Position numbers and translations under genes: made by a program
Assembly: GCA_022340665.1 (NCBI GenBank)
Contig: JAJDNM010000096.1
Coordinates: 1-39,455 of the forward strand
Length of the DNA: 39,455 nucleotides
Direction: 5' to 3'
Origin: Acidobacteriota bacterium
GTDB taxonomy: Bacteria > Acidobacteriota > Thermoanaerobaculia > Thermoanaerobaculales > Sulfomarinibacteraceae
The notes under the pieces: model-generated
What the model was told of the DNA's origin: nothing
The model's database searches: none
Seen by the model: the letters and a program-made list of their open reading frames with translations, nothing else
Shown: positions 1 through 39,455 of the stretch, piece by piece
How the letters are laid out: each line of letters starts with the position of its first letter
Position numbering within the stretch: the stretch's first letter is position 1

Positions 1-141
1 GAGATGGTGATTCCGGGAGACAACACGAACCTGGAGGTGGAGTTGATCACCCCGATCGCGATGGAGAAGGGCTTGCGCTTCGCCATTCGCGAGGGTGGCC
101 GCACCGTCGGTGCCGGCTCCATCACGGACATCCTGGAGTAG
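1..141 (+). CDS. tuf: Elongation factor Tu, C-terminal end (partial)
   Basis: This is the last 46 codons of EF-Tu, the GTPase that delivers aminoacyl-tRNA to the ribosome; the start lies outside the window. The reading frame ends in the typical domain III tail, with the segment [19 protein letters not shown] followed by a short end and a TAG stop. Only three bases separate the stop from the rpsJ start, the usual tuf-rpsJ order at the head of an S10 operon, so the two are almost certainly co-transcribed. The tuf end also supplies the GGAG ribosome-binding sequence for rpsJ. Confidence 0.96.
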
Positions 142-144
142 ACG

Positions 145-465
<321 letters not shown>

Positions 466-469
466 TCCG

Positions 470-1096
470 ATGGTACGCGGCATACTCGGCAAGAAAGTCG
501 GCATGACCCAGATCTTCGATGATGCCGGCCGGGTTGTCCCGGTGACGGTAGTCGAGGCCGGGCCATGCGTGATCGTTCAGCGCAAGTCCGAAGATTCCGA
601 CGGCTACGAGGCGGTGCAGCTCGGGCTCGTGGAACGGAGTCCGCGGCGCGATGCGCCAAAGGCGATCGGCGGCCATTTCTCGGCGGCCGGTATTCCGCCG
701 ACGCGCTTCGTGGCCGAGGTTCCGGTCGACAGCGAGGACGAGGCGAAGCCCGGTGACTCCGTGCTGGCGGACATCTTCTCGGCCGACGAGAAGGTGCACG
801 TGGTCGGCAAGTCAAAGGGCCGCGGCTTCCAGGGTGTCATCAAGCGACACAACTTCGGCGGCGGCCGCGCCAGCCACGGCTCGATGTTTCACCGCGCGCC
901 GGGATCCATCGGTCGTTCGGCCTGGCCTTCCCGCGTCTTTCCGGGACAGGGGATGCCCGGACAGATGGGCAACAAGCGGGTCACGGTGAAGAACGCCAAG
1001 GTCGTGAAGGTGGACGCGGATCGGAATCTGCTCTTCCTCAAGGGCGGCGTCCCGGGTGCACGCAACAGCTATATCCGGATCGTCAAGGTGTCGTGA
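470..1096 (+). CDS. rplC: 50S ribosomal protein L3
   Basis: L3 is an early-assembly 23S rRNA-binding protein near the peptidyl-transferase centre. The product is 208 residues, normal length. It starts with [16 protein letters not shown], the usual L3 N-terminus, and contains the long central finger region with [14 protein letters not shown] and [14 protein letters not shown]. The open frame extends 12 codons upstream into rpsJ, but the ATG at 470 follows a GAGGTG ribosome-binding sequence and matches the family start, so I chose it. Confidence 0.98.
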
Positions 1097-1112
1097 GGGG
1101 ATGGGTGGTGTC

Positions 1113-1736
1113 ATGAAGATCGAAGTCAAGAACTGGGACAACAAGGTAACGGGAGAGATCGAACTCCCCGACGCCATCTTCGCCCGCGAGGTGAACCAGC
1201 ACCTGGTGTGGGAGGTCGTACGTGCGTACCTGGCGAGCCGCCGGCGCGGGACCCACAAGACCAAGGAGCGTTCCGACGTCAAGGGCACCCGCTCGAAGCC
1301 GTGGCGCCAGAAGCACACCGGACGTGCCCGAGCCGGTTCCCGCCAGTCGCCCCTGTGGCGTTCGGGCGGCACCGTACACGGGCCGCGGCCGCGATCCTAC
1401 GCACAGAAGGTGAACAAGAAGGCGCGCCGCGCCGCCCTGAGCGGTGTTCTGTCGCAACGTCTGGCCGAGGGCCGGTTGCTGGTGCTCGACTCGCTCGAGC
1501 TCGACGCACCGAAAACCAAGGACTTCCTCGGTCGCCTCGACAAGCTCGGCGTCAAGGGTGACAAGGTGCTGTTAGTGGATGGCCTGGAGAATCTCAACCT
1601 CCACCTCGCGAGCCGCAACCGGCCAGAGCTGAAGATGCTCGACGCCGGATCGCTCAACGCCTACGAGGTGCTCAACCACCGCTGGATCGTCGCCTCCCAG
1701 CCGTCGGTGCTTTCGCTCGCGGAGGTGCTGTCATGA
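1113..1736 (+). CDS. rplD: 50S ribosomal protein L4
   Basis: L4 lines the exit tunnel of the large subunit and, in some bacteria, represses its own operon. The 207-residue product contains the expected basic extended loop (KGTRSKPWRQKHTGRARAG and RSGGTVHGPRPRSY). I chose the ATG at 1113 (MKIEVKNWDNK); an in-frame ATG at 1101 would add MGGV and cannot be excluded. It lies between rplC and rplW and overlaps rplW by 4 bases (ATGA), indicating translational coupling. Confidence 0.97.
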   Translation: MKIEVKNWDNKVTGEIELPDAIFAREVNQHLVWEVVRAYLASRRRGTHKTKERSDVKGTRSKPWRQKHTGRARAGSRQSPLWRSGGTVHGPRPRSYAQKVNKKARRAALSGVLSQRLAEGRLLVLDSLELDAPKTKDFLGRLDKLGVKGDKVLLVDGLENLNLHLASRNRPELKMLDAGSLNAYEVLNHRWIVASQPSVLSLAEVLS

Positions 1737-2026
1737 AGCCTCGCCAGATCATTCTGCGGCCGATCATTACCGAGAAAACGACGCTCATGCAGGAGCGTGA
1801 GAACACCGTGTGCTTCGAGGTCGATCGCCGGGCCAACAAGATCCAGGTCCGAAATGCGGTCGAGGAGCTCTTTGACGTCAAGGTAACGGGCGTCCATATC
1901 GTCAATCGCAAGGGCAAACCGATCCTGCGCTACGGCCGCACTGTCAGCCACCGCGGGGCCAGCCGCAAGGCGTACGTAACACTGGCCGAAGGCTCGAAGA
2001 CGCTCGAGTTCTTCGAAGGTATCTGA
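1733..2026 (+). CDS. rplW: 50S ribosomal protein L23
   Basis: L23 sits at the tunnel exit and is the docking site for trigger factor and SRP. The product is 97 residues, normal length, with the hallmark start [15 protein letters not shown] and the central [20 protein letters not shown] segment. Its ATG overlaps the rplD stop (ATGA). Eleven bases, containing GAGGAG, separate it from rplB. Confidence 0.97.
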
Positions 2027-2036
2027 GGAGTCTGTC

Positions 2037-2861
2037 ATGGCGATCCGGTCATACAAACCGACATCTCCGGGACGACGATTCGTCACCACCTCCGATTTTC
2101 GGGAGATCACGACGAGCCGTCCCGAGAAGAAGCTGACCGAGGGCAAGAAGCGTTCCTCGGGCCGAAATGCCGAGGGTCACATCACTTCTCGGCACCGCGG
2201 CAGGGGTCACAAACGGCGCTACCGCATCATCGATTTCCGGCGTAACAAGTTTGATGTGCCGGCGCGAGTGGCGACGATCGAGTATGACCCAAACCGCTCT
2301 GCCAACATCGCTCTGCTCCACTACGCCGACGGCGAGAAGCGTTACATCCTCGCTCCGGTCGGCCTGAAGGTGAATGACACCGTTGTTGCCGGGCAGAAGG
2401 CGGATGTGCGGGTGGCGAACGCGATGCCGATCGGCAACATCCCGCTCGGCACCCTGGTCCACAACGTCGAGCTCAAGCCCGGCAAGGGTGGGCAGATGGT
2501 GCGCTCAGCCGGAACCTCGGCCCAGATTATGGCCAAGGAGGGGAAGTACACGACCCTTCGTATGCCTTCCGGAGAGATGCGCATGGTGTTGTCGTCGTGC
2601 ATGGCGACGATTGGTCAGGTCGGGAATCAGGATCACAGCAATCTCGCCCTCGGCAAGGCCGGCCGCTCTCGCTGGCTCGGGGTCAGACCGCAGACCCGGG
2701 GCACCGCAATGAACCCGGTCGACCATCCGCACGGCGGTGGCGAGGGACGCAACAAGGGCCGTCACCCGGTCTCTCCCTGGGGCTGGCCCACGAAGGGCGC
2801 CAAGACCCGCCGGCCCAAGGCGTCGGATCGGCTGATCGTAGCGCGGCGCAGGAAGAAGTAG
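2037..2861 (+). CDS. rplB: 50S ribosomal protein L2
   Basis: L2 is a core large-subunit protein needed for subunit association and peptidyl transfer. The 274-residue product has the full family length. Visible hallmarks are the [18 protein letters not shown] segment near residue 55-75 and the conserved C-terminal [13 protein letters not shown] region containing the invariant histidine, followed by [21 protein letters not shown] ribosome-binding sequence precedes the ATG. It is followed closely by rpsS. Confidence 0.98.
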
Positions 2862-2873
2862 GGGGAGGAGATC

Positions 2874-3152
2874 ATGTCACGTTCAATCCGCAAAGGGCCG
2901 TTTGTCGACGAACATCTGGCGAAAAAGGTGGAGGCGGTGAGCGGTGCCGGCGACCGCCGGGTCATCAAGACCTGGTCCCGGCGCTCGACAGTCACCCCGC
3001 TGATGGTCGGTATGACGATTGCGGTGCACAACGGCCACAAGTTCGTGCCGGTGTTCATCACCGAGAACATGGTCGGGCACAAGCTAGGTGAGTTCGCGCC
3101 GACCCGGACTTTCCGGGGCCACTCGGGCACGCGGCGCGAGAAGGGCGTGTAG
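2874..3152 (+). CDS. rpsS: 30S ribosomal protein S19
   Basis: S19 binds the 16S rRNA head together with S13. The 92-residue product begins [18 protein letters not shown] and contains [20 protein letters not shown] and [14 protein letters not shown], all diagnostic for S19. It is at family length. A GGGGGAGGAG ribosome-binding region lies just upstream, in the gap after rplB. Confidence 0.98.
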
Positions 3153-3161
3153 CGAGGGGGC

Positions 3162-3506
3162 ATGATGGATTCACGAGCTCAACTGAGGTACTATCGTTCG
3201 TCGCCGCGAAAGGTGCGGCTGGTTGCGGACATGGTCCGTGGCCAGGCAGTTGAACCGGCCCTCACGTCGTTGCAACTGAGCCCCAAGTACGCGGCGAAGG
3301 ACGTCGCCAAGCTGGTCAAGTCGGCGCTCGCCAACCTCGAGCAGTCGCAGCCCAGCGTCGATGTCGATCAGGTCTTCATCAGCAAGATCACCGTTGACGG
3401 CGGTCCGAGCCTTCGGCGCGGCCGTCCGGCTTCGAAATGGGTGAGGATGCACAGAATCCTGAAGCGGATGTGCCACGTCACCGTCGAGCTCTCGGTGAAG
3501 GAATAG
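3162..3506 (+). CDS. rplV: 50S ribosomal protein L22
   Basis: L22 reaches into the exit tunnel through a beta-hairpin. The 114-residue product shows the standard core: RSSPRKVRLVADMVRGQ near the N-terminus, AAKDVAKLVKSALANLEQ centrally and RGRPASKWVRMHRILKR near the end. Two adjacent ATG codons (3162 and 3165) could start translation; GAGGGGG precedes them. The C-terminus ends shortly after the hairpin strand, without the long tail found in some groups. Confidence 0.97.
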   Translation: MMDSRAQLRYYRSSPRKVRLVADMVRGQAVEPALTSLQLSPKYAAKDVAKLVKSALANLEQSQPSVDVDQVFISKITVDGGPSLRRGRPASKWVRMHRILKRMCHVTVELSVKE

Positions 3507-3515
3507 GAGTCTAAC

Positions 3516-4169
3516 GTGGGCCAGAAAACGCATCCGTACGGCTTTCGCCTGGGCTACAACAACACGTGGCGGTCTCGCTGGTATGCGGACGGCAAGGATT
3601 ACGCGAACCTCCTCCACGAGGATCTCCAGCTCAGGCAGGAACTCCTCGCGAGGCTCGAGAACGCGGCCGTCAGTGCGGTTGACATCGAGCGGACCGCATC
3701 CAAGCTGCGTGTCAACATTCTCTCCGGTCGGCCGGGCATCATCATCGGACGGAAGGGTGCCGAGGTGGACAAACTGCGCGACGACCTCATGCGTCGCTAT
3801 GGGCAGGACATCCACATCAACATCCAGGAGATTCAGCGTCCCGAGATCGATGCTCATCTGATTGCCGCCAACGTGGCGCGCCAGCTGGAGCGCCGTATCG
3901 CCTTCCGCAGAGCGATGCGCCGCGCAATCGAGAATGCGCTCCGTTTCGGAGCCCAGGGGATCAAGATCCGCTGCGCCGGTCGCCTGAACGGCGCCGAGAT
4001 CGCCCGCGCCGAGTGGTACCAGCAGGGCCGTCTGCCGTTGCACACCCTGAAGGCCGATATCGACTACGGCTTCAAGACCTCCTACACCACGTATGGGGTG
4101 ATCGGGGTCAAGGTCTGGGTCTACCGGGGCGAGCGCCATCGGCAGCGCGCCATCCGGCCGCGTGTGTGA
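3516..4169 (+). CDS. rpsC: 30S ribosomal protein S3
   Basis: S3 is at the mRNA entry channel and has helicase-associated function. Translation starts at a GTG, preceded by AGGAG, giving [14 protein letters not shown], the classical S3 N-terminus. The KH domain is visible with the GxxG-type loop in [15 protein letters not shown] (about residues 70-85). The C-terminal S3 domain contains [20 protein letters not shown]. At 217 residues it is slightly short because the C-terminal tail is trimmed, which is common. Confidence 0.98.
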
Positions 4170-4181
4170 AGGAGAACCGCC

Positions 4182-4598
4182 ATGTTGATGCCGAAGAAGG
4201 TCAAGTACAGAAAGCAGCAGCGGGGCAAAAACCGCGGCATCGCCGAGCGCGGATCAAAGGTTTCCTTCGGAGACTACGCGCTGCAGGCGGTTGAGCGTGG
4301 CTGGATCACCGCCCGCCAGATCGAGGCGGCACGAATCGCGATGACCCGTCACGTCAAACGCGGCGGCAAGATCTGGATTCGAGTTTTCCCCGACAAACCG
4401 GTGACCAAAAAACCGCTCGAAACCCGTATGGGTAAGGGCAAGGGCAACCCCGAGGAGTGGGTGGCGGTCGTCAAGCCTGCCCGCATCCTTTATGAGATGG
4501 AGGGCGTCAACGAGAACATCGCCCGCGAGGCGATGCGACTCGCGGCGCACAAGCTCCCCATCAAAACTCGATTCGTGAGCAGGAAAGATCAGCTATGA
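4182..4598 (+). CDS. rplP: 50S ribosomal protein L16
   Basis: L16 helps position tRNAs in the A site of the large subunit. The product is 138 residues and begins [19 protein letters not shown]. Further hallmarks are [34 protein letters not shown] and [19 protein letters not shown]-like sequence (here [10 protein letters not shown]). It has an AAGGAGA ribosome-binding sequence and overlaps rpmC by 4 bases. Confidence 0.98.
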
Positions 4599-4798
4599 AG
4601 GCCAAGGACATTCGCGAGCGGTCAGACGACGAGCTTCGGAAGACTCTGGGAGATCTCGAGGAGCAGCTCTTCAAGCTCCGGTTCCAGAAGTCGACCGGGC
4701 AGATCGAGAATCCCATCAAGATCCGCGAGGTTCGCAGGAACATCGCCCGGGTGCTGACGGTGATGAATGAGCGTCGGGTCGAGGAGAGTGCAGGATGA
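4595..4798 (+). CDS. rpmC: 50S ribosomal protein L29
   Basis: L29 is a small helical-hairpin protein at the tunnel exit near L23. The 67-residue product contains the family features: [18 protein letters not shown] at the start, [19 protein letters not shown] in the middle, and [14 protein letters not shown] near the end. The ATG overlaps the rplP stop, and its own stop overlaps the rpsQ start, so three genes are translationally linked in series. Confidence 0.97.
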
Positions 4799-5061
4799 TG
4801 GATAGAGAGAATACCTCGCGCAAGACCACCAAGGTGGGCCTGGTGACTTCCTCGGCGGCCGACAAGTCGGTCGTGGTGAAGGTCGAGAACTTGGTCATGC
4901 ACCCGCTGTACCAGAAATTCGTTCGCACTTCCTCGAAGTTCATGGCGCACGACGAGGAGAACAACTGCAACGAGGGAGACCGCGTGTTGATCGAGGAGTG
5001 CCGACCGCTTTCGAAGAGAAAGAGGTGGCGCGTCCGCAAGGTCATCGAGCGCGCGAAGTAG
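4795..5061 (+). CDS. rpsQ: 30S ribosomal protein S17
   Basis: S17 is an OB-fold primary 16S rRNA-binding protein. The 88-residue product contains [39 protein letters not shown] and the [20 protein letters not shown] end, all typical. Two consecutive ATG codons exist; the first overlaps rpmC by 4 bases. It lies in the standard rpmC-rpsQ-rplN order. Confidence 0.97.
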
Positions 5062-5074
5062 TCGGAGGGACGCC

Positions 5075-5446
5075 ATGATCCAGATGGGAACAATGCTCAG
5101 TGTCGCCGACAACTCCGGCGCCCGTCGCTTGCAGGCGATTCGGCAGCTCGGCGGTTCCTCGGCGCCCCGCTATGCGGGTCTCGGCGACATCGTCGTGTGC
5201 TCGGTCAAGGAGGCGACGCCGGAGTCGGAGATCAAGAAAGGCACCGTCGTCAAGGCAGTCGTGGTCCGCACGCGCTCTCGAGCGCGTCGGCGTGACGGCT
5301 CGTACATCACGTTCGACGAGAACGCAGCAGTGCTGGTCAACGCCGAGCGCGAGCCGGTCGGCACCCGCGTTTTTGGTCCGGTTGCCCGTGAACTCCGCGA
5401 GAAACGATTCATGAAGATCGTTTCATTGGCCCCAGAGGTTCTGTAG
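5075..5446 (+). CDS. rplN: 50S ribosomal protein L14
   Basis: L14 is a conserved large-subunit protein at the subunit interface. The product is 123 residues, the usual length. It starts [19 protein letters not shown] and carries [20 protein letters not shown] and [17 protein letters not shown], followed by [32 protein letters not shown] ribosome-binding region precedes the ATG. The gene is followed within 8 bases by rplX. Confidence 0.98.
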
Positions 5447-5454
5447 GAGCAGTG

Positions 5455-5772
5455 ATGAAGATCAGAAAAGGTGACACCGTCGAAGTCATTTCCGGCAAGG
5501 ATGCCGGCAAGCAGGGCAGAGTCCTGGTTGTCGACCGGGACCGGGAACGGTTGGTGATCGAGGGCGTGAACATGATCAAGCGCCACACCCGACCCAACCC
5601 GCAGAAGAACGTGAAGGGCGGAGTCGTGGAACGGGAGGCACCGATCCACGCTTCCAATGTGATGGTGATCTCACCGGACAGCGGACAACGATCCCGGATC
5701 GGTATCCGGGTGCTCGACGACGGACGAAAGGTCCGCGTCGCCAAGGTCGACGGCGCGATTCTCGACCGTTAG
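5455..5772 (+). CDS. rplX: 50S ribosomal protein L24
   Basis: L24 initiates large-subunit assembly. The 105-residue product has an N-terminal KOW motif ([19 protein letters not shown]) followed by [13 protein letters not shown]-like sequence ([16 protein letters not shown]). I start at the ATG at 5455 (MKIRKGD); a GTG one codon earlier is also in frame. GGAG lies a few bases upstream. It fits the rplN-rplX-rplE order. Confidence 0.97.
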
Positions 5773-5780
5773 GAGGGACG

Positions 5781-6323
5781 ATGGCGCGCTTGCAGGAAAA
5801 GTATCGTGAGGAGGTCTTCCCGAAGCTCCAGAAGGAGTTCGAGTTGACCAACCCGATGCAGGTACCGAAGATCAGCAAGATCACCTGCAACATCGGGGTT
5901 GGCGAGGCGAGCCGAAACGCCAAGCTGCTCGAGGTGGCGATGGAGCAGTTGGCCAACATCACCGGCCAATTGCCCGAGGTTCGGAAAGCCCGGAAATCGA
6001 TTGCAGCCTTCAAGCTGCGTGAGGGCATGCCGGTCGGTGCGCGGGTGACTCTGCGTAGGGAGAGGATGTACGAATTTCTCGACCGCCTGATCTGCATCGG
6101 GCTGCCACGCGTTCGAGATTTTCGCGGCATCTCCCCCAACGCCTTTGACGGTCGCGGCAACTACACGCTCGGAATTCGCGACATTCTGGTCTTCCCAGAA
6201 GTGGACTACCAGAAGGTCGAAAGCACCATGGGAATGAACATCACCATCACAACCACGGCACCCACCGACGACCAGGCGCGTTCGCTCCTGGCTGAAATGG
6301 GCATGCCGTTCAAGAGTCGTTAG
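5781..6323 (+). CDS. rplE: 50S ribosomal protein L5
   Basis: L5 binds 5S rRNA in the central protuberance. The 180-residue product has normal length and the hallmark segments [38 protein letters not shown], and [20 protein letters not shown] with the usual conserved arginines and FPE motif ([10 protein letters not shown]). A GGAGGG sequence precedes the ATG. It is followed by a short zinc-type S14, as in most non-proteobacterial spc operons. Confidence 0.98.
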
Positions 6324-6331
6324 GAGGCACC

Positions 6332-6517
6332 GTGGCACGTAAGGCAATGATCGCGAAGAGCCTGAAGAAGCCGAAATTCAAGGTCCGTCAGCGCAACCGT
6401 TGTCGGGTCTGCGGCCGTCCGCGGGGCTATATGCGCAAGTTCCAGCTCTGCAGGGTGTGTTTTCGCAAGCTGGCCCTCGAAGGCTACCTGCCCGGGGTCA
6501 CCAAGGCGAGCTGGTAG
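6332..6517 (+). CDS. rpsN: 30S ribosomal protein S14, zinc-binding (type Z)
   Basis: This is the short 61-residue form of S14, a 16S rRNA-binding head protein. Four cysteines form the zinc ribbon: C24 and C27 (CRVC) and C40 and C43 (CRVC). The C-terminus [11 protein letters not shown] is diagnostic. Translation begins at GTG, with TAGGAGGCACC as the ribosome-binding region. The protein needs zinc, so it is the C+ form; no zinc-free paralogue is seen in the window. Confidence 0.97.
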
Positions 6518-6528
6518 GAGGTTGAATC

Positions 6529-6927
6529 ATGGGTATGACTGATCCGATTTCTGACCTCCTGACCCGTATTCGGAACGCTACGACGGTGCGCCACGATCGC
6601 ACCGACGTGCCGGCTTCGAAGATGAAGCTCGAGTTGGCCAAGATCCTCAAACAGGAAGGATTCATCCGCACCTTCAAGGTGATCGAGGAGGGGCCGCAGG
6701 GGACGATTCGCATCTATCTCAAGTACGCCGATGACGGCGAGCCGGTGATCCATGGCCTGCAGCGGGTGTCTCGCCCCGGTTGCAGGATCTACCGCGGGGT
6801 GGATGAGCTGCCAAAGGTGCGAAATGGCCTCGGAGTCGCTGTGATCTCGACCAATCGGGGCATTCTCACCGACGAGCAGGCGCGTGGCATGCGCGTGGGT
6901 GGCGAAGTCCTGTGTGAGATCTGGTAG
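6529..6927 (+). CDS. rpsH: 30S ribosomal protein S8
   Basis: S8 is a primary 16S rRNA-binding protein and, in enterobacteria, a repressor of the spc operon. The product has 132 residues and starts MGMTDPISDLLTRIRNATTV. The C-terminal RNA-binding half contains GVAVISTNRGILTDEQAR and ends GGEVLCEIW, as expected. A GGAGG ribosome-binding sequence lies upstream. I did not find a recognisable S8-binding mRNA site. Confidence 0.97.
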   Translation: MGMTDPISDLLTRIRNATTVRHDRTDVPASKMKLELAKILKQEGFIRTFKVIEEGPQGTIRIYLKYADDGEPVIHGLQRVSRPGCRIYRGVDELPKVRNGLGVAVISTNRGILTDEQARGMRVGGEVLCEIW

Positions 6928-6936
6928 GGGGACGAA

Positions 6937-7482
6937 ATGTCACGCATAGGAAAACTGCCGATCCCGTTGCCGAAGGGGGTCGATGTCTCGATCTCCGGCG
7001 ACGTGGTCAACGTCAAGGGCCCGAAGGGCCAGCTGCAGGTGACCATTCTGCCGGGCATCACCGCGGCCGTCGAGGACGGGAACCTCAATATCAACCGTGC
7101 CGACGATGAGCCCCAGAGCCGGTCGTTCCACGGTCTGACTCGCGCCCTGCTGGCAAACGCCACAACCGGCGTTTCCGAGGGTTGGGAGAAGAAGTTGGAG
7201 ATCGTCGGCATCGGCTACCGGGCCGAGGGCAAGGGCAAGAGCGTGATCTTCAACCTCGGCTATTCGCATCCGATCGACTTTGCGGTGCCGGACGGCATCG
7301 AGATCGACGTCGATGCGAAGGCGAATACGGTGACCGTCAAAGGCATAGACCGCCAGAAGGTCGGCCAGATTGCGGCCGAGATTCGCGGCCTGCGGCCACC
7401 CGAGCCGTACAAAGGCAAGGGCATCCGCTACTTCGGCGAGCGTTTCCGGACCAAGGCCGGGAAGCAGGGAGTGACAGCATGA
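6937..7482 (+). CDS. rplF: 50S ribosomal protein L6
   Basis: L6 is built from two repeated domains and lies at the base of the stalk. The product is 181 residues with the start [19 protein letters not shown], the [20 protein letters not shown] segment joining the domains, and the C-terminal [16 protein letters not shown] motif that binds 23S rRNA. It overlaps rplR by 4 bases (ATGA). Confidence 0.98.
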
Positions 7483-7844
7483 GGGTTCAAGATCGTAAGC
7501 AGCGCCGCGAGAGGATTCGGCGGCGCTACCGGGGTGCTGTCCGCGGAACCGCGGATCGACCGCGCCTGTCTGTGTATCGGAGCCTGCGGCACGTTTACGC
7601 CCAGGTCATCGATGATGTTTCGGGCATCACGCTGGCGTCGGCGTCGACTCTCGAAAAAGAGGCCGCTGGAAGCCTCAAGACTACCGGCAATCGCGACGCC
7701 GGCACCATGCTCGGGAAGCTCATCGGCGAGCGTGCCAAGGAGCGTGGCGTGGAAACGGTCGTTTTCGACCGCGGCGGGTTCCCGTACCACGGTGTGATTC
7801 GCGCGATTGCAGACGGAGCCCGCGAAGCGGGCCTGAAGTTTTAG
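7479..7844 (+). CDS. rplR: 50S ribosomal protein L18
   Basis: L18 binds 5S rRNA next to L5. From the ATG that overlaps the rplF stop, the product is 121 residues, the normal length. It has the basic N-terminus ([19 protein letters not shown]), [20 protein letters not shown] and the closing [20 protein letters not shown] followed by AREAGLKF. The frame is open upstream inside rplF, but the coupled ATG gives the family-length product. Confidence 0.97.
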
Positions 7845-7855
7845 GGGTTGCTGAG

Positions 7856-8458
7856 ATGATGAACCGAGAGTCCGAGTTCGCCGAAACAGTCGTTCACATC
7901 AACCGTGTCGCAAAGGTCGTCAAGGGCGGCAAGAACTTCTCGTTCTCCGCCGTGGTCGTTGCGGGCGACGGTTCGGGCAAGGTCGGATACGGCACCGGCA
8001 AGGCGCGCGAGGTGCCGCCGGCAATCCAGAAGGCGAGCGAGCAGGCTCGTAAGGAGATGGTGAAGATCCCGCTGGTCAGCGGAACCGTGCCTCACCTGGT
8101 GTGGGGGCGGTGGGGCGCGACCCGGGTTCTGCTCCGTCCGGCTTCACCCGGTACGGGTGTCATCGCGGGCGGCGGCGTGCGTGCTGTGATGGAGTCGGCG
8201 GGGGTCGCCGACGTGCTGACGAAGATCGTTGGCAGCCGCAATCCATTCAACGTGGTTCGCGCCACCTTCGATGCCATCGACCGCCTGATGACCAGCGGAC
8301 AGGTCAATCGGTTGCGCGGCATTGACCTCGGCCCGGCGCCGGAAGAAGCGGAGACTCCAGCAGAGGTAGAGGCTGCGGATGTGGCTGAGGAAGGTGAGAA
8401 AACCGAGGTGGCCGAGGAGGCGATCGAGCCTGAGGTCGCCGAGGGAGATGACAGCTGA
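7856..8458 (+). CDS. rpsE: 30S ribosomal protein S5 with acidic C-terminal tail
   Basis: S5 lines the mRNA channel and affects decoding fidelity. The core is normal: double-stranded RNA-binding-like region [20 protein letters not shown], then [20 protein letters not shown] and the C-terminal domain with [20 protein letters not shown]. After about residue 162 ([12 protein letters not shown]) there is an extra tail of roughly 38 residues made almost only of Glu, Ala, Val and Asp. The tail is encoded in normal frame with similar codon use, so it is not a frameshift. The stop overlaps the rpmD start by one base (TGATG). The tail is acidic while the next gene encodes a strongly basic extension. 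Confidence 0.97.
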
Positions 8459-9045
8459 TGACTGCGGAAGAAAAGAAACAGAAGGCGGCCGACGAGAAAG
8501 AGGTCGCGGCCGAGAAGGCGCCGGCGAAGAAGGCTGCAGCGAAGAAGGCTGCGCCCAAGAAGTCGGCCGCAAAGAAAACGACGGCCAAGAAGCCGGCTGA
8601 GAAGAAAACCTCTGCCAAGAAGGCGGCGCCGAAGAAGGCAGCCGAAAGGAAGGCAACGGCCAAGAAATCGGCTGCCAAGAAGCCTGCGGCCAAGAAAGCC
8701 GCGCCGAAGAAGGCGGCAGAAGAAAAGAAGGCCGACACCAAGACGACCGCCGAGAAGAATGCAACGGCGCAGAAGCCGGCCGAAAGGAAGGCCGCGCCGA
8801 AGAAGGCTCCGGCCAAGGCCGAGACTTCCAGAGCGACCGCGAAGAAAGCCGAGGGTTCGGGCAAGATGCTCAAGATTACCCAGGTGCGCAGCCAGATCGG
8901 ATTCGCGCGAAAGCAGCGACTCGTGCTGTCCAGTCTCGGTCTGGGACGTATCGGCCGGTCGGTGACGCGCCGCGATCATCCGACGATCCGCGGCATGGTG
9001 TCCAAGGTCACCCACCTGGTTTCGGTAGAGGAAGTGGAGGGCTGA
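8458..9045 (+). CDS. rpmD: 50S ribosomal protein L30 with a long Lys/Ala-rich N-terminal extension
   Basis: The C-terminal 59 residues (MLKITQVRSQIGFARKQRL... to the end) are a complete, canonical L30, which binds 23S rRNA and is normally only about 60 residues. In front of it lies a 136-residue extension made of Lys, Ala, Pro, Thr and Glu in AAKKAAPKK-like units, resembling the C-terminal tail of histone H1 and bacterial H1-like proteins. The ATG at 8458 is coupled to rpsE by TGATG. An in-frame ATG at 8866, preceded by GAGGG about 10 bases upstream, would yield exactly ordinary L30, so dual initiation is possible. The extension has no stop and follows the same codon usage. Its function is unknown; nucleic-acid binding or ribosome packing are inferences. 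Confidence 0.93.
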   Translation: MTAEEKKQKAADEKEVAAEKAPAKKAAAKKAAPKKSAAKKTTAKKPAEKKTSAKKAAPKKAAERKATAKKSAAKKPAAKKAAPKKAAEEKKADTKTTAEKNATAQKPAERKAAPKKAPAKAETSRATAKKAEGSGKMLKITQVRSQIGFARKQRLVLSSLGLGRIGRSVTRRDHPTIRGMVSKVTHLVSVEEVEG

Positions 9046-9048
9046 ACC

Positions 9049-9498
9049 GTGGAACTTCATGATTTACATCCAGCGCCCGGGGCGAAGAAGGGACGCAAAC
9101 GAATCGGTCGCGGTCCGGGCTCCGGCACCGGAAAGACCGCCGGTAAAGGCCACAAGGGGCAGAAGTCGCGGAGCGGGTACTCGCGGCGCTACGGCTTCGA
9201 GGGTGGTCAAATGCCGCTCGTGCGCCGCATCCCGAAACGTGGTTTCTACAACGTTTTCAGGGTCGAATATCAGGTCGTAAACCTGCGGGATCTGGAAAGG
9301 GTCTTTGCGGACGGCGATACGGTTTCAGTCGAGACTCTGATCGAGAAAGGCCTTACGAAGCGCGGCAAGAAGCCAGTCAAGGTGCTCGGTGACGGGGAGC
9401 TCAAGAAGAAGCTGACTGTGCAGGCGCACAAGTTCTCGGCGGCGGCCAAGGAAGGCATCGAAAAAGCGGGCGGTAGCTGCGAGGTGGTGACGTCGTGA
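9049..9498 (+). CDS. rplO: 50S ribosomal protein L15
   Basis: L15 is a late-assembling large-subunit protein. The 149-residue product starts at GTG with [18 protein letters not shown] and has the Gly-rich basic region [19 protein letters not shown], then [17 protein letters not shown], all characteristic. Its end overlaps secY by four bases (GTGA). Placement between rpmD and secY is the standard spc order. Confidence 0.97.
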
Positions 9499-10883
9499 TC
9501 GAGAGTTTCCGCAATATCTTCGCGATCCCGGACCTTCGCAAGCGGGTGCTCTTTACCTTTGCTCTGCTCGCGGTGTACCGGCTCGGCGCCTTCATCCCGA
9601 TTCCTGGCATCGACCCGGTAGCAATCGCCGAGTTCACCAAGGCGGCAGAAGGCACCGTGCTCGGATTCCTGAACCTGTTCTCGGGCGGTGCGCTCGGGCG
9701 CATGACGGTCTTCGCGCTCGGCATCATGCCCTATATTTCATCCTCGATCATCCTCCAGCTTCTGACCGTCGTGTGGCCGTACCTCGAGAAGCTGTCAAAG
9801 GAGGGCGAGCTCGGCCGACGCAAGATCACCCAGTACACGCGCTACGGCACCGTCGTCCTGTCGGTGATCCAGTCGCTTGGCATCTCGTTCTTCCTCGAGC
9901 GGACGACCGCCCCGGGCGGTGCGCCGCTGGTGCCGGAACATTTTCAGGGATGGGGCTTCCGCCTCCTGACGGTTCTGACCCTGACCACCGGAACGGCGTT
10001 CGTCATGTGGCTCGGCGAACAGATCTCGGAGCGTGGCATCGGCAACGGTATTTCCCTGATCATCTTTGCCGGTATCGTAGTCGGTTTGCCGGCGGCGATC
10101 TTCAACACGATCACCGACGTCAAGACCGGCGCGCTCAACATCATCACGGTTGTTCTGCTGGTGATATTCATGATCGTGGTTGTGGCCGCGATCGTCTACA
10201 TGGAACGGGCTCAGCGGCGAATACCCATCCAGTACGCCAAACGCGTGGTCGGGCGCCGAGTCTATGGCGGGCAAAGCACCTACCTGCCGCTGCGCATCAA
10301 CACCGGCGGCGTGATTCCGGTGATCTTCGCCGCCTCGATCATGTCCTTCCCGCAGACCCTCGGGCAGATGATCGACAACCGCTGGCTGCAGAAGATTACG
10401 GAGGCGCTGGCCTGGGGCGAGCCGATGTACAACCTTGTGTACTTCCTCGCGATCATTTTCTTCTGCTACTTCTACACGTCGATCATCTTCAACCCGGAGG
10501 ATACGGCCGAGAACATGCGCAAGTACGGTGGGTTCATACCTGGAATCCGACCAGGCAAGCCGACCGCCGAGTTCATCGACAAGGTCCTCACTCGCATTAC
10601 CCTGGTGGGTGCCGTCTACCTCGCGCTGGTCGCGATCCTGCCGGAGATCCTGATCGCCGGCTTCAAGGTTGCGACGATTCCGGTCATCGGACCGACACTG
10701 GACGCCATCTTGCCGAGCTGGTTCACCGAGGGTCTCGGGGTCAAGTTCTTCTTCGGCGGCACCTCGCTCCTGATCGTCGTCGGCGTTGCCATGGACACGG
10801 TCCAACAGATCGAATCGCAGCTTGTGATGCGTCATTACGACGGGTTCATGCGCAAGGGTAGAGTTCGCGGGAGGCGTGGTTAA
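9495..10883 (+). CDS. secY: Preprotein translocase subunit SecY
   Basis: SecY forms the protein-conducting channel of the inner membrane with SecE and SecG. The 462-residue product has ten hydrophobic segments as expected. Recognisable parts are the N-terminal [20 protein letters not shown], the plug-region [20 protein letters not shown], the loop [19 protein letters not shown] and the cytoplasmic C5 loop [20 protein letters not shown]. It starts at GTG, overlapping rplO by 4 bases, and is followed directly by map without an intervening adk. Confidence 0.98.
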
Positions 10884-10887
10884 TTTC

Positions 10888-11652
10888 ATGATCTGCCTCA
10901 AATCCGAACGCGAGCTGGAGACCATGGACAGGGCCAACCGCCTCGTCCACGAGGTTCTCCAGGCCGTCGAGGCCGCAGCCGGGCCGGGCATCTCGACCGG
11001 CGAGCTGGACAAGCTTGCCGAAGGGATGATCCTGGAGGCTGGCGGTGAACCGGCATTCAAGGGTTATCGAGGCTACCCCGCGACACTCTGCACTTCTGTC
11101 AACGATGTCATCGTCCACGGCATCCCCAACGGGAAGAACCGACTCCAAAACGGAGATCTCGTGAGCATCGACTGTGGCGTTCTGCTCGATGGTTATTACG
11201 GAGACTCCGCAGTGACCTTCGGGATCGGCGCCATTGAGCAAGAGGCGCAACGCCTGATGGACGTCACCCGGGTGTGCCTTGCGGACGCGGTGTCCGCGGT
11301 GCGACCCGATGGCCGGTTGGGTGATGTTGGAGCTGCGGTTCAGCAGCGGGCCGAGGCGGCTGGTTTCGGCGTCGTGCGCGAGTTCGTCGGGCACGGCATC
11401 GGGCGCTCGCTGCACGAAGAACCGCAGGTGCCGAACTACGGCAAGGCGGGCCACGGACAGAAGCTCAAGCCGGGACTCGTGATTGCGATCGAGCCAATGA
11501 TCACGGGCGGTTCGTGGCGAGTGAAGATTGATGACGACGGCTGGACAGCAAGGACGGAAGACGGTAGACTCGCAGCCCATTTTGAGTGCTCGGTGGCGGT
11601 CACTCCTGACGGTCGTCGTGTGCTCGGATCCGAGGAGTTTTTGAATGCCTAA
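10888..11652 (+). CDS. map: Methionine aminopeptidase, type I
   Basis: This cytosolic enzyme removes the initiator methionine from nascent proteins using two metal ions. The five metal ligands are visible, numbered from the ATG at 10888: D95 (SIDCG), D106 (YYGDSAV), H169 (GHGIGR), E202 (IEPM) and E233 (HFECS); H78 in VIVHGIP is the conserved second histidine. Length is 254 residues, typical of the short type Ia form. A GTG at 10876 would overlap secY and add four residues, but it sits one base from the GGGAGG sequence, so I prefer the ATG. It overlaps infA by 8 bases. Confidence 0.96.
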
Positions 11653-11863
11653 GGAAGAGGCGATCGAAGTGGTGGCCACTGTGGTCGAACCCTTGCCCAA
11701 CGCGATGTTCCGCGTCGAGCTTGAAAACGGCCACGAGGTGCTGGCCCACATCTCGGGCAAGATGCGCAAGCACTTCATTCGCATCCTTCCGGGCGACAAA
11801 GTTCTGGTGGAGCTCTCTCCGTACGATTTGACGAGAGGGCGCATCGTGTATCGATACAAATAG
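11645..11863 (+). CDS. infA: Translation initiation factor IF-1
   Basis: IF-1 is an OB-fold protein that occupies the A site during initiation. The 72-residue product has exactly the usual length and contains [40 protein letters not shown] and the end [11 protein letters not shown]. The start lies within the last codons of map. The neighbours map and rpmJ are the usual ones. A slightly unusual acidic start (MPKEEAIEV) replaces the common MAKEE form. Confidence 0.97.
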
Positions 11864-11874
11864 GGAGGACGACA

Positions 11875-11988
11875 ATGAAAGTTCGTCCATCGGTCAAGAA
11901 AATGTGTGCGAAATGCAAGATCATCCGCCGCAAAGGCGTGGTCAGGGTGATCTGCGAGAACCCGAAGCACAAGCAACGGCAAGGCTGA
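11875..11988 (+). CDS. rpmJ: 50S ribosomal protein L36, zinc-binding
   Basis: L36 is the smallest large-subunit protein. The 37-residue product reads [20 protein letters not shown] and continues to a basic end. The zinc ligands C11, C14, C27 and H32 are all present, so it is the C+ form. A GGGAGG sequence precedes the ATG by 7 bases. It sits between infA and rpsM, as in most bacteria. Confidence 0.97.
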
Positions 11989-12003
11989 TCGGGGAGGTAT
12001 CTG

Positions 12004-12384
12004 GTGGCACGAATTGCAGGCGTTGATCTGCCGGCCGGCAAAAGAGTCGAGATCGGCCTCACATATATCTATGGTATCGGTCGCACCCGCGCCAAGAAGA
12101 TCCTCGAAAAGGCCAAGGTCGAAGAGGGGATCAAGGTCAAGGACCTCTCCGAGGCCGAAGTTCTGGCGATCCAGCAGGTGATCCAGAACGAGGGTGGCGT
12201 CGAGGGTGATCTCCGCCGGGAGGTCGCCATGAACATCAAGCGCCTGATCGAGATCGGGAGCTATCGAGGCATCCGGCATCGCCGTGGGCTTCCGGTTCGT
12301 GGCCAGCGAACCCACACCAATGCACGCGGCCGCAAGGGCCCGCGTCGTCAGGCTGTCGCCGGCAAGAAAAAAGTCTCGAAATGA
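12004..12384 (+). CDS. rpsM: 30S ribosomal protein S13
   Basis: S13 forms intersubunit bridges and contacts the P-site tRNA. The product has 126 residues and starts at GTG, giving [20 protein letters not shown], with the helix-two-turns-helix region [14 protein letters not shown] and the tRNA-contacting tail [24 protein letters not shown] lies upstream. The stop codon directly abuts a long palindrome that separates it from rpsK, which is unusual because these genes are normally adjacent. Confidence 0.97.
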
Positions 12385-12548
12385 AACTTGAGATGTGCAA
12401 TTCTCGCCGGCGATCTGTACCAATCTCCCGTGCTCTGAGCACTCGCGCCAGTGCTCGACATACCTCTGGGTATGCCTCCGCCTGTCGCGAGCACCAGAAC
12501 ATCGAGATCTTGGCACATATCATCCGGCAGAATCGCACATCTCAAGTT
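12385..12548. repeat. Long imperfect palindrome (REP/MITE-like) between rpsM and rpsK
   Basis: This 164-base segment starts with AACTTGAGATGTGC (12385-12398) and ends with its exact reverse complement GCACATCTCAAGTT (12535-12548). Inside, the arms continue to pair imperfectly (ATTCTCGCCGG against CCGGCAGAAT, TGTACCAA against TTGGCACA, CTCGCG against CGCGAG). A small hairpin CATACC-TCTG-GGTATG lies at the centre (12459-12474). The whole segment could fold as one hairpin in mRNA or a cruciform in DNA. It encodes no convincing protein. It follows the rpsM stop directly, and the rpsK ribosome-binding site (AGGAG) lies just beyond its right end. Form and size resemble palindromic non-autonomous elements; no target duplication is obvious. 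Confidence 0.75.
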
Positions 12549-12566
12549 GAGAGCAGGAGCTGAATC

Positions 12567-12962
12567 ATGGCAAAGGAAAAGAAAGGTGGGCGGAAGCCGC
12601 GTCGGGAGCGCAAGAACGTGCCCCATGCAGTCGCCCATATCCACGCCACCTTCAACAACACGATTGTGACCTTCGCCGACCCGGGCGGTGGCACGCTGTG
12701 CTGGTCGTCCGGTGGTCGGATCGGCTACAAGGGCTCGCGCAAGGGGACACCGTACGCGGCCCAGCTGGCTGCGAAGTCGGCGGCCGAACAGGCCCAGGAT
12801 CAAGGTGTGCGCTCGGTTGAAGTGTTGGTGAAAGGTCCGGGCCCGGGCCGGGAATCGGCGATCCGTGCAGTGGCGGCGAGCGGGCTCGACATCAGGAGCA
12901 TCCGCGACCTCACGCCGATCCCGCACAACGGTTGCCGTCCGCGCAAACGGCGCAGGGTTTAG
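12567..12962 (+). CDS. rpsK: 30S ribosomal protein S11
   Basis: S11 lies on the platform of the small subunit near the mRNA exit. The 131-residue product contains [59 protein letters not shown] and the terminal [13 protein letters not shown], with the Asn-Gly site often converted to isoaspartate in the family. The ribosome-binding AGGAG lies 8 bases upstream. A 182-base gap with a palindrome separates it from rpsM. Confidence 0.98.
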
Positions 12963-12977
12963 AGGAAGAGGTAGAAG

Positions 12978-13607
12978 ATGGCACGATACAGAGGACCGGT
13001 TTGTCGACTGTGCCGCCGAGAGGGCATGAAGCTGTTCTTGAAAGGCGAGCGCTGCTACAAGGAGAAGTGTGCGATCGAGCGGCGTAACGCGCCCCCCGGC
13101 CAGCATGGGATGGGCCGCCGCCGCAAGGTTCGGGCCTACGGTCTGCAGCTTCGGGAGAAGCAGAAGCTGCGCCGCATCTACGGGCTCCTCGAGGGCCAGT
13201 TCCGACGCACCTTTGATGAAGCGAACAGGCGCAAGGGCGTGACCGGCGAGACCCTCCTCCAGCTTCTCGAGCTGCGCCTCGACAACGTCGTCTACTCACT
13301 CGGGTTCGCCACCTCCCGCACCCAGGCGCGCCAACTGGTCCGTCACGGCCACATCTCGGTCGACGGCCGCCGCGTCAATATCCCCTCATTCCGGGTCCGT
13401 CCTGGCATGGAGATCAGCGTGCGCGAGAAAAGTCGCAAGAACACTCACATTTCGGAAGCCCTCGAGTTCGCCCAGGGTCGCGGCATTCCGCCCTGGTTGG
13501 AGCTCGATGCAGGTGTATTCACCGGCAAGGTCCTCGAAAACCCGGCGCGCGAGGACATTCGCTTCCCGATCCAGGAGCAGCTCATCGTCGAGCTCTATTC
13601 TCGTTAA
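12978..13607 (+). CDS. rpsD: 30S ribosomal protein S4, zinc-binding form
   Basis: S4 initiates small-subunit assembly and often regulates the alpha operon. The 209-residue product is full length. Its N-terminus has C9, C12, C26 and C31 (CRLC...ERCYKEKC), a zinc-ligand set of the C+ form. The S4 RNA-binding domain is visible in [20 protein letters not shown] and [31 protein letters not shown] region precedes the ATG. It lies between rpsK and rpoA, where autoregulatory coupling is common, but no S4 target pseudoknot was identified. Confidence 0.97.
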
Positions 13608-13619
13608 GGTGGAGGCTGC

Positions 13620-14582
13620 ATGATCTGGCAGGATTTCCAACACCCGACACACGTAGAGATCGAAGAGGAGGGATTCGGTCCCACCTTCGGTCGTTTCTTC
13701 GCACAGCCCTTCGAGCGCGGTTGGGGCACGACCCTCGGCAACAGCCTGCGGCGAGCCCTGTTGTCTTCGATTCCGTCGGCCGCGATTACGGCGGTCAAGA
13801 TCGAAGGCGCGGACCACGAGTTTTCCGCTGTCCCGGGTGTTGTCGAGGACGTCACCGACATCATTCTCAATCTGAAGAAGATTCCGCTCAAGATTCATGG
13901 TCAGGGACCCGCATTCCTGACACTCGAAGCCAAGGGTGCGGGAGAGATCACGGCCGGTCAGTTTGCCGGTTCTTCCGAGGTCGAGGTGATCGACCCGGAC
14001 GTTCACGTGGCCACTCTTTCGGCCGACGGCAAGCTCAAGATGACCGTGCGCGTGGCGAAGGGCCGCGGCTATGTGCCGGCCGAAGAGAATCAAAGCGACG
14101 ACCTCGACGTCGGCTTCATCCCGGTCGACTCGGCGCATTCGCCGGTGAGAAAGGCCAACTTCCGGGTCGAGATGGCGCGTTTCGGGCGCATGACCAATTA
14201 CGAACGTCTGATTCTCGAGGTCTGGACCAACGGCACCATCGCGCCGGAAGAGGCCCTCAGTCAGGCCGCCCAGCTGGTACAGGGCCACATGGAGATTTAC
14301 ACCTCGCTGGCCGAGGTCGAGGAATCGCCGGTGGCGATGGTTGAGGAGCCGGAAGCCGAGGAAGAGGACAGTATCCTCGATGCGTCCATCGAGACGCTGG
14401 AGCTCTCGATCAGGTCCATGAACTGTTTGAAGAACGCCAACATCCGGACTCTGCGCGATCTCGTGAGCCGCTCCGAGAGGGAGATGGTAGAGATCCGCAA
14501 CTTCGGAGAGAAATCCCTCAAAGAGGTGCGTTCGAAGCTCGAGGTTCTCGGCCTCGGCTTTGGCATGAACCTCGATCTGTAG
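13620..14582 (+). CDS. rpoA: DNA-directed RNA polymerase subunit alpha
   Basis: RpoA dimerises to scaffold RNA polymerase and contacts activators and UP elements through its C-terminal domain. The product is 320 residues. The N-terminal domain shows GFGPTFGRFFAQPFERGWGT then TLGNSLRRALLSSIPSAAIT, the usual assembly motif. After a short acidic linker (about residues 235-255), the CTD contains ELSIRSMNCLKNANIRTLRD and EMVEIRNFGEKSLKEVRSKL. A GGTGGAGG sequence precedes the ATG. Length and domains are complete. Confidence 0.98.
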   Translation: MIWQDFQHPTHVEIEEEGFGPTFGRFFAQPFERGWGTTLGNSLRRALLSSIPSAAITAVKIEGADHEFSAVPGVVEDVTDIILNLKKIPLKIHGQGPAFLTLEAKGAGEITAGQFAGSSEVEVIDPDVHVATLSADGKLKMTVRVAKGRGYVPAEENQSDDLDVGFIPVDSAHSPVRKANFRVEMARFGRMTNYERLILEVWTNGTIAPEEALSQAAQLVQGHMEIYTSLAEVEESPVAMVEEPEAEEEDSILDASIETLELSIRSMNCLKNANIRTLRDLVSRSEREMVEIRNFGEKSLKEVRSKLEVLGLGFGMNLDL

Positions 14583-14598
14583 AAAGCGGGAGACCGAG

Positions 14599-15279
14599 AT
14601 GCGACATCGAGTTCGCGGCCGCAAGCTGGGCCGCACGACCGCCCATCGCAAGGCGCTGTTCAGGAATCAGCTGACGGCCCTGTTCACCCATGACCGGATC
14701 GTCACGACCCTGCCCAAGGCCAAGGAGCTGCGTCCGTTGGCAGAACGCATGGTCACCCTCGCCGGGACCGGAACCCTGCCGGCGCGGCGCAAGGTCCTGA
14801 CAATGGTTCCCGACAAGGAGGTGGTGAGCCGCCTCTTCGACGAGATCGCGCCCCGTTTCAGTGATCGCCCGGGCGGCTACACGCGCATCATGCGCCTCGG
14901 CCGTCGTCGCGGTGACGGTGCCGAGTTGGCGATCATCGAGTTCGTTGACTACGAGCTTGCCGATCATGAAGAGGGCGGTGCGTCGTCCAAACCCTCTCTG
15001 ATGGATCGCGCCAAGGGCGTGTTCGGCGGTGGAGCCAAGAAGGACGCTGTCGAGGACGAACCGACGACCGCTGAAGAGGAGGCCGAGGAGATCGCCGAGC
15101 CGGCTGCCGACGAGGGCGAGCCGGAGGTCGAGGCGGCAGATGCTGCCGAAGCGGTCGAAGAAGAACCGGCCGAGGTGGTGCCCGAAGACGAGCCGGAAGC
15201 CAAGGCCGACGAGCCCGCTGAAAAGCCCGCATCCGAAGCGGAGCCTGCCGAGGCGGACGAAGAGAAGAAGGACGACTGA
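14599..15279 (+). CDS. rplQ: 50S ribosomal protein L17 with long acidic C-terminal extension
   Basis: L17 lies at the polypeptide exit side of the large subunit. The first ~118 residues are a normal L17: MRHRVRGRKLGRTTAHRKAL, then FTHDRIVTTLPKAKELRPLA and YTRIMRLGRRRGDGAELAII. The protein then continues for roughly 105 more residues: a short amphipathic piece (SLMDRAKGVFGGGAKKD) followed by a tail of mainly Glu, Ala, Pro, Asp and Val ending in DEEKKDD. Typical L17 ends near residue 120-130, so this is nearly double length. It is the last gene of the operon and is followed 25 bases later by an intrinsic terminator. The tail's function is unknown. Confidence 0.96.
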   Translation: MRHRVRGRKLGRTTAHRKALFRNQLTALFTHDRIVTTLPKAKELRPLAERMVTLAGTGTLPARRKVLTMVPDKEVVSRLFDEIAPRFSDRPGGYTRIMRLGRRRGDGAELAIIEFVDYELADHEEGGASSKPSLMDRAKGVFGGGAKKDAVEDEPTTAEEEAEEIAEPAADEGEPEVEAADAAEAVEEEPAEVVPEDEPEAKADEPAEKPASEAEPAEADEEKKDD

Positions 15280-15304
15280 AGTCGCCTCAATCCGAAATCA
15301 TCGA

Positions 15305-15332
15305 CGCCGCAGCATTTCGCTGCGGCGTTTTT
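15305..15332 (+). terminator. Rho-independent terminator of the ribosomal superoperon
   Basis: A 9-bp perfect stem (CGCCGCAGC, loop ATTTC, GCTGCGGCG) is followed by five T residues. It lies 25 bases after the rplQ stop and at the point where transcription meets the convergent MBL gene. On the opposite strand the stem is not followed by a T-run, so its action as a terminator for the minus-strand gene is weaker. Confidence 0.9.
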
Positions 15333-15348
15333 CATCTGGAACTGGCGC

Positions 15349-16737
15349 TCAGAGGGTGATCGTGTCTCCCAGCTCCGGGATTTCCGAGTCCCAATCGAAC
15401 TCGTGTTTGAGCCGTTCGGCGAACGCCTGCTGAGCGTCGTACTCACCGTGGATCAGCACGACTCTTTCCGGATCCCGTTGGCGGCGCCCGAGCCACAGAA
15501 TGAGCTCCCCGGCGTCGGCATGAGCCGACAGCCCGGTGATCTGCGAGATGTGGGCCTTTACCGGAATCCACTCGCCGTGGATCTTGATTTCCTCTTCGCC
15601 TTCTATCAGGCGGCGGCCTTTGGTCCCCTCGGCCTGATAGCCGGTAAAGAGTACGGTGTTCTTCTCGTCTGGCAGGCGCAGTTTGAGGTGGTGGAGGATG
15701 CGGCCGCCGGTGACCATGCCCGAGGCCGAGATGATGATGGCCGGCCCGGATAGGGAGTTGAGCTTTCGCGACTCTGCCGATGACGGGGTGACCTGAAGGG
15801 TGGGAGGAAAGATCGGGTTCTCGTGGTTGGCGAAGAAATGCTGCATCTCGGTGTCGTGTTCGGCCACGTACCGTGTGTAGAGAGCGGTCGCCTCGATGCC
15901 CATCGGGCTGTCGAGATAGATCGGAATCTGCGGGATATCGCCGTCGACCATGAGCTCATGCAGCAGGTACAGGATCTCCTGGGTGCGGTCGATGGCGAAA
16001 GCCGGGATGATGATCACACCTCCGCGGTCGATTCCGGCGCGCACCTCGTCGCCGAGCACCACGCGGGGCTCCTCGTCCCCGTGAAACCGGTCCCCGTAGG
16101 TCGTCTCGACGAAGAGCACATCGGAGCCCGGGTAAGGTTGCGGCTCGTGCAGGATCGGGATGCCGTAACGCCCGACATCACCCGAGAAATAGATTGTCTT
16201 CTTCTCGCCTCCCGCTACCTTCGTCTCCAGCTCGATCGCCGCCGCGCCGAGGATGTGTCCCTGCCGGTGATAACGGAAACGGATACCCGGGCGGAGCTCG
16301 TGCCAGTGGTCGAAGGCGGCTGACTCGAGCAGCTTGAGGGCGGCGCGGGCGTCGGCCATGCGGAAGAGCGGTAACGCGGGTTTGTGCTTCGAGTATCCCT
16401 TCTTATTGGCGTATCGCGCCTCCTCCTCGTTGATATGAGCCGCGTCCGGCAGAAGAACGCCGAGCAGGGCTCGGGTCGGCGGTGTGCAGAAGACCGGACC
16501 CTCGAAGCCCTGCCGGCACAGACGGGGCAGATAGCCCGAGTGGTCGATGTGGGCATGGGTCAGAACGACCGCGTCGATGGTGTGCGGTGGGACCGGCAAC
16601 TTCTTCCAGTTGAGCTGGCGGTACCTGGCCGGGCCCTGGAAGAGTCCGGAGTCGATCAGAATGCGGAAGTTCTTCCATTCCAGCAGATATTTCGATCCCG
16701 TCACGCATCGACCCGCCCCGAGCACTGTGATTTTCAT
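15349..16737 (-). CDS. Beta-CASP metallo-beta-lactamase ribonuclease
   Basis: This is a 462-residue MBL-fold protein of the beta-CASP RNA-processing family (like Thermus TTHA0252 and the CPSF73 group). The N-terminal MBL domain has the metal motif H61-A-H63-I-D65-H66 (THAHIDHSGY). The beta-CASP insert is shown by IDRTQEILYLLHEL, FLPTL-like and SASGMVTGGRILHHLK segments, and the C-terminal part has ITGLSAHADAGELILWL and VVLIHGEYDAQQAFAERLK. I chose the ATG at 16737 because GGAGG lies 5 bases upstream and the family starts there; the open frame continues 13 codons further. It is predicted to cut or trim RNA. It is convergent with rplQ and divergent from the next gene. Confidence 0.92.
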   Translation of the reverse strand: MKITVLGAGRCVTGSKYLLEWKNFRILIDSGLFQGPARYRQLNWKKLPVPPHTIDAVVLTHAHIDHSGYLPRLCRQGFEGPVFCTPPTRALLGVLLPDAAHINEEEARYANKKGYSKHKPALPLFRMADARAALKLLESAAFDHWHELRPGIRFRYHRQGHILGAAAIELETKVAGGEKKTIYFSGDVGRYGIPILHEPQPYPGSDVLFVETTYGDRFHGDEEPRVVLGDEVRAGIDRGGVIIIPAFAIDRTQEILYLLHELMVDGDIPQIPIYLDSPMGIEATALYTRYVAEHDTEMQHFFANHENPIFPPTLQVTPSSAESRKLNSLSGPAIIISASGMVTGGRILHHLKLRLPDEKNTVLFTGYQAEGTKGRRLIEGEEEIKIHGEWIPVKAHISQITGLSAHADAGELILWLGRRQRDPERVVLIHGEYDAQQAFAERLKHEFDWDSEIPELGDTITL

Positions 16738-16800
16738 GAAACCTCCGTCAGCTATCCTACCGCGACCAACCAGCACCGGTCTCCGATCCCGATTCCTCCT

Positions 16801-16824
16801 GTCGAGCCGTCGAGCCGTCGAGCC
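16801..16824. repeat. Tandem 8-bp repeat (GTCGAGCC x3) in divergent intergenic region
   Basis: Three exact copies of GTCGAGCC occur head to tail, followed by GTAGC. They lie in the 178-base space between the divergent beta-CASP RNase gene and the small protein gene at 16916. I saw no clear -10/-35 pair there; the repeat could be incidental or an operator-like array. Confidence 0.6.
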
Positions 16825-16915
16825 GTAGCACGAGCCCCTTGAATTGCGGATGCAGTCGATGCTGGACGCACGACCGATTTCAACCTAGAATGTCTCCCTA
16901 CCGAGGAGGTCAGCA

Positions 16916-17407
16916 ATGGCGACAAAGAAGAAAACGGTCGATGAAGCCATCGAAGAGGTTGCGGACAAGGCGACCGGCGGTGGTTTGAACGAGGTCAAGG
17001 CATCTCTTGCCAAAGCCCAGGAATCGATGGAGAGCGCCAAGTCCACGATGCAGGTCGCGTTGGGAAAGGCGAAGGACACAGCGGTCTCCGGCGCCGAGCA
17101 GACGAAGGTATATCTGGAGGAGGCCAAGCATTACCTCGCCGAAGCGCGGGAGAAGATGGGCGTCCTGGCATCAAAATCTCGCGAGCAGGCGGAGATCCTC
17201 TACTCCAAGTCCAAGGACCAGTACGACGTTCTGTCGGTGAAAGCCAAAGACGTGTACGGCAAGGCGAGGACGAAGGTCGCCGAGGTCGACTTCAAGCAAA
17301 AGGGCGACGAGGTCGTCGAGTATGTCCGAACCAACCCGGGCAAGGCGATCCTGATAGCGCTCGCCCTCGGGTTCATCGTCGGATATGCCACCCGGCCGCG
17401 TGACTGA
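16916..17407 (+). CDS. Small helical protein with C-terminal membrane anchor (ElaB/YqjD/DUF883-like)
   Basis: The 163-residue product is almost entirely Ala/Lys/Glu-rich helix (about residues 5-135), likely a coiled coil, and ends in one hydrophobic segment with small-residue spacing (KAILIALALGFIVGYATR) and a short basic tail. This layout matches the ElaB/YqjD/DUF883 class of tail-anchored proteins, which in E. coli can attach ribosomes to the inner membrane in stationary phase; homology here is inferred from architecture only. An excellent GAGGAGGT ribosome-binding sequence precedes the ATG. It forms a likely pair with the next small gene. A YtxH-like stress protein is an alternative. Confidence 0.75.
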   Translation: MATKKKTVDEAIEEVADKATGGGLNEVKASLAKAQESMESAKSTMQVALGKAKDTAVSGAEQTKVYLEEAKHYLAEAREKMGVLASKSREQAEILYSKSKDQYDVLSVKAKDVYGKARTKVAEVDFKQKGDEVVEYVRTNPGKAILIALALGFIVGYATRPRD

Positions 17408-17427
17408 TTGAGCGGGGGTGTGACCAG

Positions 17428-17718
17428 ATGGTAGACATCGAAATCGATGACGAGCGTGACGATCTGATCGACGGTCTGAGTTCGGCGCGGGGAATCGACG
17501 CCGACTCGATTCTCGATTCTCTCGTGCCGCAATCCATCGACTGGCGGGAGACCGTCAGCCGTCATCCGTTCGGGTCGGTTGCATGTGTCGGTCTTGTCGG
17601 CTACCTGGTCGGTCGAACCAAAGGTGCGACCATCATGGCCGGTGTGACGGCGGCCCTTTCCGCAGGAATCATGCGTCAGCTGTCAGACGTCTTCGAGGGT
17701 GATTTCTTCGATTTCTGA
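17428..17718 (+). CDS. Small hypothetical membrane protein
   Basis: The 96-residue product starts with an acidic N-terminus (MVDIEIDDERDDLIDGL), then has a Gly/Ala/Val-rich stretch around residues 50-80 (FGSVACVGLVGYLVGRTKGA followed by TIMAGVTAALSAGIM) that could form one or two short membrane passes, and an acidic end (EGDFFDF). I do not recognise a family. It starts 20 bases after the upstream tail-anchored protein and is probably in one transcript with it and perhaps the histidine kinase downstream. The similar size and GxxxG-type glycine spacing suggest both may act at the membrane together. Confidence 0.65.
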   Translation: MVDIEIDDERDDLIDGLSSARGIDADSILDSLVPQSIDWRETVSRHPFGSVACVGLVGYLVGRTKGATIMAGVTAALSAGIMRQLSDVFEGDFFDF

Positions 17719-17751
17719 TCCGGGTCCCGACACTGATCCGGGGTGCTGCCC

Positions 17752-20073
17752 ATGACCCTCGGACGGAGCTTTCTCCTCTGGCTGCTCGGGGTCCTGGTTG
17801 TGACTCTGGTGCTGGTCAGTGCGCTCGTCCTGTGGCATGAGCGGCAAATACTCGAGGACGAGCTCCATTCCCGGGCCGAGGTGTTGGGTCAGGTGCTCGC
17901 TCTGGCCGCAGCTGAAGGTGGTTCTCCGGAGTACCTGACGGCCGTCTCGATGACCGACGTGAGGGCCGGTGAGGTGCGGGACTCGAATGGCCAGATCTTG
18001 TGGCGCTTCGGCCCCTCTCCGGATGAGGCCGAGTCGCTCGACAGCAGCCTGATGCGCGTCGAGCAAAACGTGAAGGTCAGCGGCGGGCTGTGGGGCGACG
18101 AGGGTTCGGTCGACGTCGTGCTCATGGTTTCTCGGGCCCGGGTTCGGGCCCACCTGGCTGCTGCCGCTGCGCGCCTGCTCGCCGGTCTCGGAATCGCATT
18201 GACGCTGGCGTTGGCTGTCGGGTTGGTCCTGGTCGGCCAAATCGTCCGCCCGTTGAACGAGCTCGGTGAGTGGGTCCGCACATTCGATCCCGACAGACCG
18301 GTCGAGCCGATGCAGGGTGGCCCGACGACAGAGGTTCGGGAGCTCGCGCGATCCTTCACAGGCATGGCGGAGCGCCTCTCCGAGCAACGCCGTTCGCTGG
18401 TCACCAGCGAACGCCGGTTCCGGGAGCTCTTCCTGGCATCTCCGACTCCGCTCCTCAGGCTCGACGACAGGTTCGGACTGCGTGGAGCGAATCCTGCGGC
18501 CGAGCCCTACCTCGGTGGACCGGTTTCGAGGATGGCCAACACGTCGCTCGCCACATTCCTCGAGAAGCCTTCGGCGAACGAGCTGCTGTCAGCCCTCGAA
18601 GATGCTGATGAGGCGGGCGACACCGTGCTTGAAGCGGCATGGAAACTGGCGAACGGCGAGTTGGCTGAAGTCGAACTGCACATGGGGTTGGAAACAGGCG
18701 ATCGGAAGGGTGGCTACCTGGTTGCCATCCACGATCTGACGGACCAGGTGCGTCGAATGGGTGAACGGTGGCGACGGACCTTTGATGCGATGATGGATGG
18801 GGTCGCCCTGGTTGACGACGGTGGCTCGATCGTGCTGGCGAACCAGGCTCTCGAACCCCACCAAGAAGCAGTTTCCGCTGACCTGGCGAGTCGGCTTCGC
18901 GGCGAGGGGCCGGCGCAGTGGCGGACGTCGAATGGCGGTCGGCTGCTCGACTGCTCGCTGACCTCTCCAGCCGGCCTGGAGCACTCGATTCTGGTGGTCA
19001 GGGACGTCACCGAAGCTGTCGATTCGGAAAGCCGCCTTCGCGATGCGGAGAAGATGCAGGCGGTGGGCACGCTCGCCAGCGGGGTGGCGCATGATTTCAA
19101 CAACCTGCTGGCAGCGATTCTGCTCCACGTCCGCCTGATGCAGCGACGCCCGGAAACGGCGAAGGAGGCGGTGGCTGCGATCGGCGATCTCGCCGAGCAG
19201 GGCACCGAGGTCGTGCGCGAGCTGCTGTTCTTTGCCCGCCACCCGAGCTCTCCCCCCGGGACGATCAATCTGGTCGATCTGGTCCGCCAGCAGGAGGGTG
19301 TGCTGCGGCATCTCCTGCCCGACGATGTGGATCTGGTCATCGAGCTCGAAGATGAGGCCGTACCGGTAGTGGCCGACCCGGTCGGGCTGCGGCGGTTGCT
19401 GGTCAACCTGGTCATCAATGCGCGCGACGCGCTGGAGGAGCGTGGAGGACGGATCACGGTGCGGGTCGAGCACACGGCCGCGCGTGCGGTGCTCGAGGTG
19501 GCCGACGACGGAGCGGGCATCCCGTCCGAGGCGCGCGAACACCTCTTCGAGCCGTTCTTCACCCTGCGCCGCCAGGGTCGTGGTTCGGGTCTCGGCCTGG
19601 CGGTGGTCTACAGCATCGTGTCGGCACACGATGGCGAGGTGGACGTCCGGACATCACTCGGCGAAGGTGCGCGATTCATCGTTCGCCTGCCGCTGGGAGA
19701 GGCCGCCGGACTCGAGCCGCTGGAGGGCCGAGCCGAGAGCCCAGCGCTGAAAGTCTTGTTGATCGAGGCCGACGGCCGATCCGCAGCTGCAAAGATCGAG
19801 GTGCTCGCCGGAGCCGACCTCGAGGTCCGCCATGCGCCTTCGTTCGATCAGCTCGCGGATCTGACCGACGGGTGGACGCCGGGCGTCGCGGTGGTGGCCG
19901 AGGATGTGTTCGGGGGCGCGAGAAGCGACCTCGGACGTTTGCATATGCCGGTTCTCCTGCTCGGCGAGGCCGAGGGTGTTGTCCTGGATCGCCTGGGACC
20001 GCTGGTAGTGAGACTCCCCGCCGATGCATCGTCCGAGGTGGTTCTCGAGACCCTGACCGATCTCGCCGAGTGA
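17752..20073 (+). CDS. Membrane sensor histidine kinase with PAS domains and degenerate receiver
   Basis: This 773-residue protein has a transmembrane segment near residues 8-28, a periplasmic sensor region, a second segment near 140-165, a HAMP-like stretch (VRPLNELGEWV), and two PAS-like regions (starting near FRELFLASPTPLLRLDD and RRTFDAMMDGVALVDDGG). The DHp domain contains the phosphorylated histidine H447 (GVAHDFNNLL), of the type with DFNN. The ATPase domain has N556 (NLVINARDAL), DDGAGIP, FEPFFT and GRGSGLGLAVVYSI. The C-terminal ~110 residues look like a receiver fold (LKVLLIEADGRSAAAK) but lack a clear acceptor Asp and the conserved Lys. I start at ATG 17752; a GTG at 17743 is also in frame. 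No cognate regulator is next to it. Confidence 0.93.
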   Translation: MTLGRSFLLWLLGVLVVTLVLVSALVLWHERQILEDELHSRAEVLGQVLALAAAEGGSPEYLTAVSMTDVRAGEVRDSNGQILWRFGPSPDEAESLDSSLMRVEQNVKVSGGLWGDEGSVDVVLMVSRARVRAHLAAAAARLLAGLGIALTLALAVGLVLVGQIVRPLNELGEWVRTFDPDRPVEPMQGGPTTEVRELARSFTGMAERLSEQRRSLVTSERRFRELFLASPTPLLRLDDRFGLRGANPAAEPYLGGPVSRMANTSLATFLEKPSANELLSALEDADEAGDTVLEAAWKLANGELAEVELHMGLETGDRKGGYLVAIHDLTDQVRRMGERWRRTFDAMMDGVALVDDGGSIVLANQALEPHQEAVSADLASRLRGEGPAQWRTSNGGRLLDCSLTSPAGLEHSILVVRDVTEAVDSESRLRDAEKMQAVGTLASGVAHDFNNLLAAILLHVRLMQRRPETAKEAVAAIGDLAEQGTEVVRELLFFARHPSSPPGTINLVDLVRQQEGVLRHLLPDDVDLVIELEDEAVPVVADPVGLRRLLVNLVINARDALEERGGRITVRVEHTAARAVLEVADDGAGIPSEAREHLFEPFFTLRRQGRGSGLGLAVVYSIVSAHDGEVDVRTSLGEGARFIVRLPLGEAAGLEPLEGRAESPALKVLLIEADGRSAAAKIEVLAGADLEVRHAPSFDQLADLTDGWTPGVAVVAEDVFGGARSDLGRLHMPVLLLGEAEGVVLDRLGPLVVRLPADASSEVVLETLTDLAE

Positions 20074-20096
20074 GACCCCCCGGCCAGCCGACTCTC

Positions 20097-20302
20097 GATG
20101 CTGGATCCTGGATTCGCCCACCCAACCGATACTGGATACTCGATACTCGACCCACCCGGCTTCGCCCCTTGGGCCTCGCCGTGGCTAGCCCCTTGACAAT
20201 TCAGCAACGCGATTTATCGATTCGTTGAATCCAGCATCCAGCATCCAGCATCCAGCATCCAGCATCCAGCATCCAGCATCCAGCATCCAGCATCCAGCAT
20301 CC
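20097..20302. repeat. Heptanucleotide-repeat element with opposing arms (GATGCTG ... ATCCAGC)n
   Basis: The right part (20229-20302) is ten exact tandem copies of ATCCAGC plus four bases of an eleventh. The left part has 7-bp-period blocks GATGCTG-GATCCTG-GATTC (20097-20115) and GATACTG-GATACTC-GATACTC (20128-20148). GCTGGAT in the left block is the reverse complement of ATCCAGC, so the two sides are inverted relative to each other. Between them is a spacer with CCCACCC. The layout is shared with three other intergenic repeats in this window (see entries at 22746, 33806 and 36565). The heptamer is not a multiple of three and the segment is non-coding. Confidence 0.88.
20193..20221 (+). promoter_or_regulatory. 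Candidate sigma70-type promoter upstream of the Agl23-like gene
   Basis: A perfect -35 box TTGACA (20193-20198) is followed after 16 to 17 bases by a weak -10 (TATCGA or ATCGAT at about 20215-20221). If used, transcription would begin near 20228, exactly where the ATCCAGC tandem array starts, placing the array in the 5' untranslated leader of the next gene. The -10 matches the consensus poorly, so this is tentative. Confidence 0.4.
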
Positions 20303-20325
20303 TCCTCCTCTGATAAGCTTCGGAC

Positions 20326-22719
20326 ATGGCATTGAGCTGCGCTGGTGGAGGGCCGAAGTGGAAGCAGTACGTACCATGGCTGGTGCTGGTTGCGTTCTCG
20401 ATGACCCTCCATCTGTGGAACCTCGGCGAACGCTCGTACCACCACGATGAGGCGATTCATGCCCACGCGGCCCATGTCCTGCTCAAGGACGGCGTTTACC
20501 AGTACGATCCGACCTATCACGGACCGCTGCTCTACTATCTGACGGCTGCGACCTTCGTCGTCGCCGGCGACTCGGATTTCACCGCCCGGTTGCCAATCGC
20601 TCTCTCGGGCATCGCCATGATCTGGATCGCATGGTCTCTGCGCCGACCGTTCGGCCCCAGGGCCGCGTGGTGGATGGGCCTGCTGGCGTCGATTTCGCCG
20701 ATCTGGCTCTACTATGGCCGCTTTCTGCGCATGGACATTCTCGAGGCGCTGGTCGCCTCGGCCGCCTTCGTCGCGCTGTGGCGCGCTCTTCGTGGGAGCT
20801 CGAGAGCGTGGATCTGGTTTGGTGTCTGGGTGGGTCTGGCGTTTGCCACCAAGGAGAATGCCTTCGTCACCACGGCTCTCGTTGGAGGTGTGCTCGGCCT
20901 GATTCTGATTCACAACGGCATCCGCCAGATGTTTCCGCTCACGCTGAAGTGGGTCGCTGATCACCGGTGGCACCTTCTCGGCGCGGTGGCGGCGGCAGTC
21001 GTGGTGACCGTGCCCCTCTTTACCGTCGGTTTCCGCCATCCCGGCGACTGGTTCTTCCCGTACAAGGCGATCTCCTACTGGTGGGGCCAGCACAGCATCG
21101 AGCGTGTCGCCGGCCCGCCGTGGTACCACCTTCCGCGGTTGGCGCTCTACGAGTTTCTGCCGATCATAGCCGGCCTCGCCTGGGCCGTTCGGCGGGGGCG
21201 GAAGATGCGGACCCTGGAGTGGACGTTGCTGCTCTTCGGCCTCGCTTCGATCGGCATGTATGCGTATCTGGGCGAAAAGGTGCCGTGGCTCGGTGTGCAC
21301 CAGGTGTGGGCGTTCTTCCCACTTGCCGGCATGCAGCTGGCGCGCACCTTCGGGCCGCAGGGTGTCTGGTGGAGCCGGTCGCTGGCGGCCGTCGGACTCG
21401 CGGCGACCGTCCTTACCACGATGGTCGCGAACTTCGTGCTCGACGAGATCTCACCGAATCGCGATCGTGTCGAGGCGTTGGTCTATGTCCAGACATCTCC
21501 CGAGATCAAGCTGCCGATGAGAGAGGGGCTCGAGCACGCCGCCGCAGGTGCTGATCCCGCGGCTGCGGTTTCGGGTGAGGCCGGCTGGCCGCTCTCCTGG
21601 TACTGGCGCAACATCCCGGTCTGGTGGGATGAGCCCAAGACGGGTCAGCGTCCGCCGATCGTCTTCTGCGGTCCGGACGAGCTGCCAACGGTCCTCAAAA
21701 GGCTCGGTTCGGGATATGTCAGCGAGCGGATCCCGCTGCGCTCGTGGTGGCTCCCGGAGGACTTCAAGCCTGAAGCGGGTGATATCCTGCGCTATGTCTT
21801 CACCCGCCGCCCATGGGGGACCATCGGGTCGACCGACACCGTCGTCCTGCGCCGTACCGAGGAGACCATCGAGGCGACCCGATCGGTGGCAGTGCCTTCG
21901 GTTCTCGAAGCCGCCCTGGGCGTCCGGAGCGCGCGAGTCCTGGGCGAGGGATGGATGTTCGAACCGCGCGGCCTCAGCGTGTCCAAGGAGGGTGAGCTGG
22001 CGGTCGCGGACTCGGTTCTCAACCAGATCGTCTTCTTCGACCAGGAGCACGCCGTGATCGAGGCCGAGGTGCCGGAATCTCTCAAACAGCCCGAGGCGGT
22101 GGCTTGGACGCCCGACGGCGTGCTGGTAATTGCCGACACCTGGAACCACCGTGTGCTCGCGTTCGATCGATCGTCGAACAAGGTCCGGCCGATGCCCGAA
22201 GCACCTGGAGGGTGGTACGGCCCCCGCGCGGTGGCTGTCGCCGAAGACGGCACGGTGGCGGTGACCGATACGGGTAACAAGCGCATCGTGCTCATTTCGG
22301 GTGGCGGCGGCGGCCCGACGATCGAGACCATCGGCGGCGAGGGCAGCGAGCCCGGCCAGCTGGTCGAGCCGGTCGGCGTGACCTGGCTCGATCGCCGGCG
22401 CCTGCTGGTCTGCGACACCGGGAATCGGCGCCTGCAGGTGCTCGATCGGCAGGGAAAACCGATCGAGGTGGTACCTCTCCCCGACGCCTGGGTCGATTTC
22501 TACTCGCGCCCCCAGATTCTCGCGTTGACCGAGGAGCGGTGGCTGGTCACCGATGTCCCGGCGAAGAGCCTGTGGCTGGTGGACAAGGGTGTTCCGACCA
22601 GGATCGACCTCGGAGGCGACGACATCGTACCGACCGGTCTGGCCCGCGGTGGTGACATCCTCTACGTCTCCGACCTCGGCTCGAAGGTCTGGGCGTTCGA
22701 GCTGCCATCTGACGAGTGA
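20326..22719 (+). CDS. GT39/Agl23-like membrane protein fused to an NHL beta-propeller
   Basis: The 797-residue product has an N-terminal polytopic half (about residues 15-400) with many hydrophobic helices and the first-loop signature SYHHDEAIHAHAAHVL followed by YQYDPTYHGPLLYYLTA. This is like the TIGR03663 family (flippase-associated Agl23) and GT39 mannosyltransferases, with an acidic DE pair in the first periplasmic loop. The C-terminal ~260 residues are NHL-type repeats (for example LVIADTWNHRVLAFDR, VAVTDTGNKRIVLIS, LLVCDTGNRRLQVLDRQG), forming a propeller expected in the periplasm. Its catalytic activity is not proven. No strong ribosome-binding sequence is seen before the ATG. The last codons form half of a perfect hairpin. 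Confidence 0.88.
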   Translation: MALSCAGGGPKWKQYVPWLVLVAFSMTLHLWNLGERSYHHDEAIHAHAAHVLLKDGVYQYDPTYHGPLLYYLTAATFVVAGDSDFTARLPIALSGIAMIWIAWSLRRPFGPRAAWWMGLLASISPIWLYYGRFLRMDILEALVASAAFVALWRALRGSSRAWIWFGVWVGLAFATKENAFVTTALVGGVLGLILIHNGIRQMFPLTLKWVADHRWHLLGAVAAAVVVTVPLFTVGFRHPGDWFFPYKAISYWWGQHSIERVAGPPWYHLPRLALYEFLPIIAGLAWAVRRGRKMRTLEWTLLLFGLASIGMYAYLGEKVPWLGVHQVWAFFPLAGMQLARTFGPQGVWWSRSLAAVGLAATVLTTMVANFVLDEISPNRDRVEALVYVQTSPEIKLPMREGLEHAAAGADPAAAVSGEAGWPLSWYWRNIPVWWDEPKTGQRPPIVFCGPDELPTVLKRLGSGYVSERIPLRSWWLPEDFKPEAGDILRYVFTRRPWGTIGSTDTVVLRRTEETIEATRSVAVPSVLEAALGVRSARVLGEGWMFEPRGLSVSKEGELAVADSVLNQIVFFDQEHAVIEAEVPESLKQPEAVAWTPDGVLVIADTWNHRVLAFDRSSNKVRPMPEAPGGWYGPRAVAVAEDGTVAVTDTGNKRIVLISGGGGGPTIETIGGEGSEPGQLVEPVGVTWLDRRRLLVCDTGNRRLQVLDRQGKPIEVVPLPDAWVDFYSRPQILALTEERWLVTDVPAKSLWLVDKGVPTRIDLGGDDIVPTGLARGGDILYVSDLGSKVWAFELPSDE

Positions 22720-22744
22720 CCGCGGGTCACTCGTCAGATGGCAG
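22702..22744 (+). terminator. Perfect 20-bp-stem hairpin across the stop codon
   Basis: The last coding bases and stop of the Agl23-like gene (CTGCCATCTGACGAGTGACC, 22702-22721) are followed by a 3-base loop (GCG) and a perfect reverse complement (22725-22744). AATTTTGAATTTT follows, so it may act as an intrinsic terminator, although the T-rich tract belongs to a repeat arm. The TGA stop (22717-22719) sits inside the stem. Confidence 0.7.
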
Positions 22745-22745
22745 A

Positions 22746-22823
22746 ATTTTGAATTTTGAATTTTGAATTCCCGCCCGATCCCCCAGAGAACGGGAGGGTG
22801 GGTGGTAATTCAAAATTCAAAAT
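22746..22823. repeat. Heptad inverted-repeat element (TTTTGAA)n with G/C-run spacer
   Basis: The left arm is ATTTTGAATTTTGAATTTTG (22746-22765) extending to AATT, made of 7-bp units TTTTGAA. The right arm (AATTCAAAATTCAAAAT, 22807-22823) is its exact reverse complement over 17 bases. The spacer has C-runs on the left (CCCGCCCGATCCCCC) and GGGAGGGTGGGTGG (22792-22805) on the right, which can pair or form a G-quadruplex. The sequence after it (GAGAATTCGGAATTTT) continues degenerate units. It lies between the Agl23-like gene and the first pseudopilin gene, both on +. Confidence 0.85.
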
Positions 22824-22871
22824 CGAGAATTCGGAATTTTACGCCCTTGACTCCAGCAGGATTGGGGCCGC

Positions 22872-23504
22872 ATGCTTGAAACGATGAATATCGGGAGACC
22901 ATCGCTGTCCTGCCGTCGGCGCCGTCGCGAGTGCGGCTTCACAATCTGGGAGATGATGGTCGTCATCTTCATCATCGGCCTCGTCATAGCGATCGGCTAC
23001 CCGACGATGCGCAGGTCGCTGGTTCGTGCCCGCCTCTTGAGTCAGGCCGACATCCTCAAACGGGCGGTCGCCGTGGCGCGGGCCAACGCGCTCAAGAGCG
23101 GCCAGGGCGTCACCGTCCGCTTCCTCGATTCCAACGCCGTCCAGGAAGGTGGCGTGGTGGTTGCCTGGGTCGACGAGAATGGCAACGGAGGCCTCGATGC
23201 CCCTTCCGACAAGGTGATTGGCAGATGGCCGATGCGAGAGAAGACCCTTCTCAAACCGGACCCCGCCAACATCCTCTTCAAGCTCGAGGGTGGCGCTCGC
23301 GGGGTGATGTTCCTCGGCAACGGGACGGTGATGGCGAACAACAGCGGCAGGGTCGGCGTGGGCCAGGGCGCGATCATCGTCTCGGACCACTACCAGAACG
23401 ACATCAGGCTCCTGATCCTGGCCGGCACGGGGACCGTGATCCAGGAGATGTGGGATGACAAAGCCGGTGGGTGGTCGAAAGAGCTGCGTCACTGGAAGTT
23501 CTGA
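22872..23504 (+). CDS. GspH/FimT-like type IV pseudopilin 1
   Basis: The 210-residue product has a basic leader with a class III signal: G22|F23 with E27 (CGFTIWEMMVVIFIIGLVIA), the prepilin-peptidase site and Glu5 that aligns the pilin with its neighbours. The leader is followed by a ~20-residue helix and the globular part, with the segment VAWVDENGNGGLDAPSDK, a Ca-loop-like motif common in FimT/GspH proteins. It is the first gene of the minor-pilin operon. It is clearly similar to the next gene (shared AWVDxN, GxGQGA and MWxxxxxxWSxExRxWxF patterns), indicating duplication. The ATG at 22872 is the first in frame; no strong ribosome-binding site is visible. Confidence 0.9.
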   Translation: MLETMNIGRPSLSCRRRRRECGFTIWEMMVVIFIIGLVIAIGYPTMRRSLVRARLLSQADILKRAVAVARANALKSGQGVTVRFLDSNAVQEGGVVVAWVDENGNGGLDAPSDKVIGRWPMREKTLLKPDPANILFKLEGGARGVMFLGNGTVMANNSGRVGVGQGAIIVSDHYQNDIRLLILAGTGTVIQEMWDDKAGGWSKELRHWKF

Positions 23505-23525
23505 GCTGTTCAGGTCCTGAACAGC
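23505..23525 (+). other. Short perfect hairpin directly after the pseudopilin stop
   Basis: GCTGTTCAG (23505-23513), loop GTC and CTGAACAGC (23517-23525) form a perfect 9-bp stem immediately after the TGA stop of pseudopilin 1. No T-run follows, so it is more likely an mRNA-stabilising or attenuating hairpin than a terminator. The rest of the 179-base gap to the next gene shows no clear motif except a CTCTTG...CAAGAG pair at 23656-23679. Confidence 0.6.
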
Positions 23526-23683
23526 CAGGGAAACGAGAGCCGCCGACCAGCGACGCACCGAGCGATATGAGGGCCTCGAACCAGGAATAGAGCCCACTCT
23601 CTGGAAAATGCCGTAATTTCCTGATTGTCAAAGGTTTTTTAAGGTCTGCACTGCACTCTTGACGGTCTCGTGGCAAGAGACGC

Positions 23684-24322
23684 ATGCTAAGAATGATGAA
23701 ATACCAATCATCCGTCCCGTCGGTTGGTCGAGCCTGGCGTCGCGAGCGCGGGTTCACCCTCCATGAAATCCTCATCGTCGTCACGATCATCGCGATGATG
23801 GTGGCGGTCGGGTACCCCCTCCTGTGGCGCTCTCAGGTGCGCGCCAGGCTGCTCAGCGAAGTCAGGATGTTGGAGCAGGCGACCATGGTGGCGCGGGTCA
23901 ATGCCGTCAAGCACGGCCGCAGGGTCGCCATGCAGATCCTCGAAGACAACGCTCAGCAGCAGGGCGGCGACGTCTTCGCGTGGGTCGATGACAACGAGGA
24001 CGGGCTGATGACGGCGGGTGAGGACGAGGTCGGACGCTGGACGGTCCAGCAACGATTCTTCATCGGCCCGGACGGCAGCAATCCCTTCTTCAAGCTGGCG
24101 TCGTCGGCTGACCCTCGCGGAATCGTCTTCCTGCCGAACGGAACGACGATCGCCAACGCGGCCGGCGCCATCGGTGTCGGGCAGGGAGCAGTCGAGGTCA
24201 TGGACGAACACCTCAACACCATTCGAATCATGGTGCGCGGTGGTTCGGGAACGGTCACGACCGAGATGTGGAACCCATACGACGATTCATGGTCCGACGA
24301 GATCAGGTTCTGGAGGTATTGA
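23684..24322 (+). CDS. GspH/FimT-like type IV pseudopilin 2
   Basis: The 212-residue product is a paralogue of the preceding pseudopilin. The leader ends at G23 with the mature start F24-T-L-H-E28 (RGFTLHEILIVVTIIAMMVA), again with Glu5. The globular part has WVDDNEDGLMTAGEDE, in which residues 102-113 match an EF-hand-like loop (D, N, D, G, T, E at positions 1, 3, 5, 6, 9, 12), suggesting calcium binding. It ends with MWNPYDDSWSDEIRFWRY, matching the other pseudopilin. ATG codons at 23684, 23693 and 23696 are all possible; I use the first. The stop overlaps the next start (TGATG). Confidence 0.9.
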   Translation: MLRMMKYQSSVPSVGRAWRRERGFTLHEILIVVTIIAMMVAVGYPLLWRSQVRARLLSEVRMLEQATMVARVNAVKHGRRVAMQILEDNAQQQGGDVFAWVDDNEDGLMTAGEDEVGRWTVQQRFFIGPDGSNPFFKLASSADPRGIVFLPNGTTIANAAGAIGVGQGAVEVMDEHLNTIRIMVRGGSGTVTTEMWNPYDDSWSDEIRFWRY

Positions 24323-24786
24323 TGGAGAGGGGCGTGAAACGCGGTTCCCGCGACGAGGGTTTCACCCTGGTCGAAATCCTGCTCATGATCGTGATCCTCA
24401 GCTTCGTCGCTCTGGGGATTGCCGGGCTCTTCTCCCACTCGATGATCGTCAACGCCTCCGGCCACGATTACGCGGTGCTCGCGTCGGAGGCGCGGTTCGC
24501 GCTCGAGGCCCTGCAGGCGAGATCGTTCGACGACGCAGCGCTCATCCGCACCGCGGGAACGCCGCGCAACTGGCCTCCGGTCAACCCGAATTTCAACATC
24601 AGCTACACCGTCGAGGACTACGTGGTCCAGAACTGGACTGACGCAAGCACCGGGTCCGGAGGCTGGAATCTGGCGGCAGGTGCGGTGCCGAACCTCAAGC
24701 AGATCTCGATGACCGTCACCTCGACCAACCAAGTGCTGCGTGGCCGACGGGTGCTGACAGTCACCAGCCTCAAGATTCCGGGATGA
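24322..24786 (+). CDS. PilV/GspI-like minor pilin
   Basis: The 154-residue product has a short positively charged leader and the prepilin motif G13|F14-T-L-V-E18 (EGFTLVEILLMIVILSFVAL). The length and single long N-terminal helix fit the PilV/GspI class of minor pilins that initiate or cap the pilus. The ATG overlaps the stop of pseudopilin 2; an upstream in-frame ATG at 24268 lies inside that gene and lacks the leader pattern, so I chose the coupled start, which has TGGAGG nearby. It overlaps the next gene by 4 bases. Confidence 0.85.
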   Translation: MERGVKRGSRDEGFTLVEILLMIVILSFVALGIAGLFSHSMIVNASGHDYAVLASEARFALEALQARSFDDAALIRTAGTPRNWPPVNPNFNISYTVEDYVVQNWTDASTGSGGWNLAAGAVPNLKQISMTVTSTNQVLRGRRVLTVTSLKIPG

Positions 24787-25847
24787 TGACCATGGATTTC
24801 AGGCAACAAGGTTTCACGTTGATCGAGATGCTGGTGGTGGTCGCCCTTCTGGCGATGATTATGATCGGCCTGCTGAACCTGCTCGATACCTCGTCCAGGA
24901 TCTCGGTGGTCGAGACGTCCCTCGCCGATACCCAGGAGAACGTTCGTTTCGCCGCCTACCACATCATGCGCACCGCGCGCATGATGGGCTCGTCGGTGAT
25001 GCCCTTCGCCGCCAACGTCAGCGGTGTCGACCGCTGGATGGCCGGCGAGCTGACCTCGAACGCCACTGGCGGGACGGCGACCACGCCGTTCGGATCGGTG
25101 GCCGCCGTCGAGGGCTCGGACGTCCTGACCATGCGCGGTTTCTTCGAGATCGCGCCCTTCTTCTGTGACCGCACCGATATGGGCTCCGGAGTCATCACGG
25201 TTCGCGAGTCGCATGCCGGACAGGTCATCAACGAGAACTTCAACCTGGTCGACGTCGCCGGCCTCGAGGGCCGCGGCGTGCTCTTCATGGGCCGGCTGGA
25301 TCAGGGCGAGTACGCTGTCGGTCAGATCGACTCGAAGTCAACGATGTCCGGCACCGCGCCCGACCGCACCCTGACCATCGACTTCATGGCGGGCTCCGCG
25401 CAGTGGAGCAACCTCAACCCCGCCGGGGTGTCGGTCACGCCCGTCCCCTTCGACGTCTACCGGGTCGGGGTCCTCGAGTCCTACACCTACTACGTCGACC
25501 CGGATTTCACGCTCCAGCGCATGCGCGCCAACTCGAGCGCTGGGGGTGCCTCGTCGGAGCCGGTGGCGGTCAACATCGGCAACCTGCAGGTGGCGCTCGG
25601 CGTCGACACGAACGATGACAATCAGGTCGACAACTGGATGGCCGCGCCGACGGCCGGCGCAGTCGTCGGCGCCACGGTGATCGGTGCGCGGATCACCGTC
25701 CTCGGCCGGACCAGCCGATCGGTCACCGACTGGATCGAACCGCCCGAGACATTCGCGGTCGAGGATTTGGATATCACCAAGGTCGACCGCAGCGCCAAGT
25801 GGCGAACCATCGGGGTCGCCGCCGCGTTGCGCAACTATCTCTTCTGA
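24783..25847 (+). CDS. PilW-like minor pilin
   Basis: The 354-residue product begins with a short leader and the motif G10|F11-T-L-I-E15 (QGFTLIEMLVVVALLAMIMI), followed by a long globular domain. Its size and the segments ENVRFAAYHIMRTARMMGSS and later SVTDWIEPPETFAVEDLD fit PilW-type minor pilins, which have an N-terminal helix with RxAxxxxxRxxR-like sequence. ATG codons at 24783, 24786 and 24792 are possible; the first overlaps PilV by 4 bases. It lies in the usual V-W-X order of minor-pilin operons. Confidence 0.85.
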   Translation: MMTMDFRQQGFTLIEMLVVVALLAMIMIGLLNLLDTSSRISVVETSLADTQENVRFAAYHIMRTARMMGSSVMPFAANVSGVDRWMAGELTSNATGGTATTPFGSVAAVEGSDVLTMRGFFEIAPFFCDRTDMGSGVITVRESHAGQVINENFNLVDVAGLEGRGVLFMGRLDQGEYAVGQIDSKSTMSGTAPDRTLTIDFMAGSAQWSNLNPAGVSVTPVPFDVYRVGVLESYTYYVDPDFTLQRMRANSSAGGASSEPVAVNIGNLQVALGVDTNDDNQVDNWMAAPTAGAVVGATVIGARITVLGRTSRSVTDWIEPPETFAVEDLDITKVDRSAKWRTIGVAAALRNYLF

Positions 25848-25857
25848 CGGAGGCACG

Positions 25858-26388
25858 ATGCGGATCGAAGACACCACCGTCGATATCGGCCGCGATCGCT
25901 CGCGCGAGCGCGGCGCGGCGTTGATCATGGCACTGATGGTCTCCCTGGTGCTGGTTTTCCTCGGCATGGGGCTGCTGCTCCAGACCTCGCTCGGCCTGCA
26001 GGCAGCGGGCACCGACCGTTGGGTGACCAAGGCCCTGTACGCCGCCGATGCCGGCGCCATGATGCAGATCGAGATGATCCAGCTCGGCGCCATCGGCACA
26101 CCCGGCTCGTTCATCCTCGAGGATGATCCCAACCTTTCGGGCCTGCTCAAGGGGCAGTTCGCCGTCACCATCTCCGATTTCTGCGAAGCGCAGCCGGCGA
26201 CCCCGGTGATCGCGAACGGCATCCCATCGTCTTTTCCCGAGTTCCAGACCCGCCACTTCCACCTCCGCTCGGACGCCGAGCGGGCGATCGGCGGCCTGGC
26301 CGGACTCACCCGCGCGGGAGTGGAGGCCGACGTTTCGGCCTTCCCCTTCCTGGAAGAACAATTCGTGCCCGTGGACCTGTGTTACTGA
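25858..26388 (+). CDS. PilX-like minor pilin
   Basis: The 176-residue product has an N-terminal hydrophobic segment with the PilX-type signature RGAALIMALMVSLVLVFLG and then LLLQTSLGLQAAG followed by KALYAADAGAMMQIEMIQL. It has no FTxxE site, as usual for PilX, which bridges pilins and PilY1. I start at the ATG at 25858, preceded by GGAGG; the frame is open further upstream but within pilW. It is followed by the two large PilY1-related genes. Confidence 0.85.
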   Translation: MRIEDTTVDIGRDRSRERGAALIMALMVSLVLVFLGMGLLLQTSLGLQAAGTDRWVTKALYAADAGAMMQIEMIQLGAIGTPGSFILEDDPNLSGLLKGQFAVTISDFCEAQPATPVIANGIPSSFPEFQTRHFHLRSDAERAIGGLAGLTRAGVEADVSAFPFLEEQFVPVDLCY

Positions 26389-26410
26389 CCCATCGATCGA
26401 GGGGGCTGTC

Positions 26411-28462
26411 ATGAGATTGAGCAAACGAAACATAGCCTGGCTGGCAGTGGCGATGGCCGTGGTGCTGGCCGGCTCTGCGGTGGCCGACGACCGGGACTTC
26501 CTGCGCCAGCTGGCGGCGCCGCCGAATTTGATCTTCATCCTCGACACCTCCCGCTCGATGGTCGGCAGCCCGGAGGAACCCGGCTACCAGATGAACTCGC
26601 TGGTCGCCTACGGCATGGAGCCGGGTGGGGGTGACGACCCGTACTCGCGCATGGGCATCGCCAAGCGGGTCCTGCGTGAGTTCCTCGCCGACGTCACCCA
26701 GGCCAACTACGTGCTCGCCGGCTACGCCCAGGCACCGCCTGCGGACGGCTCGAACCCGATTCCACAAAAGCACTGGGTCTACGAAGGCGTCGGCATCTGG
26801 GACTCGTCCCTGGGCGACTATCGGGCCGACCATTTCCATCTGATGGAGACCAAATATGCCTACCGATTCGGCTACGCCGAGACGTTCACCGGAGTTCCCC
26901 TCGACAACCCGTCGGACATCCATCAGGCGTCGATGATCGGCTACACCCCGTACTTCGATCCGAATCTCGGCGCGGCCGGGGTTGAGAATCGCTACGGGCC
27001 GGTGCGCGCCTTCGACGTCGACCCGCTCCTGCCGTACGATCTGATGCCGGTTTATTTCGGCAGCTGCCTGCTCGACAACAAGGGGGACGCCGATCCGACC
27101 AACGACGAGACCATCTGCGGTGACGGCCTCTTCCCCTTCTACGACACCGGGGTGCGCGATGGCCTGGGCAACCTGATTCCGGAGGCCTGGTACTACGGCG
27201 ACCCCTCGACCAGGCTCTTCCCGAACTGCGTCGGCTGGAAAACTACTTCGGCCGAACAGCCTGACGACGGCTGCCTCACCACCTGGCTGGACAACACCGG
27301 CACCGTGTTCGGCTTCGGGGGCAGCCAGGTCGAGTTCAAGCGGCGCGTGCGGCTCGAGATCCCGCCGACCAACCCCAACACCGGCCTCGCCAACCACCCG
27401 CTCGGTATTCTCGATCCGGACGGGACGCCGATGACCGGCGACGAGGTGCCGGTCGGCAACGAGCTGGTCAACGACCTGATGGGCGAGGACTACGATCTCG
27501 ACGGCTCTCCGGACCCCGATTACGACGAGGACAACACCTACGACTGGGTGCTCTACGTCGATGCGGTCGAGCAGGTCGCGATGCGCGTCTGCGGCACCGC
27601 CCAAACGCCGACGCCGACCAATACCCCGACGGCCACCGCGACCATGACGCCGACCCCGCTGCCGCTCGACTGCTCCGACATGCGGTTGACATTGGCGCTT
27701 CAGGTCGGCCCGGACGGCCGGCCCGACTTGGTTGACCGCATCAACATGGACGTCGGAAACTACACTCCGTACTCAGGTTACCTCACGCGGACCAACATCG
27801 ATTGGGCTGCTACCCAGTCCCAGTCCAGCGCGCCAGAAATCGACTATCTGACCTTCGAGGGCAGCTGCAACGACCGCTATTGGACCAGCAACATCGGGAC
27901 CTCGCCGGCGCTGGTGGTGCCACCCTACAGCGCTGGCGGCGGCAATTGCTCGGACGTCGACGTGTCGATCAGCCCGGGCGACACTCGTGCGGACTGGTTC
28001 GCCTATCTCGACTCGGGAGCCTGGATCGGCAACGTCTGCGTCGAGCTCGATTTCTTCTTCCCGGACGATCCGGAACAGAAGACATGCCCGGTCAGCGACT
28101 GTGTGACCCTGCCGGCGGGTACCCCGACGCCGACGCCGGTGCCGCCGACCAACACGCCGAGCAACACGCCGCCCGCCACCAACACCCCGACGCCGGTAAC
28201 GCCCACCAACACGCCGACCATCACCAACACGCCGACCAATACCAACACGCCGCGCCCGATTACGCCCACCAACACGCCGCGTGACACCAACACGCCGACC
28301 AGAACCTACACGCCGAGCAACACCAGACCGCCGACCTACACCTACACGCCGAGCAACACGCGGCCGCCGACGAACACGCCGACCTACACCAAGACGCCGA
28401 CCAGGACGCCGACGTGGACCAAATCGCCCACGCCGACCAAGACGCCGAAAGAGATCGAGTAG
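26411..28462 (+). CDS. Exported PilY1-related protein with the first half of a vWA domain and Thr-Pro-rich tail
   Basis: The 683-residue product has a signal peptide (about residues 1-25) and then NLIFILDTSRSMVG, the MIDAS DxSxS motif of a vWA domain at D45-S49. The following helix (RMGIAKRVLREFLADVTQAN) fits the vWA fold, but the later MIDAS Thr and Asp loops are missing here and appear in the next gene. The middle holds a region with PTNPNTGLANHPLG and many Asp-rich loops. Two Thr-Pro linkers occur, a short one near residue 398-420 and a long C-terminal tail from about residue 570 (NTPTPV-like units). The protein is probably secreted or surface-exposed as part of a PilY1-like adhesin or pilus tip complex. 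Confidence 0.82.
   Translation: MRLSKRNIAWLAVAMAVVLAGSAVADDRDFLRQLAAPPNLIFILDTSRSMVGSPEEPGYQMNSLVAYGMEPGGGDDPYSRMGIAKRVLREFLADVTQANYVLAGYAQAPPADGSNPIPQKHWVYEGVGIWDSSLGDYRADHFHLMETKYAYRFGYAETFTGVPLDNPSDIHQASMIGYTPYFDPNLGAAGVENRYGPVRAFDVDPLLPYDLMPVYFGSCLLDNKGDADPTNDETICGDGLFPFYDTGVRDGLGNLIPEAWYYGDPSTRLFPNCVGWKTTSAEQPDDGCLTTWLDNTGTVFGFGGSQVEFKRRVRLEIPPTNPNTGLANHPLGILDPDGTPMTGDEVPVGNELVNDLMGEDYDLDGSPDPDYDEDNTYDWVLYVDAVEQVAMRVCGTAQTPTPTNTPTATATMTPTPLPLDCSDMRLTLALQVGPDGRPDLVDRINMDVGNYTPYSGYLTRTNIDWAATQSQSSAPEIDYLTFEGSCNDRYWTSNIGTSPALVVPPYSAGGGNCSDVDVSISPGDTRADWFAYLDSGAWIGNVCVELDFFFPDDPEQKTCPVSDCVTLPAGTPTPTPVPPTNTPSNTPPATNTPTPVTPTNTPTITNTPTNTNTPRPITPTNTPRDTNTPTRTYTPSNTRPPTYTYTPSNTRPPTNTPTYTKTPTRTPTWTKSPTPTKTPKEIE
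28120..28452 (+). repeat. Low-complexity DNA encoding Thr-Pro-rich repeat tail
   Basis: This segment encodes the C-terminal tail of the upstream protein using repeating ACGCCGACC/AACACGCCG-type units (NTPT, TPTP, TRTPT). Units vary in length and are not exact, so copy number could change by recombination or slippage without shifting the frame as long as units of three bases are lost or gained. The neighbouring gene at 28478 has a smaller TPTPTATPN stretch near its end. Confidence 0.8.
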
Positions 28463-28477
28463 GGACGGAGGTTGAAG

Positions 28478-31400
28478 ATGAACATGCACACACACGCCTT
28501 CAGATCGACCGCGTCCTACGGCCCGCGCGCGAGCGCTCTCGCGGCCTGCGCCCTCGTTGTTTTCCTCGGCGGGGTGGGCGTCGCCTCGGCGCAGCTGGAG
28601 CTGCCGCCGGGCCTGCCGAGCCCGATCGACGCCGACGACTTCAGTGGTGTCGACCTGTCACCGTGGATGGATTTCAACTGGGACAACAACGACGCCGTCT
28701 ACGGTGACTGGAAACTGAACCCTGCCATCTACGCTCCGTCCTGTGCTCAAAACCGGTGGGGGCAGGCGCTGCTCGAGAACGGCAGTGACAATCCGGTCGT
28801 CAGCCCCACCCCCGAAGGTCAGCACCTGCTGGTGGTGCGCGACACCCTTCCGGCAGGACCGATCCCCATCTCGGACAAGTCGAACGTCCGCATCGAGTTC
28901 GACTTCTCGCCCGGCGATAGCGACGGGTCGCGGATCGGCGCGGCCTGGGCGGTGAGCGATACCGACGGCGACCGATATGTCGACGACGCCTACGTCTTCT
29001 ACTTCTCGGAGATCCCGGCCCAGTCGGAGACGCCGGGCAGGAAGGCGAGATGGAATATTCGCAAACGCATCGACGGTGTCGACGTTGACCCGTTGATCAT
29101 GCCGTCCGGCTTGGTCGACGCCACCGCCGACCCCACCTGGCAGAAGTACTTCACCGTCGCCGAGGGCGGCTGCTACCGCCTGCGGCTCGACTATTACTGC
29201 GGCTACGTGAGGGTGCAGCTGAAGCAGTTCGAATGCGACGCCACAGGTTGCCCGCTCGAAAGCGACTGGTTCACCGTCGTCGAATGGATCGACGACTTCG
29301 CAATTTATGGAGTGACGCTGCCGCCCGGCGGTATCGGCCTCTTCTCGGGCTCCGACGCTTCGTTCCAGCCGGAAAACTACTTCGACAACTTCGAGTACTC
29401 GTCGTGGGGCGATTCCTGCAACATCACGGAGCCGTGCACGCCGTGGACGGCGTGGAGCGAGGCCAGCCGGGAGCCGCTGATCTTCAAGCGGTTGTATGAG
29501 GGCGGTCTGATCGACTACTCGGCCGCGCGCAACATCGCGGACCGCAAGATCGACGTCGCGACCACCGCGCCCACCCCGGGGAACACGGACACCTACTGCG
29601 ACGGGTGGAAGCTCCTGGTCGACCTTCCCGACCCGATCATCAGCTCGGACATCGACAAGGTCCGGCACTACCTTCAGGACACGGCCACCGCGGTCAACTT
29701 CGTCTCCGACGGGTTGGGCAACTTCAGCTGGGGGGACAACTTCGATGAGGATCCGATGAGCGGATCCTTCAACCCGGTGCCCCTGGTCGCGGACGGCGCG
29801 ACGCCGATCGGCGCCACGCTGATGGACGCCTACGACTGGTACGTCGAGCAGCGCGAACCGGGTGGGCGTTGGGAGCACGACCCGCTGATGGAGTGCCGCA
29901 AGTGGTACGTGGTGCTGATAACCGACGGTGCGGACACCTGCTCGGTGCCGGGTCAGTTCGCCTGCGATCCGGGCCAGGCGGCCGAGCTCTTCGCCAGCCC
30001 GAACGTCGCCGGTGTCGACCCGGCGAAGATATTCACCATCGGGTTCTCCGAATCGGCGAACGACGCGCCGCCGGAGCTGACCTGCATCTCGGACATCACC
30101 GACGCCCAGTATTTCGGCGCCCGCAACGCCTCCGAGCTCAAGGACGCTCTGTACAACGTCATCTCCCAGATCAACACCGACGACGAGCGTTCCTTCGTGC
30201 CGTTCAAGGTCTCGCCGCCACCGTCGTCGCGGGGTGGTCCGGCGACCGAGCAGGACTTCCTGGTCGTCTATCCGTACTTCCTGCCCCAGGGGAAGGCGTC
30301 GGTGTGGGACGGCAATCTCTACGGGTTCGCACTCAACGAGGCCCAACCGGTGCTGCCGACCGACGCGGACACCTGCGAGGTCGACGCAGCGCAGCTCGTG
30401 GTCGAGGCGGTCAGCGGCAACGCGTGGGATGCGAATGCGCGTCTGGCCGATCAGCTCGCGGCCGCATCCCCGGAGCGCTACGTCTTCATGGCCTCCGACG
30501 GCAGCGGCAGCTGGGTGCGGCACGATCTGGACGAGATCGCGGGCGATGCGGTGCTCCGCCTCTACTTCCAGAACCTGATGAACCTCCCGGGCGGCGTCAC
30601 CGACCTCGAAACCCAGGAGATTGTCAACTTCCTGCGCTACATCTGGATGGACAACGATGCCAGCGCGACGCCGGATCCTCAGGCGGACCCGCGTCCGGGT
30701 GGCTACTCGGTGCTCGGCGATTTCTATCACTCGCAGCCGGTCATCGTCAGCCCCCCCAACCGATCGATGTTCTTCTTCGACTACGGCTACGGCTCGGCGC
30801 ACGACTATGCCTCGTTCATGGACACACAGTCCAAACGCCGGCGGGTGGTGTATGCGGGTGCCAACGACGGCATGCTGCACGCCTTCGACGGCGGAATCTG
30901 GGACCGCAATCGCGGCTCCTCGGCCGAGACGTACAACGAGCAGCATGATCTCGGAGACGGTTCCGAGCTCTTCGCCTACGTGCCGCACGCGGTCGCACGG
31001 AAGCTCTACAACATGACCTACGGCGAGTCCCAGCAGTACATGGTGGACGGTTCGATCGCCACCAGTGACGTCTTCATCGACTACGACGGTGACTCCGACC
31101 GCGAGTGGCGCACCGTCGCCATCGCCACCATGCGCCGCGGCGGCCGCGGCATGGTCGCGCTCGACATCACCCAGCCCGATCCGATCGGTTCGTCGCCGGA
31201 CTTCATCCCGGCGGTGCCGAGCGATCAGTTCCCCGGCTGCCTCGACGGCACTGCGAGCGGGTGCGACGGCGAGTACCCGAAGGTGCTGTGGGAGTTTTCG
31301 GACACCAGCGATGTCGATTCCAACTGCCCCGTCGGGCTGGTCGGAGTTCAGTGCTCACCGTATTGGGACCTCGGCTGGACCTGGTCCAAGCCGGCCATCG

Positions 31401-32461
31401 CTCGCATCGCGATCTACAACGCCGCCGATCCGGCCGACCCGGACGACCTGTTCGTGGCCTTCTTCGGCGGCGGCTGGGACCGGAACCAGGCCGACCAGAC
31501 GGGCAACTTCATCTATGGCGTCGACATCGAAACCGGCGCGATTCTGTACAAGCACAACCTCGGCGTGGCGGTTCCGTCGAGCCCGACTGCGCTCGATTCC
31601 GACATCGACGGATTCCACGACCGCATCTATTTCGCCGATTCCGACGGCAGCGTCTACCGGCTGCAGTTCCCGGCCCCGTCGGATTCCGCAGCCACCGGCG
31701 CCGATGTCGGGACGCTGACCAGGCTCTTCGATTTCCGCCCGACGTTCGCCGATGGCGGGTTCCCGGACCGGCAGCAGTTCTTCACCCGACCGGTGACCGT
31801 GCCGGCGCTGTTCGGCGGGTCGGGCTACACCTGGGGCGTGGTCCTCGGCTCGGGAGACCGTGCCAACCTTCCCTTCTACATAGAACCGGATGGTCCGGTG
31901 GATCACTTCTTCTTCCTGCTCGACGGCGACGACACCACGACCCGCGGCAAGGGGAGTCTGACGGCCATCAACTACGACGAGCTCGACGGCGACTTCGATT
32001 GCGAGAACTCGGCCCTCGATCCGGCCAACGGCAAGTTCGGCTGGTACCTGAGTCTACGCCCCAACGAAAAGACGGTGTTCGATGCCACCGTGATCAACGG
32101 TCACGTGCTCTTCCCGACCTTCGATCCGGAGCCGAACGCCGTGGCTGTCCACAACAAGCCGGACGTCTGTATCCCGCTCAACCCCGCCGGGACGCCAACT
32201 CCGACCGCGACTCCCAACGTCGACGGCTCGGGAGAGATCGTGGAGTGCAACGCCGCCGGCCTCGGCCGTTCGTATGACCTGTGGTTCGAATGCGGCATGG
32301 GCGACTATGGCGAGAACGATGACATATATACTGGTATGGAGACCTACACGATCGGAGGGACCACCTACGTGACATTTACCGAAAGCGCGTTCGCGTCGGG
32401 CGAGACCGAGGAGTTCCCGAACGTCACCGGCCATGTCGTGACCAACTGGCGGCAGGACTGA
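28478..32461 (+). CDS. PilY1-like pilus tip/adhesin protein with C-terminal beta-propeller
   Basis: The 1327-residue product has a signal peptide near residues 10-38. Residues about 40-310 look like a jelly-roll (LamG-like) domain (FDFSPGDSDGSRIGAAW, LFSGSDASFQPENYFDNFEY). A second part of a vWA domain follows: T442 (DGATPIGATLMDAYDWYV) and D483 (WYVVLITDGADTC) supply the MIDAS Thr and Asp, but no DxSxS is seen before them. The C-terminal half is the PilY1 beta-propeller: YAGANDGMLHAFDGG, YVPHAVARKLYN, RGGRGMVALDIT, FFGGGWDRN and DSDIDGFHDRIYFADSDG, the last matching the calcium-binding loop. The start ATG has GGAGG 6 bases upstream; TTG at 28472 is an alternative. Confidence 0.88.
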   Translation: MNMHTHAFRSTASYGPRASALAACALVVFLGGVGVASAQLELPPGLPSPIDADDFSGVDLSPWMDFNWDNNDAVYGDWKLNPAIYAPSCAQNRWGQALLENGSDNPVVSPTPEGQHLLVVRDTLPAGPIPISDKSNVRIEFDFSPGDSDGSRIGAAWAVSDTDGDRYVDDAYVFYFSEIPAQSETPGRKARWNIRKRIDGVDVDPLIMPSGLVDATADPTWQKYFTVAEGGCYRLRLDYYCGYVRVQLKQFECDATGCPLESDWFTVVEWIDDFAIYGVTLPPGGIGLFSGSDASFQPENYFDNFEYSSWGDSCNITEPCTPWTAWSEASREPLIFKRLYEGGLIDYSAARNIADRKIDVATTAPTPGNTDTYCDGWKLLVDLPDPIISSDIDKVRHYLQDTATAVNFVSDGLGNFSWGDNFDEDPMSGSFNPVPLVADGATPIGATLMDAYDWYVEQREPGGRWEHDPLMECRKWYVVLITDGADTCSVPGQFACDPGQAAELFASPNVAGVDPAKIFTIGFSESANDAPPELTCISDITDAQYFGARNASELKDALYNVISQINTDDERSFVPFKVSPPPSSRGGPATEQDFLVVYPYFLPQGKASVWDGNLYGFALNEAQPVLPTDADTCEVDAAQLVVEAVSGNAWDANARLADQLAAASPERYVFMASDGSGSWVRHDLDEIAGDAVLRLYFQNLMNLPGGVTDLETQEIVNFLRYIWMDNDASATPDPQADPRPGGYSVLGDFYHSQPVIVSPPNRSMFFFDYGYGSAHDYASFMDTQSKRRRVVYAGANDGMLHAFDGGIWDRNRGSSAETYNEQHDLGDGSELFAYVPHAVARKLYNMTYGESQQYMVDGSIATSDVFIDYDGDSDREWRTVAIATMRRGGRGMVALDITQPDPIGSSPDFIPAVPSDQFPGCLDGTASGCDGEYPKVLWEFSDTSDVDSNCPVGLVGVQCSPYWDLGWTWSKPAIARIAIYNAADPADPDDLFVAFFGGGWDRNQADQTGNFIYGVDIETGAILYKHNLGVAVPSSPTALDSDIDGFHDRIYFADSDGSVYRLQFPAPSDSAATGADVGTLTRLFDFRPTFADGGFPDRQQFFTRPVTVPALFGGSGYTWGVVLGSGDRANLPFYIEPDGPVDHFFFLLDGDDTTTRGKGSLTAINYDELDGDFDCENSALDPANGKFGWYLSLRPNEKTVFDATVINGHVLFPTFDPEPNAVAVHNKPDVCIPLNPAGTPTPTATPNVDGSGEIVECNAAGLGRSYDLWFECGMGDYGENDDIYTGMETYTIGGTTYVTFTESAFASGETEEFPNVTGHVVTNWRQD

Positions 32462-32464
32462 GCC

Positions 32465-33310
32465 ATGCTGCGGACAGTCCAGAGCCTGGCGTTGGTGCTG
32501 CTGATCGCCGGTACGGCTGCGGCGGTCGACGTCACCCTGCGTGACGGGACCGTCATCACCGCGGAGAGCTATCGGCTGACCGGATCGTACATCATGCTCA
32601 AGCTGGCCGACGGGCGTCAGGTCGCCTACGACGTGGCGGATGTCGATCTCGATGCGCTGCGAGCGGCCGAAGCCGCGGCGGCCGGCCCGGCTGCTGAAGG
32701 CGCCGGCGCGGCGGAAGCTTCGACCGGCACGCTGTCGGGTGGGCGGACCCTCAAGGATACGGCCACCCTGAGTGAAAAAGAGGGCTCGAGCCTCACGATC
32801 AGCGACCGAGATGTCCGCCACGTCAAGGGCAGTGGTGTTGTTGGTGATGAGGAAGAGACCGGCGAAACGGCCGCTTCCGGGGGAGGCGTTCCGGAAGGGT
32901 TCCAGCAGGGGGGCGGCGTGGTGCTCAACAGCATCCGCGTCACACCTGCGGGCGAAGGCCAGTGGTCGGTCGAGGGAGAGGTGATCAACCGAACCTCGAC
33001 CCCGGTGCAGAATGTCCGGGTTCAGCTCGAGGCCGCGGTTGGCGGCACTGAGGAACCGTGGCGGGGCCAGGTGGCGGTGACCAATTATCTCGGTCCGGAC
33101 GAAACGGGTGTCTTCGCCCACAGCTTCGCTGGAGAAGCGCCGGCCGGCCGTGCCCATCCCGACGTTCGAGCGAGCGTGATATGGATGAGCCAGGAGACTA
33201 CGCGCACGCCCGACTACACGGGCGCCGGTGGGGTTCCCCATCCGAGCAACCTCCCGCTCGAGCACGGCGGAGTCACCGGAGTCGAGGTTCGCCCGACGCC
33301 GGTCGAGTAG
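32465..33310 (+). CDS. Exported hypothetical protein of the pilus operon
   Basis: The 281-residue product has a signal peptide (MLRTVQSLALVLLIAGTAAA) and a short beta-rich domain (VDVTLRDGTVITAESYRLTG then YIMLKLADGRQVAYDVADV), like small barrel domains that start with a DGxxxxA pattern. An Ala/Glu/Gly-rich linker follows (about residues 70-155), then a second beta-sandwich-like part (SVEGEVINRTSTPVQNVRVQ, similar in style to FxLYD domains). I do not recognise a named family. It begins 3 bases after the PilY1-like stop, so it is in the same operon and probably acts at the envelope with those proteins. Confidence 0.75.
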   Translation: MLRTVQSLALVLLIAGTAAAVDVTLRDGTVITAESYRLTGSYIMLKLADGRQVAYDVADVDLDALRAAEAAAAGPAAEGAGAAEASTGTLSGGRTLKDTATLSEKEGSSLTISDRDVRHVKGSGVVGDEEETGETAASGGGVPEGFQQGGGVVLNSIRVTPAGEGQWSVEGEVINRTSTPVQNVRVQLEAAVGGTEEPWRGQVAVTNYLGPDETGVFAHSFAGEAPAGRAHPDVRASVIWMSQETTRTPDYTGAGGVPHPSNLPLEHGGVTGVEVRPTPVE

Positions 33311-33312
33311 CG

Positions 33313-33780
33313 ATGACAGGGCGCAGGATTCTGCTGGCGGCCGCTGTCGTAGCGGCCGTGGTGCTCGCGGTCTGGCTGATGCGAGGCTGTGGCGCGCCGC
33401 CGCCGACCGAGCACCCACCGGAGGCAACCACCCAGGCAATTCGCACCGATGACATTGCGGTGGTGTCCCGTGACCTGGCCGTCAGGCTGGTGGAGATGCG
33501 CGCCACCCTGCATCCCGACTACACCGACTGGTCGTGCGTCCTCGAGTGCCGGGAAGGCGATGGCTGCCGCGCGGATATCAGGATGATCGTCGATTATCAC
33601 TCGTCGGGCGAGAAGGAGAAGATCTTCCTCTCCGGCCGCCTCGACGCCGGCAAGGGCGAGACCATGCGTGTCGGGAGGGTGCAGCGCCCTGCGACCGAGG
33701 TGGAGTCCATCGACCGGGCGATGATCACGGTGACCGCCAGGCACGACTCCAACCAGCCGAGACCGACGGAAATCGAGTAG
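33313..33780 (+). CDS. Small membrane-anchored hypothetical protein
   Basis: The 155-residue product has an N-terminal hydrophobic anchor (RILLAAAVVAAVVLAVWLM) followed by RGCGAPPPTEHPPEA; the cysteine is not in a clean lipobox but an uncleaved anchor is likely. The rest is a small beta-rich domain with SCVLECREGDGCRADIRMI, with three cysteines. No family is recognised. The gene begins two bases after the preceding stop and is the last gene of the pilus operon before a repeat element. Confidence 0.72.
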   Translation: MTGRRILLAAAVVAAVVLAVWLMRGCGAPPPTEHPPEATTQAIRTDDIAVVSRDLAVRLVEMRATLHPDYTDWSCVLECREGDGCRADIRMIVDYHSSGEKEKIFLSGRLDAGKGETMRVGRVQRPATEVESIDRAMITVTARHDSNQPRPTEIE

Positions 33781-33805
33781 TCACTCACCCACCTCGAACA
33801 TCAGA

Positions 33806-33956
33806 TTTGAGTTCTTAGTTTTTAGTTTTGAGTTGTCACCCACCCCTCCCATGACGTTGTGAGTGGGCGGGGGTAATTCAAAACTCATAACTCAAAACTC
33901 AAAACTCACTTCACTCGCAACTCTTTACTCTGTGCTCTTAACTCTTTACCCTCTAC
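33806..33956. repeat. Heptad inverted-repeat element (AGTTTTG)n with G/C-run spacer
   Basis: The left arm (33806-33834) has the 7-bp period AGTTCTT-AGTTTTT-AGTTTTG-AGTT. The right part begins AATTCAAAACTCATAACTC (33875 on) and continues as CAAAACT units and then a degenerate 7-bp series (ACTCTTT-ACTCTGT-GCTCTTA-ACTCTTT) to 33956. The spacer contains CACCCACCCCTCCC and GTGGGCGGGGG. It is the most degenerate of the four elements. It lies between the pilus operon and the first M16 peptidase gene, whose GGGAGGAG ribosome-binding site begins just after it. Confidence 0.82.
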
Positions 33957-33977
33957 ATCCTGGCTGAGGGAGGAGAA

Positions 33978-35267
33978 TTGACACATCCGTTCGAAAAAAT
34001 CGACAGCGAAGGTGGCGTTTCCGAGTGGCGTCACTCTGGCAACCGCCTGACCGTGCTGACGGTGCCGACGCCGGTCGCCCCGGTGATCGGGTTCGGCATC
34101 GTCTACCGTGTGGGTTCGCGCCACGAGCTGCCCGGCCATACCGGTGCCACCCACATCCTCGAGCACCTCATGTTTAAAGGAACCGAGAAGTTCAATCGCG
34201 ATCGTGGCACCGAGGCTGCCCGCGAGTTGCACAAGGTGGGCGCCGCATTCAACGCAACCACCTGGCTCGACCGGACGAATTACTACGAGGTCCTGCCGGT
34301 CGACCGGCTCGAGCTGGCCGTCGAGATCGAGTCCGACCGCATGCGCGGCGCCCTGGTGCAGGACTCGGACCTCGAGAGTGAGCGGACCGTGGTCCTCAAC
34401 GAGCTCGACGCCGGGGAGAACGACAGCTTCGACCTTCTTCTGAAGTCGTCCTTCGCCATCGCGTACCTCGAACACCCATACCGCCACCCGACTATCGGTT
34501 GGCGTGGCGACGTGGAGAGGATGGAAGGCGAGGTTCTCCGCGGCTTCTACAACACCTATTACCACCCGGACAACGCGACCGTGATCGTGGCTGGGGATCT
34601 CGACGAGGCGGCGATGCTGGACGAGGTGGAGCGCGGCTTCGGCGGTCGCGAGCCGGCACCCGCTCCGATACCGGAGGTCACGATTCGCGAGCGGGAGCAG
34701 CGCGGTGAAAGACGTTTCGACGTTCATCGGGCGGGAGAGCTCGGCAATCTGGTCCTCAGCTGGCATATTCCGGAGGGCCTGCACGAGGACCTGCCACCAC
34801 TCTCCGTTCTGACCCAGATTCTCGGAGACGGCGTGACCTCGCGTCTCCATCAAAAGCTGGTAGAGACCAACCTCTGCCTCGGTGTGCATGCCTATGCGAT
34901 GGAGCTTCACGATCCGGGCCTGTTTCAGATATTCGCGACGATCGCACCCGGAGTCGGCCATCGCGAGGTCGAAGACATCATTCGGGACGAGGTTGCTGCG
35001 GTGGCGACGAAAACGGTCGAACGGAACGAGGTGCGAAGAGCTCTCGCACAGACCCGCACCGATCTCGCGTTCCACCACGAGTCGCCCGGACAGATTGTTG
35101 CCGGCCTGACGGAGGCGGTAGCGATGGGAGATTGGCGTCGATTCGTGCGCGAGCTCGAGCTCGTGAGCGCAGTCGACGGAGCGGATCTGCAGCGTGTGGC
35201 GGCGTCCTACCTCACCGATCGCAATCTCACGGTCGGGTGGTTCGTGCCGGAAGCGGGAGGGGTGTGA
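33978..35267 (+). CDS. M16 family zinc metallopeptidase, catalytic subunit
   Basis: The 429-residue product has the inverted zinc motif HxxEH at residues 59-63 (THILEHLMFKG), with the second zinc-ligand Glu in VLNELDAGEND (E142). It has the two-domain M16B layout of mitochondrial processing peptidase-like proteins (PqqL/YmxG class). Translation likely starts at TTG 33978, preceded by GGGAGGAGA. It overlaps the second M16 gene by one base (TGATG). No signal peptide is evident, so the location is uncertain. The pair probably forms a heterodimer. Confidence 0.9.
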   Translation: MTHPFEKIDSEGGVSEWRHSGNRLTVLTVPTPVAPVIGFGIVYRVGSRHELPGHTGATHILEHLMFKGTEKFNRDRGTEAARELHKVGAAFNATTWLDRTNYYEVLPVDRLELAVEIESDRMRGALVQDSDLESERTVVLNELDAGENDSFDLLLKSSFAIAYLEHPYRHPTIGWRGDVERMEGEVLRGFYNTYYHPDNATVIVAGDLDEAAMLDEVERGFGGREPAPAPIPEVTIREREQRGERRFDVHRAGELGNLVLSWHIPEGLHEDLPPLSVLTQILGDGVTSRLHQKLVETNLCLGVHAYAMELHDPGLFQIFATIAPGVGHREVEDIIRDEVAAVATKTVERNEVRRALAQTRTDLAFHHESPGQIVAGLTEAVAMGDWRRFVRELELVSAVDGADLQRVAASYLTDRNLTVGWFVPEAGGV

Positions 35268-36553
35268 TGGGTCAAACAACGCCCTTCGCCGAGCGGGTCA
35301 CGAGCCACCTGCTGCCGGGTGGAGCCCGCCTCGCCGTCCTCGCCAATCCCCACGCGCCCACTGCAACCGTTGCCGGGACCCTCCTCGCCGGGCCGGCATA
35401 CGCCACGGACGGCCGTTTCGCGGTGCCGGGACTCACCGCCGCGATGCTCGATCGTGGGACGACCGGGTACGATCGCCTGGGCCTCGCTGTCGAGCTCGAA
35501 GATCACGGTCTGCAACTGGTGGTGAGGGCTTCTTCAGGAACGCCGACGATCGTCTCTTTTTCGGCCCAGGGACTCGCGGAGGAACTGCCGCGCATGGTCG
35601 AGCTGATGGTCGAGGTGCTGCGCCGTCCGGTTTTTCCGGTCGAGGAGCTCGAAAAGCTGCGCGAGCAGGTTCTTGGGAGTTTGGCCCGTGAACGGCAGGA
35701 GACATCCGCCCGCGCCTTCGCGGCGCTGACTCGCGGCCTCTATCCGACCGGCCATCCGCTGCATCGACGGGTGATCGAGGCACGCGAGGAGGAGGTCAGA
35801 TCGTTGGTGCGCGAAGAGCTGGAGGCTTTTCATGCCGCTGCCTATGGCCCCGCGAATCTCGTTCTGGCCGTGGTCGGCGATGTCGAATCGAATCACGTCA
35901 CCTCACTGTTCGAAAATCGGCTCGCAGACTGGCAGGCGACCGGAGTGGTCGAACTGCCGGAAGCCGCAGGCGACCAGGTCGCACCGCCCGAAGAACCGAT
36001 ACAGATCGCCGATCGTCCCAGCATCGACGTCTTTCTCGGCCACACCGCCGAGGTGCTGCGCGGTGAGCCGGATTACCCGGCTGCGGTCCTGGCCAATTCG
36101 TGCCTCGGCCAGTCGACCTTGACCTCGCGCCTCGGAATGGCGGTCCGTGATCGGGCGGGCCTCACCTACGGGATCTACAGCCGCTTCTTCGGGACCCTTC
36201 ACGTGCCGGGTCCCTGGGCGACGTCGCTGGGGGTTTCGGTCGAAAATCTGGATCGTGCAGTCGAAATGAGCCGCGAGGTCATCACCGACTATGTTCAGGA
36301 GGGACCTTCCGAGGCCGAGCTCGCGGACGAACAGTCGGCCCTTTCCGGTGCCTACCGGGTCGGCCTCGCCACCAACTCGGGCGTCGCTCGCGAGCTGGTG
36401 ACTGCGCTCACCGCCGGCGAGCCGATCGAACGGCTCGATCGTTTTCCGGAGGAGCTGCTCGCGGTAAGCCGCGAGGAGGTCATGGAGGCCATCCGCACAC
36501 ACCTCCACCCCGACCGGCTCATCATGACCGCAGCGGGTGACTTCGAAGGCTGA
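35267..36553 (+). CDS. M16 family peptidase-like protein, non-catalytic partner
   Basis: The 428-residue product aligns in style with M16 proteins (LPGGARLAVLANPHAPTATV start, YGPANLVLAVVGDVE, GLTYGIYSRFFG near residue 300) but lacks the HxxEH zinc motif; the corresponding region reads GLTAAMLDRGTTG. This matches the inactive subunit of paired M16B enzymes, which still helps bind substrate through Arg/Tyr residues of the C-terminal half. The ATG overlaps the catalytic gene's stop, so the two are translationally coupled. The last codons and stop form one arm of a hairpin (36540-36565). Confidence 0.88.
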   Translation: MGQTTPFAERVTSHLLPGGARLAVLANPHAPTATVAGTLLAGPAYATDGRFAVPGLTAAMLDRGTTGYDRLGLAVELEDHGLQLVVRASSGTPTIVSFSAQGLAEELPRMVELMVEVLRRPVFPVEELEKLREQVLGSLARERQETSARAFAALTRGLYPTGHPLHRRVIEAREEEVRSLVREELEAFHAAAYGPANLVLAVVGDVESNHVTSLFENRLADWQATGVVELPEAAGDQVAPPEEPIQIADRPSIDVFLGHTAEVLRGEPDYPAAVLANSCLGQSTLTSRLGMAVRDRAGLTYGIYSRFFGTLHVPGPWATSLGVSVENLDRAVEMSREVITDYVQEGPSEAELADEQSALSGAYRVGLATNSGVARELVTALTAGEPIERLDRFPEELLAVSREEVMEAIRTHLHPDRLIMTAAGDFEG

Positions 36554-36565
36554 CACCTTCGAAGT
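36540..36565 (+). terminator. Hairpin across the stop codon of the second M16 gene
   Basis: ACTTCGAAGG (36540-36549), a 6-base loop CTGACA that contains the TGA stop, and CCTTCGAAGT (36556-36565) form a perfect 10-bp stem. It is followed by TTCGAGTTTTGAGTTTT, a T-rich repeat arm, so it may act as a terminator between convergent genes. It parallels the stop-codon hairpin at 22702-22744. Confidence 0.6.
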
Positions 36566-36668
36566 TTCGAGTTTTGAGTTTTGAGTGTTGAGTTTTGAGT
36601 TCCCGCCCCTCCTCCCGCTGTCATTGAGGGTGGGTGGGGGACAACTCAAAACTCAACACTCAAAACTC
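36565..36668. repeat. Heptad inverted-repeat element (TTTTGAG)n with G/C-run spacer
   Basis: The left arm is built of TTTTGAG units with one variant unit (TGTTGAG). The 26 bases 36576-36601 are an exact reverse complement of 36643-36668, including the variant. The spacer runs from CCCGCCCCTCCTCCC to GGGTGGGTGGGGG. It lies between convergent genes (M16 pair and the RNase Z-like gene). It is the most perfect of the four heptad elements. Confidence 0.88.
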
Positions 36669-36680
36669 GGGGAAGCGGAG

Positions 36681-37541
36681 TCAATCCCAGTCGATCATCA
36701 GGTGATGCAGTGAGCAGTCGAGGAGGGGACGCAGCCGTTCGTCGAGGATGGTCTCGACCTCGCGCAGGCGGTGGCGCCGGGAGGCGTGCAGCAGCACCAG
36801 ATGCTGGCACCGGAGTCTTTCGATTCCGCCGAGGAGATCTTCGAGGTGCATGTGGCCGAAGCGGGAAGCCCGATCGCGATCCCCGGGGCGGTAGAACGAG
36901 CACTCGATCAGCAGCACCTCTGCCTCGAGGGCCTGTTCCTCGGTTTGAAGAACCCCCGGACCGCAGTCGGCGCAGTAGGCGAGGATGTTGGCCTCGCTCT
37001 CTTCGGTGACGATTTCACCAGCTTGACGGAGGCGTGCGATCTCCTCGCCCGGCATCTGGCTGAGCTCGGAGCGAAGGTGCTGGCGCCGCCAGAGGAGGCG
37101 CGACCCGAGGGTGGGCACCCAGTGATCGGTCGGGAAGAACACGAGATCCATGTCGCGCCTCAGTCGGTGACGGTCGCCGGCTTCCGCGGCAACCACCTCG
37201 ATCTCGTATGGCTGGCCGCCCTCGAGCCGGGCGTGGACGGCGAGCAGCTCCTCGACCCCCGGCGCAATATCCTTTGGCGCAATGAGACGGGCCGGTCCCA
37301 TCGACTGGAGATGGCGCTGGCTGGCCCAGTAGGCGAGGCCTCCGAGGTGGTCGGCATGGCCGTGACTGACCAGAGCTGTCGTCATCGCGGGTAGAGCGCG
37401 ATGCGGGCGTCCCGCGTCGAGGGCGAGATGAAGCTGCGGCAGCAGAATGAGCGTTCCCTCGCCAGCGCGAGACCCGCCGACTAGGGTGAGCTCCCCCCAC
37501 GAGGTTCGGAGCACAAGTCGGCGGAGCTGTGAATCCCTCAC
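36681..37541 (-). CDS. RNase Z-like metallo-beta-lactamase protein
   Basis: The 286-residue product has the MBL metal motif H60-G-H62-A-D64-H65 (VSHGHADHLGGLAYW), a second-metal Asp region in EVLLIECSFYRPGDRDRA, and the terminal His region (LVLLHASRRHRLRE). The layout resembles tRNase Z-like and related MBL proteins, but substrate specificity is not shown. I chose the GTG start at 37541 because it overlaps the upstream kinase stop by 4 bases (GTGA); an ATG at 37610 would overlap the kinase by 73 bases. It is probably co-expressed with the kinase. Confidence 0.82.
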   Translation of the reverse strand: MRDSQLRRLVLRTSWGELTLVGGSRAGEGTLILLPQLHLALDAGRPHRALPAMTTALVSHGHADHLGGLAYWASQRHLQSMGPARLIAPKDIAPGVEELLAVHARLEGGQPYEIEVVAAEAGDRHRLRRDMDLVFFPTDHWVPTLGSRLLWRRQHLRSELSQMPGEEIARLRQAGEIVTEESEANILAYCADCGPGVLQTEEQALEAEVLLIECSFYRPGDRDRASRFGHMHLEDLLGGIERLRCQHLVLLHASRRHRLREVETILDERLRPLLDCSLHHLMIDWD

Positions 37542-39439
37542 TTCGCGGATTGTACGAGGAAGAAGCCCGGCTGCGCGCGCTTGTTGGGAAGATCGATGCG
37601 CAGCGTCCATTCGCTGTCCGCCGGCAAGGTTTTCCTGAAACTCTGCGAGCCGAGACGGCCGCGATCTTGGTCGAGCAGCTGGACGCCGAACTTGTGGGTC
37701 CCGGAAGGTGAGAAGATCACCCGTCGAACGGTACCGCGCCCCTTACGTTTGAAGCCGAGAAAACCTTTGGTGGAAAAGTCGAAAGGTACCTCCGCGAGGC
37801 TTCCACCGTCGAGGGTGATCGAGATGATGCCCGACGAAATCGGGGAATCGAAGGACACCGTGATTCGCGCCACCCCAGGTTCCGGCGTCGGCGTGGGAAG
37901 CGGTTGAGCGTTCGCGGTCACGGTTTCAGAAGTCCGACCCGCGCGGCCGCTCACCGGGCGGGCTCGCGCGCGGTGCAACCTCTCCTGAGAAAGCTCGAGA
38001 TAGGAGGCGGCAATCTCGTTGCGTGGATCAAGTTCGAGGGCCTCTCGGAAGACGCGTGCAGACTCCGAGTAGTTGCCGCTGCGGTAGAAGCGTCGGCCCT
38101 CAGCCACCAGCTCGGCGACCAGCCGCTGGTTCTCGGCACTTGTTCGTTCCTCCTCGATCGCGTCGAAGATTTTGTGGGCGAGAGTTCTCGCTGCCGGTGA
38201 ACTCGGTACCTGGTCCAGAGCGGCCTTGATCGAGGTGCGGGCGCCAATCAGATCTCCGGACCGGAGCTGATTTTCAGCGGATTGGATCGACTCGACGACC
38301 ATGTGGAGGTTGCGGCTCGAGGCGACGGAGGGCGCGACGAATGGTCCACGGTCAACCCTGGCTCGCAAACCGAAGACGGTGAGGAGGAGCAGCAGGGTTG
38401 CCGCTCCGATGATCCCCCACACCCACCGTGACTCGACCTCCCAACCGGCCCACTCGGGGAGGTGGATCCTGCCACGCAGCTCGCCCAGGCGTCCCGCAAG
38501 GCCCGATGATGGGACTTCGCCGGTAGGCACCGTGTCTCCATCCCCGTGCATGCGGGTCGCGAGGTCGGGCTGGTAGATCGCGGTTTGGGCGGCGTCGTTG
38601 GGGTGCCGCTGGACCAGCGAGCGGGCGAGGGCTCCGAGGACCTCGGCGAGTTCGGCACCGGTCTGGAATCGAGCCTCCGGCTGCTTCTCGAGGCATTTGA
38701 GGACGATCGGGTTCAAAGCCGCGGGAATCTCCGGGCTGATGGTCGACGGGATGGGGCTGGGCTCCTGGACGATCCGCAGGGTCACCTCGTGCATGGAATC
38801 GCCACCGAACGGGCGCTGTCCCGTGAGCAGGTAGAAGAGGACCACGCCGAGGGAGAAGATGTCGGAACGGCCGTCGACCTGTTTGCCGGTGATCTGCTCC
38901 GGTGACATGAAGTTCGGTGTGCCGATGAATTGGCCGTCGACCGTCAGGTTCGAGGTTTCGAGGCGTGCGATCCCGAAGTCGGTGATCTTGGCGGTTCCAT
39001 CGTCGGTCAAGATGATGTTTGCGGGTTTGATGTCGCGGTGGACCACGCCCAGCGAGTGCGCGTAGTCGAGTGCAATCGCCACATCGGCCGCGATCCGCGC
39101 TGCCTCGGATGGTCGGAACACTCGTCCGGAGGCGAGAATCTGCTTGAGGTCCTGACCTTCGACGTGCTCCATTGCGATGTACATGAGCCCGGATTCCGGG
39201 TCCTCTCCGACGTCGTGAACGGTGACGATTCCCGGATGGTTGAGTCGGCCGGCAGCCCTCGCTTCGCGCAGGAATCGCTCGCGAAACTCCTCGGCATGAT
39301 CGGCGTCGAGATCGACGCGAAGGGTCTTGAGGGCCACCAGTCGATCGATGATCGGATCACGCGCGAGATAGACCACCCCCATCGCGCCTCGTCCGAGCGT
39401 CTCTTCGATCTCATAGCGCCCGATTCTCTCTTCAGACAT
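37538..39439 (-). CDS. Transmembrane Ser/Thr protein kinase with C-terminal sensor domain
   Basis: The 633-residue product begins with a complete PknB-type kinase domain: Gly-loop GRGAMGVVYLA (residues 16-26), catalytic Lys K38 (VALKTL), HRDIKPAN (H134, D136), DFG at 154-156 and SPEQITGKQVDGRSDIFSLG. After about residue 270 comes a Pro/Gly-rich linker, then one transmembrane segment (WGIIGAATLLLLLTVFGL), a TPR-like helical repeat (RRFYRSGNYSESARVFREAL, AASYLELSQERLHRA) and a beta-rich end, possibly a ligand-binding domain outside the membrane. The ATG at 39439 is preferred; a TTG at 39448 is also in frame. It overlaps the MBL gene by 4 bases. Confidence 0.93.
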   Translation of the reverse strand: MSEERIGRYEIEETLGRGAMGVVYLARDPIIDRLVALKTLRVDLDADHAEEFRERFLREARAAGRLNHPGIVTVHDVGEDPESGLMYIAMEHVEGQDLKQILASGRVFRPSEAARIAADVAIALDYAHSLGVVHRDIKPANIILTDDGTAKITDFGIARLETSNLTVDGQFIGTPNFMSPEQITGKQVDGRSDIFSLGVVLFYLLTGQRPFGGDSMHEVTLRIVQEPSPIPSTISPEIPAALNPIVLKCLEKQPEARFQTGAELAEVLGALARSLVQRHPNDAAQTAIYQPDLATRMHGDGDTVPTGEVPSSGLAGRLGELRGRIHLPEWAGWEVESRWVWGIIGAATLLLLLTVFGLRARVDRGPFVAPSVASSRNLHMVVESIQSAENQLRSGDLIGARTSIKAALDQVPSSPAARTLAHKIFDAIEEERTSAENQRLVAELVAEGRRFYRSGNYSESARVFREALELDPRNEIAASYLELSQERLHRARARPVSGRAGRTSETVTANAQPLPTPTPEPGVARITVSFDSPISSGIISITLDGGSLAEVPFDFSTKGFLGFKRKGRGTVRRVIFSPSGTHKFGVQLLDQDRGRLGSQSFRKTLPADSEWTLRIDLPNKRAQPGFFLVQSAK

Positions 39440-39455
39440 CGCTTTCAATTGTATC

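Follow-up and report, generated by a model that had tools for sequence, protein, structure and literature searches.

The window analysed here, a stretch of 39,455 nucleotides of DNA from an Acidobacteriota bacterium, carries an alpha operon whose rpsM-rpsK gap holds an imperfect palindrome. The palindromic stretch of 164 bp (12385-12548) directly follows TGA, the stop codon of rpsM (12382-12384), and 18 nt separate its end from the rpsK start (12567). The features at this locus are as follows.

12004 to 12384, + strand: rpsM (ribosomal protein S13), upstream neighbour, intact; open reading frame with orthologues at 82-90% identity in the taxonomic family
12382 to 12386, + strand: expected left copy of the target duplication, TGAAA, which includes the rpsM stop codon; placed by the family register
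12387 to 12546, + strand: full unit of family A, a palindromic MITE family; covariance-model match of 170 bits over model positions 1-156, and aligned copies; limits given by the family's 5-bp duplications outside CC..GG
12387 to 12404, + strand: left terminal inverted repeat CTTGAGATGTGCAATTCT; family consensus CCTAAGATGAGCGATTCT
12454 to 12481, + strand: tip (apical) motif CTCGACATACCTCTGGGTATGCCTCCGC, common to family A and a second palindrome family, B
12529 to 12546, - strand: right terminal inverted repeat; family consensus on the + strand AGAATCGCTCATCTTAGG
12547 to 12551, + strand: expected right copy of the target duplication, TTGAG; placed by the family register
12555 to 12559, + strand: Shine-Dalgarno-like AGGAG of rpsK, intact, from the sequence
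12567 to 12962, + strand: rpsK (ribosomal protein S11), downstream neighbour, intact; open reading frame, with the orthologue start aligned in relatives

The sequence-only reading had described a 164-bp palindrome with outer 14 bases in perfect inverted repeat and arms that pair imperfectly up to a central hairpin. The repeat is exact, with AACTTGAGATGTGC at 12385-12398 and its reverse complement at 12535-12548; the outer 46-nt arms are 76% complementary, and pairing runs on to the central hairpin. The RNA fold of 12360-12570 reaches -85.7 kcal/mol; 200 dinucleotide shuffles gave -60.3 +/- 4.5, and not one of them folded as well as the native sequence (z -5.6). The palindrome is thus present and strongly folding, but its length needs revision: the mobile unit, as set by homologous copies and their target duplications, measures 160 bp (12387-12546), and the outermost AA/TT pair (12385-12386, 12547-12548) belongs to the flanks. 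Elsewhere in the same gene cluster, at 8458-9045 of the window, a C-terminus that by eye is ribosomal-protein L30-like follows a long, repetitive, Lys/Ala-rich N-terminal stretch.

Searches with both the terminus and the full sequence found no copy of family A other than the window palindrome in the draft genome it comes from (3.95 Mb in 153 contigs), a uniqueness limited by the tendency of such assemblies to lose repeats. The expectation that a mobile family would reveal itself through further copies in the same genome therefore failed, with the family visible in relatives only. Within the same taxonomic family, ten further genomes contain matches that cover most of the sequence at 68-87% identity. 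No such match was found in the genomes searched from the same order outside that family, only short partial matches appeared outside it among 396 genomes of the phylum, and a plasmid collection gave no match; among the genomes sampled, family A is confined to one taxonomic family. A covariance model built from 27 copies returned 46, 38, 36, 27, 24, and 23 matches in six family genomes and none in three, counts to be taken as maxima, since one palindrome may be hit on each strand and weak matches are counted too.

Extraction and comparison of 72 copies or partial copies defined a common unit of 160 bp with ends CCTAAGATGAGCGATTCT...AGAATCGCTCATCTTAGG, the terminal inverted repeats being 18 nt long with the same consensus, CCTAAGATGAGCGATTCT, on both sides. 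The five bases flanking either end match at 69% of positions, as against 35% with shuffled partners (z 13.5), and perfect 5-bp duplications occur in 16 of 60 copies where 0.6 would be expected; a shift of register by a single base abolishes the signal. At the window copy the flanks TGAAA and TTGAG agree at two of five bases, and the duplication there is accordingly decayed or absent. The left copy may have been held in place by the rpsM stop codon while the right one drifted.

Comparison of the locus across relatives reveals the empty site. From rpsM stop to rpsK start, the distance is 182 nt in the window; 15 family members from other genera have 14-18 nt, and two members of the same genus that lack this element have 30 and 61 nt. 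The two remaining genus members, with genomes 65-66% complete, yielded no rpsM match, and the element is absent between rpsM and rpsK in 13 more distant relatives. Among named genomes, a set that may omit records very close to the window, many of the best RpsM matches come from Acidobacteriota, one of them a Thermoanaerobaculum at 75% identity. The 61-nt spacer (genome G003, L137) holds a different short inverted repeat (gcacgg...ccgtgc), whose sequence bears no relation to that of the window element.

Family A therefore has the attributes of a MITE, being a short, non-autonomous unit with terminal inverted repeats, a 5-bp duplication, dispersed copies, and empty sites. With high confidence, the palindrome is a non-autonomous MITE, which an ancestor of this species acquired by insertion downstream of the rpsM stop codon and upstream of the ribosome-binding site of rpsK. 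The suggestion, made from the window alone, of a MITE-like mobile palindrome that landed in a tolerated gap is borne out by the shared ends, the copies scattered through relatives, the 5-bp duplications, and the empty site. An assignment to REP/REPIN sequences, which are described as palindromes of 20-40 bp (PMC3733652), does not fit a 160-bp unit with target duplication. The type represented by Rickettsia palindromic elements, which lie in frame within genes, does not fit either, as just 4 of 62 copies fall in a called gene, near one end of it, with no protein-level selection.

The genomic context of those 62 copies was assessed with a simple codon-usage gene caller written for this analysis, which is approximate, since it missed rpsK in the window; it placed 51 copies between called genes, seven at contig edges, and four in a called gene, each near one end of that gene. 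None of the copies examined, other than that of the window, adjoins rpsM or rpsK. Several occupy short gaps between co-directional genes, for example (judged by eye, without database search) between TonB-like and ExbB/TolQ-like genes and between SmpB and UvrA genes, which indicates that insertion into an operon gap is not special to the alpha operon. Family A insertions that reach gene gaps would be the ones that survive. Among copies between co-directional genes there was no significant bias toward either sense-strand orientation (22 versus 12, p 0.12).

In 56 copies of family A that have no gaps, the arms, 80 nt each, remain exactly in register, and the consensus stem comprises 51 Watson-Crick and four G-U pairs. 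Compensatory changes occur at 25 of 51 consensus stem pairs in these copies, with double-sided changes in 170 cells as compared to 58 after shuffling and 31-56 with partners slid by one to three positions, an excess that is not to be read as a probability because the shuffles ignore the relatedness of the copies. RNAalifold, run independently on 27 copies, gave 15 of 34 pairs with double changes. Other arm positions stay unpaired in nearly all copies. The window copy departs from the consensus at 25 sites, and seven of its 11 altered Watson-Crick stem pairs are compensated, giving 51 Watson-Crick pairs against 42.8 +/- 3.2 expected. Its pair 2/159, next to the end and nearly invariant in other copies, has changed from C-G to T-A with compensation. 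Pairing exceeds each copy's own expectation in 51 of the 56. Arm pairing has thus been preserved during divergence, both family-wide and in the window copy, and the hairpin looks constrained. The preserved pairing may come from selection on the hairpin, either as single-stranded DNA during transposition or as RNA, or from template-switch correction of imperfect palindromes; both processes predict it, and the constantly unpaired positions weakly favor selection.

The element would be co-transcribed with the alpha operon, giving the mRNA a long imperfect hairpin whose end lies about 20 nt upstream of the rpsK start. The insertion appears to be tolerated, and any effect on mRNA processing or on expression downstream would be modest at most. 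A later effect of the insertion on mRNA processing is possible. One putative form of it is co-option of the element at this site, in which the hairpin would be cut by a double-strand RNase, or would alter transcript stability, and so shift the ratio of the rpsM product to those of rpsK-rpsD-rpoA-rplQ. This proposal adds to the MITE origin rather than replacing it. It draws on the location within a transcription unit, on the strong fold of 12360-12570, on pairing kept despite 25 differences from consensus (the compensated pair 2/159 included), and on precedent: NEMIS hairpins of the Neisseria Correia type are cut in mRNA by RNase III, and ERIC sequences, as in Yersinia, change transcript stability (PMC10969869, PMC2229807). 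Set against this, 51 of 56 copies pair above expectation wherever they are located, meaning that the kept pairing is not specific to this locus, and one genome only has an insertion between rpsM and rpsK. We regard co-option as rather unlikely.

Far less credible is the view that the palindrome is a native regulatory or attenuation structure of the alpha operon in this lineage. Its place in the operon and its strong fold would suit that role, but the site is empty in 17 family members and 13 more distant relatives, copies occur at unrelated loci, Rfam returned no match to the palindrome, and no promoter or intrinsic terminator (a GC-rich stem followed by a T run) was found at it. The sequence-only reading had held that a palindrome unique in its genome yet conserved at this locus among relatives would favor regulation; this one is indeed unique in its own genome, but relatives do not have it at this position, which speaks against a regulatory site of ancestral origin.

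A small protein gene, read from the frame of about 50-60 aa at 12381-12563 that overlaps the rpsM stop codon, is just as improbable: the frame of about 50 aa is open in 60 of 66 family A copies and the peptides are similar, but they are alike because the DNA is alike, pN/pS is 0.95 with diversity equal at the three codon positions, openness fits independent site sampling (0.86 expected), and neither Pfam nor NCBIfam contains a match to the peptides. Of the 66 copies, 49 also have a second forward frame open.

Within the window's own genome, the weak matches of the covariance model mostly belong to palindrome family B, about 190 bp long, with members 71-97% alike. This family has about 20 copies in that genome (G000, L194-L203) and others across the phylum (L285-L314). 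The two families have in common a 28-nt tip motif, CTCGACRTACC-N4-RGTAYGCCTCCGC, but differ in ends and arms, with identity of 0.54-0.68 near the tip and, for the most part, 0.25-0.5 beyond it. Allowing up to two mismatches, the tip pattern has 21 matches in the window's own genome, one of them the window element, and it finds matches in 16 of 396 sampled genomes of the phylum, while a reversed control pattern finds a single match. The motif is present in several taxonomic families of the phylum, and most of the matches inspected sit at the tip of long palindromes. In many of these palindromes the ends are of CCCGGAT type and are flanked by CTAG, TTAA, or a tetranucleotide like them. Family B shows an apparent 4-bp YTAR target, and its ends, which differ from those of family A, resemble those of an IS1380-type insertion sequence. 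In genome G255 (contig C720, L320:1363-1560), an IS1380-type transposase gene has CTAG|CCCGGATATCTCATGAAG a short way upstream, which makes that gene a candidate autonomous partner of family B; a second end of the element was not found there. Because CTAG|CCCGGATATCTCATGAAG precedes the gene, family B is probably mobilized by IS1380-type enzymes. It is possible, though we hold the idea tentatively, that the 28-nt tip is a conserved RNA or single-stranded-DNA signal recognized by a host factor or a transposase. Were that so, the phylum would harbor a superfamily of hairpin parasites in which selection acts on the tip, and not on the ends alone, and the tip signal would be displayed on a ribosomal-protein mRNA by the alpha-operon copy.

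Family A elements would have been moved by a DDE transposase acting in trans. No transposase with family A ends was found in the draft genomes searched, and the surroundings of lone terminal repeats proved to be truncated copies, chance matches, or contig ends. Three kinds of candidate partner were rejected: a gene beside a bare terminal repeat (L258), which has no Pfam or NCBIfam match and for which no second terminal repeat was found; loci of DDE_Tnp_1 transposases, which do not have family A ends; and loci of IS1380-type transposases, which do not have them either. ISEcp1, of the IS1380 family, makes 5-bp duplications (PMC2887853), and the CC-starting ends and 5-bp duplication of family A are compatible with IS1380. 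Genome G012 contains another insertion sequence (L273:322-342 and 2304-2324), with perfect 21-bp terminal repeats TCCTAGCGCGAGTTTACTGGA and a DDE transposase of about 596 aa.

For a phylum that has been little studied, these results describe a MITE family defined by its sequence, for which duplications are clear and copies are counted, and one member of which has settled within the alpha ribosomal-protein operon. The covariation of the hairpin, taken with a tip common to families with different ends, offers a testable case for bacterial palindromic MITEs preserving their structure, and not their ends alone. A search of the open-access literature found no description of such an element in this phylum, which is not proof of novelty.

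Among known systems, ERIC (also IRU or RU-1), a 127-bp enterobacterial MITE, is like family A in being short, mostly intergenic, and foldable over the whole element into an imperfect stem, and also in the open frames of its copies and its family-level host range (PMC2229807, PMC10969869). ERIC is described as having TA-type termini and a contiguous terminal repeat of 7 bp, whereas family A has another sequence, 160 bp, CC..GG ends, and a 5-bp duplication. The Yersinia palindrome YPAL (RU-2), at about 168 bp, is similar in length to family A and likewise neither A+T-rich nor bounded by TA ends; like the window element, it is palindromic, contains an open frame, and is transcribed with neighboring genes (PMC2229807). 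It differs in its duplications, which range from 3 to 26 bp where those of family A are a constant 5 bp, and in having internal inverted repeats where family A has terminal ones. The Correia/NEMIS elements resemble family A as MITEs with long terminal repeats that form a hairpin in mRNA, in Neisseria a substrate of RNase III (PMC10969869, PMC2229807), and differ in their TA-type target and their sequence.
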